DNA from: Nitrosospira multiformis
Lineage (GTDB): Bacteria; Pseudomonadota; Gammaproteobacteria; Burkholderiales; Nitrosomonadaceae
DNA length: 64,000 bases
Direction: 5' to 3'
Assembly: GCF_900111585.1 (NCBI RefSeq)
Contig: NZ_FOHI01000002.1
Coordinates: 1-64,000 of the forward strand
The position numbers were made by a program, and so were the translations under genes. The stretch's first letter is position 1. Each line of letters begins with the position of its first letter. The notes under the pieces were generated by a model. That model did not search any database and was not told the origin of the DNA. It saw only the letters and a list, made by a program, of their open reading frames with translations. Below, one piece after another: positions 1 to 64,000 of this stretch.

Positions 1-191
1 CGAAAGTTGCCACCGGGCCCAAGGATGGCCACATCAACATCGTCATGAATGGCAAGAGCGGCACGGCAATGGCGCCATTCAAGCATCTGTCGGACGTGGA
101 TATTGCCTCGGTGATCACCTACCAGCGCAATTCCTTCGGCAATTCGACAGGCGATGCCGTCCAGCCATCCGAAATCAATCAACACAGATAA
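1..191 (+). CDS. ctaC: Cytochrome c oxidase subunit II, C-terminal end (partial)
   Basis: Only the last 63 codons are visible, read from base 3 to a TAA at 189-191; the 5' part lies outside the window. The tail contains GTAMAPF, which fits the methionine axial ligand of a class I cytochrome c domain, followed by a helix ending in [11 protein letters not shown]. This fits the fused haem c domain found at the C-terminus of subunit II in many betaproteobacterial caa3-like oxidases. The ctaD start follows after 19 bases, so the two are co-transcribed. The identification rests on a short tail plus the neighbouring oxidase genes. The Cu-A domain cannot be checked here. Confidence 0.8.
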
Positions 192-210
192 TAGCCTCAA
201 GGAGGAAACC

Positions 211-1791
211 ATGGCAGCAGTACACGATCACGACATTGCACATGCCCACGATCATCATCCCACGGGCTTGATGCGTTGGCTGACCAGCACGAACCATAAG
301 GACATCGGCACGATGTATCTGTGGTTCAGCTTCATCATGTTCCTGACAGGGGGCGTGATGGCGCTGACTATCCGGGCGGAGCTATTCCAGCCAGGAATAC
401 AGATCGTCAATCCCGAATTTTTCAACCAACTCACCACCCTGCACGGGTTGGTGATGATTTTCGGGGCCATCATGCCGGCCTTCGTCGGTTTTGCCAACTG
501 GCAGGTACCGATGATGATCGGTGCTCCCGATATGGCCTTTGCGCGAATGAATAACTGGAGCTTCTGGCTGCTGCCGCCTGCGGCGCTGCTGCTATTGGGT
601 TCCTTCTTTGCGCCGGGTGGAGCGCCTGCCGGCGGCTGGACAATCTATCCGCCGTTGTCGGTGCAGATGGGCATGGGGATGGACATGACGATCTTTGCGA
701 TTCACATCATGGGCGCTTCTTCCATCATGGGATCGATCAATATCATCACCACCATTCTCAACATGCGCGCGCCTGGCATGACCCTGATGAAGATGCCGCT
801 GTTCGTATGGACCTGGTTGATCACTGCGTATCTGCTGGTGCTGGTCATGCCGGTGCTTGCTGGGGCGGTGACCATGCTGCTGACCGACCGCAATTTCGGT
901 ACCAATTTCTTCAATGCGGCGGGCGGCGGTGATCCCGTGATGTTCCAGCATATCTTCTGGTTCTTCGGGCACCCGGAAGTCTACATCATGATTCTGCCGG
1001 CATTTGGTATCGTCTCTGAGATCATCCCAACCTTTGCGCGCAAACCGCTGTTCGGATATTCCTCGATGGTGTATGCAACCGCTTCCATCGCCATTCTTTC
1101 CTGCATCGTCTGGGCGCACCACATGTTCACCGCCGGCATGCCGGTAACCGGGCAACTGTTCTTCATGTATGCAACCATGCTGATCGCGGTGCCAACCGGT
1201 GTGAAAGTGTTCAACTGGACCGCTACCATGTGGCGTGGCTCCATGACTTTCGAGACGCCCATGCTGTTTGCCATCGGCTTCATCTTCCTGTTTACCCTTG
1301 GCGGCTTCAGCGGCGTGGTGTGTGCCATTGTCCCGATCGATATCCAGGTGCAGGATACCTACTACGTTATTGCCCACTTCCATTATGTGCTGGTGTCCGG
1401 TGCGCTGTTCGCGATATTTGGCGGTGCCTACTACTGGCTGCCGAAGTGGACGGGCCACATGTATGACGAGACCTTGGGCAAATGGCATTTCTGGCTGTCC
1501 ATGTTCTTCTTCAATCTCACCTTCTTCGTGCAGCACTTCCTCGGATTGGCCGGCATGCCCCGCCGTATTCCCGACTATGCGCTGCAATTTGCGGACTTCA
1601 ATATGATTTCCAGCATTGGTGCCTTTGGGTTTGGTTTGAGCCAGTTGCTGTTCCTGTACGTGGTGCTGAAATGCATTCGGGGTGGCGCGAAAGCTTCCGC
1701 AGAAGTGTGGGAAGGCGGAAAAACTCTGGAATGGACGCTGCCATCACCGGCTCCCTACCATAGCTTCGAAACCCCCCCTGTTATTCGTTAA
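211..1791 (+). CDS. ctaD: Cytochrome c oxidase subunit I
   Basis: Catalytic haem-copper subunit of an aa3-type terminal oxidase in the inner membrane; it reduces oxygen to water and pumps protons. The 526-residue protein has the expected twelve hydrophobic segments. Haem and copper ligands are in place: H78 (low-spin haem), H254 and Y258 in GHPEVY (Cu-B and the cross-linked Tyr), H303-H304 in AHHMFT, and H389/H391 in AHFHYVL. The ATG at 211 is preferred to an in-frame ATG at 154, because it follows a strong AAGGAGG site at 199-205 and avoids overlapping the upstream gene. The N-terminus is His-rich ([12 protein letters not shown]). It is the second gene of the oxidase operon. Confidence 0.97.
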
Positions 1792-1806
1792 GAATTGGGG
1801 AATAAT

Positions 1807-1911
1807 ATGAAGGACGATGCAGAAAGAAGGCGTGGTGCAATCAGAACAGCCCTCTTTCTGCTCGCGACTGTAATAGCACTCTTTGTTGCGGTTATTGTAA
1901 AAAACTGGTGA
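1807..1911 (+). CDS. Small cytochrome oxidase assembly peptide
   Basis: A 34-residue peptide starting MKDDAERRRG, with one membrane span (TALFLLATVIALFVAVIV) and the end KNW. It sits between ctaD and ctaG, and its TGA overlaps the ATG of ctaG (TGATG), which indicates translational coupling. Betaproteobacterial oxidase operons usually carry a short single-span protein at exactly this place, annotated as a small cytochrome oxidase assembly protein. Its molecular job is not established. Position, coupling and the charged N-terminus followed by one helix support a real gene despite the size. Confidence 0.72.
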   Translation: MKDDAERRRGAIRTALFLLATVIALFVAVIVKNW

Positions 1912-2468
1912 TGAACGTAACTGAAGCGAATTCCGTCGTACTCAGGAAGCTGCTGATCTTTACTGTAATCATGTTTGGCTTCGGCTTCGCTCTTGTTCCG
2001 TTTTATGAAAAGATCTGCGAAGTTACAGGCCTCAACAATCTGTTACAGGCGGATACGTTGGTGGAAAATACCCAGGTTGATACGGCCCGATGGGTAACGG
2101 TGGAACTGGATGCCAACACACGGGGGCTGCCTTGGCAGTTCAAGCCTCTGCAGTCCAGTGTGCGTGTGCACCCGGGCGAGTTGACACAAGTGGTCTATGA
2201 GGTGAGAAATAACTCCGACCGGGAGATCAACGGTCAGGCAATACCGAGTTACAGTCCTCAGTTACTGGGAAAACACTTGAAAAAACTCGAGTGTTTCTGT
2301 TTCAGCAAGCAGGTATTGAAACCGAGAGAGGTACGGCAAATGCCGGTTCAGTTCCTGATCGAACCAGGTCTGCCAACCGATATCAATACGGTTACCATCT
2401 CGTACACCTTTTTTGAGTTGGGTAACGATAATACTGCCAGCTTGGATATCAACGCGGACCAGATTTGA
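1911..2468 (+). CDS. ctaG: Cytochrome c oxidase assembly protein CtaG/Cox11
   Basis: Copper chaperone that delivers copper to the Cu-B site of subunit I. The 185-residue protein has one N-terminal membrane anchor (residues about 12-30) and a periplasmic beta-rich domain. The copper-binding CxC motif is seen as C128-F-C130 in LECFCFSKQ, with the downstream VQFLIEP and ISYTFFEL segments typical of Cox11. A GTG one codon upstream (1908) is an alternative start; the ATG at 1911 overlapping the previous stop is preferred. The next gene starts inside its stop codon. Confidence 0.95.
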   Translation: MNVTEANSVVLRKLLIFTVIMFGFGFALVPFYEKICEVTGLNNLLQADTLVENTQVDTARWVTVELDANTRGLPWQFKPLQSSVRVHPGELTQVVYEVRNNSDREINGQAIPSYSPQLLGKHLKKLECFCFSKQVLKPREVRQMPVQFLIEPGLPTDINTVTISYTFFELGNDNTASLDINADQI

Positions 2469-2671
2469 AAGAAGATAACAAGCAACAGCCCAGAGGCAAG
2501 TTTTTACAGATTGCAAAAGCGGTCTTCTGGGCATTTTTTGGAGTGCGCAAACAGAGTGACCTCGACAGCGATGCGAGTTCATTGACGCCGGCGCAGGTAA
2601 TCATTGGCGGCCTCATCGGTGCCGCCCTGTTCGTCATGACCTTGGTATTAGTGGTTAAAATAGTTACTTAG
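2465..2671 (+). CDS. DUF2970 family membrane protein
   Basis: A 68-residue protein starting at TTG 2465, which overlaps the ctaG stop, so the two genes are probably coupled. It has a basic N-terminus, the segment AKAVFWAFFGVRKQ, then a C-terminal membrane span (IIGGLIGAALFVMTLVLVV). This matches DUF2970, a small family that occurs in proteobacterial cytochrome oxidase operons between ctaG and ctaE. The function is unknown; a role in oxidase assembly is inferred from context alone. Confidence 0.8.
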   Translation: MKEDNKQQPRGKFLQIAKAVFWAFFGVRKQSDLDSDASSLTPAQVIIGGLIGAALFVMTLVLVVKIVT

Positions 2672-2701
2672 AATCAATTTCAAATACGCAGGAGAAAGAG
2701 C

Positions 2702-3556
2702 ATGAGCCAACAAGGAGGAGGTCACTACTACGTTCCAGCGCCGTCGGCCTGGCCCATCACAGGGTCAATAGCGCTGTTATTCATGGGGTTCGGTGCCGCA
2801 TTTTCGGTCAACAGGATACCAGTGGGTTATGGATTGCTTGCCACGGGTTTTGCCATACTGGTGTACATGCTTTTCGGCTGGTTTAGCACTGTGGCTCGCG
2901 AAAGCGAGAGCGGCAAATTCAACAAGCAGGTCGATAAATCTTTCCGCTGGGGGATGAGCTGGTTCATCTTTACGGAAGTCATGTTTTTCGGGGCTTTTTT
3001 TGGCGCCCTGTACTACATGCGCATGCATTCCATACCGGATCTTGCCGACCTGGATAACAAAATACTGTGGCCGGACTTCACCGCAGACTGGCCCACCGCC
3101 GGTCCCGGCATCACCGAGAAGTTCATGCCCATGGGTCCCTGGGGTCTTCCAGCTTTCAATACCCTGCTGCTGCTGACCTCTGGTGTAACCGTCACTTGGG
3201 CGCACTGGGCGTTGAAGCTGAACAAGCGTGGGCAGCTCAAACTGGGCCTGTTCCTTACATTTGCCCTTGGATTTCTCTTCGTGGGGTTGCAGGCGTATGA
3301 GTACGCGCACGCCTACTCCGAGATGAATCTCAAGTTAACTACCGGAGCCTACGGCGCCTCGTTCTTCATGTTGACCGGCTTTCACGGCTTTCACGTGACG
3401 GTCGGCTCCATTATGCTGTTCGTCATCTGGTGCCGCGTGCTGAAGGGTCACTTTTCACCCGAGAATCACTTCGGTTTTGAAGGGGTGGCATGGTATTGGC
3501 ACTTCGTGGACGTGGTCTGGTTGGGCCTGTTCATATTTGTTTACTGGCTGATATAA
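2702..3556 (+). CDS. ctaE: Cytochrome c oxidase subunit III
   Basis: Third core subunit of the aa3-type oxidase, an inner-membrane protein that stabilises proton uptake into subunit I. The 284-residue length and seven hydrophobic segments fit the family. Typical motifs are FTEVMFFGAFFGALYY, TGFHGFHVTVG and WYWHFVDVVWLGLFIFVYW at the end. A GGAGAAAGAGC ribosome site precedes the ATG. It is the last plus-strand structural gene of the operon; a small gene on the minus strand follows. Confidence 0.97.
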   Translation: MSQQGGGHYYVPAPSAWPITGSIALLFMGFGAAFSVNRIPVGYGLLATGFAILVYMLFGWFSTVARESESGKFNKQVDKSFRWGMSWFIFTEVMFFGAFFGALYYMRMHSIPDLADLDNKILWPDFTADWPTAGPGITEKFMPMGPWGLPAFNTLLLLTSGVTVTWAHWALKLNKRGQLKLGLFLTFALGFLFVGLQAYEYAHAYSEMNLKLTTGAYGASFFMLTGFHGFHVTVGSIMLFVIWCRVLKGHFSPENHFGFEGVAWYWHFVDVVWLGLFIFVYWLI

Positions 3557-3595
3557 GAAGGGCAGCCAGGTAACCAGGATGGGGAGCCTCTTCGC

Positions 3596-3784
3596 TCAAA
3601 GTGGAATAAAGCCGAAGTAGGTTCCCACCATCAGAAGGGTGAACAGAAAAAGCGACAATCCAATACGCAAGGTCAGGGACTTGACAACACGTGTGTCATG
3701 TCCCTTGTCCTTGACCAGATAGTAGAGCGCGGACCCCAGGCTGGCAAATATGAGAAACAGAAGCAGTACGATAACGATTTTCAA
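3596..3784 (-). CDS. Twin transmembrane protein (DUF2909-like)
   Basis: A 62-residue protein with two membrane spans separated by a short polar loop (LVKDKGHDTRVVKSLTLR). The pattern of helix, DKG-type loop, KSLTLRIGLS, helix is characteristic of DUF2909 proteins, which commonly lie back-to-back with surf1 in betaproteobacterial oxidase loci. I chose a TTG at 3784 (LKIVIVLLL) because family members begin at the first helix. An ATG at 3838 or a TTG at 3847 would add an unusual N-terminal extension reaching the surf1 start. Function unknown. Confidence 0.68.
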   Translation of the reverse strand: MKIVIVLLLFLIFASLGSALYYLVKDKGHDTRVVKSLTLRIGLSLFLFTLLMVGTYFGFIPL

Positions 3785-3846
3785 GGTTTGATCCCGAATT
3801 ATTAGGTCTTCAGAAAGAAGTTTAGCCGAGTTTCGCATCCTATCCA

Positions 3847-4560
3847 ATGACTATTTCAGGCTGGCGTTTTACGCCACGATTATGGTCAACAGTAGCTGCA
3901 ATAGCTGTGATAACGATTATGGTGCAACTTGGTAACTGGCAGCTCTCGCGAGCGCAGGAAAAGGAGTCCCGGCAGGAGCGGCTCGACCGTCTTTCACAGG
4001 AGCCGGCAATTACGCTCCCTGATCATCCGGTAAAGCTTGAAGATTTTCAATATCATCAAGTTGAAGCTCGGGGTGAATACGTACCGGGACACACGATCTA
4101 TCTTGATAACAAGATATACAAGGGTATCGCGGGTTACCAGATTGTAACTCCATTGAGAGTCGGTAACAGTGAGATGCACGTTCTGGTAAACCGGGGATGG
4201 ATAGCGGCAACCCGCGATCGGAGTAAATTGCCGGAAGTGGCTACGCCAGGTGGGAAGATTTTGGTTTCGGGCATTGCGACGACAGCAATGCAAAAAACCC
4301 TGGAATTGTCTCCCGATCAGGTATCCGGTCAGGTATGGGAAAACTTGGACCTCGAACGTTATCGAAGCAGCACTGGCCTGAAGCTACAGCCGGTGATGAT
4401 CCTGCAGAAAGATCAAGCGAATGATGGTTTGGTGCGGGAATGGCCTCGACCTGATTCCGGCTCGGGCAAGAATATCGGGTATGCCTTCCAATGGTTTGCG
4501 ATGGCTTTCGCCGTATTGATTATTTATCTGGTGCTAAGTGTCAAACGAGAGCGTTACTAG
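3847..4560 (+). CDS. SURF1 family cytochrome oxidase assembly protein
   Basis: SURF1/Shy1 proteins help to insert haem a into subunit I. The 237-residue protein has the canonical layout: an N-terminal membrane span, the signature GNWQLSRAQEK, a periplasmic domain with YLDNKIYKGIAGY and VNRGWIA, and a second span near the C-terminus (residues about 215-233). Its 3' end overlaps the next gene by 23 bases, indicating one transcript. It faces away from the twin-TM gene. Confidence 0.93.
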   Translation: MTISGWRFTPRLWSTVAAIAVITIMVQLGNWQLSRAQEKESRQERLDRLSQEPAITLPDHPVKLEDFQYHQVEARGEYVPGHTIYLDNKIYKGIAGYQIVTPLRVGNSEMHVLVNRGWIAATRDRSKLPEVATPGGKILVSGIATTAMQKTLELSPDQVSGQVWENLDLERYRSSTGLKLQPVMILQKDQANDGLVREWPRPDSGSGKNIGYAFQWFAMAFAVLIIYLVLSVKRERY

Positions 4561-5143
4561 AAAGAATAGACGGACGTTGATACTGTTGGCGCTGGTATTG
4601 AGCGCGCCCTTTATAGCTTCCTATACACTGTATTTCTGGAATGTGCGGCCTCAGCCCGTAAATTACGGGGATCTGATCGAGGTTAGGCAATTGAAAGGGA
4701 CGGGGCTGAACGACGCGGACCAGACAATTTTTCGCATGCGCGACCTTCGCGGCAAGTGGGTGCTGATGTCGATCGACTCGGGGGCGTGTGCCGAGCAATG
4801 CCAGAAGAAGCTCTATTACATGCGTCAAGTGCGTACCTATCAAAACGCCGAAATGGATCGCATCGAGCGGTTGTGGCTGATCGATGACGAGCAAAAGCCT
4901 TCCCCAGAAGTACTGAGAGACTACGAGGGAATGCATGTCATCCGGGCGAAAAACAGTGAGTTGCTCAAGGAGGTCCCGGCCGCCGGTTCACAGCATGATC
5001 ATATTTATCTGATAGACCCCATCGGAAATCTGATGATGCGGTTTCCAAAGGATCCTGACCCTGGAAAGATGGCGAAAGACATCAAGCGGCTGCTCAAGGT
5101 ATCCCAGTTGGAACATGCAATGGGTACGGATATGAAACACTGA
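4538..5143 (+). CDS. SCO-like thioredoxin-fold protein with CxxxC motif
   Basis: A 201-residue protein, start GTG 4538 inside the surf1 3' end. It has a basic N-terminus, one membrane anchor (residues about 12-34), then a soluble domain with a SCO-like pattern: DLRGKWVLMSID, then C84-AEQ-C88, and later GSQHDHIYLIDPIGNLMMRF, which resembles the distal His strand of SCO proteins. That arrangement (CxxxC plus distal His) is what SCO proteins use to bind copper. Such a gene is often found between surf1 and ctaA/ctaB in betaproteobacteria and is usually annotated as hypothetical. A copper or thiol role in oxidase assembly is inference. Confidence 0.72.
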   Translation: MSNESVTRKNRRTLILLALVLSAPFIASYTLYFWNVRPQPVNYGDLIEVRQLKGTGLNDADQTIFRMRDLRGKWVLMSIDSGACAEQCQKKLYYMRQVRTYQNAEMDRIERLWLIDDEQKPSPEVLRDYEGMHVIRAKNSELLKEVPAAGSQHDHIYLIDPIGNLMMRFPKDPDPGKMAKDIKRLLKVSQLEHAMGTDMKH

Positions 5144-5266
5144 AAGATACGGCAACTGGATGGGTGTGAGCAGGGGAACTACTCTTGCACATAGACCACT
5201 CGTGATTCACATTGATTTGTCGAAACGGCGGGCGGCGAACCCGCGATAATTAGGAGACGAAACGTT

Positions 5267-6163
5267 ATGGCTACAACGAGTATTGCTTGGCAGCAAACTG
5301 CTTCGCGTGTGCAGCAGTTTTACCGGTTAACCAAGCCGCGAGTTGTATCGCTTATTGTTTTTACGGCCGTTATAGGCATGTTTCTGTCCGTTCCGGGCGT
5401 TGTACCCCTGGATACGCTCATCTTTGCCACGGTGGGGATAGCGTTCGTTGCGGGAGCTGCCGCAGCCGTCAACTGCCTTGTCGAGCAGAAAATCGATGCT
5501 GTCATGGCCCGCACGCGTGGGCGCCCGCTGCCTCGCGGGACCGTTACCTCGCCTGAAACCTTTGTGTTCCTGGCGCTTGTTGGCGGCGCGGGTCTGCTGA
5601 TACTGCATCAACTGGTCAATCCGCTGACCATGTGGCTCACGCTTGGAACCTTTGTCGGCTATGCGATTATCTACACTGTGATCTTGAAGCCGATGACCCC
5701 GCAAAATATCGTCATCGGCGGCGCTTCCGGCGCAATGCCGCCCGTTCTGGGCTGGGCTGCGGTAACGGGCGAAGTGTCGGCTGACGCTCTGCTTTTATTT
5801 CTGATTATTTTCGCATGGACGCCGCCCCATTTCTGGGCGCTTGCACTCTATCGCAAACTGGAATATGCAAAGGTTGGCATGCCGATGCTGCCGGTAACCC
5901 ACGGCGACAAATTTACGCGCCTGCATGTTCTGCTGTACACACTGATACTCATCGCGGTGACATTGATGCCCTATGCCACTCAGATGAGCGGGCTTATTTA
6001 TCTGGTCGGCGCGATAGTGCTGGATGTGATATTTTTATACTATGCAGTAAAAATCTACCTCAGCTACAGTGATCAACTGGCCCGAAGCGCGTTTCGCTAC
6101 TCGATCGTTTATCTGGCAGCATTGTTCGCGGCACTCCTGGTAGACCATTACATACGTTTCTAA
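5267..6163 (+). CDS. ctaB: Protohaem IX farnesyltransferase (haem O synthase)
   Basis: UbiA-type prenyltransferase that adds a farnesyl group to haem B to give haem O, the precursor of haem A. The 298-residue protein has about eight or nine membrane spans. The first prenyl-diphosphate-binding region is [20 protein letters not shown]. The second conserved region is [28 protein letters not shown] good AGGAGACG ribosome site lies before ATG 5267. In most related clusters ctaA (haem A synthase) sits just upstream; here only 123 bases separate ctaB from the SCO-like gene and ctaA is absent. Confidence 0.96.
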
Positions 6164-6172
6164 GGGACATGC

Positions 6173-6790
6173 GTGAGGCATCGACCGCACTATTACAAAC
6201 TTGTAGTATGGTTGGCAGCGGCGCTACTGACAGCGCCGCTCCTTTCAGCATGTAGCAAGACGGAAAAGCCCGCGTTTCTTTCGACGGACATTACCGGCGC
6301 CGATTTCGGCAAAGATTTCAACCTCACTGATCACAACGGGAAGATCCGAACCCTTGCCGACTTCAAAGGGCAGGTCGTCACAGTATTTTTCGGCTACACT
6401 CACTGTCCTGATGCCTGCCCTGCGACCATGGGAAATCTTGCGGCGGCGATGGACATGTTGGGCGCCGATGCATCGCGTGTGCAAGTGCTGTTTATTACCG
6501 TCGATCCCGAGCGCGACCGACCTGAAGTCCTGAAAGCATATCTCTCTGCCTTCAATCCCAGCTTCCTCGGTCTGTATGGCGACGAACGCGCGATAAAAAA
6601 GACCACGAAAGAATTTAACGTCGTCTACCAGAAGCAACAAGGCGGCGCCCATCAGCATGACAGCGTGGACCACTCCACCGGAACCTACATCTACGATACA
6701 AAGGGGAAGTTGCGACTCTACGTCAGTAATGATAAAGGCGCAGACGTCTTCGCCCACGACATCTCCCAGCTCTTGAAAACTTCGGGTTAG
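6173..6790 (+). CDS. SCO1/SenC copper chaperone lipoprotein
   Basis: SCO1-type protein that metallates the Cu-A site of subunit II. The 205-residue protein starts at GTG 6173, nine bases after the ctaB stop. It has a lipoprotein signal with lipobox LLSAC (C27). The thioredoxin fold carries the copper motif C78-PDA-C82 in GYTHCPDACP, and a distal His lies in VDHSTGTYIYD. An additional short His stretch (GGAHQHDSVDH) precedes it. With CtaG and the SCO-like gene, this operon encodes three candidate copper-handling factors. Confidence 0.93.
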   Translation: MRHRPHYYKLVVWLAAALLTAPLLSACSKTEKPAFLSTDITGADFGKDFNLTDHNGKIRTLADFKGQVVTVFFGYTHCPDACPATMGNLAAAMDMLGADASRVQVLFITVDPERDRPEVLKAYLSAFNPSFLGLYGDERAIKKTTKEFNVVYQKQQGGAHQHDSVDHSTGTYIYDTKGKLRLYVSNDKGADVFAHDISQLLKTSG

Positions 6791-6825
6791 CAAGGCGTTT
6801 TGCTAATCTTGAATTTGAACAGTTG

Positions 6826-6853
6826 AACAAATACGGCAACATTCCCGTTGCCG
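6826..6853 (-). terminator. Probable rho-independent terminator after the FAD oxidase gene
   Basis: A 7-bp perfect stem (CGGCAAC/GTTGCCG, 6834-6840 and 6847-6853) with a 6-base loop lies between the convergent SCO and FAD-oxidase genes. Read on the minus strand it is followed by TATTTGTT, a moderately U-rich tail, so it best serves the minus-strand gene ending at 6877. Confidence 0.4.
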
Positions 6854-6876
6854 ATTCGCAAGCCGCACATCCGTGG

Positions 6877-8247
6877 CTATGGAAACAGCTTTCCGGGATT
6901 CAAGATATTGTTGGGATCAAACACGCGCTTGATCTCCTTCATGAGTTCCATGGTGACCGGATCGATCTCTTTTCCGATATATGCTCTTTTCTCGCTACCG
7001 ACGCCGTGTTCTCCTGACAAGGTGCCGTTGAGTTCGATTACAAGGTCGAATATCTCGTTCAGGCACATTTCCGCCCGCTGCATCTCGTCCGCAGATTCCG
7101 GATTCACCAACAGGTTGACATGAATATTGCCGTTTCCGGCATGACCAAAATTGATGTTGGAAAGTCGATACTTCGCACTCAACCCGGTGAGTCCCAGCAG
7201 AAACTCCGGCAGAGCCGAAACCGGCACGACTACGTCCTCATTGATTTTTTTTGGCGCAATATCCCTCAATAACGGCGATAATGTTTTTCTGGCTCGCCAC
7301 AGCGTTGCAGCATCTGCCGTCGGCGTGGCCTGAATCAATCCGCTGCCCCCGCAAGCCCTGAGAACTGCGTCACGTGATTCTGCGACTGAGTGCTCGGTAC
7401 CATCCACTTCGATCATCAGCATGGCGTGCGCATCGGCAGGAAGCATACCGGGAAACCGGCTCCTTATCAGGTTCAGTGACCCGGCATCGAGAAACTCCAG
7501 CGCACTTGGAGTCTGCGGAAGCGTCATGACCCGGACAATAGCATCTGTGCAGCCGGCGAGGTCGCCATAATAGGCTGTCACCCCCCCCAACGCCTGGGGA
7601 AGCGGAGTGAGCTTGAGGGTGGCTTCGGTAATAACTGCCAGTGTGCCTTCGGAGCCAATCAGAAGCCGGGTGAGGTCGTACCCCACGACGCCCTTGGTCG
7701 TATAGCAGCCCGTTCGGATCACTTCGCCCTTGCCGGTAACTGCCTTCACTCCCAGCACATGATCGCGGGTGGTTCCGTACTTTACCGCATGCGGTCCGCC
7801 GGCCGAGGTGGCAAGGTTTCCCCCTATACTCGAAAAAGCCGCACTGGAAGGGTCCGGGGGCCAGAAGAAACCATGCGTTCTTGCAATATCCTGGACTGTC
7901 TGGTTTATGACCCCCGGCTCAGCAACGAGTACGCGATTGGCAGGATCAACCTTGAGGACGCGCACCATCCGTTCCAGCGATAACGCAATTCCACCGGATT
8001 CCGGAAGGCTGCCACCCGAAGTGCCGGTGCCTCGCCCCCGAGGTACAAGCGGGATCCTGGTCTCGTTACAGAATTTCACTGCTGCCTGAACTTCCAGGGC
8101 AGACAACGGAAATACCACGGCATCGGGCGGAAAAACCTTCCGGGTATTATCGTATGCATACGCATAACAATCCACCGGATCGGTATAGACCCGATCTGGT
8201 GGAAACAGCTTGCCAAGCTGCGCAATATGTGTGGCAGAAAGCATCAA
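6877..8247 (-). CDS. FAD-linked oxidase, GlcD / D-lactate dehydrogenase type
   Basis: A 456-residue flavoprotein of the FAD_binding_4 plus FAD-oxidase C-terminal family, which oxidises 2-hydroxy acids such as glycolate or D-lactate. Visible features: the FAD-binding segment PRGRGTGTSGGS (residues about 69-80), the GGNLATSAGG region, GYDLTRLLIGSEGTLAVITEATLKL, and the C-terminal NINFGHAGNGNIHVN and GTLSGEHGVG motifs. Length fits GlcD or bacterial D-LDH. The start may be either of two adjacent Met codons. No glcE or glcF follows, so it may be a stand-alone D-lactate/2-hydroxyacid dehydrogenase. Substrate cannot be decided from sequence alone. Confidence 0.88.
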   Translation of the reverse strand: MMLSATHIAQLGKLFPPDRVYTDPVDCYAYAYDNTRKVFPPDAVVFPLSALEVQAAVKFCNETRIPLVPRGRGTGTSGGSLPESGGIALSLERMVRVLKVDPANRVLVAEPGVINQTVQDIARTHGFFWPPDPSSAAFSSIGGNLATSAGGPHAVKYGTTRDHVLGVKAVTGKGEVIRTGCYTTKGVVGYDLTRLLIGSEGTLAVITEATLKLTPLPQALGGVTAYYGDLAGCTDAIVRVMTLPQTPSALEFLDAGSLNLIRSRFPGMLPADAHAMLMIEVDGTEHSVAESRDAVLRACGGSGLIQATPTADAATLWRARKTLSPLLRDIAPKKINEDVVVPVSALPEFLLGLTGLSAKYRLSNINFGHAGNGNIHVNLLVNPESADEMQRAEMCLNEIFDLVIELNGTLSGEHGVGSEKRAYIGKEIDPVTMELMKEIKRVFDPNNILNPGKLFP

Positions 8248-8324
8248 GGATGTGTGAAAAGACAGATCATTCCACGGGTGCGGAACTGGAAAATCGACTC
8301 GCCTTCTTCAGCAAGGCCGGAAGC

Positions 8325-8912
8325 TTACTCCATGTACTCGAACACCTTCACCACCTTCTTGACACCGTCGACCCGCTTGGCCAGATCTTCAGCATTCTCC
8401 GCTTCCTCTCCCCTTACAAGTCCAAGCAAATAGACAATGCCGTCCTCGGTGACAACCTTGACGTGGTTGGCCTGAAACCGACCCGAGTCCATAAAGTGCC
8501 CCTTCACCAGAGAAGTGATCAGTGTGTCATTGCCGCGGGAGGTAAATGAGCTTGGGCTGCCGACGGTAATTTCATTGGTTACATCACGCACGTTTTCAAC
8601 GTTGCTCACGAGATTGCCAATTTCTTCTTTTATTGTTTCAGAAGGCGCCTCGCCGGTGAGCAGGACGTTCCGGTTGAAACTGGTGATGTTCACGTGAACG
8701 TCCGAGCTGAATTTCTCACTGATACGCTGACCGCTTCTAAACTCGATACTCTCATCCTCTACAAACATACCACTTGTACGGCGGTCCTGCGACATTGCAA
8801 CCCCGGTTCCAACCCCGGCCGCCATCCCCCCGGCGGCTATCAGGCCGCAGGCAGACAAAAACGGAAGCAGGAAAAAAACCAGCAAGAGCGATTTCAAATC
8901 AAGATATTGCAT
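8325..8912 (-). CDS. dolP: BON-domain outer-membrane lipoprotein DolP (YraP)
   Basis: Predicted outer-membrane lipoprotein with two BON domains that bind anionic phospholipid and support envelope integrity. The 195-residue product starts at ATG 8912 (MQYLDLKSLL). It has a signal peptide with lipobox FLSAC and then two BON repeats (roughly residues 60-125 and 135-195; GEAPSETIKEEIGNLV and LVRGEEAENAEDLAKRVDGV). An upstream in-frame ATG (8951) would add 13 residues before the signal and is less likely. It lies near yraN and rsmI, the same neighbourhood as in E. coli, but without diaA between. Confidence 0.85.
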   Translation of the reverse strand: MQYLDLKSLLLVFFLLPFLSACGLIAAGGMAAGVGTGVAMSQDRRTSGMFVEDESIEFRSGQRISEKFSSDVHVNITSFNRNVLLTGEAPSETIKEEIGNLVSNVENVRDVTNEITVGSPSSFTSRGNDTLITSLVKGHFMDSGRFQANHVKVVTEDGIVYLLGLVRGEEAENAEDLAKRVDGVKKVVKVFEYME

Positions 8913-9127
8913 CGATTTCCCCAATAGACGATAAACGTACAATAATAGCATCTGCGCTAAAGATATATCGGGCTCCCGGCTACGGCAAGCGGCGCGTTGA
9001 AAATTCAGGTCACGCCACAGGCATCTCGGGAAACCAGTAAAATGATGCCTTTAAAAAAAGAATATTTCAAACGGAATGAGCATCCATGCTAGCGAGGCCA
9101 TGCATCAGTCCAAAGCCGCAACCAGTA

Positions 9128-9487
9128 TTACGGATAGTTACCATCAAAAGCATTCCTGATCCATTCGATGTCGCGCCCATCATTGCCGGATAATAACACC
9201 GCGTCGAAGCGGCAACAGGGCTCGGTTCTCAGCGAGAGCAGATAATGTCGGGCTGCACGCACCACCTTGCGTTGTTTCGATAAAGTGATACTGGAGCCTG
9301 CGCCCCCAAAATTCCCGTTGGTACGCATCCGCACTTCGACAAACACGAGAGTTTCCCCATCGTGCATGATGAGATCAATTTCACCAAAACGGCACCGGTA
9401 GTTTCTTTGTACCAGCACAAGCTTGTGGCCCGCAAGAAACGCTTCCGCGTACCGCTCGGCTTGGTTCCCCTTCAACCTAAGGTTCAT
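9128..9487 (-). CDS. UPF0102 (YraN) family nuclease-like protein
   Basis: A 119-residue YraN family protein. It has the conserved RYRCRFGEIDLIMHDGETLVFVEV-type core (E, D and E-x-K/R residues of a Holliday-junction-resolvase-like fold) and the downstream KQRKVVRAARHYL segment. The biochemical role in bacteria is still uncertain. It lies head-to-head with rsmI, with a 126-base gap that should hold both promoters. The distance to dolP (215 bases) leaves no room for diaA, which separates these genes in many relatives. Confidence 0.85.
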   Translation of the reverse strand: MNLRLKGNQAERYAEAFLAGHKLVLVQRNYRCRFGEIDLIMHDGETLVFVEVRMRTNGNFGGAGSSITLSKQRKVVRAARHYLLSLRTEPCCRFDAVLLSGNDGRDIEWIRNAFDGNYP

Positions 9488-9613
9488 TTCCCGCTATCCT
9501 TGCAAAACGCATCAATTCCAGCCCCATTTTGCATGGGGAATCAAACGCGATGGATATTTTAAAATCCAGTCATTGGTAACCATCCTCAGAACAGAGCCTG
9601 TGGAATCGCTTGC

Positions 9614-10486
9614 ATGGATCAATCTAAAGCAACTGTAATCCCCGCTACGTTATACGTCGTCGCTACACCCATAGGCAATCTGCGCGATATCACATTGAGA
9701 GCCCTTGATGTGCTTGCGGCGGTTGACGTCGTTGCGGCGGAAGACACCCGTACGACAAAGCATCTGCTTGCACGCTACGCCATCTCAAAAACGCTATTTG
9801 CCCTGCACCGCCACAACGAAAGTGCGTTGTTTACAAAAATTGCCGGACTGCTTTCGCAAGGCAAAACGGTGGCCATAGTGACCGATGCGGGCACTCCGGC
9901 AATCTCGGATCCGGGTGGGCTTGTCGTCAGATTTGTAAGGGAGCAGGGTTTCAAAGTCGTGCCGATTCCGGGTTGCAACGCGGCAACATGCGCCCTATCC
10001 GTTGCCGGCATATCCAATCCACATTTTCTGTTTTACGGTTTCCTTCCCACCAGCAGCGGCCCGCGGCGCCGTGCGCTTGCCAACCTGAAGCCGCATCCCT
10101 ACAGCCTCGTATTTTACGAAGCGCCACATCGTATTCTCGAGTGTATAGCGGATATGACGGAGGTATTTGGAAGGGATCGCAGGATTACATTTGCCAGGGA
10201 ACTGACAAAGGTGTTCGAGACCATTCATGGCTGTCCCCTGGGTGAGGCGCTTGCCTGGCTGGAGGCTGATTCCGATCGCCGCAAGGGCGAGTTCGTACTC
10301 ATTTTGTCGGGGGCTGAGCCTCCGAAGGAAGCCGAGCTGAGCGAGCAGGCGCGCAGCACACTTCAGCTGCTGATGCACGAATTGCCCCTCAAGCAGGCGG
10401 TGAGGCTGACTGCGGAAATCAGCGGCGAAAGTAAAAACAGGCTTTATTCACTGGCACTCTCACTTCAGCCTCATCCAGATTCCTGA
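9614..10486 (+). CDS. rsmI: 16S rRNA (cytidine-1402-2'-O)-methyltransferase
   Basis: Tetrapyrrole-methylase-fold enzyme that methylates the 2'-OH of C1402 in 16S rRNA. The 290-residue protein shows the family signature VATPIGNLRDITLRALDVL near the N-terminus, then AAEDTRTTKHLL, VTDAGTPAISDPGG (SAM site) and PGCNAATCALSVAG. FYEAPHRI and RELTKVFE complete the fold. Start ATG 9614 (MDQSKATV). The yraN gene is divergent upstream, the usual arrangement. Confidence 0.96.
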   Translation: MDQSKATVIPATLYVVATPIGNLRDITLRALDVLAAVDVVAAEDTRTTKHLLARYAISKTLFALHRHNESALFTKIAGLLSQGKTVAIVTDAGTPAISDPGGLVVRFVREQGFKVVPIPGCNAATCALSVAGISNPHFLFYGFLPTSSGPRRRALANLKPHPYSLVFYEAPHRILECIADMTEVFGRDRRITFARELTKVFETIHGCPLGEALAWLEADSDRRKGEFVLILSGAEPPKEAELSEQARSTLQLLMHELPLKQAVRLTAEISGESKNRLYSLALSLQPHPDS

Positions 10487-10645
10487 AAGATCGAGATGGT
10501 ACAGTTGCTTCCGGTTCCTCAATGGGGGAGCGCTGGCACAAGGATGAGCCCGCGTTTATAATGTCGGGCTCGCATGACCACCGTCATTGGTGGTGCGAGT
10601 GGGGGCAGTTCCCCATCGATATTTATTTTTTTGGAGAGATCGACT

Positions 10646-10885
10646 ATGAAAACACCTGCTACCTTTTATCACGCTGGCTGTCCCGTATGTGTCGAGGCCG
10701 AGCATCAGATTGCTGAAGCCCTGGATCCCGATCGCTACGAGGTTGAACTCGTACATCTCGGCGAGCAAAAGGACAGGATCGCGGCTGCCGAAGCAGCTGG
10801 CGTTCAGTCTGTTCCGGCGCTGGTAATCAACGGAGCACCTTTCCACATCAATTTTGGCGCCCCCATGTCGGCGTTGAAGTCCTAA
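10646..10885 (+). CDS. Small thioredoxin/glutaredoxin-like protein
   Basis: A 79-residue thioredoxin-fold protein. It has the redox motif CPVC in FYHAGCPVCVEAEHQIAEAL, a central VELVHLGEQKDRIAAAEAAGVQSVPALVI strand-helix-strand with the cis-proline VP, and a short C-terminus. ATG 10646 follows a GGAGAG site; an upstream in-frame ATG (10574) has no site and would add non-conserved residues. The size is near that of glutaredoxins and NrdH. Substrate unknown. A hairpin follows directly. Confidence 0.78.
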   Translation: MKTPATFYHAGCPVCVEAEHQIAEALDPDRYEVELVHLGEQKDRIAAAEAAGVQSVPALVINGAPFHINFGAPMSALKS

Positions 10886-11188
10886 TCGATAAGACGGCGG
10901 GCGCTATGCCCGCCTATAACTACCTGCCCTATAGCCGTCGGGTAACCCAGGGAGTAATATCTACCACTCCCGTGTCTGTCCCGCTCTGGTTCCGATCCGA
11001 CCGCGTTACAATCAGTTCGTCAAGCAACCAGTCCGCTTCGCTTGGCATTTCGCTTCCGTACGTGCCCAGGGGTGACGGTAACAGAACATCATATTGTTCT
11101 GATTCAGATGCTACTCCTGGTATGAACGCGACAAGCACTGAATCTCCTCTATACTTCCAAATATTACAACAGCTCTCAGGAGAAGATC
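10886..11188. other. Intergenic stretch without a recognised gene
   Basis: About 300 bases between the thioredoxin-like gene and sixA. Apart from the hairpin at 10896-10914 and the sixA ribosome site (AGGAGAAG, just before 11189), I recognise nothing. Short open frames on both strands have no family resemblance and no ribosome site. Confidence 0.5.
10896..10914 (+). terminator. GC-rich hairpin after the thioredoxin-like gene
   Basis: A perfect 7-bp stem GGCGGGC/GCCCGCC with a 5-base loop begins 11 bases after the stop. No clear T-run follows (TATAACTACC), so it is a weak intrinsic terminator or only a transcript-end stabiliser. Confidence 0.4.
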
Positions 11189-11659
11189 ATGGAGCTCATA
11201 TTGTGGCGTCATGCCGAGGCTGAGGATGGCATTCCCGATAGTGCACGGGAACTTACCGATAAAGGGCGAAAACAAGCGGACCTCGTGGCCGCCTGGCTCA
11301 AGCCCAGGCTGCCGAAGAACACACGCATCCTCGTCAGCCCAACCCAGCGTACCCAGCAGACGGCTTCCGCACTCGACAAAGATTTTGAGACGGTCAGAGA
11401 AATCGGCCCCGGTGTTTCCCCGAAGGCGGTTCTGAAGGCAGCAGGATGGCCCGATGCGAAAGGTGCGGTGCTCGTGGTAGGTCATCAGCCTACGCTCGGA
11501 GAAGTTGCCGCTTTGCTCATGTCAGGTGATCCCGCGCAATGGACCATCCGGAAAGGTTCGATATGGTGGTTCACGCAGAAAAAAGGGAACCATAATCTCG
11601 GGGAGTTACTGCTCCAAGCCGTCGTTTCTCCCGACACGCTGCAAGCAGGAGATCGATGA
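11189..11659 (+). CDS. sixA: Phosphohistidine phosphatase SixA
   Basis: Histidine-phosphatase-superfamily enzyme; SixA removes phosphate from phosphohistidine on HPt or PTS-Ntr proteins. The 156-residue protein shows the RHG-type catalytic motif near the N-terminus (LWRHAEAE, with His9 the expected nucleophile), LTDKGRKQA, SPTQRTQQTA (second Arg) and VVGHQPTLGEVA (second His). A PTS-Ntr-like module (39633-42022) lies elsewhere in this window, so a link through HPr or EI phosphohistidine is conceivable, but that is inference. Confidence 0.88.
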   Translation: MELILWRHAEAEDGIPDSARELTDKGRKQADLVAAWLKPRLPKNTRILVSPTQRTQQTASALDKDFETVREIGPGVSPKAVLKAAGWPDAKGAVLVVGHQPTLGEVAALLMSGDPAQWTIRKGSIWWFTQKKGNHNLGELLLQAVVSPDTLQAGDR

Positions 11660-11717
11660 GCGCGCCGTCTTCTCTTCGTAAGGTTTTGGTTTCCTACTCG
11701 GTACCCGCTCAGCCTTA

Positions 11718-14252
11718 TCAATTACGCCGTACTGCTCCGATGGAATTCCAGCGATCCCAAGCGCCATAATGACTCCTGATCGGACCAACCGGCAGTGCGA
11801 GCAGAATCAGCAATACGCCCGCCGTGACGCTGGCTACCGCTCCCAGTCCGGTATAGCCGGTCAGCAGAAGGGGCGCCGGAATCAACCAGGCGCCGAATAT
11901 GATGTTGGCCAAACGCAGCGGACGACCCACTTCGCTCAGGGCCATGATCGAGAAGGTGACAACGAGAGCACCCATCAGATGATCGCCATTGGCGGCAGTG
12001 CCAGCGGTATCGAAGGTGACGCGGGAAAACATCAGCGCGACACCGATGAGGATGCTTGCCCACATGCCCCAGGTAAAGCGCACGCCGGTAGCCATGATTT
12101 CATGCAGCACAGCCAGGGGCGGCCCTTCGAAACCGCCCGAGTAATCCGGTCCACCGCCTTCCATCGTATCTCCGTGCCACAATACGTGCCATAACGATTT
12201 ACCTTTCCTTCTTCGATCCTTGAGGAATTGCAGCGTGGCAAGAATCTCATCGAAGGAATACGGAATCTGTAGCAGCATGGCAGCTGCGGCAATAAGGCAA
12301 AGCGTGCACCAGGTATCCAGCAGAATCGGCTGGATGATGATGAAATAAATACTGACCGCCCCGAGTGGAACAATCAATATCCCAAAGAACAGCACCATCC
12401 AGGGCATCGTCCGCCACCTGCGCTTGTCGCCGATCACGCCCGTGAGGATTTCCAGCACATAGACTGTCGCACCCAGGCCCGCGTCCGCCACCGGCCATGC
12501 TTCGGAGATATAGGAAGTAATGATATGGGCGGTACCTTCGCCAAAAAACGGATCCCAGACATCTTGAATATGACCTAATTGAAAGGCAGCCATATAGCGC
12601 GAAAGAAACAACCCCACGAACGCCAGCGCCACGATGGGAAAACGATTGGTCATTCCGGAAGGACTGTAACTCCAGCCTGGCGGAGTATCCGGCCCACTGG
12701 TACGCGCAACCGCTCCGATACCCGGCGGAGGTGACACGATCACCGCAAATAAAATGACAAAGGCGCCTACCAGCGTATCATTGGCATAAACTGCCGCGCT
12801 CGGAGTCCAGAAGACGAGCGGCGCAAACAGCAACCAGACCCCCAGCAACGCCGTAATCCAGCGCGCCCAGCCGTAGTCACGCGCCAACGATAGAAAGCCG
12901 AATATCACGATCAGCAGACCGGTAGTAATATCGCTTGTCGTCATCCAGGTTGCAGACATCGCTGATCCCCGTTGACTCGGCGTTACGATGTCCTCACTTA
13001 TCATCCAGGACTCCGTCAGCCCGAAAGTGAACGGGCTTGCTATCAGCCATAGCCCGAGAGCCACGTTTGCAAAATGGCACCACAGGCTTTGCCTGTGCTC
13101 GTTCCTTTCCTGTTCACGGCTTTGGGTAATCAGCGTTGCGCTCGGCAGATTGCTTTTTTCCATTTCTTCCAGCCAGGTGGGCAACGGCAGCTTGTTGCGC
13201 TTGTACCAGTTGGCCGGATTGTGTTTCAGCCGCGCAATCATCCTCGGCAGGCACTCGCGCAACATATGCCGCGGACTCCAGTTCAACAGCTTTTTCGCGC
13301 GCGAACAATCGAGCTCGAAATGATCATCGGACAATGCCACCATGAATGGTTTGACAAAGGGTTCAATCCCGCGGTCGATGGCATCCGGTACGATATCCTC
13401 GATCCGGAGCTGGAGCCAGGCGCCGGCAACAGCCATGGATTTGGGAATCTCATGCGTGACCCACGGTGTCTCGTGAATCAACTGACCGATCAGGTTCTGC
13501 AGGCTCTCGTAACTTTCGGTCGCCGGCTCGCCGATCAGGAGGGTGGTTTCTTCGGGCAGCTGCAAGCGCTGCTCCACCGCCAGCCGGAAAGCGAGAGCAA
13601 TGTCATTGATATGCGAAAAAGATTGACCATGCGAAGAATCTCCGGGAAACACATGGCTTTGCAACTGGCGTTCGTAGATACGCTGGAACTGGGTGCTGAG
13701 CGAGGGTACTTCGCACCAGTCGGTGTAGACGCCGGCAAGGCGAAATATCACAAACGGGATGCGTCCATGATACGCCCGCACTTCCTTTTCCGCCGCTACC
13801 TTGGATTCCGGGTAAGGCCATTTTGGCGCGAGCGGTGACTCCTCATTGATAGGCAGGCCGGGCTCCGTTGGCGCATGCACCAGCATAGTGCTTGCATAGA
13901 TAAATTGCTCCACTTCGAACGATTCAAGCGCCTTCAAAAGCCGGCGCGTCCCCCTTATATTGACCTCCTCGTACAAGGGATTGGGTTCGTCCGAAAAATC
14001 GTAAAAGGCAGCAAGATGGATGACAGAGGCAATCCGTTGCCCGTAGGCTTTCCGTAGCTGCTGAAACGCGCGCAATACTGCCGCGTCAGAAGATATATCG
14101 ACACTGATGCAGTCAACATCGGTGCCGCATTTCTGTTCAAAGCCCACCACTCTGAACTTGTCGCCCAGCTCGGTTGCAATCGCCCTGCCGATTCTGCCTT
14201 CAGAACCGGTGATGAGGATCAGAGGTTTTTCGCTGGAATCTTGCTTTTCCAT
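11718..14252 (-). CDS. Fusion protein: extended SDR + SPW + VKOR-like + SPW
   Basis: An 844-residue protein that joins several families. Residues about 10-345 form an extended short-chain dehydrogenase/epimerase with the nucleotide motif GSEGRIG (16-22) and catalytic YPESK (147-151). Residues about 390-505 form a membrane SPW-repeat unit (FANVALGLWLIASPFTFG, LGVWLLFAPLVFW). Residues about 535-680 resemble a vitamin-K-epoxide-reductase-like membrane domain with the CxxC pair WCTLC (C649, C652). Residues about 725-825 form a second SPW unit. No second cysteine pair is seen in the VKOR-like part, although VKOR enzymes normally have one in a periplasmic loop. The frame is open throughout with even composition, so it is not an assembly join. 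Its substrate is unknown; a membrane redox role is inference. Confidence 0.8.
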   Translation of the reverse strand: MEKQDSSEKPLILITGSEGRIGRAIATELGDKFRVVGFEQKCGTDVDCISVDISSDAAVLRAFQQLRKAYGQRIASVIHLAAFYDFSDEPNPLYEEVNIRGTRRLLKALESFEVEQFIYASTMLVHAPTEPGLPINEESPLAPKWPYPESKVAAEKEVRAYHGRIPFVIFRLAGVYTDWCEVPSLSTQFQRIYERQLQSHVFPGDSSHGQSFSHINDIALAFRLAVEQRLQLPEETTLLIGEPATESYESLQNLIGQLIHETPWVTHEIPKSMAVAGAWLQLRIEDIVPDAIDRGIEPFVKPFMVALSDDHFELDCSRAKKLLNWSPRHMLRECLPRMIARLKHNPANWYKRNKLPLPTWLEEMEKSNLPSATLITQSREQERNEHRQSLWCHFANVALGLWLIASPFTFGLTESWMISEDIVTPSQRGSAMSATWMTTSDITTGLLIVIFGFLSLARDYGWARWITALLGVWLLFAPLVFWTPSAAVYANDTLVGAFVILFAVIVSPPPGIGAVARTSGPDTPPGWSYSPSGMTNRFPIVALAFVGLFLSRYMAAFQLGHIQDVWDPFFGEGTAHIITSYISEAWPVADAGLGATVYVLEILTGVIGDKRRWRTMPWMVLFFGILIVPLGAVSIYFIIIQPILLDTWCTLCLIAAAAMLLQIPYSFDEILATLQFLKDRRRKGKSLWHVLWHGDTMEGGGPDYSGGFEGPPLAVLHEIMATGVRFTWGMWASILIGVALMFSRVTFDTAGTAANGDHLMGALVVTFSIMALSEVGRPLRLANIIFGAWLIPAPLLLTGYTGLGAVASVTAGVLLILLALPVGPIRSHYGAWDRWNSIGAVRRN

Positions 14253-14503
14253 ACAATCTCTGCAAGCAATCGAGCTACAAGCAAAAGGTCATGCCGCCGC
14301 GCTCAGCCATACCTTTCATCTGATAAACGGTACAAAAGGTACAAAACGCTTAACCAGGAGTAGGAGTAGATGCTGCACTTTTCCGCTTCCGCCCGCTGTG
14401 AAGGACAGGGGCGGAACGTAGTGGCGCTCAATGTGGCCTGGAATTCAGGCAGCGGTGCGGCATTGAAGGAGCATCAGCGGATACAATTGTCTGACTCTTT
14501 TGT

Positions 14504-15019
14504 TTATTTGACCCTGCCCGAATCCATGCCCGAGGACTGGGTTGTTGTATAAGGCGTTTGCTCATACGGCGTGTCGGGGCTGTCCGTCGGCTGTTTCGTG
14601 CTGGAAGACTCGGTATAAGTCTTCGTTCCGTAGTACGAATTGATTGTATTCTGCCAGGATGTGTCCGCCATGTCGGGCCAGTCGTCCTTATCGAATCCTG
14701 GCGCGGAGTTGAGACGTTCCTTATCCACGTTGAGGATGAAGCGCTTATTCTCTGTATCGAGCGTCAGCGCGCTCCAGGGCACGGCGAAGAGCTTATCCCC
14801 CATTCCCATCAATCCACCGAAGGACAACACCGCGTAGGCGATTTTGCCATTGTTCATATCGAGCATGATTTCCTTGATATCGCCAAGGTCTTCGTCCCTG
14901 GTGTTATATACGTCCTCTCCGATCAGCGTGTCAGCGCCCATCAGACGGGGACCAGGTCCCTTGCCTTCCTTGCCATACTTCTTGTACATGCCGTAGGTGT
15001 CACGATCTGTGTAGGCCAT
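14504..15019 (-). CDS. PRC-barrel domain protein
   Basis: A 171-residue soluble protein. Residues about 25-105 form a PRC-barrel: LMGADTLIGEDVYNTRDEDL, DIKEIMLDMNNGKIAYAVLSFGG and FAVPWSALTLD. The rest is a polar Thr/Ser/Pro-rich tail. An AGGAGAGAACC ribosome site precedes the ATG. Such stand-alone PRC-barrel proteins are common in soil proteobacteria and often stress-induced, but their role is not defined. Divergent from kup across about 400 bases. Confidence 0.85.
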   Translation of the reverse strand: MAYTDRDTYGMYKKYGKEGKGPGPRLMGADTLIGEDVYNTRDEDLGDIKEIMLDMNNGKIAYAVLSFGGLMGMGDKLFAVPWSALTLDTENKRFILNVDKERLNSAPGFDKDDWPDMADTSWQNTINSYYGTKTYTESSSTKQPTDSPDTPYEQTPYTTTQSSGMDSGRVK

Positions 15020-15425
15020 GGTTCTCTCCTATAATTAATCCAATTTCATGATTTGCAGGAATCGTAATCCGGAAAACGATGACTCGAATAATAAGGAAGA
15101 GAGCAATTCCGGTCGGTTCGGTAGCCAACAAAAAGAGACAGCCCAAAAGAGGTAGCTGGGGAGAGCGGCAGGATGTCATCAAAACTGCTTTTGCCATCAG
15201 CATGTGCAGGTCGTGTAAAATGTACACAGGGCTGTTTCCTATCAATTGCAAATGCGGTACCACGCCTGTCGGAAAGATAGTAAACGCTCACGTTAAAGGA
15301 TATCGACTCCTGGCCTCCTTGCCAAAGGCCGAAATAAGAAGCTTGTGGTTTTGCCAGCCGCCAAGTATTTATCCTTTCTTTCAGCTGCTTGCCCCAAGAC
15401 AAAGGCTGAGTCAACGTTAATCAAC
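15020..15425. other. Divergent intergenic region before kup
   Basis: About 400 bases between the PRC-barrel gene (minus) and kup (plus), expected to hold both promoters. A plus-strand frame at 15079-15420 encodes a 113-residue basic, Cys-containing peptide with a CxxC and a CxC (CRSC, CKCG), but it resembles no family I know, so I do not call it a gene. Confidence 0.45.
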
Positions 15426-17324
15426 ATGACGAATCAACAGATGCCAGCGGGACATTCTCTCGAGCGCCAGCCTCTAAGTCTGCTGTGCCTTGCTGCGTTG
15501 GGAGTGGTTTACGGGGATATCGGAACAAGCCCGTTATACGTCATGAAGACAGTTTTCGACCCCATCCATGGACTTGCTGTCACCGAGAACAACGTGATCG
15601 GCATCATTTCGCTCATTTTCTGGACGATCATGATCGTGGTGTCGCTCAAATACGTAACGTTGATCCTGCGGGCCGACAATCACGGTGAAGGCGGGATCAT
15701 GGCGTTGCTATCGCTGGCCAGCTCATCCGTCACCGACCGTCCGCGCTTGCACAACATTCTGTTTCTCATCGGCGCATTCGGGGCAGCACTGTTTTTTGGC
15801 GATGGTGTTATCACGCCTGCCATTTCGGTATTGAGCGCAGTCGAGGGTCTTGAAGTTGCAACCCCGCTGCTCCAGCCTTATGTGCTACCCATCACCGTGG
15901 TTGTGCTGATCGCGCTTTTCATGTTGCAACAGCGAGGAACGGGGGGAATTGGCGTCTTGTTCGGGCCCGTCATGGTGATATGGTTCGTCAGCCTCGGACT
16001 TGTAGGTTTGATCAATATCGCGGGCGCGCCACAGATTGTCGCGGCATTCAATCCCATGTATGCCTTTGCCTTTTGTATCAGTAATGGCTGGCTGGCATTT
16101 ATTGCCCTGGGAGCGGTGGTGCTGGCAGTGACAGGTGGCGAGGCGCTTTATGCGGATATGGGACACTTCGGGGCGAAGCCAATCCGGTTGGCCTGGTATG
16201 GGGGCGTCCTTCCCGCCCTCACATTGAACTATCTGGGGCAAGGTGCACTGCTGCTGTCCAATCCATCCGCAATCTCCAATCCTTTCTTTCTGCTGTTTCC
16301 TTCATGGGCGCTTTATGGCGCGGTAGCACTGGCGACTGCCGCTACCGTGATTGCCTCGCAATCCGTCATCTCCGGCGTTTTCTCGGTGACCAGGCAAGCC
16401 ATTCAGTTGGGCTTCCTGCCGCGCATGCAGATCCGACACACCTCGGAACGTAAGATCGGGCAGATATACATCCCGTTTGTCAACTGGACTCTGCTGTCGG
16501 TTGTCCTCATGGCGGTCCTGGGATTCGGTTCATCCTCCAATCTTGCCTCGGCATATGGCGTAGCAGTCACGACTACGATGGTTATCGAAACCACGCTCAC
16601 TTTTTTCGTGCTCCGCTATGCCTGGAATTATCCATTCCTTCTGGGCATCCTGGTAACCACATTTTTCCTGACGATCGACAGTGCGTTCTTCTCCGCCACC
16701 ATACTGAAAGTTGCCCAGGGAGGCTGGTTCCCGCTCGTAATCGGGTCCGTCATTTTTTTTATTATGATCACCTGGAGTCGTGGACGGCAAATGCTGGTCG
16801 ATCACCTGCGCTCCGTTGCCATACCGCTCCAATCCTTCCTCGAATCGCTTATCGCACATCCCCCCACAAGGGTCGCGGGTACCTCGGTTTTCTTGACGGC
16901 TAATCCTGACGGTGTACCCCACGCCCTGTTGCATAATCTTGCCCATAATCAGGTCCTGCACGAGCGTGTGGTTTTCCTCACGGTGGCATACCAGGAAACT
17001 CCCTGGGTGCCGGTAGAACAGCGTGTCTCGATAAAGCCCTTGATGGAAAACTGTTACCAGATCACGGTGCGGTATGGATTCAAGGATGAAGCGAATCTGC
17101 CGTACGCACTCGAATTGTGTGAACCGCATGGCCTCGTGTTCGAACCCTTGAGGACCTCCTACTTCCTGAGTCGCGAGATCGTGGTGCCTAGTCCAGGTGC
17201 CGGCATGTCCCTGTGGCGTGAACGCCTATTCGCGGCAATGGTGCGCAACGCCAGCAACGCCGCCGAATATTTCAAACTGCCGGCAAACCGTGTACTCGAA
17301 CTAGGGGCGAGAGTGGAGATTTAG
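15426..17324 (+). CDS. kup: Low-affinity potassium transporter Kup
   Basis: KUP/HAK/KT family K+ uptake permease in the inner membrane, probably K+/H+ symport. The 632-residue protein starts at ATG 15426, giving the typical N-terminus LCLAALGVVYGDIGTSPLYV. Twelve spans occupy residues about 15-430, with FFGDGVITPAISVLSAVEGL and TGGEALYADMGHFG. A cytoplasmic C-terminal domain of about 180 residues follows, including RTSYFLSRE. An in-frame ATG 27 codons upstream adds residues outside the family pattern. A strong terminator follows. Confidence 0.96.
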   Translation: MTNQQMPAGHSLERQPLSLLCLAALGVVYGDIGTSPLYVMKTVFDPIHGLAVTENNVIGIISLIFWTIMIVVSLKYVTLILRADNHGEGGIMALLSLASSSVTDRPRLHNILFLIGAFGAALFFGDGVITPAISVLSAVEGLEVATPLLQPYVLPITVVVLIALFMLQQRGTGGIGVLFGPVMVIWFVSLGLVGLINIAGAPQIVAAFNPMYAFAFCISNGWLAFIALGAVVLAVTGGEALYADMGHFGAKPIRLAWYGGVLPALTLNYLGQGALLLSNPSAISNPFFLLFPSWALYGAVALATAATVIASQSVISGVFSVTRQAIQLGFLPRMQIRHTSERKIGQIYIPFVNWTLLSVVLMAVLGFGSSSNLASAYGVAVTTTMVIETTLTFFVLRYAWNYPFLLGILVTTFFLTIDSAFFSATILKVAQGGWFPLVIGSVIFFIMITWSRGRQMLVDHLRSVAIPLQSFLESLIAHPPTRVAGTSVFLTANPDGVPHALLHNLAHNQVLHERVVFLTVAYQETPWVPVEQRVSIKPLMENCYQITVRYGFKDEANLPYALELCEPHGLVFEPLRTSYFLSREIVVPSPGAGMSLWRERLFAAMVRNASNAAEYFKLPANRVLELGARVEI

Positions 17325-17385
17325 AGATGCTGTTCCTCTGCTTCGGTTACCTCCGTCTCGAGCGACGGAACTGCCGCTTCCTCTC

Positions 17386-17409
17386 AAAACCCGCTTCGGC
17401 GGGTTTTTT
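17386..17409 (+). terminator. Rho-independent terminator of kup
   Basis: Stem CCCGC/GCGGG with a TTCG tetraloop, extended by A:T pairs and followed by six Ts at 17404-17409. The A-run on the left (17386-17389) makes it potentially bidirectional. It lies 62 bases after the kup stop. Confidence 0.9.
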
Positions 17410-17569
17410 GTTTAACCAGATCGATATTTTTAACAAATTGACGAGCCGCGCAAAACGTAAAACTTGGCATTTTTAGTATCCCTTATCCATTTATCCGTAA
17501 AACCCAATGTCGGTTAGATTGCTAGCTTGAGGAATTTCAGCGTGACCATTGAAGCATCAGCCTTGAGTG

Positions 17570-20500
17570 ATGGATACAGAAATCCACAAAACACATATCC
17601 CTGACAGCCGCACGCTCTCCCGACCGGCTATCGCCACTTTCACCTTTGTGATTTTTATGTCGCTTACCCTGGTGAGCTGGTCTGTCGTACAGGATCTGGA
17701 GGAACGGCATGAAAATGCTCGATTCGATAAGGTGATAGCAGAAGCTATCCACAAGATCGAACATCACTTTTCAGGGTACGAGCAGGTGTTGAAAGGGGGA
17801 CTCGGCCATCTGCTTGCCTCCCCCTCTGTTTCGCGGAACGAATGGCGCACATACGTGAATGCGCTCCGAATAAACGAACGGTATCCAGGCATTCACGGTA
17901 TCGGTTTCGCCAAATATATCCCACCGGCAAGGCTTGCCGCCCATACTGAAGAAGTACGTGCGGAAGGCTTCCCATCCTATAAAGTCTGGCCTGAAACCCC
18001 GCGGCAGGAGTACACGTCGACCATATATCTCGAACCCTTTACGGGATCAAATCTGCGTGCATTTGGATACGATATGTTTTCAAATGCTGTTCGACGCGCC
18101 GCCATGTCCCGCGCGCGCGATACCGGAGAAGCCGCACTTACCGGAAAGGTGAAGCTCGTACAGGAAACCAGTGAGGATATCCAGGCAGGCGTCCTTATGT
18201 ATCTCCCCTACTATAGGGCTGCAAATCTGCCGAAAACGGTGGAAGAAAGGCGCGCATCCCTTGGGGGCTATGTATATGCCCCGTTCAGAATGGATGACTT
18301 CGTACGCGCCACCCTTCGGAGAGAGCTTGATATCCTTGCTTTAAGAATTTTCGACGGGGAAGCAATGGCAGAAGATTCTCTTCTTTTCGACAGCGTAAAA
18401 CATCGAGCTGGACCGTTGCTCGTACCTAAATTTAAACGCGTCATACCGATATCTTTATATGGTCAAACATGGGCGATCGAAGCATCCTCCCGTCCTGCAT
18501 TTGAAAAAGCAATAAAAAATTACGAGGCACTTCTCGTTCTGCTAGGCGGAATCGTGGTCAGTATGTTGACTGCCCTGATTTCCTTTGTCCTTTCGGGGAA
18601 CAAAGAGAAGGCTGTGGTACTGGGACGTGTAAATAAAAAACTGCTGTTGGCCATAGAGGAGCAGAAGGCAACAACACGCGAGCTTTCAAATGCGAAGCTT
18701 CGCACAGAGAGGATTTTGGAAAGTGTTACTGACGCGTTTTATACCCTGGATCGGGAATGGCGCTTCACTTACGTGAATAAGGAAGCGGAGAATCTGCTAC
18801 AGCGTAACCGCGAGGATCTTCTGGAAAGAGTAATCTGGGAAGAATTCAAAGAGGCAGTAGGAACAACCTTTGATCGCGAATACCATCGGGCGCTCGTGGA
18901 AAACAAGACAGTGAGGTTTGAGGAATTCTACGTTCCACTAGATGGATGGTTCGAGGTACACGCTTATCCGTCCGAAGAAGGCTTGACTGTTTATTTCCGC
19001 GATATTACCGAGCGCAAGGAGTCTGAGCAGGCACGGCAGGAAGCCCACATCCGCATCCGCCAACAAGCTTCTCTCCTCGACAAGGCGACAGATGCAATCA
19101 TTGTGCGCGGCATTGATCATCGTATTCAGTTCTGGAACCAGGGTGCGGAACGGCTCTATGGATGGAGGTCCGAAGAGGTGATGGGAAGAGCGGCTGACAT
19201 GTTATATGACAATGTTGCCGTTTTCGATGAAGCAAACCAGTCGCTACTCAGTGTTGGCGAATGGAGAGGAGAACTTACGCAGCGATGCAAGGATCAGAGT
19301 ACGCTGATCGTGGAAGCACATTGGACGTTGGTCAGGAATGACGATGGAGAGCCTCAGTCTATCTTCGCGATCAATACAGATATTACCCAGCGCAAGAGCG
19401 CCGAGAACGAAATCCTGCACCTCGCCTTCTACGATTCTTTGACGGGTCTGCCCAATAGACGGCTCTTGCTGGATCGCCTGGGGCATGCATTAGCGGTGAG
19501 TGCTCGTAACCGCCGCATGGGCGCGTTACTGTTTATCGACCTCGATAACTTCAAGCTGCTGAATGATACGCTCGGGCATGACATGGGTGATCTGTTGCTG
19601 CAGCAGGTCGCTCCTCGCTTGATCTCCAGCGTACGCGAGACCGATACGGTAGCTCGCTTGGGCGGCGACGAGTTTGTGGTGATATTGACGGGTGACTTTA
19701 GCGAAGATCATGATGAGGCTCTTACTCAGATAAGCACCATTTGCGAAAGGATACGCAGCACCTTCATTCAGCCGTTTAATCTCGATCCATACATACATCA
19801 CATTACACCCAGCATCGGTATTGCACTGTTTAACGATCAGTCCCAAACAACAAACGAACTGTTGAAGCGAGCAGATCTCGCTATGTATCAGGCAAAAGCA
19901 TCAGGCCGCAATGCCATGCGTTTTTTCGATCCGGGCATGCAAGCAGTAATGAATGCCCGAGTTACTCTGGAGTCGGAGTTATACAAAAGCTGGGAGAGAA
20001 ACGAGTTCATTCTCCATTATCAGCTGCAGGTGGACAGCCGCGGGATTATCGGTGCTGAAGCGCTGGTGCGATGGCAGCACCCACGCCGGGGTCTTTTGCC
20101 CCCGTCCGAATTCATTCCCCAGGCAGAGGAAACCGGCCTGATTCTTCCTTTGGGCGAGTGGGTGCTGGAAACCGCATGCAGCCAACTGGCAAGCTGGGCA
20201 CTTCAGCCGGAGACAGCACAGCTCAATCTCTCGGTGAATGTCAGTTCTCTCCAGTTTTGTCAGCCCGATTTTGTCGAGCAAGTAATTTCAATACTCGACC
20301 ATACCGGCGCCAACCCACAAAGACTCAAGCTTGAGCTTACCGAAAGTATCCTGGTCCACGACATGGACGATACCATTGCAAAAATGATGGCACTCAAAGG
20401 CCGGGGCGTGGGCTTCGCCCTGGATGACTTTGGCATCGGCTATTCCTCACTCTACTATCTGAAACGTCTGCCGCTGGATTGGGTAAAAATTGATCAGTCT

Positions 20501-20734
20501 TTTGTAAGAGACGTCCTGACCGATAATAACGACGCAACGATCGTGCGCGCGATTCTGCTCCTTGCAAAAAGCATGGGGTTGGCGGTAATTGCAGAGGGAG
20601 TGGAAACCGGAGCACAAAAAGATTTTCTTGCTAGCCACGGTTGTACTGCTTACCAGGGTTATCTGTTCAGCCGGCCTCTGCCATTAGATCAGTTTGAGCG
20701 GTTTGTGCAGCCGACTGAAGCAGGAGCTGTGTAA
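17570..20734 (+). CDS. CHASE-PAS-PAS-GGDEF-EAL cyclic-di-GMP protein
   Basis: A 1054-residue membrane sensor for cyclic di-GMP signalling. Order: N-terminal span (residues about 22-42), periplasmic CHASE domain (about 70-300, with INERYPGIHGIGFAKYIPPA and GYDMFSNAVRRAAMSRARDTG), second span (about 322-347), PAS (about 385-490), PAS (about 505-610), GGDEF (about 620-790) and EAL (about 795-1045). The GGDEF signature (LGGDEF near 700) and the EAL signature (AEALVRW near 830, DDFGIGYSSL) are both intact, so both synthesis and hydrolysis are possible. A GTG one codon upstream is an alternative start. It stands alone, with no adjacent regulator. Confidence 0.93.
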   Translation: MDTEIHKTHIPDSRTLSRPAIATFTFVIFMSLTLVSWSVVQDLEERHENARFDKVIAEAIHKIEHHFSGYEQVLKGGLGHLLASPSVSRNEWRTYVNALRINERYPGIHGIGFAKYIPPARLAAHTEEVRAEGFPSYKVWPETPRQEYTSTIYLEPFTGSNLRAFGYDMFSNAVRRAAMSRARDTGEAALTGKVKLVQETSEDIQAGVLMYLPYYRAANLPKTVEERRASLGGYVYAPFRMDDFVRATLRRELDILALRIFDGEAMAEDSLLFDSVKHRAGPLLVPKFKRVIPISLYGQTWAIEASSRPAFEKAIKNYEALLVLLGGIVVSMLTALISFVLSGNKEKAVVLGRVNKKLLLAIEEQKATTRELSNAKLRTERILESVTDAFYTLDREWRFTYVNKEAENLLQRNREDLLERVIWEEFKEAVGTTFDREYHRALVENKTVRFEEFYVPLDGWFEVHAYPSEEGLTVYFRDITERKESEQARQEAHIRIRQQASLLDKATDAIIVRGIDHRIQFWNQGAERLYGWRSEEVMGRAADMLYDNVAVFDEANQSLLSVGEWRGELTQRCKDQSTLIVEAHWTLVRNDDGEPQSIFAINTDITQRKSAENEILHLAFYDSLTGLPNRRLLLDRLGHALAVSARNRRMGALLFIDLDNFKLLNDTLGHDMGDLLLQQVAPRLISSVRETDTVARLGGDEFVVILTGDFSEDHDEALTQISTICERIRSTFIQPFNLDPYIHHITPSIGIALFNDQSQTTNELLKRADLAMYQAKASGRNAMRFFDPGMQAVMNARVTLESELYKSWERNEFILHYQLQVDSRGIIGAEALVRWQHPRRGLLPPSEFIPQAEETGLILPLGEWVLETACSQLASWALQPETAQLNLSVNVSSLQFCQPDFVEQVISILDHTGANPQRLKLELTESILVHDMDDTIAKMMALKGRGVGFALDDFGIGYSSLYYLKRLPLDWVKIDQSFVRDVLTDNNDATIVRAILLLAKSMGLAVIAEGVETGAQKDFLASHGCTAYQGYLFSRPLPLDQFERFVQPTEAGAV

Positions 20735-20896
20735 GTTAGAATCTAGGGGACCGGGGAACCCATACTCCGGGTTTTGAACACTTACAATCAGCAGAATTAC
20801 CTGAGCCAGAAGATCTTCTGACCGATATGATGACACTCAAAAATTGGCGGGAGGAATACATGGAATGCTTCCTCCCTGCGACGACTGGATAACAGC

Positions 20897-22126
20897 ATGA
20901 AACTCTTCCATACCTCCGACTGGCACATTGGCCGGACCTTATATGGCAGAAAGCGGTACGAGGAATTCGAGGCATTTCTGACCTGGCTGGCAGAGACGAT
21001 TCAGAGGAACGAAATTGATGCCCTTCTGGTAGCCGGTGATATCTTTGATACCAGCGCTCCAAGCAATCGTGCCCAGGAACTCTATTATCGCTTTCTCTGG
21101 AAGGTAGCAGCTTCATCATGCCGCCATATGATCATCGTCGCGGGTAATCACGATTCCCCTTCATTTCTCAATGCACCCAAAGAGCTGCTCAAAGCCCTTG
21201 ATGTCCATGTAATCGGTAGCACCTCCGAATCCCTTGAAGATGAAGTACTGGTGCTCCGAAATGAGCAAGATGTGTCCGAACTGATTGTCTGCGCTGTGCC
21301 GTACCTTCGCGACAAAGACATCCGCATGGCGGAAGCCGGCGAGAGTGTCGAGGATAAGGAACGAAAGCTGCTCGTCGGTATTCGCGATCACTACGCTGCC
21401 ATAGCCGCCCTGGCCGAACAGAAGCGCATGGAGCTTGGGATAGATATTCCCATCGTTGCCACGGGCCATCTTTTCGCCGCTGGAGGGCAAACTATCGAGG
21501 GTGACGGCGTGCGGGACCTTTATGTCGGCTCACTGGCCCATGTGAGTGCCGGGATTTTTCCTGCATCCTTCAACTACCTAGCGCTTGGCCACCTCCATGT
21601 CCCGCAGAAGGTAAACGGTTCCGAAATCATGCGATACAGCGGCTCTCCTCTACCCATGGGGTTCGGGGAGGCTAGACAACAGAAGAGCGTTTGCCAGGTT
21701 GAATTCCACAGTACTGCCGCGTCTGTTCAATTGATCGATGTCCCGGTGTTTCAGAAGCTCGAACGTATCAAGGGAGACTGGGGCAGTCTCTCCACCCAGA
21801 TTCGTAAACTGTCAGAGACCGCTTCTCAAGCATGGCTCGAAGTCATCTACGAAGGTGAAGAAGTAATCGGCGATCTGCGCGAGCGTCTGGAAATCGCCAT
21901 TACCGGCACTCAAATGGAAATTCTGCGAGTGAAGAACAACCATATTATCGATCGCGTCCTTGGAAAAATCCATGAAGAAGAAACACTGGACGATCTCAGT
22001 GTGAACGATGTATTCGAGCGATGCCTGACCGTACATGAAGTGCCTGAAGACCAGCGGCCAGAATTACTTCGTGCTTATCAGGAAGCGCTTTCGTTTCTCT
22101 ATGAGGACGACATGCAAGCGGAATAG
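20897..22126 (+). CDS. sbcD: Exonuclease subunit SbcD
   Basis: Mre11-type nuclease subunit of SbcCD, which opens DNA hairpins and processes double-strand ends. The 409-residue protein has all phosphodiesterase motifs: HTSDWHIG near the N-terminus, VAGDIFD, VAGNHDSP, ATGHLFAAGG and LALGHLHVPQ. It is followed after 11 bases by sbcC. The N-terminus is canonical (MKLFHTSDWHIG), fixing the start. Confidence 0.96.
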   Translation: MKLFHTSDWHIGRTLYGRKRYEEFEAFLTWLAETIQRNEIDALLVAGDIFDTSAPSNRAQELYYRFLWKVAASSCRHMIIVAGNHDSPSFLNAPKELLKALDVHVIGSTSESLEDEVLVLRNEQDVSELIVCAVPYLRDKDIRMAEAGESVEDKERKLLVGIRDHYAAIAALAEQKRMELGIDIPIVATGHLFAAGGQTIEGDGVRDLYVGSLAHVSAGIFPASFNYLALGHLHVPQKVNGSEIMRYSGSPLPMGFGEARQQKSVCQVEFHSTAASVQLIDVPVFQKLERIKGDWGSLSTQIRKLSETASQAWLEVIYEGEEVIGDLRERLEIAITGTQMEILRVKNNHIIDRVLGKIHEEETLDDLSVNDVFERCLTVHEVPEDQRPELLRAYQEALSFLYEDDMQAE

Positions 22127-22137
22127 AGAGGCTGTCG

Positions 22138-25100
22138 ATGAAGATATTGCAGGTACGATTCAAGAATCTGAACTCGCTGCTGGGTGAATGGGAAATCGAC
22201 CTGACGCATCCGGCCTTTACCTCCGACGGTATTTTTGCCATCGCCGGTCCGACGGGTGCCGGGAAGACAACCATCCTCGATGCCATTTGCCTCGCTCTCT
22301 ACGGACGGACGCCTCGGCTGAGCAAGGTCACCAAAAGCGGAAACGAGATAATGTCTCGTCAGATCGGCGAATGTTTTGCTGAAGTGACGTTTGAGACGCA
22401 GGCCGGTCGTTTCCGTTGCCACTGGAGCCAGCGCCGGGCACGTAAAAAACCGGATGGCGAACTTCAGGCTCCGAAACATGAGATTGCTCATGCCGATTCA
22501 GGGGAGATTTTCGAATCCAAGATCAAGGGGGTCGCCGACCAGATCGAGGCGGCTACCGGTATGGATTTCGACCAATTCACCCGCTCCATGTTGTTGGCTC
22601 AGGGAGGCTTTGCCGCATTCCTGCAGGCGTTACCTGATGAGCGGGCGCCAATCCTGGAGCAGATAACGGGCACGGAGATTTATAGCAAAATATCGATCCG
22701 CGTCCATGAGCGCCAGCGTGAAGAGCGGGAAAAACTGAACCTGCTTCAGGCTGAAACAGCCGGTATCGTGATTCTGGAGCAGGAACAGGAAAAAGATATT
22801 CAACAGGAACTCGAGTCAAAACAAAAAGAAGAGTCCGGTCTGACCAGAAAATTAATGGATACGGATAAAGCCATCACATGGGTAAAGGCCGTAAATGGAC
22901 TGAGGAAGGAAATCGACAACTTGGCAGCGGAAGCGGGCAAATTGCAAGCCGACATCGACATTTTTAAACCAGAGCGTGACAAACTCAGCCGGGCAATTCA
23001 GGCAGCGTCACTGGAGGGTTCCTACGCCACGCTGACAGCAATCCGAACACAACATGCGGATGAGCAGAGGGCACTGAAAACTGGGGAAGCAGCCCTTCCT
23101 GAACTGGCATCCTCTGCAAAGGAACAGGCTGAATCTCTGAAATCGGCTGAGCAGCAGTCCACTAGAGCCAAAGCGGAGCTGGAAGCTGCTTTACCGCTCA
23201 TCAGGAAGGTTCGTTCCCTCGATCAGACGCTTGCCGATCAGAAAAAGGCTATTTCGAAAGATGAAGACAGCTGCAGAAAGGAAGCGATAAAGATCGATGC
23301 TGACAAACAGGCCAAGCTGAAAGAACAGGTAAAACGCGCCGATGCTGAAAAGAATCTGAAGGTTGCGGAAGATTATCTCAAGGAGCATGCGCCGGATGAG
23401 TGGCTGATAAGCGGTCTAGCCGGTGTTGAGGAACAACTGGGCAATTTGCTTTCCCGGCAGAAGGAAATAGCTCAAAAAGAGGCCGATAAAGAGAAGGTAG
23501 TGACGGTTCTGGAACAGGCAACAAAAAAACTAGCAGCCTGCCGGAAGCAATGTGGGGCTCGGAAACAGGAGCTGGAGAACATATCAAAGAATCTCCAACA
23601 AGGCAAAGATAAATTAAACCAGTTATTGGGTGACCGGCTGTTGCGTGAATACCGCACAGAAAAGGAAACCCTGCTTCGAGAAGTCGTTTTTCTGAAAAAA
23701 ATAGCGGAACTTGAAGATCACCGAACTAAATTGGAAGATGGCAAACCATGCCCGCTTTGTGGCGCGACAAAGCATCCATTTGCGGAGGGCAACGTTCCCA
23801 TTCCCGATGAAATCGAACGGAAGATTTGGGGGCTCACTGAACTGATAAGCAAGGCTGAGGATCATGAAACCGCCATCAGACATTTTGAGGAAGCCGAAGG
23901 CACTGCCCATAAAAATTTGATGGACGGGGAAAAACAGGAAATAACAGCGATTAATGACAAAAAAAATGCCGAGCAAGCTCTTGCCGAGCTGAAGGAATAT
24001 GTGGAAAAACTCCAAACTGATATTACCGGACTGAAGCAGACTGTATCAGCCAAACTCCAACCGCTCGGCATTGCGGAAATTCTGGATTCCAATGTTTCAA
24101 CGCTGCTGGAATCCCTTCGAGAACGCGTTAAAGCATGGCAGATACAGGTCAAGAGAAAGACCGATATCGAGAAACAGATTGGAGATTTCGATAGCGAGTT
24201 GAAAAGGTTGGACGCAGTTATTGAAACTCAAAGCAATGCATTGAATGAAAAACGGGAATATCTGGAGTCCCTCAAAAAGGATTACGCCGCTGGATGTAAA
24301 GAGCGGAAAGAATTGTACGGTGATAAAGATCCTGATGATGAAGAACGCCGTTTGAACAAGGGTATTTCCGTTTCAGAGGAGGCCGAAAGGAAAGCCAGAG
24401 TCCTGCATAATGATCTTCAGCAGAAATTGAATACTGCCAAGACTCAAATTGAATCTCTGAAAAAGCGCATTGGTCAAAGAGATCCGGAACTGAAGGAACT
24501 GGAAGCCGAATTTACAGAAGCATTTGGATTAGCTGGTTTTTCGGAGGAAAAACAGTTTCTTGAAGCTAAACTCCCTGCTGGACAAAGGGATGCGCTATTT
24601 GCAAAGGCAAAGAATCTGGACGATCACCAAATAGATCTCAAGGCCAGACAAAAGGATCGAGAAGCGCGCTTGGCCACGGAAGCTGCCAGGAAGATTACCG
24701 ACAAATCTCTTGAGGAACTGGAACCGCAATTCAAGGATTACGAGGAGTCCTTGAAACAGCTACGGGACACTACTATCCGCCTCAAACACAAACTGAGCGA
24801 GAATACTGCTGCCAAGGAACGGCTGGAGGCAAAGCAAACGGCTATCGAGGCTCAAAAAATAGAGTGCCGCCGATGGGAAAATCTACACGAATTGATTGGC
24901 TCAGCGGACGGAAAGAAATATCGAAATTTTGCCCAAGGACTGACCTTCGAGATGATGATTGGCCATGCCAACCGGCAACTGCAGAAAATGACCGATCGCT
25001 ACCTGCTGGTTCGCGATGATACTCAGCCCTTGGAACTCAACGTGGTTGACAACTATCAAGCGGGTGAGATTCGATCCACGAAAAACCTTTCAGGCGGCGA

Positions 25101-25404
25101 GAGTTTCATCGTCAGTTTGTCGCTGGCGTTGGGGTTGTCTCACATGGCCAGCAAAAACGTTCGCGTGGATTCGCTTTTTCTGGATGAAGGCTTCGGCACG
25201 TTGGACGAAGAAGCATTGGATACCGCTCTGGAAACTCTTGCGAGCCTGCAGCAGGACGGTAAGTTGATCGGCGTGATCTCGCATGTTCCAACTCTCAAGG
25301 AGCGCATCAGCACACAGATTCTGGTAATTCCTCAAACTGGTGGAAGGAGTGAGATATCTGGACCAGGCTGCAGAAGAAACATAATCGGTCAGGCTTCTAT
25401 TTAA
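22138..25404 (+). CDS. sbcC: Exonuclease subunit SbcC
   Basis: Rad50-like ATPase of SbcCD. The 1088-residue protein shows Walker A GPTGAGKTT (37-45) and a long coiled coil interrupted by a zinc hook CPLC (538-541) in PCPLCGATKHPF. The second coiled coil leads to the ABC signature NLSGGESFIVSLSLALGLS and Walker B DSLFLDEGFGTLDEEAL near the C-terminus. Length fits the family. It shares an operon with sbcD. Codons in the coiled coils are more A-rich than the surroundings, as expected for Lys/Glu-rich helices. Confidence 0.96.
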   Translation: MKILQVRFKNLNSLLGEWEIDLTHPAFTSDGIFAIAGPTGAGKTTILDAICLALYGRTPRLSKVTKSGNEIMSRQIGECFAEVTFETQAGRFRCHWSQRRARKKPDGELQAPKHEIAHADSGEIFESKIKGVADQIEAATGMDFDQFTRSMLLAQGGFAAFLQALPDERAPILEQITGTEIYSKISIRVHERQREEREKLNLLQAETAGIVILEQEQEKDIQQELESKQKEESGLTRKLMDTDKAITWVKAVNGLRKEIDNLAAEAGKLQADIDIFKPERDKLSRAIQAASLEGSYATLTAIRTQHADEQRALKTGEAALPELASSAKEQAESLKSAEQQSTRAKAELEAALPLIRKVRSLDQTLADQKKAISKDEDSCRKEAIKIDADKQAKLKEQVKRADAEKNLKVAEDYLKEHAPDEWLISGLAGVEEQLGNLLSRQKEIAQKEADKEKVVTVLEQATKKLAACRKQCGARKQELENISKNLQQGKDKLNQLLGDRLLREYRTEKETLLREVVFLKKIAELEDHRTKLEDGKPCPLCGATKHPFAEGNVPIPDEIERKIWGLTELISKAEDHETAIRHFEEAEGTAHKNLMDGEKQEITAINDKKNAEQALAELKEYVEKLQTDITGLKQTVSAKLQPLGIAEILDSNVSTLLESLRERVKAWQIQVKRKTDIEKQIGDFDSELKRLDAVIETQSNALNEKREYLESLKKDYAAGCKERKELYGDKDPDDEERRLNKGISVSEEAERKARVLHNDLQQKLNTAKTQIESLKKRIGQRDPELKELEAEFTEAFGLAGFSEEKQFLEAKLPAGQRDALFAKAKNLDDHQIDLKARQKDREARLATEAARKITDKSLEELEPQFKDYEESLKQLRDTTIRLKHKLSENTAAKERLEAKQTAIEAQKIECRRWENLHELIGSADGKKYRNFAQGLTFEMMIGHANRQLQKMTDRYLLVRDDTQPLELNVVDNYQAGEIRSTKNLSGGESFIVSLSLALGLSHMASKNVRVDSLFLDEGFGTLDEEALDTALETLASLQQDGKLIGVISHVPTLKERISTQILVIPQTGGRSEISGPGCRRNIIGQASI

Positions 25405-25566
25405 CTGTAAAGCCTGTGTATTCCATCACAGCGTTTTGGTGAGAGCGGCTTGGCCTGATGAATTTTTACTTCAGGCTATGGCTTCCCGCAGATGCGATTG
25501 GGAAAGATCAAGCCTGCGGCCTTCTCTTTCAATGTCTTAGCGAATTTTTCCAGCGTGAAACAAGAA

Positions 25567-25643
25567 TGGCGCGCCCAACACGATTCGAACGTGTGACCCC
25601 CGCCTTCGGAGGGCGGTACTCTATCCAGCTGAGCTATGGGCGC
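25567..25643 (-). tRNA. tRNA-Arg (anticodon CCG)
   Basis: Read on the minus strand: acceptor GCGCCCA paired with TGGGCGC, D-arm AGCTCAGCTGGATAGAG, anticodon stem CCGCC/GGCGG with loop CTCCGAA (anticodon CCG), T-arm with GTTCGAATC, and an encoded CCA at 25567-25569. The cloverleaf is complete. Confidence 0.96.
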
Positions 25644-25780
25644 GGATGGAAGGCATTTTTGAATCGGGCGCATAGGATAACGCTTTTTAACCCCTCCGTC
25701 CAACCAGAATAAAACCGCTTTTGCTTGAATAGATGAACCTATACAATAAACATTGTTAACGTTTATTACTGGGGGCTATT

Positions 25781-26338
25781 GTGAGCGACGTTGAAGACGA
25801 GGGGCATTCCACGCCTATCCAGACACCGGGTCAGTTGATTGTTGTCGTCCTGGCCGCTTTCATAGTTCCAATCGTTGTTTTATCACTCATCGGACGGTTT
25901 GCCATCGGCGAAAGCTCGGTGGATCCAAACAGTCCTGCTTTTTCGGAAGAGGCCGTAGCGAAGCGCCTTCATCCAGTGGGCAACTTGATGATTGCAGGCG
26001 ATTCCACCCAGCCCGCGGTGCAGACAGGGGAAGGCGCAGTCGTGGCTGCGGCCACTCCGGCAACCGCCAGCACCGCTCCTGTAGCGGAAGACCCGGCGGA
26101 AAAAGCCAAGAAAATTTACACCGCAAGTTGCTCCGCCTGTCACGCCACCGGCGCCGCCGGCGCACCCAAAGTGGGAGACAATGCAGCGTGGGCGCCCCGC
26201 ATCAAGGCAGGCACGGAGACGCTTTATACCAGCGCATTGAAAGGCAAGAATGCCATGCCGCCCAAAGGTGGAAACGCCGGGCTGTCTGATGAGGACGTCA
26301 AAGCCGTGGTCGACTACATGGTCAGCCAGTCCAAATGA
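25781..26338 (+). CDS. Membrane-anchored c-type cytochrome (c5-like)
   Basis: A 185-residue protein, start GTG 25781. It has one N-terminal span (residues about 18-40), an Ala/Thr/Pro-rich linker (about 80-105) and a C-terminal class I cytochrome c domain. The haem site is CSACH (117-121), and the likely Met ligand lies in KNAMPPKGG. The layout fits cytochrome c5-type electron carriers held to the membrane by an uncleaved helix. It could pass electrons to the aa3 oxidase, but nothing in the immediate neighbourhood (a tRNA and apaH) supports a specific partner. Confidence 0.88.
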   Translation: MSDVEDEGHSTPIQTPGQLIVVVLAAFIVPIVVLSLIGRFAIGESSVDPNSPAFSEEAVAKRLHPVGNLMIAGDSTQPAVQTGEGAVVAAATPATASTAPVAEDPAEKAKKIYTASCSACHATGAAGAPKVGDNAAWAPRIKAGTETLYTSALKGKNAMPPKGGNAGLSDEDVKAVVDYMVSQSK

Positions 26339-26469
26339 CCTCCTGAGAAGTTGAAGGCGGAGCGGGATGCGGCGGGCGATAGGAAGAATTTCATATCGCC
26401 CTTGTTTTTTTCAAGGTAACCCGGTTCATTTCGTTGCCTTCAGCCTGTTGGCAATCGTTTTTCCATCTC

Positions 26470-27297
26470 ATGGCCATTTACGCAGTCGGTGACTTGCAAG
26501 GTTGCTATCGCGAATTCCGGGAACTCCTCGAACTGGTCCGTTTCGACGAAACCAAAGACAAGCTGTGGCTGGTGGGAGACCTGGTCAACCGGGGGCCAGA
26601 CTCGCTCTCGGTATTGCGCTTCGTAAAAGAGTTGAACGACTCCGCAATAATGGTACTGGGCAATCATGATCTGCATCTGCTCATGGTTGCGGAAGGGTGC
26701 GCGGAGCTAAATCGAAGCGATACCTTGCAGAACATCCTTGATGCACCCGATCGGGAGGAGCTACTCGATTGGCTGCGGCAACAGAAGCTGTTGCATGTGG
26801 ACGGAAACTACGTCATGGTGCACGCTGGCCTGTTGCCTTCCTGGAGTATCGAACAGGCGCAAGGGCTTGCTACGCTGGTAGAGAGCGCCTTACGGGGAAG
26901 CGAATTCCATGAATTCTGCCGTCAGATGTACGGGAATCAGCCCGATCATTGGAATGAAACCCTCAACGGATATGAACGGCTGCGTGTAATCGTCAATGCC
27001 ATGACCCGCATGCGAGTCTGTACCCCCCATGGAAGAATGGATTTTGCCCACAAGGGTTCGGTCAAGGACATTCCGCTTGGCTATTTGCCCTGGTTCGATG
27101 CGCCGGAGCGAGCCAGCCGGAAGGCGACCGTCATCTGCGGTCACTGGTCAGCACTGGGTCTTGAGATAAGGAGCAATCTCATGGCGCTCGATACCGGGTG
27201 CTTATGGGGAGGCAGTCTTACGGCTGTTCGTCTGGAGGATCGGAAGGTTTTCCAGACGGATTGTGGGGCAGGGGGAGCAACAAGGCGTTGGCAATAG
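26470..27297 (+). CDS. apaH: Bis(5'-nucleosyl)-tetraphosphatase, symmetrical
   Basis: Metallophosphoesterase that splits Ap4A into two ADP. The 275-residue product starts at ATG 26470 (MAIYAVGDLQGCY). Motifs: GDLQGCYRE, GDLVNRGPDS, VLGNHDLHLL, VMVHAGLLPSW and CGHWSALG. An upstream in-frame start would add 12 non-conserved residues. Its last 80 bases overlap the convergent plsC gene. Confidence 0.95.
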   Translation: MAIYAVGDLQGCYREFRELLELVRFDETKDKLWLVGDLVNRGPDSLSVLRFVKELNDSAIMVLGNHDLHLLMVAEGCAELNRSDTLQNILDAPDREELLDWLRQQKLLHVDGNYVMVHAGLLPSWSIEQAQGLATLVESALRGSEFHEFCRQMYGNQPDHWNETLNGYERLRVIVNAMTRMRVCTPHGRMDFAHKGSVKDIPLGYLPWFDAPERASRKATVICGHWSALGLEIRSNLMALDTGCLWGGSLTAVRLEDRKVFQTDCGAGGATRRWQ

Positions 27298-28033
27298 CAT
27301 GCTCCGCGCTTCGTGCAAGCTCGCGGCGATTTTTCCCCTGACTATCGATCGCCTCCGTAAAGACGAGCTCGACATCGATATGCGGCTGGCTCAATACTTG
27401 CCTTACCGATTCAAGTAATGAGATACGAAAGTATGCCGCAGCCTTGCTGATGTTACCCGCCGTGTCGGTGTAACGGATTGCCACCGGATGGAGCATCGCC
27501 GACACGCTCACCGCGGGTTGCAGCAACGAGGCATGGAAATGATGGAGTACGGTGCCATCGCTGGTGCCGCCCTCAGGAAATACCGCTACACGATCGCCGT
27601 TGTTGAGTGCCTCTGCAATGTGGTCGTTTATTCTGGCCGTGTCTCTGCGCTTCGTGCGCTCGATGAACAAGGTACCCACATTATTGCTCAGCCAACCAAA
27701 CAGGGGCCAGCCCCGGATTTCAGATTTTGCGACAAACCGGGCCGGGCATACGCTGATAATCGAATACACATCCAGCCAGGATACATGATTGGCCGCCAGC
27801 ATTACGCGCTGTGTTCCCGAGGCAGGCAATATTCCTTGATGGCGCACTCTGACTCCCAGAATTGAAAGAAGCCGCGCTGACCATTTTTGCGCCATGCGTC
27901 TCTGGGTCCTTTGACCGACATGCGGATAGATCGCGGATTGAATCAATCCGGAAGCAATGTGAAGCAGAAGGCGAGTCCAGCGTGCTGCTCTTGTCAGCGG
28001 GCTGGCGGTGAGACTGGTTGTAACGTTGGACAT
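27218..28033 (-). CDS. plsC: 1-acylglycerol-3-phosphate acyltransferase (PlsC family)
   Basis: Lysophospholipid acyltransferase that makes phosphatidic acid. The 271-residue protein has an N-terminal hydrophobic region, the catalytic HxxxxD motif in NHVSWLD, FVAKSEIRGWPLFGWL, GTLFIERTKR, and FPEGGTSDG for glycerol-phosphate binding. The C-terminal tail is polar. The 3' end overlaps apaH by 80 bases in antisense. Acyl donor specificity cannot be read from sequence; related proteins also acylate ornithine lipids. Confidence 0.88.
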   Translation of the reverse strand: MSNVTTSLTASPLTRAARWTRLLLHIASGLIQSAIYPHVGQRTQRRMAQKWSARLLSILGVRVRHQGILPASGTQRVMLAANHVSWLDVYSIISVCPARFVAKSEIRGWPLFGWLSNNVGTLFIERTKRRDTARINDHIAEALNNGDRVAVFPEGGTSDGTVLHHFHASLLQPAVSVSAMLHPVAIRYTDTAGNISKAAAYFRISLLESVRQVLSQPHIDVELVFTEAIDSQGKNRRELARSAEHAIANALLLPLPHNPSGKPSDPPDEQP

Positions 28034-28115
28034 GCCGTAATATTAGCGCATTCCGGAGGCGGGAATCCAAGCAACCGGAAGCTGAGGTTCACATCCTGCC
28101 TAGTATCAAGGTCAT

Positions 28116-28574
28116 CTAATGGGTAACGCGGGAGACTCCGTTACCCGATAAAATCCTTACCCGTTCGCCGGGCCTGAATTCTTCGTCGGCCGCCTGGGTG
28201 ATGGCCACAAGGGAACCGTTGTCGAGTCTCACCGTAATTTCAACTCCCTTCCCGCCGGTTACACCTTCCTCCGCCACCTGCCCAAGCAGACCCCCGCCTA
28301 CTGCTCCGGCAAGGGCTCCCAAGGCGCCGAGCCACCCATGCGCAATCTGAGCGCCACCGATTCCGCCGGCCACACCCCCTGCTACTGTCCCGATACCACT
28401 GCGCGTGCCTTCCAGTCTTACTTCACGCACGCTTTCGACCACACCCGTTCGCACGCTCTGCTCCTGCCGCGCCTGGCCGCGAGCATAGTCGCCTCCCCCT
28501 TGTCCTGCAACGCAACCGTTCAAAAGCACCGCACCTGAGCAGAGGAAGGTTATGGCTAAAATGTGCTGTTTCAT
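28116..28574 (-). CDS. SlyB-like outer-membrane lipoprotein (glycine zipper)
   Basis: A 152-residue lipoprotein with signal and lipobox VLLNGC. A glycine-zipper 2TM segment (TVAGGVAGGIGGAQIAHGWLG and ALAGAVGGGLLGQ) is followed by a small beta domain (VEITVRLDNGSLVAITQAAD). This fits the SlyB/Pcp family of outer-membrane lipoproteins. It begins 14 bases after the PfkB-family gene, so it may belong to the same transcript. Confidence 0.82.
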   Translation of the reverse strand: MKQHILAITFLCSGAVLLNGCVAGQGGGDYARGQARQEQSVRTGVVESVREVRLEGTRSGIGTVAGGVAGGIGGAQIAHGWLGALGALAGAVGGGLLGQVAEEGVTGGKGVEITVRLDNGSLVAITQAADEEFRPGERVRILSGNGVSRVTH

Positions 28575-28588
28575 TGCGCCCTCTCATT

Positions 28589-29524
28589 CTATAGAATGCG
28601 GTTTCCGAAAACCTCAAAGTAGCGCTGGTCGATCTCATCCCGGGTGAAGCGGTGGTTCTGTCCACCACGCTGGCTGATTTTCAGTGCCCCCATGAGCGAA
28701 CCGAGCCGTCCAGCGCTTTGCCAATCCATTCCCTTGGCGATTCCATATAGCAAGCCTGCCCGATATGCATCGCCACAACCGGTGGGGTCGACCACCTTAT
28801 CCGGCTTAACGCACGGGATCTCGATCTGTTGACCATCCGCATAAACCGTCGATCCTTGTGCGCCCTTTGTGACAATCAATCCCTTTACAAGTTTCGCCAG
28901 TGCCTCCAGCGTGAGACCGGTTCGTTCCTGCAGCAACTGCCCCTCATAATCGTTGGCGGCGACATAGTCCGCTTTGTGGATGAAATCGATCAACTCCTCG
29001 CCATTGAACATGGGCAACCCCTGGCCCGGGTCGAACATGAAGGGAATACCTGCTTCATGAAACTCGCGCGCATGCTGCAACATGCCGTCACGCCCGTCGG
29101 GCGCTACAATGCCGAGGCTCACGTTTTCCGCAGCAGCGATGTGATTTTCATGCGAACTGTTCATTGCTCCCGGATGAAAAGCGGTTATCTGGTTGTCGGC
29201 CAGATCCGTGGTGATGAACGCTTGGGCAGTGAATGAGCCTTGCACGTGCCGTATATGTGTTTGCGCCAGATTCAGACCTGAAAGGCGTTCCGCATACGGC
29301 TGATAATCATCCCCCACCGTTGCCATAATGAGGGGAGAACCTCCCATCATCTGTAAATTGTAGGCGATATTGCCGGCACAGCCGCCAAATTCCCTGCGCA
29401 TATCCGGCACCAGGAAAGCAACGTTCAGTATATGAATTTTCTCCGGCAGGATATGGTTCCTGAAATGATCGCCGAATACCATAATGGTGTCATAGGCGAT
29501 GGAGCCGCAAATGAGGGTATGCAT
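28589..29524 (-). CDS. PfkB-family carbohydrate kinase (adenosine-kinase-like)
   Basis: A 311-residue ribokinase-fold kinase. It has the N-terminal GSIAYDTIM and FGGCAGNIAYNLQMMGG substrate-site segments, and the C-terminal PfkB signature DPTGCGDAYRAGLLYG with the catalytic Asp. GGCAGNIA and the overall length resemble adenosine kinases and related nucleoside kinases, but the substrate cannot be fixed. It lies 26 bases after gcvPB on the same strand, so it could be read with the glycine-cleavage operon. Confidence 0.85.
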   Translation of the reverse strand: MHTLICGSIAYDTIMVFGDHFRNHILPEKIHILNVAFLVPDMRREFGGCAGNIAYNLQMMGGSPLIMATVGDDYQPYAERLSGLNLAQTHIRHVQGSFTAQAFITTDLADNQITAFHPGAMNSSHENHIAAAENVSLGIVAPDGRDGMLQHAREFHEAGIPFMFDPGQGLPMFNGEELIDFIHKADYVAANDYEGQLLQERTGLTLEALAKLVKGLIVTKGAQGSTVYADGQQIEIPCVKPDKVVDPTGCGDAYRAGLLYGIAKGMDWQSAGRLGSLMGALKISQRGGQNHRFTRDEIDQRYFEVFGNRIL

Positions 29525-29550
29525 AGGAAGCGCCCGGAAAGTCTGAATCG

Positions 29551-31059
29551 TTAAGCTACGCTTACGGTGGGGATCGCGGTGAGGGTTTCAGTCCTGGTTA
29601 CGCTTATGTTGCGCGTGGGTTCTTTCCAGGCCAGATCCGGCTCGCGTGCGGCCTTTACGTCATCCAGCCGGCGGACGGGCGTGGTATGAGGCGCGCTTTT
29701 CACCAGGTCCGGCTGCGTATGGGCTTCCTCCAGGATTTCCTTCATTGCTGTTACGAAGGCATCCAGCGTCTCCTTCGATTCGGTTTCAGCGGGTTCAATC
29801 AGCAGGCATTCCGGTACGAGGAGCGGAAAATAGGTCGTCGGAGCATGGTAACCCTTATCCAGCAGACGCTTGGCGAGATTCATCGCGGTGACGCCGGTTT
29901 TCTCCTTCAGGTCCTTCAGGGTAACGATAAATTCATGGCTGGCCCTGCGGTTGGGATAGGCGATCTCGAAACCCGCCTTTCGCAGTTCAGCCATCAGGTA
30001 GTTGGCGTTAAGTGCCGCAAACTCGGCCACTCGATGCATGCCTTCCGCGCCAAGCAGACGTACGTACACATAGGCACGCAACAGAACCCCTGCGTTACCC
30101 ATGTGCGCCGAAAGTCTTCCGATCGATTGCGGTATATCCTTCTCCGTTTGCCAGCGATAGGTCCCGTTTTCAAATGCCACGATAGGTACAGGCATAAACG
30201 GCAACAGCCTCGGTGCGACACCCACCGGAGCCGAGCCTGGGCCTCCACCGCCGTGCGGGGTGGAAAACGTCTTGTGAAGATTGATGTGAATGACATCAAA
30301 GCCCATGTCGCCTGGCTTGACCTTGCCAAGTATGGCGTTCAGGTTTGCACCATCGTAGTAGAGTAATCCGCCTGCCTGATGGACAATCCTGCTCATCTCG
30401 GCGACGTTCTCTTCAAATACACCGAGCGTGGAAGGATTGGTCAGCATCAGCCCGGCCGTTTTCGGACCGACCGCTGCTTTCAGGGCAGCCATGTCCACAT
30501 TACCTTCCTTGTCGGTGGCAATCTCAACGACCTTGTAGCCGCACATGACCGCTGTGGCAGGGTTGGTGCCATGAGCCGCATCCGGAACGATGATTTCGGT
30601 TCGGGCGGTGTCCCCCCGCGACTCGTGATAGGCGCGTATCATTGCGATGCCGATCAGTTCACCCTGTGCTCCCGCCATGGGCGTAAGGCTTACCCCGGCC
30701 ATACCGGTTACATCTTTCAGAATTTCCTGCAGCTCGTACATGCACGCAAGAAATCCTTGGCCGGTGCTTTCCGGCGATCTGGGATGACGGGCCAGAAACT
30801 GGGGCAGCATCGCAATTGAATTGCACGCCCTTGGGTTGTACTTCATCGTGCAGGAACCCAACGGATAAAAATGCGTGTCTATCGAAAAATTCTTTTGCGA
30901 CAGCCGTGTGTAGTGGCGCACCGCGTCCATCTCGGAAACTTCAGGCAGCAGCGGCAGGGTCTTGCGCAATAGCTTCTCCGGAATATCCGTTGCTTCCGCA
31001 GCTTTCGGAGATTGGGAATAATTGCGCCGGCCAGGGCGAGAATGTTCAAATATCAGCAT
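29551..31059 (-). CDS. gcvPB: Glycine dehydrogenase (decarboxylating) subunit 2
   Basis: C-terminal half of the glycine-cleavage P-protein, containing the pyridoxal phosphate site. The 502-residue protein has the PLP lysine in [18 protein letters not shown], the upstream GANLNAILG, and NPSTLGVFE. Together with gcvPA it makes the split P-protein that decarboxylates glycine and hands the aminomethyl group to GcvH. It is separated from gcvPA by tpx and a 171-base gap, which is unusual. Confidence 0.95.
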
Positions 31060-31230
31060 GGGTTCAATCCGGTGTTTGCTAAGTGAATGTGTTGAAAGAT
31101 ATTGACAGGCAGGAGTCGCAGAAGTCCGGCTTCCTGTACCTCAGAGCCTCGAGAAGGAAGGCGCGCATTCCGCAGGCGCCGGATATCGGTCTCATCAACC
31201 GGGGCGACGCATTCCACATGCCTGTCCTGC

Positions 31231-31728
31231 TCAGGATTCCAGTGCCTTCAGCGCCGCCTCATAATCCGGCTCGTCCTTGATTTCCGGCACGAGTTGCGCA
31301 TGGGTGACCTTGTCGTTTTCATCCAGGACCACGACAGCCCTGGCCGTGATACCCGCAAGAGGACTGTCCGTAATCGCCACCCCGTAGTTTTTCATGAATT
31401 CCGAGCCGCGCATCGTGGAAAGCGGTACTACCTTGTCGAGTCCTTCCATGTCGCAAAAGCGGCTCATCGCGAAGGGCAGATCGGCAGCAATGATCAACAC
31501 CACCGTGTTTTCCATGTTGCTGGCCTGCTCGTTGAATTTGCGCGTGGACATGGCGCAGACCGGGGTATCAAGGCTGGGAACAATGTTGAGCACTTTTTTC
31601 TTGCCCGCAAAATCAGCCAGGGTAACATCTTTCAAATCCCTGTTTACCAGAGAGAAATCGGGTGCCTTGTCGCCTACCTTGGGGAAGGTGCCTTCAACTT
31701 TGATGGGATTGCCGGCTAGGGTAACCAT
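31231..31728 (-). CDS. tpx: Thiol peroxidase
   Basis: Atypical 2-Cys peroxiredoxin that reduces peroxides using thioredoxin. The 165-residue length is standard. The peroxidatic cysteine lies in [15 protein letters not shown] and the resolving cysteine in [18 protein letters not shown], matching Tpx. It is inserted between gcvPA (31 bases upstream) and gcvPB on the same strand, so it is probably co-transcribed with the glycine-cleavage genes. Confidence 0.96.
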
Positions 31729-31759
31729 ACTGTTTCTCCTTTATGATGTGGGGTGGCTG

Positions 31760-33139
31760 CTAAACGTCCGATGCGATATCGGTGCTATTCCTGATGACTT
31801 CGCCCAGTTGCGTGACGTAATTCTCCATGTCCGCGGACGTTTTCGTTTCGGTTGCGCATACCAGCACGGCATCTCCAAGTTCCGGATAGTACTCCTTGAG
31901 ATTGAGTCCACCCAATATCCGCCGGCTCTCGAGCGCCTGCAATACGCTGGCAGCGGGACGGGGCAGGGAGATAACCGCTTCATGGAACAGGGGACCACTG
32001 AATACTCTTTTCACTCCCTTCAGCCTTTCGAGTTTTTCCAGTAACGCTGCCGTATTTGCATGCGATTGGGCAGCAGTCCGGCGCAAGCCTTCCGGGCCCA
32101 GCAAGGCCAGGTAGATGGTTGCCGCCGTGACCATGAGTCCCTGATTGGTACAAATATTGGAGGTGGCCTTGGATCGCCGGATGTGCTGTTCCCGCGCCTG
32201 GAGTGTAAGCACGAAGCCATCGCTACCTTCCTGATCCGTCGTGCGACCGATAATGCGGCCCGGCATCTGGCGCACCAGGGGCTGCTTGCAGGCCATAAAA
32301 CCGAAATACGGTCCTCCGCTGGACAAGGGAATGCCCAATGGCTGTCCTTCGCCCACGGCAATGTCTGCTCCTTTCTCTCCCCACTCGCCGGGTGGAGTCA
32401 GCATTGCCAGGGCCATGGGGTTCACAACGGCGATGGCAAAAGCATCTCTGCTCTGAGCCCAGTCGGTGAGTGCATCGACATCTTCGAGCACGCCGAAAAA
32501 GTTCGGCTGGGGAATCACGAGCGCTGCGAATTCTTCGCTGCCAAAGTTTTTCAGCCCGTCCAGCGAAGTCTGTCCGGAAAGCTTGTCGTAGGGAATCTCC
32601 ACCACCTCAATTCCCTGGTTTTTGACAATGGCGCGAACTACACTGCGATAGACCGGGTGAACGGTCTGCGGGATCAAAATCCGCCGCGAGGTCCGGTGCG
32701 AACGCACGGCCATCAGGGCGGCTTCCGCCAGTGCGGAGGCGCCGTCGTACATGCTGGCGTTGGAAACATCCATCCCCGTCAGCGACGCCATCATCGTCTG
32801 GTACTCATAGAGCAATTGCAGGGTCCCCTGGCTGGCCTCCGCCTGATAGGGCGTATAAGAGGAGTAGAACTCCCCCCGTGTGGCAATCTGCCAGACAGCC
32901 GCTGGAATATGGTGCTCATAAGCGCCCGCGCCGATGAAGTTCAGGTAGCGTCCATCCTGCTCGGCGCGCTCCAGCATCAAACGCGATATTTCCATTTCGC
33001 TCAAGCCGGGCGGCACCCGCTTCAGGCTACCGGTTTTCAGCGCGAGTGGAATCTCATCGAACAGCTCATCGATGCTGTTTGCGCCGATGCTCGCGAGCAT
33101 AGCTTGTATATCTTCTTCAGTATGTGGAATGAACGGCAT
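31760..33139 (-). CDS. gcvPA: Glycine dehydrogenase (decarboxylating) subunit 1
   Basis: N-terminal half of the P-protein. The 459-residue protein starts [19 protein letters not shown]. It shows [53 protein letters not shown] and PNFFGVLED, all typical of GcvPA. The PLP lysine is in the partner GcvPB. It lies 90 bases downstream of gcvH. As I recall, most proteobacteria carry a single-chain GcvP, so the split form is notable. Confidence 0.95.
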
Positions 33140-33229
33140 GATTTGTTCCGTGAATCATCGGTGAGGCGTAAAGGCAGGGGAAATGACAGCGGGAGAAAAG
33201 TCCCGTTCCATTTCCCTCAGGTGATTTGA

Positions 33230-33619
33230 TTAATGATCTTCGCTTTCGAGCAGTTTCTGGTATCCGCCAGAATCGAGCAATTTTTCCAGGTCAGAGGTGT
33301 TTGCCGGTTTCAGTCTGAAAAGCCAGGCCGCATAGGCGTCCTGGTTGATTTTTTCCGGAGCGGAGGCGAGCTCCGGATTGGCGGCGGTGACTTCTCCCGT
33401 AATCGGCGCGTAAACATCGGCTGCCGCCTTTACCGATTCAACTACGGCACATTCATCGCCTTGCTTGAGTTGGCGGCCCACTGCGGGAGTTTCAACGAAT
33501 ACCATGTCCCCAAGCAACTCCTGAGCATGCTGGGTAATACCGATAGTTGCCGTGCCGTCATCTTCGAGACGCACCCATTCATGGGATTTCGTGTATTTCA
33601 AATCATTCGGAATACTCAT
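33230..33619 (-). CDS. gcvH: Glycine cleavage system H protein
   Basis: Lipoyl carrier that shuttles the aminomethyl group between P, T and L proteins. The 129-residue protein has the lipoylation lysine in the motif [19 protein letters not shown] and the C-terminal WLFRLKP. It starts [15 protein letters not shown], the canonical N-terminus. It lies between gcvT and gcvPA in the riboswitch-controlled operon. Confidence 0.97.
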
Positions 33620-33660
33620 GTCTTTGCTCCAGAATTAAATGATATTGCTTTGCCGTTTCA

Positions 33661-34743
33661 TCAAACGAGAATCTTGCCATTGCGGACGAAAGGATATTTC
33701 ACGACCTTCGCTTTCAACTCTTTATCCCGAACGACGACCTGAACTTCGTCTCCGGGAGATACACCCAGGGGCAGGCGCGCCAGGGCGATCGACTGATTGA
33801 GTGTGGGCGAAAAGCCTCCGCTGGTAATTTCACCCTCGCCTCCGCCGTTTTTTGTAACCACCTTCTGATGGCTGCGCAATACCCCGCGATCCAATAACAC
33901 CAGGCCGGTCAGTTGCTGGGTGACCCGCTTGTCCAGAAGCGCCTGCTTGCCGATGAAGTCGCGATCGCTCTTCAAATCCACCGTCCAGCCCAGCCCCGCT
34001 TCCAGGGGGTTGATGGTTTCATCCATATCCTGCCCGTAAAGATTCATGCCTGCTTCGAGCCGCAGGGTATCTCTTGCCCCCAGGCCTGCGGGGGCCACTC
34101 CCGCGGCGTGGAGTTTATTCCAGAAATTCGCGGCGTCGGTTGCCGGAAGCGTAATCTCGAAACCGTCTTCGCCGGTGTAACCTGTGCGGGCGATAAAATA
34201 CTTGTCAAAAAAGGCTGCCTGGAACAGCTTCAGATTCTCCGTGTCCGTCTGTGAGCCCGGAAGTACCTGCCACACCTTGGCGCGGGCATTGGGACCTTGC
34301 ACTGCGATCATTGCCAGATCCCTGCGGGGCGTGATTTCGAGACCGGGAGCTATCCTGTCGCATTGCGAAAGCATCCATGTCATATCCTTATCGGCGGTCC
34401 CTGCATTGACCACCATCCGGAAATGCGATTCCGTCAGAAAATAGATGATAAGATCATCTATTACTCCGCCGTCGGGGTTGAGCATGCAGGAGTAAAGCGC
34501 CTTGCCTGGCTGCGTCAGTTTGTCTATATTGTTGGCGACCAGTTGCCGCAGGAACGCGCGCGCTCTCTCTCCCTCGATGTCGACGGCGAGCATATGGGAC
34601 ACATCGAACATGCCCGCATCGCTGCGCACCTTGTGGTGCTCATCAAGCTGCGAACCGTAATGCAGGGGCATGTCCCAGCCGCCAAAATCCACCATCTTGG
34701 CGTTCATATCGCGGTGGGCTTGATTTAGAGGAGTTGTTTTCAC
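33661..34743 (-). CDS. gcvT: Aminomethyltransferase (glycine cleavage T protein)
   Basis: Transfers the methylene group from the H protein to tetrahydrofolate and releases ammonia. I choose the GTG at 34743, giving 360 residues beginning [22 protein letters not shown] after the start, which is the family N-terminus. A TTG at 34758 would begin inside the U-run of the upstream terminator and is unlikely. Motifs: [31 protein letters not shown] and [14 protein letters not shown]. It is the first gene of the operon and lies directly behind the riboswitch terminator. Confidence 0.95.
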
Positions 34744-34756
34744 AGATCGATATTCC

Positions 34757-34791
34757 AAAAAAAAGGTGAGGTCACGCCTGATGACCTCACC
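34757..34791 (-). terminator. Riboswitch-controlled terminator before gcvT
   Basis: On the minus strand, a 10-bp perfect stem GGTGAGGTCA/TGACCTCACC with a 7-base loop is followed by eight Ts (34757-34764). It lies between the second glycine aptamer and the gcvT start, as expected for a transcription attenuator. Confidence 0.93.
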
Positions 34792-34800
34792 CCTCTGTCC

Positions 34801-34995
34801 TTTTTACCTGAGAGATTACGGGCAGGATTTTCCCTGCTCCGTCTGCCCCTTCGGTGGCCAGCCCAATGCTGGCACTCTCCAGATTGCCTTTTCGCAAGCG
34901 GTTATCAGGGATCAAGATCGACATGATCTGCGCCTGAGCGATTCCGGGGGGTTGCGCCTTCGGCGGCGACGATGAGTTCGCGCTCTTCCGCTTGG
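34801..34995 (-). promoter_or_regulatory. Tandem glycine riboswitch
   Basis: Two aptamer-like units read on the minus strand. Aptamer I spans about 34932-34990: it begins with GGAAGAGCG, has the core GCCGCCGAAGGCGCAA and ends with CGCTCAGGC. Aptamer II spans about 34806-34882: it begins with CTGGAGAGTGCC, has GCCACCGAAGGGGCA and ends with CTCTCAGGT, then AAAAAGGACAGAGG. These are the conserved gcvT-motif elements. With the terminator next to it, glycine binding would be expected to allow read-through into gcvT, so glycine turns on its own catabolism. Confidence 0.93.
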
Positions 34996-35015
34996 ATATA
35001 AATGGCGAAATTCGA

Positions 35016-35045
35016 ACTATACCCTAGCATGCGGGATCAATACAA
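35016..35045 (-). promoter_or_regulatory. Putative promoter of the glycine-cleavage operon
   Basis: On the minus strand, TTGTAT (35040-35045), an 18-base spacer and TATAGT (35016-35021). Transcription would start near 35009, about 20 bases before aptamer I, which fits a leader that holds the whole riboswitch. Confidence 0.45.
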
Positions 35046-35250
35046 GGTTTAAAGCTCCTTTGGAACTCCTTTAGAAGCCAAGCTCACGGATGGTTTCGTT
35101 CCGTTTTTTGTATAGATGGGATATCAGGTTCATCAAGGAATTTTATGTTCCATAGTGTATCTTATTCAGAATTCTTGATTAGAGTTCTTGACAGCAGTCA
35201 AGCGACCCTACGAGACCCACCCCAAAGGCGGATCGGACAACGAGGCGGCA

Positions 35251-36969
35251 ATGTATCTTGATCATTTCGGTTTATCCAGGCAGCCATTTTCTCAATCGTC
35301 AGCCACTGATCGTGACTGTTTCTATGAAGGAGGAGGGCGAGGCGCAACTCTGGATGCCCTTATTTATGTATTGACGCACGGCGAAGGCGAAGAGGGGATG
35401 ATTGCTCTCACCGGCGAATCGGGTAGCGGCAAAACCGTGCTATGCCAGACGTTGATGAAATGGCTGTCCGATAGCATGCGGGTTATTTATTCTGCAAAGA
35501 AAAACCCATCGCAGGAAGCTTTACTGAATTCCATAATGGACGAATTGAAGCTTCAATCGGAGAAAGAAGGTCTGGTTCTTCCACCCGCCCCGGCTGATGG
35601 CGATGAACTGCAGGAGATTCTTGCCGCCGTGCAGGCTGGGGACAGGCAAGTCGTATTGCTGATAGATGAAGCGCATACTCTGCCAGCAGAAACGCTGGAA
35701 GCGCTGTGGCTGTTATACGAACGGACATCATCCCACCATAAATTACTGCAGATCGTTCTGGTGGGTGAACCGGGGCTGGAACGCACCCTGGCTTCACAGC
35801 AGTTTACCAAGATCAGAAAAGCGGTTCGCCATCGTTATGTTTTGCAGCTACTGGATCGCGAAGCCGCGAGCGAATATCTGCTCTATCGGATGAGCGCGAT
35901 CGCAGGCTATGAAGGACCGGACATTTTTTCACCTGCTGCGCTGCGATTGATCGACGTTGCCGCCGGCGGACTGTTGCGCCAGCTGAATACGATCGCCGAC
36001 AAGTCGCTGATAGCAGCGTTTCTTGCGCAGGCTTCGAGCGTGGAGGCGGTTCATGTCAGAAAAGTGATAACGGATCTCGGGCTCAAACCGCATCTCGATT
36101 GGAGGGACAAGCGCAACCGCCCCGATTTCGTGGGACATCTTATAGCCGGCGGGGGCGCCGCATCCTGTGCGGCAGTCGTAATAGTGCTGGGTGTCGCGGG
36201 TTGGCAAGCCTCGCATCCTCAATCGGCAGGCATTGACAATGCCTCTGCTTCCGTGCCGTTTGAAGCGGCGGCGCCGTCAACATTGTCTGCTCCCGCTGCC
36301 ACGATTTATCCTACAACGATCACGACCACTCCCCCAAACGTTCTCGCAAACGCTCCATCTTCCTCTTCCATTTCCGCCGCCACTCCGCTTCCCACCGGCG
36401 GGAGCAGCAAGGAATCCGGGGGAAAGATACCCCCTGCCAGCAACACCACCGCCAAGACTACTACGGATAAGACCGCTACGGATAAGGATAGGGCAAATAA
36501 GGAAACTGTCGCCAAGATCGGAACTGATAAAACCCCCCCCGGAAGCGGAAAGGCAGCGGCGACAGGCACGGCTGCACGAAGCGGGCTTTCTGTCGAAGAT
36601 CAGCCCGCTGGAGATGCAGCAAACACTATTGCAGGAGTCGATCTGGCGGAGTACAAGCTGCTGAAACAACGGGTCGAGGCGACCCTCGGAGCTTTCTCCA
36701 AGGCGGACCGGAATCTGTACACTATCGTGCTATACACCACCAGCAATGTCCAGCCTGATCGCATAGAGCGGTTTCTGGTGCGAGCCCGTGCGCTGGTTGA
36801 TTTGTCGAATATTTATGTTTCTCCCCTTTCCAGGAACAAGACCGGGTTTATCGTCACCTACGGCCTTTATCCGGACGAGTACGAAGCGAGCATGGCGGTA
36901 GCTGGACTTCCCGAGAAATACCAGACCGCTTTCGATCCGGAATTGCGTACCTTGGGTGAACTGAAATAA
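35251..36969 (+). CDS. DamX-like protein: AAA ATPase, membrane span, SPOR-like domain
   Basis: A 572-residue protein. Residues about 1-290 form an ExeA/GspA-type AAA ATPase (N-terminus MYLDHFGLSRQPF, Walker A GESGSGKT at 55-62, Walker B VVLLIDEAH, QIVLVGEPGL). One membrane span follows (about 303-325). Next comes a low-complexity Ala/Pro/Thr/Lys linker with TDK-type repeats (about 330-480), and then a C-terminal domain of SPOR-like pattern (LYTIVLYTTSNVQPDRIERFL, IVTYGLYPDEYEA). This layout resembles DamX, a septal-ring protein that binds denuded peptidoglycan. ATG 35251 has a GAGG site; an upstream TTG (35188) would add residues before the usual start. Function in division is inferred. Confidence 0.8.
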   Translation: MYLDHFGLSRQPFSQSSATDRDCFYEGGGRGATLDALIYVLTHGEGEEGMIALTGESGSGKTVLCQTLMKWLSDSMRVIYSAKKNPSQEALLNSIMDELKLQSEKEGLVLPPAPADGDELQEILAAVQAGDRQVVLLIDEAHTLPAETLEALWLLYERTSSHHKLLQIVLVGEPGLERTLASQQFTKIRKAVRHRYVLQLLDREAASEYLLYRMSAIAGYEGPDIFSPAALRLIDVAAGGLLRQLNTIADKSLIAAFLAQASSVEAVHVRKVITDLGLKPHLDWRDKRNRPDFVGHLIAGGGAASCAAVVIVLGVAGWQASHPQSAGIDNASASVPFEAAAPSTLSAPAATIYPTTITTTPPNVLANAPSSSSISAATPLPTGGSSKESGGKIPPASNTTAKTTTDKTATDKDRANKETVAKIGTDKTPPGSGKAAATGTAARSGLSVEDQPAGDAANTIAGVDLAEYKLLKQRVEATLGAFSKADRNLYTIVLYTTSNVQPDRIERFLVRARALVDLSNIYVSPLSRNKTGFIVTYGLYPDEYEASMAVAGLPEKYQTAFDPELRTLGELK

Positions 36970-37073
36970 TCTGGCCACACATTGTCCAGACGCCCCAGCT
37001 TTGTGGGAGGAGCGGCTTATTCCCTGCTTTCCTGATGTTACAATCGCCGTTTCCTGTTAAGCCCGCTTCCTTC

Positions 37074-38369
37074 ATGCCTACCCCCTATCTTGATACTGCC
37101 TTGAGCGGTCCCATTCTTGATCTTGAAAAATGCATCCTCAATGCCATGCCTTCGATCGAGCAATGGTTGCGCAATGAATGGCAGACGCATGCTGCGCCTT
37201 TTTACTGCTCCGTGGATTTGCGCAATAGCGGGTTCAAGCTGGCGCCCGTCGATACCAACCTGTTTCCAGGCGGCTTCAATAATCTCAACCGCGAATTCAT
37301 GCCTTTATGCGTCCAGGCGATGATGGCGGCAATCGATAAAATCTGTACCGGCGAGCGCAGCGTGCTGCTGATTCCGGAGAGTCACACGCGCAATATTTTT
37401 TATTTGCAAAATCTGGCGACCTTGCACGCAATCATGCGGCACGCAGGCATTCATGTCCGTATCGGAACCCTGCTCCCTGAGATTACCGCACCTACTGCGC
37501 TCGACCTGCCAGGTGGAAACAAGCTCACGCTCGAACCCATCCAGCGGAAGGGCGATCGGGTCGTTCTGGAAGATTTCGATCCCTGCGTCGTGCTTCTCAA
37601 CAACGACCTTTCCACCGGCACACCAGCCGTCCTGCGGAATCTCGAGCAGACGATCATTCCTCCCCTGCATGCGGGATGGACCAGTCGGCGGAAATCCCAT
37701 CATTTCACCGCCTACGATAACGTCTCCCAGCAGTTTGCGAGCCTGATCGGTATTGACCCGTGGCTTATCAATCCTTATTTCGCTTCCTGCGGAAAAATCA
37801 ACTTTCGCGAAAAAAAGGGTGAAGATTGCGTGGCCAATACGGTGGATGAAATCCTCCACCAGATCCGGGAGAAATATGCCGAGTATGGAGTCAGGAAAGA
37901 TCCCTTCGTGATTGTGAAGGCCAATGCCGGTACGTACGGAATGGGGATAATGACCATAAAAGATGGCGCAGAGGTGCGCACACTCAGCCGGAAACAGCGC
38001 AACAAGATGGCGGTCGTAAAAGAAGGATTGCCGGTGACCGATATCATGGTGCAGGAAGGGGTTTATACGTTTGAAAATGTCGACGATGCCGTGGCGGAGC
38101 CCGTCATCTACATGATCGATCGCTATGTCGTCGGTGGTTTCTATCGGGTGCATACCGAGCGGGGCGTCGACGAGAATCTCAATGCTCCCGGCATGCATTT
38201 TGTACCGCTGGCATTCGAAGATACCTGTCTTCTACCGGATCGGGAAGCGCAGCCGGGTTGCAGCGCCAACCGGTTTTATGCTTATGGCGTCATAGCCCGG
38301 CTGGCTTTGCTGGCGGCTGCACAAGAACTGGAAAAAAGTGAGGCGAGAATCGAAGCCGTCGTGGCTTAG
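37074..38369 (+). CDS. gshA: Glutamate-cysteine ligase (proteobacterial type)
   Basis: First step of glutathione synthesis. The 431-residue protein starts MPTPYLDTALSGPILDLEKC. It contains CSVDLRNSGFKLAPVDTNLFPGGFNNL, LLIPESHTRN, GTYGMGIMTIKDG and NRFYAYGVIARLALLAAAQELE, as in the betaproteobacterial GshA family, which differs from E. coli GshA. An ATG at 37035 would add 13 residues; neither start has a strong ribosome site, and family similarity favours 37074. It lies upstream of gshB, 264 bases away. Confidence 0.9.
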   Translation: MPTPYLDTALSGPILDLEKCILNAMPSIEQWLRNEWQTHAAPFYCSVDLRNSGFKLAPVDTNLFPGGFNNLNREFMPLCVQAMMAAIDKICTGERSVLLIPESHTRNIFYLQNLATLHAIMRHAGIHVRIGTLLPEITAPTALDLPGGNKLTLEPIQRKGDRVVLEDFDPCVVLLNNDLSTGTPAVLRNLEQTIIPPLHAGWTSRRKSHHFTAYDNVSQQFASLIGIDPWLINPYFASCGKINFREKKGEDCVANTVDEILHQIREKYAEYGVRKDPFVIVKANAGTYGMGIMTIKDGAEVRTLSRKQRNKMAVVKEGLPVTDIMVQEGVYTFENVDDAVAEPVIYMIDRYVVGGFYRVHTERGVDENLNAPGMHFVPLAFEDTCLLPDREAQPGCSANRFYAYGVIARLALLAAAQELEKSEARIEAVVA

Positions 38370-38633
38370 TGCAGTCTCATTCATTCATTTTCTCCGGATT
38401 TTCCTTGGGAAGTTTCCTTGAAAAAGAATCCCGAAAATGGATAGTGGCTCATCTGCAGGGGGGAGTCCGTTAAAAATCGCCCCGGTTTGATGAAAGAGGC
38501 AAGCAATCTGCCCCAGATGCTATGCTGATAACAGCCTCCCGCACATTTTGGTTTGATAACGCACGTTTTGTTCACTCTCCCGCCCCTGATGCCTCACCTT
38601 CATCCCATTCTCATATAATCCCCCTGATAACTC

Positions 38634-39584
38634 ATGAGATTTGCCTTTGTTCTTGATCACCTCGATTCAATCAAAACGCGCAAGGATTCGAGCGTGGCCA
38701 TCATGCGCGAGGCGGCAGCAAGGGGTCACACGTTATTCTCGATGCAACAGGGAGACCTCGCTTGGCAGCGAGGGAATACAGTCGGTTTCGCGCGCACGCT
38801 CGAATTGACCGGTGAGGACCCTCAGGGACGGCTGTGGTATCGGGTGGATGAGCCGGAAGAAATACCGCTTCAGGAATTCGATGCCGTACTGATGCGCAAG
38901 GATCCGCCGTTTGATATGGAGTATATCTACAGCACTTACTTGCTGGAACTGGCTGAAACGCGCGGTGCCCATGTCATCAACAGCGCGCGCGCAATCCGCG
39001 ACCATAACGAGAAGCTTGCGGTGGCGAAGTTTCCCGAGTATGCCGTGGAAACGCTGGTAACGCGAAGCGAAAGCCTGCTTCGCCATTTTCTTGCAGAGCA
39101 CGACGACATCATTCTCAAGCCACTTGACGGCATGGGTGGCGCAAGCGTGTTTCGTGTTCACCGGGGGGAGCACAATATCGGGGTGATAATAGAAACATTG
39201 ACGCACTACGGTACAAAGACCATTATGGCTCAACGGTATATCCACGAAATCACCCAGGGAGACAAGCGCATCCTGTTGATCGCGGGCGAGCCCGTCCCTT
39301 ATACACTTGCCCGTATCCCGAAGCCCGGAGAATTCCGGGGTAATCTGAGTGTGGGTGCTACCGGCATCGCTCAGCCACTCAGTCCGCGGGATCGTGAGAT
39401 TGCCGAAGCACTCGGTCCCGCGTTGTTCAATGAAGGTTTGATGCTGGTGGGACTGGATGTCATCGGGGATTATCTTACCGAGATCAATGTCACCAGTCCT
39501 ACGGGTATGAGGGAAATTTCAGACCAGACCGGCTTCAATGTGGCTGGAATGATGGTGGATGCCCTCGAAAAGATGCTGCGTTGA
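38634..39584 (+). CDS. gshB: Glutathione synthetase
   Basis: ATP-grasp enzyme that adds glycine to gamma-glutamylcysteine. The 316-residue protein begins MRFAFVLDHLDSIKTRKDSS, with the prokaryotic GshB N-terminal domain. Motifs: VLMRKDPPFDMEYIYSTY, DIILKPLDGMGGASVFRV (ATP-grasp loop), RYIHEITQGDKRILLI and LTEINVTSPTGMREI (Mg/ATP site). The PTS-type genes follow after 48 bases, a common arrangement in betaproteobacteria. Confidence 0.97.
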   Translation: MRFAFVLDHLDSIKTRKDSSVAIMREAAARGHTLFSMQQGDLAWQRGNTVGFARTLELTGEDPQGRLWYRVDEPEEIPLQEFDAVLMRKDPPFDMEYIYSTYLLELAETRGAHVINSARAIRDHNEKLAVAKFPEYAVETLVTRSESLLRHFLAEHDDIILKPLDGMGGASVFRVHRGEHNIGVIIETLTHYGTKTIMAQRYIHEITQGDKRILLIAGEPVPYTLARIPKPGEFRGNLSVGATGIAQPLSPRDREIAEALGPALFNEGLMLVGLDVIGDYLTEINVTSPTGMREISDQTGFNVAGMMVDALEKMLR

Positions 39585-39632
39585 TCCATTCTGTTGTCTT
39601 TGTCTTCTTGTTGCCTGAGTGCTGACAATACC

Positions 39633-40025
39633 ATGATCGGGATTCTGATTATTTCTCACGGCAATCTGGGCGAAAGTCTTGTCGAGAGCGCCAACCACGT
39701 GATGGGAAAGAAATTGCCGGATCTGGCGCACATTGCCATTCATCCTCACGATGATCCTGACGTTATCCTTTCAAAAGCAGTGGAATCGGTAAGAGAACTG
39801 GATAGCGGCGAAGGCGTGCTGGTATTGAGCGACATCTGCGGCGCAACCCCGTGCAATATAGCCACCCGGCTCGCTGCTTCCACAGAAAGGGTGATATGTC
39901 TTGCGGGAGTGAATCTACCCATGCTGGTGCGGGCGCTTACCTATCGCGCCGAGCTGTTGGAATCGGTGGCGGAGAAGGCGCTGGCAGGCGGACGGGACGG
40001 CGTTTTTCGTATAAACCCAAGTTGA
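39633..40025 (+). CDS. PTS mannose-type EIIA component
   Basis: A 130-residue EIIA-Man family protein, with the phospho-accepting His in the N-terminal MIGILIISHGNLGESLV (His9) and SDICGATPCNIATRLA later. No EIIB or EIIC is present next to it, so it probably has a regulatory role rather than sugar uptake. ATG 39633 fits the family start; an upstream in-frame start adds a non-conserved leader. It precedes ptsH by three bases. Confidence 0.9.
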   Translation: MIGILIISHGNLGESLVESANHVMGKKLPDLAHIAIHPHDDPDVILSKAVESVRELDSGEGVLVLSDICGATPCNIATRLAASTERVICLAGVNLPMLVRALTYRAELLESVAEKALAGGRDGVFRINPS

Positions 40026-40028
40026 TAA

Positions 40029-40298
40029 ATGCAATATAAAGAGATCAAGATCCTGAACAAACTGGGGATGCACGCCCGTGCTTCCGCCAAATTCACCCAG
40101 TTGGCCAGCCGGTACCGGAGCGATGTATGGTTGTCCCGAAACGATCGCAAAGTCAACGCAAAAAGCATCATGGGCGTCATGATGCTGGCGGCGAACCAGG
40201 GCGCGACCCTGGTCATTGAAACCGCGGGTGAAGACGAGATTGAGGCAATGCAGGCCTTGGTACAACTGATCGAGGATCGCTTCGGAGAAAGCGAATGA
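40029..40298 (+). CDS. ptsH: Phosphocarrier protein HPr
   Basis: An 89-residue HPr. The phosphorylated His15 lies in LNKLGMHARASAKF and the regulatory serine region is NAKSIMGVMMLAA. It accepts phosphate from EI and passes it to EIIA. Its last four bases overlap the ptsI start (ATGA), so translation is coupled. Confidence 0.95.
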   Translation: MQYKEIKILNKLGMHARASAKFTQLASRYRSDVWLSRNDRKVNAKSIMGVMMLAANQGATLVIETAGEDEIEAMQALVQLIEDRFGESE

Positions 40299-42022
40299 GC
40301 TTTGTACTGCATGGCGTGGGTGTTTCGGGAGGTATCGCCATAGGCCATGCCCATCTTGCGTCTCATGCCGCGCTGGAGGTCGCCCACCACGTCCTGCCCG
40401 AGGATCAGGTCACCAATGAAATCTCCCGGCTGGATACCGCTTTCACAACCGTTCGCAAAGAGCTTCAGGCATTGCACGACACGGTCGTCAGCGGACCCGC
40501 GGCCGCCGAATACGAAGCATTCCTCGAGTTGCACCGGATGATTCTGGATGATCCCACGCTCTCGACTGCGGCAAAAGCGTATATTGCACAGAATCAGTGC
40601 AATGCCGAATGGGCCATTACCCAGCAGATGGGGGTATTGATGGCGCAGTTCGAGGAAATAGAAGACCCCTATCTGCGCGAACGTAAAACGGACGTCATCC
40701 AGGTGGTGGAGCGCGTTCTCAAGGTATTGCTGGGACATCCCGGATATATTCCCCCTTCGCAAAAACGAGATGGCGACAGTGTCCTGGTAGCGCACGACTT
40801 GAGTCCGGCCGATGTGCTTCAATACAAGCAGCATTCGTTTACTGCATTCCTGACGGATCTTGGCGGCCTGACTTCGCATACCGCCATTGTCGCTCGCAGC
40901 CTGAACATCCCCTCCGTCGTCGCGCTTCACCATGCCCGCCGCCTCATCCGGGAAAATGACGTTCTGATTGTGGATGGCAACCAGGGTGTGGTCATCGTAG
41001 ATCCGGACGAGCATGTGCTTGCGGAATATCGGCTGCGCCAGAGCGAGCTGGAACTGGAAAAACAGAAACTCAAGCGCTTGAGGACGACGGTCGCGGCGAC
41101 GCTGGATGGCACGATAGTGGAACTGTATGCAAATATCGAGTTGCCGCAGGACGTCGATCAGGTCAAAGAAAATGGAGCGACCGGCGTCGGCCTCTTTCGG
41201 AGTGAATTTCTGTTCCTCAATCGGGACAGCTTGCCTGATGAAGAAGAGCAATTCGAAGCTTATCGAACCGTGGCGCGAAAAATGCGGGGAATGCCGGTAA
41301 CGGTGCGTACGTTCGATCTTGGCGCTGACAAGAACCTGGACCATGCCAAACGGGTAGCGGCGAATCCCGCGCTGGGGCTGCGCGCCATCCGGTTGAGCCT
41401 GGCTGAACCCCAGATGTTCAATATCCAGTTGCGCGCTATTTTACGCGCCTCGCGCTATGGGCAGATCCGAATTCTGGTGCCGATGCTTTCCAATGTTGCT
41501 GAAATAACGCAGACGCTGCATTTGATCGAGAGCGCCAAACAAAGCCTGCGTAACGAAAAAATTCCTTTTGACGAAAAAGTGCAGGTGGGAGGAATGATAG
41601 AAATTCCAGCCGCTGCGCTGAGTCTTGACATTTTCATGCGCAAGCTCGATTTTCTGTCAATCGGCACCAATGATCTCATTCAGTATACGCTGGCGATAGA
41701 TCGCGCCGATGACAGTGTCGCGCATCTCTATGATTCGCTGCATCCTGCGGTGCTGCGGTTGGTCGCGCATGTCATACGCAGCGCGAACCGGGTAGGCATA
41801 CCCGTGTCTGTGTGCGGCGAGATCGCAGGGGATGTGGTGTTTACCCGTCTGCTGCTCGGTTTCGGCTTACGGGTGTTTTCCATGCACCCCGCCCAACTGC
41901 TGACCGTAAAACGTGAAGTCTTGCGCGCAAATCTGCCCGCCCTCATTCCGATCACGCAAAAAATACTGAAAACCGCTGATCCGGAGAAAATTCACGCACT
42001 GCTGGCGAAGCTCAACGGTTGA
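40295..42022 (+). CDS. ptsI: Phosphoenolpyruvate-protein phosphotransferase (Enzyme I)
   Basis: Enzyme I of the PTS: it autophosphorylates with PEP and phosphorylates HPr. The 575-residue protein shows the active His in LGGLTSHTAIVARSLNIPSVV, the PEP-binding FRSEFLFLNRDSLPDEEEQFEAY region and FLSIGTNDLIQYTLAIDRAD. There is no GAF domain, so it is the ordinary EI and not PtsP. With EIIA and HPr it forms a complete phosphorelay without a sugar permease in the window. Confidence 0.96.
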   Translation: MSFVLHGVGVSGGIAIGHAHLASHAALEVAHHVLPEDQVTNEISRLDTAFTTVRKELQALHDTVVSGPAAAEYEAFLELHRMILDDPTLSTAAKAYIAQNQCNAEWAITQQMGVLMAQFEEIEDPYLRERKTDVIQVVERVLKVLLGHPGYIPPSQKRDGDSVLVAHDLSPADVLQYKQHSFTAFLTDLGGLTSHTAIVARSLNIPSVVALHHARRLIRENDVLIVDGNQGVVIVDPDEHVLAEYRLRQSELELEKQKLKRLRTTVAATLDGTIVELYANIELPQDVDQVKENGATGVGLFRSEFLFLNRDSLPDEEEQFEAYRTVARKMRGMPVTVRTFDLGADKNLDHAKRVAANPALGLRAIRLSLAEPQMFNIQLRAILRASRYGQIRILVPMLSNVAEITQTLHLIESAKQSLRNEKIPFDEKVQVGGMIEIPAAALSLDIFMRKLDFLSIGTNDLIQYTLAIDRADDSVAHLYDSLHPAVLRLVAHVIRSANRVGIPVSVCGEIAGDVVFTRLLLGFGLRVFSMHPAQLLTVKREVLRANLPALIPITQKILKTADPEKIHALLAKLNG

Positions 42023-42058
42023 ACGATCGGTTCCCTGCTCCATTTCACAGAATGCCGA

Positions 42059-42087
42059 TGTATATGAGCAGTGTGTACGACTATAAT
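42059..42087 (+). promoter_or_regulatory. Possible promoter before metX
   Basis: TATAAT at 42082-42087 is a perfect -10 box; a 17-base spacer leads back to TGTATA (42059-42064), which is only a partial -35 match. It lies 128 bases before the metX start. I see no SAM or SAH riboswitch in this gap. Confidence 0.3.
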
Positions 42088-42214
42088 TGCCGGTTACAAT
42101 CAGGCGATGCGATTATTTGACAGAAGGGGAATTCCTGCACAAAGCCGGTTTTAATTTTCTGAAGACCGAGCTGGGGAAGGAACAAATCGTGACGTCAGCC
42201 TCCTGACCTTTTTC

Positions 42215-43348
42215 ATGCTCATGCAAGATTCGAATTCATTCAGTACTGTTACTCCACAGGTTGCGCGTTTTGACACGCCTCTGCATTTGAAAAGCGGCGC
42301 GGTGCTCGACAGCTACGAGCTGGTGTACGAAACATACGGGGAGCTCAACGCGGGGCGGTCGAATGCCGTACTGGTATGCCACGCCCTTTCAGGAAACCAT
42401 CATCTTGCAGGTCTTTACGACGATAACCCCAAGAGTGCCGGCTGGTGGAACAATATGATCGGGCCGGGCAAATCGATCGATACTCAGAAATTTTTCGTAA
42501 TCGGGGTAAACAACCTGGGCGGTTGTCATGGATCCACCGGGCCGGCGAGTATCGATGTCAGGACTGGAAAGTGTTACGGCCCGAATTTTCCGGTTGTGAC
42601 AGTGGAAGACTGGATACAGACACAGGTCCGCCTTGCCGATTATCTGGGCATCGATCAGTTTGCCGCTGTGGCTGGCGGCAGTCTTGGCGGAATGCAGGCT
42701 TTGCAGTGGACACTTGATTTTCCCGAGAGGGTGCGCCACGCGCTGGTCATCGCCGCGGCTGCAAAGTTGACTGCGCAGAACATCGCATTCAACGATGTGG
42801 CACGCCAGGCTATCATTACCGATCCTGATTTTCATGGGGGCGACTATTATTCACACGGCGTCATTCCGCGGAGAGGATTACGCCTGGCGCGCATGCTGGG
42901 GCATATCACCTACCTCTCGGACGACTCGATGGCGGCCAAATTCGGCCGGGAACTGCGGAATGGAGCACTTGCCTTCGGTTACGATGTGGAGTTCGAAATA
43001 GAATCGTATCTTCGTTATCAGGGAGATAAATTCGCCAGCCAGTTCGATGCGAACACGTATCTGCTGATGACAAAGGCGTTAGACTATTTTGACCCTGCCT
43101 TCCCGCACAACAACGACCTGAGCGCCGCATTCCGATTTGCCAAGGCGAATTTCCTGGTGCTGTCGTTTACTACCGATTGGCGTTTTTCCCCGGAGCGCTC
43201 GCGCGCCATCGTAAGAGCGCTGCTGGACAACGAACTGAACGTCAGTTATGCCGAAATTACATCCAGCCATGGCCACGACTCGTTCCTCATGGAGGATCGG
43301 CATTATCACAGGCTGGTGCGGGCTTACATGGATAACGTTGTCGTATGA
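42215..43348 (+). CDS. metX: Homoserine O-acyltransferase
   Basis: Alpha/beta-hydrolase-fold enzyme of methionine biosynthesis that acylates homoserine. The 377-residue protein has the nucleophile serine S156 in [13 protein letters not shown], the oxyanion region [13 protein letters not shown], and the C-terminal catalytic His in [11 protein letters not shown]. Whether acetyl- or succinyl-CoA is used cannot be decided by eye; some MetX members are succinyltransferases. It overlaps metW by four bases, the usual pair. Confidence 0.94.
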
Positions 43349-43965
43349 AGAAATCCCCTGGCATGAATTCATCGCTTAATGCTGCCCGGCCCGATTTTGC
43401 CCTCATTGCAGCATGGGTCAAACCGGGGTCCAAGGTACTCGATCTGGGCTGCGGCGACGGTTCGCTCATCCGTTTTTTGCGGGACTCCCGTGGCTCGCGC
43501 GGCTACGGAGTGGAAATTGATGATGCCAACGTCTTGGCCTGCTTCAATAACGGCGTGAATGTGATTCAAAGCGACCTGGAGTCCGGCTTGCAGAGTTTTG
43601 AATCGGGGTCGTTTGACTACGTGGTGCTCTCGCAAACCCTGCAGGCTGTAAAAAATACCGAGAACATCATCAAGGAAATGCTCCGTGTAAGCAAGGAAGG
43701 CATCGTGTCATTCCCCAATTTCGGTTATTGGAAAAACCGTTTGCAGGTGCTTTCCGGTCATATGCCGGTTTCCGAAGCACTGCCCTATCAATGGTTCGAT
43801 ACTCCCAATATTCATAACTGCACTCTGGGTGATTTCGAGGAATTCTGCGGCCAGCACGGCGCACGCATTCTCGAACGCAGGGTAATGAGCGGAAACCATC
43901 AGATCACGTTCATGCCCAACCTGCTGGGAATGTTAGCCTTTTACCGGTTCGAACAGCAGAAATAG
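43345..43965 (+). CDS. metW: Methionine biosynthesis protein MetW
   Basis: A 206-residue SAM-methyltransferase-like protein with the glycine motif [15 protein letters not shown], then [22 protein letters not shown] and the MetW-specific [12 protein letters not shown] and [15 protein letters not shown]. MetW supports homoserine acylation by MetX in several bacteria. Its start overlaps the metX stop (ATGA), so both are translated together. Confidence 0.94.
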
Positions 43966-43997
43966 GTACTTCGTGAAGGCTGTTTTCCGGAAAAACT

Positions 43998-45380
43998 TCA
44001 ATTCCCCGGAAATTCTGCGCGCTCGAATCTTGCACGGCCCGCCAGCCAGACCAGAACCAGCACCGGCAGGCCGAGCAGCGCCGTGCCGGTAAAGAAGCTG
44101 GCATAACCGTAAGCATCCACGAAGTCTCCGCTGAATCCGGCGATAAATTTCGGCAATAACAGCATCACTGAACTGAACAGGGCGTATTGGGTAGCGGAAT
44201 AGGCAGAATTGGTCAGGCCGGAAAGATAAGCGATAAAAGCGGAGGATGCTATCCCGGCTGAGAGATTGTCCGCCGATACGGTGAAGATCAGGCCAGTCAA
44301 GTCATGCCCGCGTGCTGCCAGCCAGACAAACAGCAGATTGGTTGCCGCGGACAAAACCCCTCCCAGAAACAGTGTGCGCATGATGCCGATTTTTGCTGTC
44401 AGAACGCCACCCAGCGCTGCGCCTGCGATAGTCATGAGGACGCCATAGACCTTGGAAACCGTCGCCACTTCGTCTTTCGTATACCCCATGTCGACGTAGA
44501 AAGGGTTGCTCATGACACCCATTACCACGTCGGAAATGCGGTAGACCGCGATCAGGGCGAGAATCAGCAGAGCCTGGCCGCCATAGCGGACAATAAAGTC
44601 GCGGAAAGGGGCGATCACGGCTCCATACAGCCAGGCCAGCATCTGCTTGAGCGTCGTGCTGATCCGCCAATGCGCAATGGCGGCCCTCGCGCGATCTTCA
44701 TTTTCTGAAATCAGGCGGGTGATAGGAACCTCCGGCTCGCGGATGATGAGCGTAGTGATGATCCCTACCGCCATGCAGGCGGCCATGCTCAGGTAGGCGA
44801 TACGCCAGGTCGCGTAGTCGTAGATGTCTGCTGATGAGCCTGCGGCGGCGGCTATCCACAGTGCGCCAGCGGAAGCCAGAATCATTGCCAGGCGATACCC
44901 CGCCTGATAGGTCGCTGCCATTGCGCCCTGGAGCCTGGGTGCTACCGCCTCAATCCGGTATGCATCTAGGGCAATGTCCTGGGTTGCGGAGGCGAAGGCC
45001 GCCGCCAGGGCAAAAAAGACTGTATGCGAAAGATTTCGGAGTGGATCGGTAAGCGCGATGCCGATGAGGGCAAGCGCGATAACGATTTGTGACAGTAAAA
45101 GCCATGCGCGGCGCCGGCCCAGCCATCGCGTCAATAATGGCAAAGGCAGGCGATCCACGAGTGGAGACCACATCCATTTGAAGCCGTAAGCCAGCCCGAT
45201 CCAGCTCAGGTGGCCTATGGTGGAACGATCGATTCCCGCTTCCCGCAGCCAGAAGGAAAGCGTGCCCATCACCAGGAGCAGGGGCAATCCCGCCGAGAAG
45301 CCGAGAGACAGCATTCCCAGCACTCGGGGATGGGTATAGATGCGAAAAGCGTGCAGCCAACTCGAAAGGGTAGCGGGCAT
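43998..45380 (-). CDS. ampG: AmpG family muropeptide permease
   Basis: Major-facilitator transporter that imports anhydro-muropeptides for cell-wall recycling. The 460-residue protein has about 12-14 spans. It begins with HPRVLGMLSLGFSAGLPLLLVMGTLSFWLREAGI and includes IGHLSWIGLAYGFKWMWSPLVDRLPLP, SATQDIALDAYRIE and FIAYLSGLTNSAYSATQYALFSS, all hallmark AmpG segments. Its start codon shares one base with the xth stop, so the two genes are coupled. Confidence 0.95.
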   Translation of the reverse strand: MPATLSSWLHAFRIYTHPRVLGMLSLGFSAGLPLLLVMGTLSFWLREAGIDRSTIGHLSWIGLAYGFKWMWSPLVDRLPLPLLTRWLGRRRAWLLLSQIVIALALIGIALTDPLRNLSHTVFFALAAAFASATQDIALDAYRIEAVAPRLQGAMAATYQAGYRLAMILASAGALWIAAAAGSSADIYDYATWRIAYLSMAACMAVGIITTLIIREPEVPITRLISENEDRARAAIAHWRISTTLKQMLAWLYGAVIAPFRDFIVRYGGQALLILALIAVYRISDVVMGVMSNPFYVDMGYTKDEVATVSKVYGVLMTIAGAALGGVLTAKIGIMRTLFLGGVLSAATNLLFVWLAARGHDLTGLIFTVSADNLSAGIASSAFIAYLSGLTNSAYSATQYALFSSVMLLLPKFIAGFSGDFVDAYGYASFFTGTALLGLPVLVLVWLAGRARFERAEFPGN

Positions 45381-46225
45381 TATTCTGGATCAGTCATTCT
45401 GGCGGGGATTTCCGGCATTATCGGTGGTTCGCGGCAAGTCGCCGGATCAGGCGATAAGCTGTAATCGTAGTCAATGATCAGCGGGGAATGATCGGAGAAA
45501 CGTTCGGTCTTGTAAATCGAAACCGCGTTGGCCTTGACTGCGATACCGGGGGTGGCGATCTGATAATCGATGCGCCAGCCGACGTTCTTCGCCCAGGCCT
45601 GCCCGCGGTTGGACCACCAGGTATACTGGTCCGGATCCGGATTTATCCGGCGGAAGACATCAACGAATCCAAGCTCCTGAAACACATCGGTAAGCCAGGC
45701 GCGCTCCTGCGGCAGGAAGCCGGAATTCTTCTGGTTGGAACGCCAATTCCTGAGATCGATTTCCTTGTGGGCGATGTTCCAGTCTCCGCACAAAATAATC
45801 TCGCTGCCGCATGCTGCCAATTTCTTAAGCATGGGAAAAAATTGCTCCATGAAGAAATATTTGACGGCCTGCCGATGTTCACCCGCGGAACCGGACGGAA
45901 AATAGATCGAGATGACGCTCAGGTGCCCGAAATCGACGCGCAGGTAACGCCCCTCCGCATCGATCTCCGGTACGCCGACTCCCTCGGTCACGTTGCCCGG
46001 TTTATGGCGTGTGTAAATGCCCACTCCGCTATATCCTCTTTTTTCAGCACAGTGGAAGTAGCCGTGGTAGCCATCGGGGGAGACCACTTCCCCGGTAATA
46101 TCGCCCACCTGAGCCTTGAGTTCCTGCACACAGACGATATCTGCGTCCTGCAAAGCCAGCCAGCGGAAAAAACCCTTGTTGGCAGCGGAGCGTATTCCGT
46201 TGAAGTTAAGCGTTATAATTCGCAC
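45380..46225 (-). CDS. Exodeoxyribonuclease III
   Basis: Endonuclease/exonuclease/phosphatase-fold AP endonuclease for base-excision repair. The 281-residue protein has [63 protein letters not shown] and [10 protein letters not shown], which together supply the metal and catalytic residues. A short Pro-rich tail follows the core. It is divergent from pyrE with only 23 bases between starts and is coupled to ampG downstream. Confidence 0.94.
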
Positions 46226-46248
46226 GTCGATTTCCCGAAGCCATTATC

Positions 46249-46932
46249 ATGCCCGATTTTCGAAAGGAGTTCATCGAGTTCGCCATCGGCCGGAATGTTC
46301 TGTGCTTTGGCGAATTTCAAACCAAAGCAGGACGTATTTCGCCGTATTTTTTTAATGCGGGACTGTTCAACGATGGGGAATCTCTCGGAAAGCTGGGACA
46401 ATTTTACGCCAAAGCCATCCTTGCTGCCCAGCTTCCGTTTGACATGCTTTTCGGTCCCGCCTATAAGGGCATTCCGCTCGTAAGTTCCATTGCCATTGCC
46501 CTGGCTGCCGGGGGCAACAACTACTCCTTCTGTTTCAACCGCAAAGAGGCGAAAGACCACGGAGAAGGAGGAAATCTTGTGGGCGCGCCTCTCGCCGGGC
46601 GGGTGCTGATTGTGGATGATGTGATTTCCGCCGGCACATCGGTGCGGGAATCGGTCGAGTATATTCATGCCGCAGGTGCCACCCCCGCAGGGGTGGCCAT
46701 CGCCCTGGACCGCATGGAGCGGGGTAAAGGCGAGCTTTCCGCCGTGCAGGAAGTGCGCCGCATGTATGGAATTCCTGTCACGAGCATCGTCAATCTGGAA
46801 AACATCGTCGATTACCTGCGTGAGCAGCGGAATCTGGCGCATCACCTGCCGGCTGTGGAGCAATATCGCACCCGGTATTCCTCCGGAATGGTAGAACCGA
46901 TTGAATGCGGCGGCACTCAACGCGCGGACTGA
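46249..46932 (+). CDS. pyrE: Orotate phosphoribosyltransferase
   Basis: Makes OMP from orotate and PRPP in pyrimidine synthesis. The 227-residue protein has the PRPP-binding motif [40 protein letters not shown] near the N-terminus, [11 protein letters not shown], and [13 protein letters not shown]. The xth gene is divergent upstream, an arrangement common in beta- and gammaproteobacteria. It converges on a LEA14-like gene seven bases downstream. Confidence 0.97.
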
Positions 46933-46939
46933 GGGTTTT

Positions 46940-47413
46940 TTACCGGGCCTCCTCCGCTGGCAGGGCGGGGAGCGTGATTTCACCCTTTACATCAAAATGG
47001 CGTCCGATGGCAAAGCCCGGCGCACCCAGCTGACCCCGCAATTCGTAATCGGTCTTTCGGTGATCGCCCGCAGTCAGACGGAATACATGACGAATGATAG
47101 CGGTGGCAGGAACCGTTACCGGAACAATGATGACCGTTTCGCCAAAGCGGGGGATCGTGCCCTGCTGATCGCTCACTCCGCTGGCAAAGCTCATTCCCCG
47201 CAGATCCAGGTCGAGCGCAACGCCATCATAGTCCAGCGGAACGGCGCCATGGTTCTGGATTCTCAGGCTGACTGCAAAGCGTGCCTCCATGCCTTTTCCT
47301 TCAAGAGGTTCAAGCCCGGCAACGGAGATTCGCAACGGCTCCTGCGGTCTGAGACCCGCGCACGCGGAAAGGCAAAAAATCAGGGCTGATATGACCAGTA
47401 CGCTTCGTCTCAT
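46940..47413 (-). CDS. LEA14-like (LEA type 2/WHy domain) lipoprotein
   Basis: A 157-residue protein with a lipoprotein signal (FCLSAC) followed by one LEA14/WHy-type beta domain (residues about 25-145; ISVAGLEPLEGKGMEARFAVSLRIQNHGAVPLDYDGV is cut by the typical N-P/H-G turn). Bacterial members are thought to be envelope stress proteins, but the function is not established. It is monocistronic, between pyrE and the rnpB promoter. Confidence 0.8.
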   Translation of the reverse strand: MRRSVLVISALIFCLSACAGLRPQEPLRISVAGLEPLEGKGMEARFAVSLRIQNHGAVPLDYDGVALDLDLRGMSFASGVSDQQGTIPRFGETVIIVPVTVPATAIIRHVFRLTAGDHRKTDYELRGQLGAPGFAIGRHFDVKGEITLPALPAEEAR

Positions 47414-47532
47414 GATTCCACCTGTTTGGCAACGGGAAGATCATACCCGAATATTTCATTTTGCGAGTTCACTGCGTGCACGCATTTTTATTCCGTTGAG
47501 CGTGGTCATTGGAGGCAGGGGAAAGCGGAGGT

Positions 47533-47562
47533 TTGCGGCGGACACGGGCTTTAGGCTATCAT
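47533..47562 (+). promoter_or_regulatory. Promoter of rnpB
   Basis: TTGCGG (47533-47538), an 18-base spacer and TATCAT (47557-47562). The predicted transcription start, seven bases after the -10 box, falls at 47569, exactly where the RNase P RNA helix P1 begins. Confidence 0.6.
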
Positions 47563-47568
47563 TGGACT

Positions 47569-47865
47569 GAAGCTGGCCAGACAGTCGCTGCCTGTCCTCG
47601 GTGACGAGTGCAGGGAGAGGAAAGTCCGGGCTCCGCAGAGCAGGATGCCGGTTAACGGCCGGCCGCCGTAAGGTGAGGAACAGGGCCACAGAGACGAGCG
47701 TATTAAGTTACGGTGAAACGCGGTAACCTCCATCCGGAGCAAGACCAAATAGGCAGGCGATGATGCTGCTCGTTGAGCCTGCGGGTAGGTTGCTTGAGCG
47801 TGCGGGTGACTGCACGCCTAGAGGAATGACTGTCCTTGACAGAACCCGGCTTATCGGCCAGCTTC
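47569..47865 (+). ncRNA. rnpB: RNase P RNA (type A)
   Basis: Catalytic RNA that matures tRNA 5' ends. The 5' GAAGCTGGCCAG pairs with the 3' TCGGCCAGCTTC to close P1. Conserved elements are visible: GAGGAAAGTCCGGGCTCC (CR I), a GCCGTAAGGTGAGGAACAGGGCCACAGAGA-type block split across 47667-47698 (CR II/III region), GGTGAAACGCGGTAACCTCC, AAATAGGCAGG, and the 3' AGAGGAATGACTG with ACAGAA (CR V). The span of about 297 bases is short compared with the E. coli RNA (377). No clear intrinsic terminator follows. Confidence 0.93.
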
Positions 47866-48106
47866 TTTCCGGAATTTCCGATAATTCTGACTCCATAAAG
47901 GCGAAAGCGACGGCACGCCGATTGCAATCTCTCTGCATATTCCGGGCAGCAGAAAACAGCCAGAATATATCTCTCTCCGCCCTTCCGCAGCCTGTTGCCT
48001 GAACATTCTCTGTTTCCTTTTCCGGACAGGTTTGTTATACAATCGACGATTGCTCCCGCTTGTGCGGGGCGTCAGATTAAATTGCGGACACAAAACCGGA
48101 GATATT

Positions 48107-48703
48107 ATGAAGAAAATTTTTGAGTGGGCTGCCGGGCTGGCAGGGGCTATGATGATAGCTCTCGTGGCTGTTCCCGCCCATGCACAACTCATGCTTGCGC
48201 ATGAAGGCCACCATTCAGGCGATTGTGCCATCAAATCGGGCGCCTTTCCTGTATCCTTCACCGCCTATGAGAAACCCAAGGGCGAGCTTCCGCCCACTCA
48301 TGCCTATTGTGACCATGTTCCCGAAACCGGAGAGCTGTATTTCACGGTGGATCTGACCGATCCTGAATCCCGCGAAATTCCCATCGCGATGCGCCTTGTG
48401 ATGGAAGGGCATGGAGAGGAAGGGCATGAAATCATGTCGATACCTGCCAAACCCTATCCTTCCGGAAGCATTACATTTACCGTAAACCTGGAAGAACTAG
48501 GGCAGTACGCGTTGCTGCTGGAAACCGAGAAGGACGGTAAGATGACTCCCGCGGTACGCATTCCCGTACATGTGGGCGGAGGTGGTGGCCATGATGGACA
48601 CGGCGGTGGTATCGGCATGACAGAGATTGCGCTGATACTGGGTGTGGCTGGCGTAGCAGCCTTCTTTCTGCTGCGTCGGCGGACGAGCGCCAAAATGTCC
48701 TGA
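48107..48703 (+). CDS. His-rich secreted protein with C-terminal membrane anchor
   Basis: I do not recognise the family. The 198-residue product starts at ATG 48107, behind a CCGGAGAT site. It has a signal peptide ending AHAQ, a His-rich stretch (LAHEGHHSGDC), and a middle domain with DHVPETGELYFTVDLTDPESREIPIA and a beta-rich pattern. A Gly/His linker (GGGGGHDGHGGG) then leads to a single C-terminal span followed by RRR. The end resembles a C-terminal membrane anchor. The His-rich parts and a possible cupredoxin-like beta fold suggest metal handling, but that is only inference. It follows rnpB. Confidence 0.7.
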   Translation: MKKIFEWAAGLAGAMMIALVAVPAHAQLMLAHEGHHSGDCAIKSGAFPVSFTAYEKPKGELPPTHAYCDHVPETGELYFTVDLTDPESREIPIAMRLVMEGHGEEGHEIMSIPAKPYPSGSITFTVNLEELGQYALLLETEKDGKMTPAVRIPVHVGGGGGHDGHGGGIGMTEIALILGVAGVAAFFLLRRRTSAKMS

Positions 48704-48982
48704 GCAAGGCAGAATCAGCGCTATTCAATCCTCGATCCGCGAAATTAAAAGCACGCACTTCCGCGGATTCTTCTGAACGAGCGGCGGCGGGGTTTTAAGG
48801 GATTATCTATTTTCCCTTCTTGACCTCGGCGCCGTTTTTTTATTCGTCATTGGGCCTACTCCGGATCTTACAGCATACTCCGGTGACTAACGTGGAGTGG
48901 ATGGTGTAAGGTAGGATAGTAAGATGAGAATCTTCCTTTCCAGGCTGGCTTTCAATGCGTGCGTCTGAAAAACAAAAGGTCC

Positions 48983-50170
48983 TTACTGGAAAATAGTCTC
49001 GCGCAACTTGGCGAAAGTTTTGCCGACATGATTCATCTGCTCGCTGGTATGAACGGCGCTTACACTGCAACGTACCAACGAATTGCCCTCCGGCGTTGCG
49101 GGTGGCAAAACCAGATTCACATAGATACCATGTTCAAGCAGTCCTTTCCACAGTGCCAGCGCCTGTTGCGGCGTCTCAAGGATTGTTGCGATAACAGGGC
49201 TTGGCTCCGGTCCCAGGCGATAACCCAGTTCCTTAAGTTGCGAGTAGAGCTGGTGCACATTCTTCCAGAGTTGCCGGCGTAATTCGACACCCTCCCTCAG
49301 CAGCCTGAGAGCTGCACGGGTTGAGGCGATGGTGGCAGGCGTAGGCGAGGCAGTGAAAATATAAGGGCGGCTCACATAGCGCAACTGATCCAGTTGCGGA
49401 TGATTGCTCACACAGTAGCCGCCGATCCCGCCCAGGCTTTTACTGAAGGTCCCTGTGATGAAGTCTACTCTATCGAGGAGGCCTGTTTCTTCTACCAGAC
49501 CTTGTCCGGTCTCACCCAGTACCCCCAGGGAATGCGCTTCATCAAGAAGAAGCGTGCTGTTATACGCATCCTTTACCTTGACGATATCCGCCAGCGGCGC
49601 ACGGTCTCCAAGCATACTGTAGATGCCCTCGGCAATGATGAGGGTGGAGCGCGATCGTTCTCCCAAGCGGCGGAGACGCTTTTCCAGATCTGCTGCATCG
49701 TTGTGTCTGAAGCGGATTATTTCGGCGCCGCTCAACCGGCAGCCATCGTAGATGCTTGCGTGGGAATCGCCGTCAATAAGAACGATGTCACCGGGCCCGG
49801 CCAAGCCTGAGATGGTCGCAAGGTTGGCCTGATACCCCGTGGTAAATACGATGCAGGACCGGCATTGATAAAACTCGGCAAACTCGCGCTCGAGGGCACG
49901 ATGGCCGCTGTAACTGCCATTGGCCATGCGCGAACCGGTTGTACCCGTACCTTCACTGTGAATCGCTTCCTGCGCTGCATCCCGGCACTCCTGCGCGAAG
50001 GTAAGGCCTAGATAATTATTTGTTCCCAGAAACAATATCCGATGGTCCCCGATCCTGGCTTCGGTCGAGGAATAAACTTCTTCTATGGGCGTTCCAAAAA
50101 CCTCAATACCCTCAGGCAGCAAGGCTTTTCTCGCTGCCGCCACGGCATCCAGCTTATCTAGCAAACTCAT
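48983..50170 (-). CDS. spt: Serine palmitoyltransferase
   Basis: PLP-dependent alpha-oxoamine synthase that condenses L-serine with a fatty acyl thioester to 3-ketosphinganine, the first step of sphingolipid synthesis. The 395-residue protein matches the remembered Sphingomonas SPT closely: GTGTTGSRMANGSYSGH, DGDSHASIYDGC, AEIIRFRHN, EGIYSMLGD, SRPYIFTAS and YVNLVLPPATP. Active-site residues H137, D210, H213 and PLP lysine K244 have nearly the same spacing as in SPT. The short segment FSKSLGGIGGYC and SRPYIFTAS argue against BioF, Kbl or ALA synthase. In the PPATP loop the Arg of the Sphingomonas enzyme is Leu here. It is last in a four-gene operon, and its start overlaps the ACP stop (ATGA). 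Confidence 0.9.
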   Translation of the reverse strand: MSLLDKLDAVAAARKALLPEGIEVFGTPIEEVYSSTEARIGDHRILFLGTNNYLGLTFAQECRDAAQEAIHSEGTGTTGSRMANGSYSGHRALEREFAEFYQCRSCIVFTTGYQANLATISGLAGPGDIVLIDGDSHASIYDGCRLSGAEIIRFRHNDAADLEKRLRRLGERSRSTLIIAEGIYSMLGDRAPLADIVKVKDAYNSTLLLDEAHSLGVLGETGQGLVEETGLLDRVDFITGTFSKSLGGIGGYCVSNHPQLDQLRYVSRPYIFTASPTPATIASTRAALRLLREGVELRRQLWKNVHQLYSQLKELGYRLGPEPSPVIATILETPQQALALWKGLLEHGIYVNLVLPPATPEGNSLVRCSVSAVHTSEQMNHVGKTFAKLRETIFQ

Positions 50171-50421
50171 TGTTTTTGAGACCTTATCCGATGGATCAAG
50201 TTGGCGAGCTCATGAACGGTCTGTACATCCGCAAGAGCATTGATCGGTACGGAAATGTCGAATTCGTCCTCGATTTCCATGATCAGGTTCAGCAATTTTA
50301 CAGAATCGATTGCCAGCTCGTTAATAAGATCGGTCTGTGGTGTGATTTCCACCTCCGGACCGGCAAGCTGTTTGAGGTGATGGCAAAGTTTTTGCAGAAC
50401 GTCGTTATAATCGTTCAACAT
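50167..50421 (-). CDS. Dedicated acyl carrier protein
   Basis: An 84-residue ACP. The phosphopantetheine serine lies in the motif ELAIDSVKLLNLIMEIEDEF, in which DSV replaces the DSL of housekeeping ACPs. It is coupled to spt by a 4-base overlap and lies 29 bases after the SDR gene. In Caulobacter the SPT locus has a similar ACP (acpR) that carries the acyl chain to SPT; the same role is inferred here from order and coupling. Confidence 0.9.
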   Translation of the reverse strand: MLNDYNDVLQKLCHHLKQLAGPEVEITPQTDLINELAIDSVKLLNLIMEIEDEFDISVPINALADVQTVHELANLIHRIRSQKQ

Positions 50422-50450
50422 CTGGATTCAAAATGATTCGATGATTGAAA

Positions 50451-51365
50451 TTAGACCGCTTGTGGCAAAGCGTCGCGAAGGTGGATGCAGGGTCGCCAAT
50501 CAGGGAGTGCCCGGGTCAAGGGATCAATATCACAAACCCAGTCGGGGTGACGCAATTCTCTCACTTTTCCCGGTGTCAGCATAGGTGAATAGCTTAGCAA
50601 TCTGGCAGACCACAAGTTGACGTTTGCGATCAATGAAACCAGTGGTGCGGGGAAAAAGATGCAGTATACGGGGCGTTTCCACACTTCCTGCGCAATATTG
50701 GCTACTGCCTGGCTGTCGTAACCTCCCGGCCTACCATCATCAAGCTCGTAGGTACCTTGTACCGGCACGGCAGTCGAAAGCCAGCAGGTGATGGCTGCTA
50801 CCAGATCGGCGACATGCAGTAATCCAAACCGCATGTCAGGTTGTCCCACCATTGGCAAGATACCGCGGCGCGTTATCCTGAAAAGCGGGCTCATTTCCTT
50901 ATCTCCGGGGCCATAAACAGCTGTAGGACGAAAAATGGCACAGGCCATACCAGCCGAACGCTCATTTATCAATCGTTCAGCCATGTGCTTGCTCATGGCA
51001 TACCAGGAAAGCTCGGGTTGCCGGGCGGCCAGAGAAGAAATCAGCAGGAAACGTGGAGGCGGGTTTTGTTCCAGAGAAGCCTGCATCAGGTTGATCGTAC
51101 CGTCCACATTGGTACGGACAAAGCTCTCGAGAGAGCTTCCCCGAACCTGACCGGCGCAATGCACAACGGCCGAGACACCTGTTACGAGCTTTCGCAATGC
51201 ATCGAGGTTATGTAAGTCGCCTTCTATCCATTGCGTGGACCCGTCATCGACGCGCCCACGTCTTGTCAGAGCCCTGACTTTCCATCCTTCCTTTATCAGG
51301 GACTGCAGCAGAGCATTTCCGATAAAGCCAGTGGCGCCGGTAACGGCGACCCAGGACTCCGACAT
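50451..51365 (-). CDS. cerR: NAD(P)-dependent epimerase, CerR-like ketoreductase
   Basis: A 304-residue extended SDR with the nucleotide motif VTGATGFIGNALLQSL near the N-terminus, the substrate-site serine region LLISSLAARQPE and catalytic YAMSK. In bacterial ceramide operons an SDR at this place (CerR) reduces the keto group of the long-chain base or ceramide. The assignment to CerR rests on operon position between the acyl-AMP ligase and the ACP-SPT pair, not on a diagnostic motif. A sugar or sterol substrate remains possible. Two hydrophobic segments near the C-terminus (residues about 225-265) may attach it to the membrane. Confidence 0.75.
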   Translation of the reverse strand: MSESWVAVTGATGFIGNALLQSLIKEGWKVRALTRRGRVDDGSTQWIEGDLHNLDALRKLVTGVSAVVHCAGQVRGSSLESFVRTNVDGTINLMQASLEQNPPPRFLLISSLAARQPELSWYAMSKHMAERLINERSAGMACAIFRPTAVYGPGDKEMSPLFRITRRGILPMVGQPDMRFGLLHVADLVAAITCWLSTAVPVQGTYELDDGRPGGYDSQAVANIAQEVWKRPVYCIFFPAPLVSLIANVNLWSARLLSYSPMLTPGKVRELRHPDWVCDIDPLTRALPDWRPCIHLRDALPQAV

Positions 51366-51372
51366 ACGCCGA

Positions 51373-53199
51373 TTATTTGTCCCCGGACTCGGCAGATAGC
51401 TGGTCTGTCATCTGCGTTCGCTGGATAAAGCCCTGGCGTGCCGCAAAACGGGACAGTTTTCCGGAGGAAGTACGCGGCAGGGTGTGCGGTGGAACCAGTT
51501 CCACCAAGCAGTTCACGCCAAACGCCATGTAGACCAGACGTTGCAGACGGCTGGTAAGGGACTGGCGATCCGTTATCGAGGTAAGCCGGCATTCGATGAC
51601 CAGGACAATGGTCGTGACGTCATTGGCGTCAGTAACCCCGAAGGCAGACGCTTCACGCGTTCTCACCTCGGGTTGCTGTTCGGCAAGCTCCTCGATATCC
51701 TGCGCGCGGATATTACGCCCATTGACGATGATTACATCGGTGCGACGCCCGGTGATGTATAGATCCCCTTCAAAGAGGAACCCCAGATCACCGGTATCCA
51801 GCCAGTTCCCGGGTTTGAGTGTCTTGCAGGTGTCTTCCGGATTGTTGAAATAACCTGTCATGATACTGCTGCCCTGCACGAGTACGCTGCCCACGCGCAA
51901 ATCAGGAAGCTGCTGGCCGGCCTCGTCGACCACTTTGACGATATGCTCCGGCAAGGCGCGGCCGCAGTTGACAAATTCACTATACTTCCGGCCTTCCACC
52001 TGTAATCGTACTGCCATTTTCCTGTCAACGAGGGTTGCCGCGTCGACTCGCAGACTCTGAAAACCTTGGCCAACCTCGGAGAAAGTAACGGCGAGCGTCG
52101 ATTCAGCCAGCCCATAGCAGGGGAGGAATGCGCGCGCGTCAAAACCGGCGGGCGCAAATTTTTCCGCAAAATTCCTCAAAGTGTCCGGCCGGATCATTTC
52201 CGCGCCGACTCCTGCTGCACGCCAACTGCTGAGGTCAAGATCTTCCAGGTCGGAATCGCGCACGCGAAGTGTACAGAGCTTGAGCCCAAAAGGTTGGCTG
52301 AACGCGACGGTGGCGCGATTTCTGCTGATCAGGCGCAGCCATTGCAGCGGCCTGATTGCAAAATCACGGGTAGCCAGATAATCAACGGAAACCTGCGCCA
52401 CCATGGGCGCCATTACCATGCCGACCAGGCCCATGTCATGATAAAACGGCAGCCAGGATGCGCAGCGGTCTCCTGCCCGGATATTCAGACCGTGACGGAC
52501 AATGCCCTGAAGGTTGCTCATCAGTGCACCTTCGGTAATTACTACTCCACGCGGCATGCGCGTGCTTCCCGAAGTAAATTGCAGGTATGCGATTTCATCC
52601 GGACTATTTGGTGCGAGCTCAGTAGTCAGCGCCGGCAGTTCCCCGAGTTGCTCTGGCGTTCCCACCCAGCGCAGATGTTGCGACTCCTCGGCCGCTTCTT
52701 TCAAGAAACCGACATAGTCAACGTTCGCCAGCGCGGCGCTTGCCTGACCCGCCTCCAGCATTCCGCGCAACTGCCGAACATAGACCGCATGGCTGCCGAG
52801 GTTGACAGGAACAGGCATTGCATAAGGCACCAGTCCTGCATAGCGGCATGCATAAAAGATTTCCACGAATTCCGGCGTCGTGTCGGCAATAATCGCAACA
52901 CGATCCCCTCTCGCCAACCCAAGCCCGAGCAACTGCCGCGCCGCTGTTTGGGCATTTTGCCTTAATGCCTGATAGGGAAGAACGGAGCGGAGATTACCCT
53001 TGGCATCATAAAAGTTATATCCCGCTGTACCTGCCGCCGCATACTCGAGCGCAGCGATCAAGGTGTCGAAGTCGGCTAATCTCTGAGCTTGAGTGTTATA
53101 AGTAGGTGTGGGGATCGCAGCTGCCGGCTGCTCGCTTGATAATTGAGGGTTAAACGCTTGCGTCAGCGGAGCGTTCAACTTCGCTATTGTTGAACTCAA
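51373..53199 (-). CDS. Fatty acyl-AMP ligase (FAAL) / acyl-ACP synthetase
   Basis: Adenylate-forming enzyme of the FAAL family, expected to activate a fatty acid and load it onto the ACP of this operon. The product has 608 residues if it starts at TTG 53199, behind a very strong AGGGGAAGACC site. Motifs: YLQFTSGSTRMPRGVVITEGAL (P-loop), WLPFYHDMGLVG, CYGLAESTLAVTF and LDTGDLGFLFEGDLYITGR. An upstream ATG (53232) lies on top of the predicted transcription start, so it is less likely. It is the first gene of the operon, seven bases from the SDR gene. Its Caulobacter counterpart is aasR. Confidence 0.88.
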   Translation of the reverse strand: MSSTIAKLNAPLTQAFNPQLSSEQPAAAIPTPTYNTQAQRLADFDTLIAALEYAAAGTAGYNFYDAKGNLRSVLPYQALRQNAQTAARQLLGLGLARGDRVAIIADTTPEFVEIFYACRYAGLVPYAMPVPVNLGSHAVYVRQLRGMLEAGQASAALANVDYVGFLKEAAEESQHLRWVGTPEQLGELPALTTELAPNSPDEIAYLQFTSGSTRMPRGVVITEGALMSNLQGIVRHGLNIRAGDRCASWLPFYHDMGLVGMVMAPMVAQVSVDYLATRDFAIRPLQWLRLISRNRATVAFSQPFGLKLCTLRVRDSDLEDLDLSSWRAAGVGAEMIRPDTLRNFAEKFAPAGFDARAFLPCYGLAESTLAVTFSEVGQGFQSLRVDAATLVDRKMAVRLQVEGRKYSEFVNCGRALPEHIVKVVDEAGQQLPDLRVGSVLVQGSSIMTGYFNNPEDTCKTLKPGNWLDTGDLGFLFEGDLYITGRRTDVIIVNGRNIRAQDIEELAEQQPEVRTREASAFGVTDANDVTTIVLVIECRLTSITDRQSLTSRLQRLVYMAFGVNCLVELVPPHTLPRTSSGKLSRFAARQGFIQRTQMTDQLSAESGDK

Positions 53200-53235
53200 G
53201 GTCTTCCCCTCCAAATTAATCGTACTAGTCATCTT

Positions 53236-53264
53236 TTTATAATATAAGGATTCCAGTCGGGCAA
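53236..53264 (-). promoter_or_regulatory. Promoter of the sphingolipid operon
   Basis: On the minus strand, TTGCCC (53259-53264), a 17-base spacer and TATAAA (53236-53241). Transcription would start near 53229. That leaves about 30 bases of leader before the TTG start at 53199 and rules against the ATG at 53232. Confidence 0.6.
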
Positions 53265-53887
53265 TCGTTGTTTTTGGCCATCATCCGCTGTCGCGTCGTT
53301 CGAGTTCGAGATGCTGCTTGAAAATATCGGCCTTACCTGGCTCCCGGTAAAGGCAGTAGCTCGAAAAACAAAAAATAAATGCGCTAATCTGTGAAATCAA
53401 CGAACCTTCTTATACTCAGCTCTTATTATCGTAATAGAGCAGCTTTATCATGCACTTCGGGCATTACCGAATCCCGCTCCTTCACGCAAGGAGCTGTCTC
53501 TAACACGCTGTCTGCTTTCGATTATCTACAGGATAGGCGATAAGCTCCATTCTGTACGAGTTGGCAGACGATATAAAGAGGTTTTGGAGAATGGAAGGGA
53601 AATGTGTGTCTTTTTTGCAACACTTGCCGGAACCGGACCCTTCAGCTTCGCGTTAGATCTGATCTCAATCTCTTTCGCAGCCGCGCGACATTTTACAGGA
53701 ATCCATCTATCGATGGATCAACTCTTCTTTTATTTTCGAGGCGGATTATTGCAGCCCCGGGGGGCGGTCTTCCGGAATCACACTACACACCACAGGGAAT
53801 CCTTGAAAAAATTCCTCGCCTGGAATAGGCCTGCCGCTGACTCCAAGGTGCAAAGCCGGATTTACACTCAATCAGTACCGGGTCGCC
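53265..53887. other. Intergenic region without a recognised gene
   Basis: About 620 bases between the sphingolipid operon promoter and the STAS-like gene; both neighbours are on the minus strand. The stretch is more A+T-rich than its surroundings. A plus-strand frame at 53584-54000 has no family resemblance and runs antisense into the STAS gene, so I do not call it. I see no RNA gene or repeat. Confidence 0.5.
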
Positions 53888-54232
53888 TCATCCTTCAAGC
53901 CATGTCTTTGCTTCGGCATAATCCCGGAATACCCTTATGTCGGCATCGACAAATAGATTGGATACCCAGGCCGCCCAGGCGCGCCACTGGTTTTCAGTGA
54001 TTATCGCGATGCGGTTGAATTCGCTGCCGTGTTCCCGCACGAATTTGATGTCCTCCCAAGCGACATCAATGGTGTAGTTCAGCATATCCCGCCAATCGAA
54101 CAGTACATTCACCTTGCCGTCGCGACCAGCCTTGCGGAGCACCTTGTCCTCGAATTCTTGGTAATCGGCCAAGGTGAATTCACCGAAAACAGCGATACTG
54201 ATCAGATTTTCCGTTTCCTCAATGGTTATCAT
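53888..54232 (-). CDS. STAS/SpoIIAA-like protein
   Basis: A 114-residue protein of the SpoIIAA-like (DUF3478) group. It has MITIEETENLISIAVFGEFTLADYQEFEDKVL at the N-terminus and VNVLFDWRDMLNYT in the middle, then AIITENQWRAWAAWVSNLF. Such stand-alone proteins are thought to bind lipids or act in regulation, but no role is settled. It begins 106 bases after the Rieske gene on the same strand and may be transcribed with it. Confidence 0.82.
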   Translation of the reverse strand: MITIEETENLISIAVFGEFTLADYQEFEDKVLRKAGRDGKVNVLFDWRDMLNYTIDVAWEDIKFVREHGSEFNRIAIITENQWRAWAAWVSNLFVDADIRVFRDYAEAKTWLEG

Positions 54233-54338
54233 ATGTTACCCACAATATAAAATTGCGCGGGCAGAGAAAATCCGGATAGTCCAAAAAATTCAGACTACCG
54301 CAGAAAAATCCGCTCAACAAAAGAATATCACTTATCGC

Positions 54339-55436
54339 TCAGATGTGCGGTTCAATTTCTCGCCGCAGAAACTTGTGGAAGTGCATCATGCCATCTTCCA
54401 TCGGCGATTGGTACGGTCCGGCCTCGCTCACGCCTTGTTTGTACAGCGCACGGCGCCCTTCTGTCATCAGCTTGCAGATTTCATCATCCTCAGCAGCGGT
54501 TTCATGATAGGCGGCCTGTTCTGCTTCAATGAATTCACGCTCAAACAAAGCGATATCTTCAGGATAATAGAACTCCACCACATTGGTGCAACGCTCTGTT
54601 CCGGTAGGAAGCACCGTGCTGATGACCAATACATGAGGATACCATTCCATCATGATGTTGGGATAATACAGCATCCAGATTGCCCCATGCCTCGGTATTT
54701 CGCCCGCTGTCTGCAGCAACAGTTGCTCGTGCCATTTTGCATAGACGGGCGTTCCCGGGCGGGTCAGGGCGTTATTGATCCCTACAGTCTGAACGTTGTA
54801 CCACTCCCCGAACTCCCATTCCAGCGCAGCCGTGTCAACAAAGTTGCCCAGGCCTGGATGGTACGGCTCGACGTGGTAGTCCTCCAGATAAACCTCTATG
54901 AAGGTTTTCCAGTTGCAGGCGTATTCATCTATCTGAAGGCGTTCCAGCACATGGCCCGAGAAGTCGAAATTCTTCAGGACTTGCAAGTTGCCCAGATCCC
55001 GCGCAACATTCCGCCTGCCCTGAAACAGGAGTCCGTTCCAGCTCTGCAAAGGCGTATTGGAAAGATTGAGGCAAGGGTTTTCGGGGAAATGGGGCGCACC
55101 GAGCAACGTGCCCTTCAAGTCATACGTCCAGCGATGCACCGGGCAAACGATGTTTCTGGTGTTGCCACTCCCTTTGAGCAGCAGTGACTGCCTGTGGCGG
55201 CAGACGTTGGACAGCAACTCGATACCATCCTTATTACGCACCAGCATTTTCGCGTTATCCATCCATTCAGGCACATAATAGTCGCCAATGTTTGGCACCA
55301 TGATCTCATGGCCGACATAGCCCGGTCCCTGGTCGAACAGAATGCGTTTTTCCAGTTCAAGGATTTGAGAGTCGAGATACCAGTCAACCGGCAGTTGCGT
55401 TGGAGCCAATTGGCAAACATCAATCAGATCGACCAT
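54339..55436 (-). CDS. Rieske non-haem iron oxygenase, alpha-subunit type
   Basis: A 365-residue aromatic-ring-hydroxylating-dioxygenase-like protein. The Rieske [2Fe-2S] ligands are seen in VCRHRQ (CxH) and CPVHRW (CxxH). The catalytic domain has NWKTFIEVYLEDYHVEPYH, in which D and two His fit the mononuclear iron ligands. No beta subunit, ferredoxin or reductase gene is adjacent, so electrons must come from elsewhere. The substrate cannot be deduced; it need not be aromatic, since choline- and carnitine-type oxygenases share this fold. Confidence 0.85.
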   Translation of the reverse strand: MVDLIDVCQLAPTQLPVDWYLDSQILELEKRILFDQGPGYVGHEIMVPNIGDYYVPEWMDNAKMLVRNKDGIELLSNVCRHRQSLLLKGSGNTRNIVCPVHRWTYDLKGTLLGAPHFPENPCLNLSNTPLQSWNGLLFQGRRNVARDLGNLQVLKNFDFSGHVLERLQIDEYACNWKTFIEVYLEDYHVEPYHPGLGNFVDTAALEWEFGEWYNVQTVGINNALTRPGTPVYAKWHEQLLLQTAGEIPRHGAIWMLYYPNIMMEWYPHVLVISTVLPTGTERCTNVVEFYYPEDIALFEREFIEAEQAAYHETAAEDDEICKLMTEGRRALYKQGVSEAGPYQSPMEDGMMHFHKFLRREIEPHI

Positions 55437-55668
55437 ATGCTACTTTTCACCTTTCAAATAAAGATGGCTGGATTATCAAAACCAGGAACGGCAGGGAAGA
55501 CAAGGAAGAGAATGAGCATGCCCTCATGTCCTTGCCCTGAAACGCTTATAATCCGACTAAGAAACCTCTTTCGTGGGAAAGTTTCGTGTATTTAATTGAC
55601 CTGACACCACTTATTGCGTTATTTTTGCCGTTTGCCCGCAATACACCCATTCTGACAGCGTGTTTATC

Positions 55669-55923
55669 ATGACAAAGCCCGCCGACCCCGTCAAATTTTC
55701 CCCTCCGGAAGGTTTTGAAGCTGCGCTGGCTGAGCTGGAAAGCATCGTTCTGGAAATGGAAGCAGGGCAGATGCCGCTTGAAGAATCCCTCGAAGCTCAC
55801 AAACGTGGGACGGAATTGCTACAATATTGCCACTCCAAGTTGCAGGATGCGCAGCAACAGGTACGCCTCCTTGAAGCCAACACACTGAAAAATTTCTCCC
55901 CTTCCGGTATTGATGACCGCTGA
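55669..55923 (+). CDS. xseB: Exodeoxyribonuclease VII small subunit
   Basis: An 84-residue XseB with the characteristic FEAALAELESIVLEMEAGQMPLEESLEAHKRGTELLQYC, divided here by family turns. It forms ExoVII with XseA, which is not in the window. ATG 55669 is preferred to the GTG three codons upstream. It overlaps ispA by 11 bases, and xseB-ispA-dxs is the classical arrangement. Confidence 0.95.
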   Translation: MTKPADPVKFSPPEGFEAALAELESIVLEMEAGQMPLEESLEAHKRGTELLQYCHSKLQDAQQQVRLLEANTLKNFSPSGIDDR

Positions 55924-56806
55924 TTTCCAGGATTGGGCGAGAAGCCACCAGGTACGCATCGAAAATTCCCTGCAGACCCTGCTTCCCGCCGCAGACGTCG
56001 CGCCTGAGCGCTTGCATGAAGCGATGCGCTACACCGTTCTGGGTGGGGGCAAGCGCGTCCGGCCTTTGCTCGCTTTTGCAGCCGGCGAGCTGAACAATGC
56101 GAATGAGGAGAGGGTAACGATTGCTGCTGTCGCAGTGGAACTCATTCATGCTTATTCGCTCGTGCATGATGATTTGCCCTGCATGGATGACGATGTATTG
56201 CGTCGGGGCAAGCCTACCTGTCATATCGAATATGGGGAAGCCATTGCCCTATTGACGGGTGACAGCTTGCAGAGCCTCGCTTTTCAGTTGCTGGCCGAAT
56301 ATCCCCTGGCTGACACCCCGAAGATGCAACTTGAAATGATCAGGCGTCTGGCGCAAGCGGCGGGTTCCCGCGGAATGGCGGGAGGGCAGGCTGTCGATCT
56401 TGCCAGTGTCGGCAGGACATTAAGCCTCCCAGAACTGGAATTCATGCATATTCACAAGACAGGCGCGCTTATTCGAGCCGCGGTAATGCTGGGTGCCTGT
56501 TGTGGGAGCAGGTTGGACGAAGCCCAGTTGGCAGCCCTTGATCATTTTGCCAAATGCATCGGTCTTGCATTTCAAGTTGTCGATGACGTTCTCGACGCCG
56601 AGGCAACCACTGCCGCCCTCGGTAAGACTGCCGGCAAGGATGCCGAAAACAATAAGCCTACCTATGTGAGTATTCTGGGGAGCAAGCGAGCTCGCGAGCT
56701 CGCGGAGGAGTTGCGGCGGGAGGCATATGCATCCCTGGAGATGTTTGAGGCAGCCGCGGGACGATTGAGGCAGGTAACTGACTTTATCATTCACCGGGAA
56801 TTTTGA
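55913..56806 (+). CDS. ispA: Farnesyl diphosphate synthase
   Basis: Trans-prenyltransferase that makes farnesyl diphosphate for quinones, undecaprenol and haem O (ctaB at the left end uses the same product). The 297-residue protein has both aspartate-rich motifs: LVHDDLPCMDDDVLRRGKPT (FARM) and VVDDVLD (SARM), plus GGKRVRPLLAFA. ATG 55913 lies inside the end of xseB. Confidence 0.95.
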   Translation: MTADFQDWARSHQVRIENSLQTLLPAADVAPERLHEAMRYTVLGGGKRVRPLLAFAAGELNNANEERVTIAAVAVELIHAYSLVHDDLPCMDDDVLRRGKPTCHIEYGEAIALLTGDSLQSLAFQLLAEYPLADTPKMQLEMIRRLAQAAGSRGMAGGQAVDLASVGRTLSLPELEFMHIHKTGALIRAAVMLGACCGSRLDEAQLAALDHFAKCIGLAFQVVDDVLDAEATTAALGKTAGKDAENNKPTYVSILGSKRARELAEELRREAYASLEMFEAAAGRLRQVTDFIIHREF

Positions 56807-56865
56807 AGAATTTTGACGGCTAGCGTGTTTCCCGGAAAAAGGATTTTGTAATTTTCAAGGTTTAA

Positions 56866-58710
56866 ATGCACTCATTGCTCAATACCATTACCGATCCTGT
56901 CAAGCTGCGGGCACTGGAACGCAAGTTGCTGCCACAGCTTGCAGACGAGTTACGCCAATTCCTGGTTGAATCGGTAGCCAAAACCGGCGGTCATCTGTCC
57001 TCTAATCTTGGCACGGTCGAACTGACCATCGCACTGCACTACGTTTTCAATACACCCTACGACCGCCTGGTCTGGGATGTGGGCCACCAGACCTATGTCC
57101 ATAAAATTCTGACCGGACGGCGCGAAGGCATGAGCAAATTGCGCATGCGCGGCGGTATCGCCGGCTTTCCGCGCCGGGATGAAAGTGAATATGACGCTTT
57201 CGGCACCGCTCACTCCAGCACCTCCATCAGCGCTGCGCTTGGAATGGCAGTAGCATCGCAGCGGGAGGGCAAGAAGCGGTCCGTGGTCGCAGTGATCGGT
57301 GATGGCGCGATGAGTGCCGGCATGGCGTTCGAGGCTTTGAATAATGCCGGCGCCATGGATACCAACCTGCTGGTCATTCTGAACGACAACGATATGTCGA
57401 TTTCCCGGCCAGTGGGAGCGCTCAACAATTATCTGGCGCGCCTCATGTCCGGCCAGTTTTATGCAACCGCACGGCGCGCCGGCGAGAAAATGCTGGGAGT
57501 GGTTCCACATGTGCTGGAACTTGCCAAGCGTGCCGAGGAGCATGTAAAAGGCATGGTGACGCCAAGCACGCTGTTTGAAGAATTCGGTTTCAATTATATC
57601 GGGCCTATTGATGGCCATGATCTTGACGTGCTTGTTAGCACGCTCAACAACATCAGGCATCTTCGCGGTCCCCAGTTTCTGCACGTGGTAACCCGTAAGG
57701 GAGCGGGGTACAAGGCGGCGGAAGACGATCCGATTCTTTATCACGGCGTAACCAGGTTCAATCCCGATGCCGGCATCATTCCCAAGGCTTCAGCCAAGCC
57801 GTCCTATACCCAGATTTTCGGGGATTGGCTGTGTGACATGGCGGCATTGGATCAGCGTCTGGTAGGGATCACTCCGGCCATGCGGGAGGGATCGGGTATG
57901 GTGAGGTTTTCCCACGAGTATCCCGATCGTTATTTTGACGTGGGCATCGCCGAGCAGCATGCCGTCACTTTCGCAGCCGGCCTCGCATGCGATGGGTTGA
58001 AGCCGGTGGTGGCGATCTATTCGACATTTCTCCAACGCGCATATGACCAGCTGATTCATGACGTGGCCATTCAGAATCTTCCTGTCGTGTTTGCCATAGA
58101 TCGTGCCGGACTGGTGGGAGCAGACGGACCTACCCATGCGGGAAGTTTTGATCTGACTTACCTGCGCTGTATTCCGAACATTACCGTAATGGCCCCTTCG
58201 GATGAGAACGAATGCCGCCAAATGCTGTACACCGCTTTTCAGATGAATACGCCTGCCGCTGTGCGTTACCCTCGAGGTTCAGGTAGTGGTGTGACTCCGC
58301 AGAAAGAGATGCAGATGTTGCCGATCGGACGCGGTGAAATACGGCGGGAGGGAGCAGAAATTGCATTGCTCGCGTTCGGCAGCATGCTCCAGCCTTGCCT
58401 TGAGGCAGCGGAAGAATTGAATGCGACAGTCGCCAATATGCGTTTTGTCAAACCGTTGGACGATGATCTCGTTGCATCGCTGGCAGCCAATCACGAATTG
58501 CTCGTTACGGTGGAGGAAAACACTGTCATGGGCGGCGCAGGCAGCGCGGTTCTGGAATCACTATCTGCCCGAGGTCGTACAGTTCCGGTATTGCAGCTGG
58601 GTCTGCCGGACACTTTCCTCGACCAGGGCGACCCCTCTCAGATGTTGAGCGAGTGCGGGCTGGATAGGGAAGGTATCGTACACGCCATAAGAGCGAGATT
58701 CCCCAAGTAA
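56866..58710 (+). CDS. dxs: 1-deoxy-D-xylulose-5-phosphate synthase
   Basis: First enzyme of the MEP isoprenoid pathway, using thiamine diphosphate. The 614-residue protein has [17 protein letters not shown]-like [11 protein letters not shown], the ThDP motif [18 protein letters not shown] with [27 protein letters not shown] (catalytic Glu and His), and [16 protein letters not shown]. Length is typical. It follows ispA after 59 bases. Confidence 0.97.
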
Positions 58711-58771
58711 ACCGCCCACTTTTGCATCGCATGCCTTTGATATGCGATGTTCTTCCTTGCAACCGTACACG

Positions 58772-59563
58772 ATGAACAAAACGCTCATTGCAGATGTGCA
58801 AAGTGTGGCCGATACGAGACGCATTGCCATCGACAAGGCGGGGATCAGGGCAATCCGCCATCCGGTAAGAGTAATGGATAAGGCTCGCGTTCAGCATACA
58901 GTGGCCGTATTCAACATGTATGTAAACCTGCCGCATCACCTCAAAGGGGTGCACATGTCTCGTTTTGTCGAGATGCTGAATGAGCATGATTCGGTAATCT
59001 CGGTGGAAACGTTTGAAAAGCTGCTGGTTTCGATGGTGAAGAAGCTCGAGGCGGAATCCGGCGATATCGAAATGCGCTTTCCGTATTTCATCGGCAAAAC
59101 CGCGCCGGTTTCCGGAATAAAGAGTCTGATGGACTATGACGTTACGTTCATCGGACAAATCAGAAACGGAGAATACCGCTTCACTTTGAAAGTGGTCGTG
59201 CCCGTAACGAGCCTTTGCCCATGCTCCAAAGAGGTATCGGACTATGGAGCGCACAACCAGCGGTCCCATATGTCCATATCAATCCGGACAAATCATTTTG
59301 TATGGATAGAAGATCTGATCCGCATCGCGGAAGATCAGGCAGCCTGTGAGCTCTATGGATTGCTTAAACGCTCAGACGAAAAGTATGTCACCGAGAAGGC
59401 CTACGGTAACCCCAAGTTTGTCGAGGATGCAGTGCGGGATATCGCATCAGTGCTCAATCGGGACGAGCGGATAGACGCTTACACAGTGGAAGCGGAAAAT
59501 TTCGAATCCATTCATAATCATTCCGCATATGCCCTGATCGAGCGCGACAAATTGAAGAGTTGA
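58772..59563 (+). CDS. folE2: GTP cyclohydrolase FolE2 (type IB)
   Basis: Opens the folate pathway by converting GTP to dihydroneopterin triphosphate. The 263-residue product begins [17 protein letters not shown]. It has the FolE2 signature [21 protein letters not shown], with the metal-binding Cys, and [20 protein letters not shown] start ten codons upstream would add unrelated residues. FolE2 does not need zinc and often serves where FolE is absent or zinc is scarce. No zinc-uptake regulator site could be recognised. Confidence 0.94.
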
Positions 59564-59687
59564 ACTCTCTCCCGTCTCGATCTGTTTCCTGCGCCCGGTT
59601 CCTTGATCCAGTGTCCCCGCTTCGGGGATAAGGTACAGTAATAAGCGCAATCCTATGCTCAATCTGATTTTCCCCAGGGAATCAAAA

Positions 59688-59715
59688 TTGACCTTTTAGC
59701 GGCGGAAAGGTATAT
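59688..59715 (+). promoter_or_regulatory. Promoter of the tRNA cluster
   Basis: TTGACC (59688-59693), a 16-base spacer and TATATT (59710-59715). A shifted reading TATTAT gives 18 bases. The start would fall a few bases before the tRNA-Pro at 59727. GC-rich bases after the -10 box fit stringent control. Confidence 0.6.
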
Positions 59716-59726
59716 TATCGCCCTTT

Positions 59727-59803
59727 CCGGGGTGTAGCGTAGCCTGGTAGCGCGCCTGGTTTGGGACCAGGATGTCGGGAGTTCAAATCTCTCCACCCCG
59801 ACC
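59727..59803 (+). tRNA. tRNA-Pro (anticodon TGG)
   Basis: Acceptor CGGGGTG pairs with CACCCCG. The D-arm has AGCCTGGTAGCGC, the anticodon stem CCTGG/CCAGG carries loop TTTGGGA with anticodon TGG, and the T-arm has GTTCAAATC. CCA is encoded. Confidence 0.96.
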
Positions 59804-59839
59804 ATTCATGCTAATTCGAGGCGAAATCCGATTTGAGTG

Positions 59840-59916
59840 GTGCCCGTAGCTCAACCGGATAGAGCACCAGCCTTCTAAGCTGGGGGTTACAGGTTCGATT
59901 CCTGTCGGGCACGCCA
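59840..59916 (+). tRNA. tRNA-Arg (anticodon TCT)
   Basis: Acceptor GTGCCCG pairs with CGGGCAC, D-arm AGCTCAACCGGATAGAG, anticodon stem CCAGC/GCTGG with loop CTTCTAA (anticodon TCT), T-arm GTTCGATTC, encoded CCA. It lies 36 bases after tRNA-Pro. Confidence 0.96.
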
Positions 59917-59980
59917 CAAGCTATCTCTCGTCGTAGCCCTGCAGCGGGTTTCGGAATTTTGTATTGCGATTTTCTCGGAT

Positions 59981-60056
59981 GGTGGCTGTAGCTCAGTGGT
60001 AGAGTCCCGGATTGTGATTCCGGTTGTCGTGGGTTCGATCCCCATCAGCCACCCCA
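59981..60056 (+). tRNA. tRNA-His (anticodon GTG)
   Basis: Acceptor GTGGCTG pairs with CAGCCAC; the G at 59981 is the extra G-1 that pairs with C73, the identity element of tRNA-His. Anticodon stem CCGGA/TCCGG carries loop TTGTGAT (anticodon GTG). CCA is encoded. Last tRNA of the cluster. Confidence 0.96.
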
Positions 60057-61069
60057 AACATCTACCCATCCATTTCACTCAATGCGAGACTTTGCGCACC
60101 GCAGATCCTCGCTATTTGAACTTGACCTGCGCAGCGTGAAGTAAACGGCATAACCCTATGTCCAATCAGTTGTGCGCGCAGCATGACGTACACAATCTTT
60201 CAGTTTGAAATCTTTTGTAGTAGAGTCTTAAAAGCGGGTGGGCTATGGGTAAAGTGCGACGAAACAAGGAACTTTATCAGAGTCAGGATTTCACCCTTTT
60301 CCTGCTTGGGAGGCGAAAGCAATCAACTCCCATACTTAACTCTCAATAAATTCAGATCATGATTTCTTCACAACTGGCCGGGGCTGCCTCTATTGTCAGC
60401 AATTTTGCATAACCCGTTTACGTACGCCGGCAGCGCAAGAGCGTCCATCTCTAGCCGTACCCTGGTTTTTATCCAGTTGTCAGCCTTCACTTGCAAAGCA
60501 CATGGATCTGCCGGTAGCAACCCCTAAACAGCCCCTTGTCCGAGCCCCCAATATGCCCTTCGTAATACCTGCTTCGGGTTTTGACTCCGATTATCAAGCT
60601 TCCTCCCAAGCGGCAAATTTATATTTATTGAGGTTATGTGAATTAGCGAACAGACAGTCTTTTTATTACCGGTAATATTTGATCCTTGCCCTATTGCTGT
60701 TCTCGCTCTTGCTCTTTTGCAGGTAGTTTTTGCAGATAGTAGTCGTTAGAAGGGAAGACTTTTCACCTGTTATCCCTGATATCGATGTAGCGGTATGGAA
60801 ATACTTTGGTAACAGTAGTGAGTCATTATTTCAAATACTCCCGATAAAGCGGAAGCCCAAAATGAACCACAGTGTCGAGCAGAACTCACAGCGTCCACCA
60901 TTGGAAAGACTGAGGGGGAAACCAAGGGCGTTTGCGCTGTATCAGAGAAAGAACAACCCACTACGGAATGTAACGGCAGCGTCCGCCCACAATTTACATT
61001 TGTTTTATCGCTAGTATCAAGGCCTGAGTTACTTAACCCATTCAATAAACCAATTACTCACAAAATAAA
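60057..61069. other. One-kilobase stretch without a recognised gene
   Basis: Between the tRNA cluster and the EPS regulator. Open frames here (for example plus 60730-61014 and minus 60770-61045) are short, lack ribosome sites and resemble no family. Base composition is lower in G+C than the surroundings. The notable element is a 14-bp palindrome at 60664-60677. It probably carries the regulatory region of the EPS locus and perhaps the remains of lost genes. Confidence 0.55.
60664..60677. repeat. Perfect 14-bp palindrome upstream of the EPS regulator
   Basis: TATTACCGGTAATA is a perfect inverted repeat with no spacer. Its size suits a dimeric regulator site. It lies about 390 bases before the LuxR-family gene start, so a link to that gene is possible but unproven. 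Confidence 0.5.
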
Positions 61070-61873
61070 ATGGGTTTCTTCCCTCCGTTCACTGATGATC
61101 ATCTTCAGCGTTACTTTCGCATCATTCAGGAAGGAACAGCAGTTCGCCGCCATTTTGACCTATTAAAATGGCTGCAAGGGGAAGTGCAGCATTATTTGCC
61201 TCACGAGATCCTGCTTGCGGCTTGGGGCGATTTCGGCTCGAACAATGTTCGATACGACATTATTTCTCCGCTGCCCGGTCTCAGAACGGCGCAATTGCAG
61301 TTGGACCGGCTTTCTCCATTGCTGCGCGTATCCTACAAGCGATGGATTGAGATGGGACGCATTCCTTGTGCATCCAGGGTTTACGAGGCGCAGTTAGGCG
61401 TGTCGGAGATTCTTCAGGGGGATGGGGCGGCGCACTGCTCTTTTGGAAGAGCGTTACGCAACATGCGTTCGTCACTGTTCCACGGTATCAGCGATGAGCG
61501 CGGACACCATGATTGCCTTTATGTCGTCTTCAGCTCGAAGGATAAGCTTGACGATTCAACATTGATCGCAATGGAAATCCTGCTGCCCTACCTTGATACG
61601 GCTTTGCGCCGCGTAACACCCTTGCCGCAGCACTCCTGCCGGCCCTCCCTCCTCGCAGATGCGCCGGAGTATGATCTCCATGGACTGAGCGAGCGAGAGG
61701 TCGAAATAATGACCTGGGTAAGAAAGGGCAAAACAAATGCCGAAATCGGCAGTATCCTGCGCATCAGTTCTTACACTGTCAAAAACCACCTGCACCAGAT
61801 ATTCCGGAAACTCGATGTCTACAACCGGGTGCAAGCCATTTCCAAAATTGAGCAACGCGTTGGTCATGGCTGA
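61070..61873 (+). CDS. epsA: EpsA-type LuxR-family transcriptional regulator
   Basis: A 267-residue regulator with an N-terminal domain of unknown ligand (residues about 1-185) and a C-terminal LuxR helix-turn-helix (about 205-262; LSEREVEIMTWVRKGKTNAEIG, then SSYTVKNHLHQIFRKLDV). It has no receiver domain. This layout, next to an EpsB-like transferase, fits the XrtB/PEP-CTERM-associated regulator EpsA. No ribosome site is obvious before ATG 61070. Its end overlaps the next gene by eight bases. Confidence 0.82.
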   Translation: MGFFPPFTDDHLQRYFRIIQEGTAVRRHFDLLKWLQGEVQHYLPHEILLAAWGDFGSNNVRYDIISPLPGLRTAQLQLDRLSPLLRVSYKRWIEMGRIPCASRVYEAQLGVSEILQGDGAAHCSFGRALRNMRSSLFHGISDERGHHDCLYVVFSSKDKLDDSTLIAMEILLPYLDTALRRVTPLPQHSCRPSLLADAPEYDLHGLSEREVEIMTWVRKGKTNAEIGSILRISSYTVKNHLHQIFRKLDVYNRVQAISKIEQRVGHG

Positions 61874-63284
61874 GGCAAATCCCACATTTTCCGCTTCAAC
61901 TGTTACCACCCGCCAGGTGAAAGGCCCGCTGGCTAACAATATGTTGAGCGCGGTCGAGTCGGTGCTTGATCCGGCAGTACTGACACTTTCGTTATGGCTG
62001 ATAAGCACCAGTTTTGAAGGCGAATTGCTCCCGCCTTATTTGATCCTGTCGGTGATCGTGTTCTCTATCTCCTTTCCGGGTGCGTCACATCTTCGATCAT
62101 CCGTCAAAGTCCTCATCTTTGACGTGCTCTACACCTGGTTCTGGATGGTTTTGCTACTGTTTTTTCTCGGTTTTGCGACCGGCTATATCGCGCAATTCTC
62201 CAGCCAGGTGCTCATCACATGGCTATGGGCTGCGCCCCTAAGTCAAATCGGCGTCCATCTGCTGTTTCGTATCGCCGCACCCTATCTTCTCATGCTCCAG
62301 GGTCCACCCCAGCGCGCCATCATAGTCGGCATGAACGAGCAGGGAGTGGCACTCGCCCGTCGTATCCATGAGACGCGTTATTCGAATATGGAACTGTCCG
62401 GTTTTTTTGATGATCGGAATGAGAGTCGACTCTCGCACGCGCGGCATAATCCCTTGCTCGGAAGGCTTCGAGAACTTCCCGAATTTGTCAAGGAGCATCG
62501 CATTCAGTTCATTTATCTGTCGTTGCCGATGGCTTCCCAGCCACGCATTCTGCATGTTCTCGAAGAACTGAAAGATACGACGGCCTCCATCTATTTTGTA
62601 CCCGATATGTTTATTACGGATCTTATTCAGGCGCGCAGTGGCACAGTGTGTGGTACGCCGGTTATCGCTGTCTGCGAATCGCCTTTTACGGGCTCCAATG
62701 GGATGGTCAAGCGCGCAAGCGACATTATCCTCTCCCTGCTTATACTGCTACTCATATCACCACTTCTGCTGCTCATCGCGACTGCCATCCGGCTGGATTC
62801 GCCAGGCCCCATTATTTTCAAGCAGCGACGCTATGGACTGGACGGAGAGGAAATCCTTGTTTACAAGTTTCGATCGATGAGCGTCTGCGAAGATGGGAAT
62901 ACCATCCGGCAAGCACAAAGGAATGATAACCGCATAACCCGCGTCGGAGCTTTCCTGCGGAAGAATTCCCTGGATGAATTGCCGCAGTTCATCAATGTAT
63001 TGCAGGGGCGCATGAGCATTGTCGGTCCCAGGCCTCATGCAGTAGCGCACAACGAGATATATCGCAATCTTATAAAGGGCTACATGATCCGGCACAAGGT
63101 AAAGCCGGGAATTACGGGTTGGGCGCAGGTCAACGGCTACCGTGGGGAGACGCGGACCCTCGACAAGATGCAGGCGCGTATCGATCATGACCTCGATTAT
63201 TTACGCAACTGGTCGTTGCGGCTCGATTTGCACATCATCTGCAAGACTATCCTGGTAGTACTGAAAGATCGGGCTGCATATTAA
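61866..63284 (+). CDS. epsB: Undecaprenyl-phosphate sugar phosphotransferase (EpsB-like)
   Basis: Polyprenyl glycosylphosphotransferase that starts exopolysaccharide repeat synthesis by moving a sugar phosphate to undecaprenyl phosphate. The 472-residue product starts at ATG 61866. It has four or five N-terminal spans, a CoA-binding-like domain ([18 protein letters not shown]), a membrane segment ([18 protein letters not shown]) and the catalytic domain with [50 protein letters not shown] and [17 protein letters not shown]. The 8-base overlap with the LuxR gene shows one transcript. Its sugar (glucose or galactose) is not decided. Confidence 0.92.
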
Positions 63285-63414
63285 GTGCTTCTCTCTCATG
63301 CGCCGCAAAGCTTCTCAGCAGTCATTAACACGAATAACACTTCCGCTATCCTCCCGTTAGTCAAGGTGATACTCTTGCAGCCTCCTTTGTATCGGAAAGA
63401 TAGAGATATCTAAA

Positions 63415-64000
63415 ATGAAAAAAAGATTGCCGTTAAATCTTTCCTTTGGTCGCCGTCGTTGGATCGCAGTAATTGCTTCTTTAAGTTTTTTTTCGTGGGA
63501 TGCGCAACAGGTAATGGCTCAACAGTCGATGCCACATCCCCCCAGGAAGGTTCCCGACAAGACTTTCAGCGTGACCGCGGGCACCACATTTACGTACGAC
63601 AGCAATGTCTTTCGTTTGTCTCCTCTCGTTAATCCGGTTGCATTAACCGGTCAACCGCGTAGAGCCGATCAGATCATTATCACGTCTGCAACTCTTGGGT
63701 TTAATAAAACATATTCCATGCAACGCTTCGAGGTAACCGGTACCTTGGTTGATAATCGTTACATGAATTTTGATTTCCTTGACTTTCTCGGAAAAAATTA
63801 CAACGCGGCCTGGCACTGGTATGTAACCCCTTACCTTCATGGCAGATTGACTAGCCGCCACAGTGAAGCCCTTAACAATTTTGCAAACCTCTCCGGTTTT
63901 CTGAATGCCACGAATCGCAACCTGCGCACCATTGACAACTATCATTTCGATGGAATTCTTGAGCTTAACAGGGCCTGGCATCTCATTGGCGGTCTTGACC
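63415..64000 (+). CDS. epsL: EpsL-type outer-membrane protein, partial
   Basis: Starts at ATG 63415 and is open to the window edge (195 codons seen). It has a signal peptide (MKKRLPLNLSFGRRRW, then a hydrophobic stretch and QVMAQQ). Next comes TAGTTFTYDSNVFRLSP, the usual start of an outer-membrane barrel in the XrtB-associated EpsL family, and strands with alternating aromatic residues (YVTPYLHGRLTSRH). The family call is from this N-terminal pattern and position after epsB. The C-terminus is outside the window. Confidence 0.75.
   Translation, partial: MKKRLPLNLSFGRRRWIAVIASLSFFSWDAQQVMAQQSMPHPPRKVPDKTFSVTAGTTFTYDSNVFRLSPLVNPVALTGQPRRADQIIITSATLGFNKTYSMQRFEVTGTLVDNRYMNFDFLDFLGKNYNAAWHWYVTPYLHGRLTSRHSEALNNFANLSGFLNATNRNLRTIDNYHFDGILELNRAWHLIGGLD

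Follow-up and report, generated by a model that had tools for sequence, protein, structure and literature searches.

Genomic evidence for a probable replacement of lipopolysaccharide by a sphingolipid in the outer membrane of Nitrosospira multiformis

The gene content of a Nitrosospira multiformis genome suggests that this ammonia oxidizer probably has an outer membrane without lipopolysaccharide (LPS), where the outer leaflet would be formed by a ceramide phosphoglycerate-type lipid delivered by a repurposed Lpt bridge. The evidence comes from a four-gene ceramide locus in the window (the whole stretch of DNA analyzed, 64,000 nucleotides long), a second operon elsewhere in the genome, the absence of LpxC and a single LptF/LptG (LptFG) pair of the sphingolipid-linked type. 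The sequence-only reading had taken the DNA for a probable Nitrosomonadaceae genome, like that of an ammonia oxidizer; the genome is indeed N. multiformis-like and contains AMO.

RESULTS

A four-gene ceramide locus

The locus comprises the following open reading frames:

48983-50170, minus strand: spt, serine palmitoyltransferase (SPT), 395 amino acids; matches NF047599 and falls in the SPT clade
50167-50421, minus strand: acpR, dedicated acyl carrier protein, 84 amino acids; matches PF00550
50451-51365, minus strand: cerR, NAD-dependent epimerase/SDR type reductase, 304 amino acids; matches PF01370
51373-53232, minus strand: aasR, fatty acyl-AMP ligase/acyl-AcpR synthetase, 619 amino acids; matches NF006624

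The arrangement agrees with the operon originally described, with aasR, cerR, acpR and spt on the minus strand between 48983 and 53232, a 4-base overlap between spt and acpR, and gaps of 29 bases (acpR-cerR) and 7 bases (cerR-aasR). The single promoter proposed for it was not recovered: a scan of 48700 to 53900 gave four promoter-like sites, versus a mean of 4.0 in shuffled sequence, and none upstream of aasR. The gene order on one strand is kept in all 29 relatives compared (of 80 retrieved), with acpR directly before spt in 29 of 29 loci. A Rieske oxygenase gene and a SpoIIAA-like gene upstream were rejected as members of the module, since they adjoin the operon in five of five Nitrosospira loci and in none of the nine Nitrosomonas loci compared.

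Profile searches with SPT and fatty acyl-AMP ligase models, which had been proposed as a check, were passed by spt (NF047599) and aasR (NF006624; 874.3 bits, cut-off 600). The aasR alignment to the model begins at residue 41; the N-terminal extension of ~40 residues can be aligned in the six Nitrosomonadaceae rows shown, not in the two outside rows shown. AcpR matches PF00550 with 47.5 bits (cut-off 20.8), carries the serine of a DSVK motif at residue 40 and is 45% identical to AcpR of Escherichia coli BL21 over 65 aligned residues. CerR matches PF01370 with 99.2 bits, has a Rossmann glycine motif inside its first 16 residues and YxxxK at residue 122, and is 47% identical to the E. coli BL21 homologue at the same operon place. 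In that search no NCBIfam ACP model reached its cut-off for AcpR, nor did any NCBIfam model for CerR. Homology points to AasR and CerR as the likely functions of the genes near spt. Together, the profile matches, the position of SPT in its clade and the conserved gene order uphold the assignment as a ceramide-type operon, more precisely a ceramide locus of the rhodobacterial (AcpR-dependent) type.

It is nearly certain that this locus provides for synthesis of the ceramide backbone. The original proposal of ceramide synthesis holds for the backbone genes; the four genes are nevertheless insufficient for ceramide itself, because the homologue of the N-acyltransferase lies 196 kb away.

A second operon with a ceramide synthase homologue and putative head-group genes

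At that distance from the spt locus, a second operon brings together the ceramide synthase homologue (bCerS), LptF/LptG and head-group genes (positions on contig C10 of the assembly):

249139-250293: bCerS (N-acyltransferase), homologue of E. coli BL21 YghO
250340-251182: MobA-like nucleotidyltransferase
251230-253367: LptF2/LptG2
253447-254694: CDP-alcohol phosphotransferase
254691-255707: lipid kinase
255704-256690: Tam41-like CTP transferase

The E. coli BL21 YghO query gave a single match in the genome (C10:249193-250287, 49% identity). PF04339 (FemAB_like), which has a strong match at C9:158208-159314 and is matched in 53 of 125 family genomes, was dropped as a marker of bCerS because there is no Pfam family that YghO matches; the YghO sequence served as the query in its place. 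The Tam41-like protein has a profile match to 6ig2 (E 2.9e-5), and the predicted model of a relative 51% identical to it matches 6ig4 (E 6.3e-8, TM 0.50/0.56). The domains of the second operon match the kinds found in the ceramide kinase CpgB, in CpgC and CpgA and in the nucleotidyltransferase, the likeness to Caulobacter CpgA-D being one of domain alone, which makes these genes candidates for a ceramide phosphoglycerate (CPG/CPG2) pathway. From these domains, a phosphoglycerate-type head group is predicted for the sphingolipid.

The same kinds of genes recur among 84 other spt-carrying loci, where bCerS was found in 52, LptG in 34, LptF in 31, the kinase in 27, the NTP transferase in 21, the Tam41-like protein in 17 and the CDP-alcohol transferase in 14. 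Intracytoplasmic membranes are known among ammonia oxidizers, and sequence cannot reveal the location of a lipid; the sphingolipid could serve those membranes, with phospholipid, an S-layer or another Lpt-moved glycolipid forming the outer leaflet. We consider this unlikely, given that the head-group and LptFG genes share one operon with bCerS and that the same genes adjoin spt in many bacteria outside the ammonia oxidizers. Moreover, the sphingolipids of Caulobacter are placed in the outer membrane in the portions available of the papers on that organism.

Within the family, SPT is over the cut-off in 119 of 125 genomes and bCerS homologues occur in 120. Three genomes (G039, G056 and G119) are alike without over-cut-off SPT, bCerS, LptFG and LpxC, so either the module can be dispensed with or these bins do not cover the whole genome.

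Missing LpxC and a single LptFG pair

LpxC is required for lipid A. It was found in none of the 125 Nitrosomonadaceae genomes, including the 99 of high quality, whereas the control search was positive in E. coli, Caulobacter, Synechococcus and Bacteroides, four of the 14 named genomes. The family would consequently be without lipid A. This family-wide evidence on lpx genes concerns LpxC; for the other genes, a 2010 paper covers two species and reports that, of nine genes of the lpx set, N. europaea has only lpxK and N. multiformis only lpxA (PMC3087551). The lpxD-like matches on the contig (29-32% over ~75 residues) were set aside as hexapeptide repeats. Of the two membrane roles first suggested for the sphingolipid, the one at the outer membrane is indicated by the missing LpxC, and nothing was found to favor the intracytoplasmic one.

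The whole genome holds two LptF/LptG matches, both inside the bCerS operon. In the LptF tree, the LptF of this genome groups with 14 spt-linked LptF, apart from five LPS-type LptF (branch 100/99), of which the Proteus, Aeromonas and Neisseria rows are unannotated and called LPS-type because they resemble E. coli LptF. L066 and L070, the two spt-linked LptF from Alphaproteobacteria, lie outside the branch, and spt-linked LptF is therefore not one clade across all bacteria. The LptG tree agrees, and the LptF tree is preferred because the LptG tree has one canonical row and long branches. Both kinds of LptFG score over the cut-offs of the LptF and LptG equivalog models, which therefore cannot separate them. 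By the LptF tree, the one pair in the genome is of the spt-linked type, and a canonical LPS-type LptF/LptG pair was not found there. Across the family, exactly two LptFG matches occur in 111 of the 121 genomes having a match (10 differ), and in 98 of the 103 genomes that allowed a judgement, bCerS has an LptFG gene no more than 5 kb away. Among 149 listed LptFG places, 8 lie away from bCerS, including 7 on a different contig.

LptD is kept (PF04453, 313.7 bits, cut-off 22.4, E 2.9e-93), in its usual setting beside surA, pdxA and rsmA; the same open reading frame scores below the NCBIfam LptD cut-offs (385.5 versus 683). Queries with LptB and MlaF match several ABC ATPases, too many alike for either name to be given to one of them.

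An alternative explanation is an accessory lipid of the Caulobacter kind, with ceramides beside ordinary LPS merely tuning the stability of the envelope. There is precedent for it, since E. coli BL21 holds both LptFG pairs and Caulobacter has LPS with a second LptFG pair, according to the part available of PMC11324152. It appears quite improbable here, with LpxC in 0 of 125 family genomes, a single LptFG pair of the spt-linked type, and N. europaea and N. multiformis reported to be without most lpx genes.

Identity of the serine palmitoyltransferase

The SPT equivalog NF047599 scores 598.7 bits (cut-off 500), and the best solved relative is the SPT 2x8u (E 9.5e-121). The segments taken earlier as specific for SPT are located at residues 133 (DGDSHASIYDGC), 267 (SRPYIFTAS) and 356 (PPATP); GTFSKS, the PLP lysine motif, is at residue 240. 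The proposed tree with BioF, Kbl and HemA as outgroups places the protein inside the SPT clade with support 100/100, apart from all three. This tree contains 24 SPT, 3 BioF, 2 Kbl and 2 HemA rows, without quorum-sensing or sulfonolipid synthase rows; the tree program warned that the outgroups join through long branches, and the BioF row from the same genome (L003) owes its name to a position next to Comamonas bioF, without annotation. It is very improbable that the enzyme makes another alpha-oxoamine, be it a signal molecule, the base of a sulfonolipid or a product of the BioF/Kbl kind. In favor of this reading are the breadth of the alpha-oxoamine synthase family and the scores, below cut-off, of spt with models for BioF, Kbl, HemA and quorum-sensing synthases. 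Against it, NF047599 is the only one over its cut-off among the 14 NCBIfam models listed, the clade is that of SPT, and a dedicated ACP and an acyl-ACP synthetase adjoin, as in the loci of tested SPTs in an extract of PMC9386255.

DISCUSSION

From these genes we infer the reactions in N. multiformis, the precise nature of the head group, the way the lipid is exported and its location in the outer leaflet. AasR would activate a free fatty acid and load it on AcpR, and SPT would condense acyl-AcpR with serine to give 3-oxo-sphinganine. This would be converted to dihydroceramide by bCerS and CerR, the order of which is disputed for Caulobacter. The lipid kinase and the Tam41-like, MobA-like and CDP-alcohol phosphotransferase proteins would then add the phosphoglycerate-type head group, and LptF2/LptG2 with LptD would deliver the finished lipid to the outer membrane. 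As the family is without LpxC, and hence without lipid A, the anionic sphingolipid probably takes the place of LPS in the outer leaflet. For the Nitrosomonadaceae as a whole, we think it reasonably likely that all members lost lipid A and the LPS-type LptFG and have an outer leaflet of anionic phosphosphingolipid, for which a dedicated LptF2/LptG2 provides export by way of the retained LptD.

If true, this would explain the retention of LptD without LpxC, provide a natural system for sphingolipid export by the Lpt bridge, and alter expectations for how permeable Nitrosomonadaceae are, how they respond to polymyxin and how much endotoxin they contain. Earlier reports describe the sphingolipid genes and the lpx losses separately; combined, they make one directly testable picture. 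In the open-licence literature and the starts of abstracts searched, the setting of SPT, bCerS, missing LpxC and single LptFG pair was not found joined in print.

Comparison with known systems

The closest case is Nitrosomonas eutropha C91, of the same family and with the same gene assignment in the extracts available, where Neut_0458-0461 are published as aasR, epi/cerR, acpR and spt, with aca/cerS elsewhere as Neut_1100 (PMC9386255, PMC11324152). Since this is the same gene set, the operon is not new for the group. In the portion available of PMC11324152, N. eutropha is predicted to make CPG and CPG2 and is said to be without the genes that the Caulobacter cluster has for LptC2, the flippase and CC_1158. 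The available parts of both accounts are silent on the missing lipid A genes and the single LptFG pair.

Caulobacter crescentus CC_1168-CC_1152 has the same core kinds (aasR, cerR, acpR, spt, cerS, lptF2 and lptG2) and shares the LCB5/DAGK-type ceramide kinase and the CDP-DAG-synthase-like, CDP-alcohol and nucleotidyltransferase kinds. These lie in one region in Caulobacter, whereas here they are split between two operons separated by 196 kb. LpxC and LPS are both present in Caulobacter, in contrast to N. multiformis, where LpxC has no match and LptFG is a single pair. E. coli BL21(DE3) has the same aasR-cerR-acpR-spt order with yghO (bCerS) adjoining and an extra lptF/lptG pair, and its proteins are 45-54% identical to their counterparts here. 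The E. coli stretch retrieved contains, however, no match to the head-group genes found in the second operon, and the canonical lptF/lptG is also present in that organism.

The sphingomonad lipid is a glycosphingolipid. Sphingomonads are LPS-less diderms that need sphingolipid, like the state proposed for the Nitrosomonadaceae, and sphingolipids replace LPS in them according to the parts available of PMC11087976 and PMC11324152. They differ in that aasR is far from acpR-spt, and the head group predicted for N. multiformis is phosphoglycerate-like. Lipid-A-free mutants of Caulobacter depend on sphingolipid, and the Nitrosomonadaceae would be their wild-type counterpart.

The ceramide operon of the window

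The sequence-only reading had proposed a four-gene ceramide operon read from one strand, its genes separated by 7 and 29 bases and, at the third junction, overlapping by 4, and the coordinates in the window agree with this arrangement:

51373-53232, minus strand: aasR, fatty acyl-AMP ligase (NF006624, 874.3 bits, cut-off 600)
50451-51365, minus strand: cerR, reductase (PF01370)
50167-50421, minus strand: acpR, acyl carrier protein (PF00550)
48983-50170, minus strand: spt, serine palmitoyltransferase (SPT; equivalog NF047599, 598.7 bits, cut-off 500)

SPT and AasR were thus confirmed by NCBIfam models, while AcpR and CerR passed no NCBIfam cut-off and are assigned by Pfam. The SPT fell below the cut-offs of the other 13 NCBIfam models listed, including BioF, Kbl, HemA and a quorum-sensing synthase. 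Its nearest solved structures are SPTs (2x8u, E 9.5e-121), the alignment showing a single gap, of one residue, from the DSHAS to the FSKS motif. In a maximum-likelihood tree of 31 rows, all 24 SPT rows lie on one side of a branch with 100/100 support, opposite BioF (one from the genome of the window), Kbl and HemA. The single promoter that had also been proposed was not recovered: four promoter-like sites were found against 4.0 in shuffles, none of them upstream of aasR.

The one-strand order aasR-cerR-acpR-spt is kept in all 29 relatives compared (out of 80 spt loci fetched), which range from Nitrosospira to Pseudomonas, Serratia and metagenome-assembled genomes (MAGs) of other groups. The six printed rows of Nitrosospira and Nitrosomonas share an alignable N-terminal extension of AasR of about 40 residues, which does not align in the fetched loci L026 and L029. 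In CerR the Rossmann glycine motif lies within the first 16 residues, so a usual signal peptide would not fit before it.

Upstream of aasR, one gene for a ring hydroxylase of the Rieske type and one that is SpoIIAA-like (53888-55436, minus strand) are found in 5/5 Nitrosospira loci and 0/9 Nitrosomonas loci compared; downstream of the operon lies a class A bacterial RNase P RNA (47569-47869, plus strand). Elsewhere in the window, a tandem glycine riboswitch (34785-35000, minus strand; 57.0 and 38.1 bits) precedes a GcvT ORF (33661-34758), which is followed by two GcvP-type ORFs (31760-33139 and 29551-31059). An 844-residue ORF (11718-14252, minus strand) carries an NAD epimerase, SPW repeats and a vitamin K epoxide reductase (VKOR) domain in series; it looks like an unusual fusion, and none of the NCBIfam models listed scored over cut-off.

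Host genome and distribution in the family

The host is a betaproteobacterial ammonia oxidizer, as had been suspected, because its SPT is 98-99% identical to that of its nearest named relatives, Nitrosospira multiformis, and the genome (99.6% complete) has one ammonia monooxygenase (AMO) match (PF02461). Of the 125 genomes of its family, taken to be Nitrosomonadaceae, 67 have an AMO match; ammonia oxidation is therefore not established for each member of the family.

An SPT over the curated cut-off is present in 119/125 of these genomes. Among 399 genomes from the order, 16 gave an SPT match at E <= 1e-120, 13 of them members of this family. The six family genomes with no SPT over cut-off are G006, G017, G028, G039, G056 and G119. 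Just one of them, G056, is more than 90% complete; the SPT of G017 begins at a contig end and scores 374 bits, below the cut-off. G039, G056 and G119 lack not only an over-cut-off SPT but also the N-acyltransferase homologue bCerS, LptF/LptG and LpxC. Since G056 (91% complete) and G119 (89% complete) nevertheless carry AMO, either these bins have missed two loci that lie far apart, or loss of the module can occur.

A second operon with candidate genes for the missing steps

Formation of ceramide requires an N-acyltransferase. The N-acyltransferase homologue of Escherichia coli BL21, YghO, has been named aca (PMC9386255), and as a query it gave a single match in the whole genome of the window (contig C10:249193-250287, 49% identity). 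This match opens a second operon on the same contig, of which the window is C10:1-64000, about 196 kb from the first:

C10:249139-250293: bCerS, YghO homologue, first gene
C10:250340-251182: MobA-like NTP transferase
C10:251230-252306: LptF (PF03739)
C10, ending at 253367: LptG (PF03739)
C10:253447-254694: CDP-alcohol phosphotransferase
C10:254691-255707: diacylglycerol-kinase-type lipid kinase
C10:255704-256690: Tam41-like protein, 328 residues, last gene

The 328-residue protein matched the Tam41 (CDP-DAG synthase) Pfam model weakly (E 0.12, under cut-off), and a profile of 15 of its 16 relatives located, the shortest being omitted, reached Tam41 (6ig2, E 2.9e-5). The structure predicted by AlphaFold2 for a relative with 51% identity (pLDDT 89.1) also had Tam41 as its best match (6ig4, E 6.3e-8, TM 0.50/0.56), followed by antibiotic nucleotidyltransferases (1.7e-5).

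The two operons are linked by a comparison with 84 other spt loci (80 fetched, three plasmids and E. coli BL21), where homologues of the second-operon genes share a stretch with spt: bCerS in 52, LptG in 34, LptF in 31, the kinase in 27, the NTP transferase in 21, the Tam41-like protein in 17 and the CDP-alcohol transferase in 14, over many short stretches, those of Nitrosospira and Nitrosomonas all ending before their own second operon.

Right after the second operon, on the opposite strand (G000:C10:256647-258748), lie an ORF resembling a CMP-sugar synthetase, its end KdsC-like, and a NeuB-like synthase; named by eye and from the KdsC match, they may belong to a surface glycan cluster. Plasmid-borne ceramide operons with lptF/lptG nearby were found in Klebsiella michiganensis (L214, NZ_CP106839.1, typed conjugative), Rahnella aquatilis (L215) and Pseudomonas sp. 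JS425 (L216); the module can therefore pass between bacteria. Two loci titled Klebsiella pneumoniae MAG (L027 and L030) have an SPT 67-68% identical to that of the window and second-operon genes close to those of its genome, and their label looks wrong.

Lipid A genes and the Lpt bridge

The family-wide lpx survey covered one gene, LpxC (PF03331), which was matched in 0/125 family genomes and 0/99 high-quality ones; among 14 named control genomes it was matched in four, E. coli, Caulobacter, Synechococcus and Bacteroides. An older survey (PMC3087551) found lpxK alone in N. europaea and cites lpxA alone for N. multiformis, reports all genes except lpxM in other Betaproteobacteria, and ascribes the gap to genome reduction.

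In the genome of the window PF03739 has just two matches, and both (LptF and LptG) belong to the bCerS operon. Across the family PF03739 occurs in 121/125 genomes (exactly two matches in 111, three in eight, four in one and one in one). Among the matches listed, LptF/LptG lie within 5 kb of bCerS in 98 of the 103 genomes with both placed, and at 141 of 149 places, a further 17 bCerS genomes having no LptF/LptG place among them; of the eight exceptions, seven are on another contig, and the remaining one (G096) is at a distance of 713 kb. LPS-type and spt-linked proteins alike pass the NCBIfam models of LptF and LptG, which do not separate them. In an LptF tree of 28 rows, seven family rows group with 14 LptF of spt loci (branch 100/99), apart from five LPS-type LptF (E. 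coli, Proteus, Aeromonas, Pseudomonas aeruginosa and Neisseria) and also from two alphaproteobacterial spt-linked LptF. LptD is encoded on the same contig in its usual setting, beside surA-pdxA-rsmA (928 residues; PF04453, E 2.9e-93; below the NCBIfam LptD cut-offs). This genome, which has no LpxC match, thus retains an Lpt bridge, and the permease of that bridge is of the spt-linked (sphingolipid) kind.

Proposed pathway and comparison with known systems

In tested enzymes, AasR loads free fatty acid onto AcpR, and SPTs prefer acyl-AcpR (PMC9386255). Here likewise, AasR would charge AcpR with free fatty acid and SPT would use the acyl-AcpR. The sequence of N-acylation and reduction is disputed, and Caulobacter CerR is located in the periplasm (PMC11087976). 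Lipid kinase, CTP-dependent activation and CDP-alcohol transfer would then build a head group of the phosphoglycerate type, and the product would reach the outer membrane by way of LptF2/G2 and LptD. Survival of Caulobacter without LPS depends partly on the ceramide phosphoglycerate CPG2 (PMC12275187); in the organism of the window, this LPS-free, sphingolipid-dependent state would be the natural one.

Both the ceramide operon (in N. eutropha; PMC9386255) and the lipid A gene gap (in two species; PMC3087551) are already published; no paper joining them was found in searches of the open-licence literature. The published N. eutropha operon is Neut_0458-0461, with aca at Neut_1100 (PMC9386255), and that species is predicted to produce CPG and CPG2 (PMC11324152). 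Matched through published domain descriptions, the second operon resembles the Caulobacter CPG genes, namely the ceramide kinase CC_1160, the CDP-DAG-synthase-like CC_1161, the CDP-alcohol-type CC_1159, the nucleotidyltransferases CC_1153 and CC_1152, LptF2 and LptG2 (PMC11324152, PMC10331486, PMC12275187).
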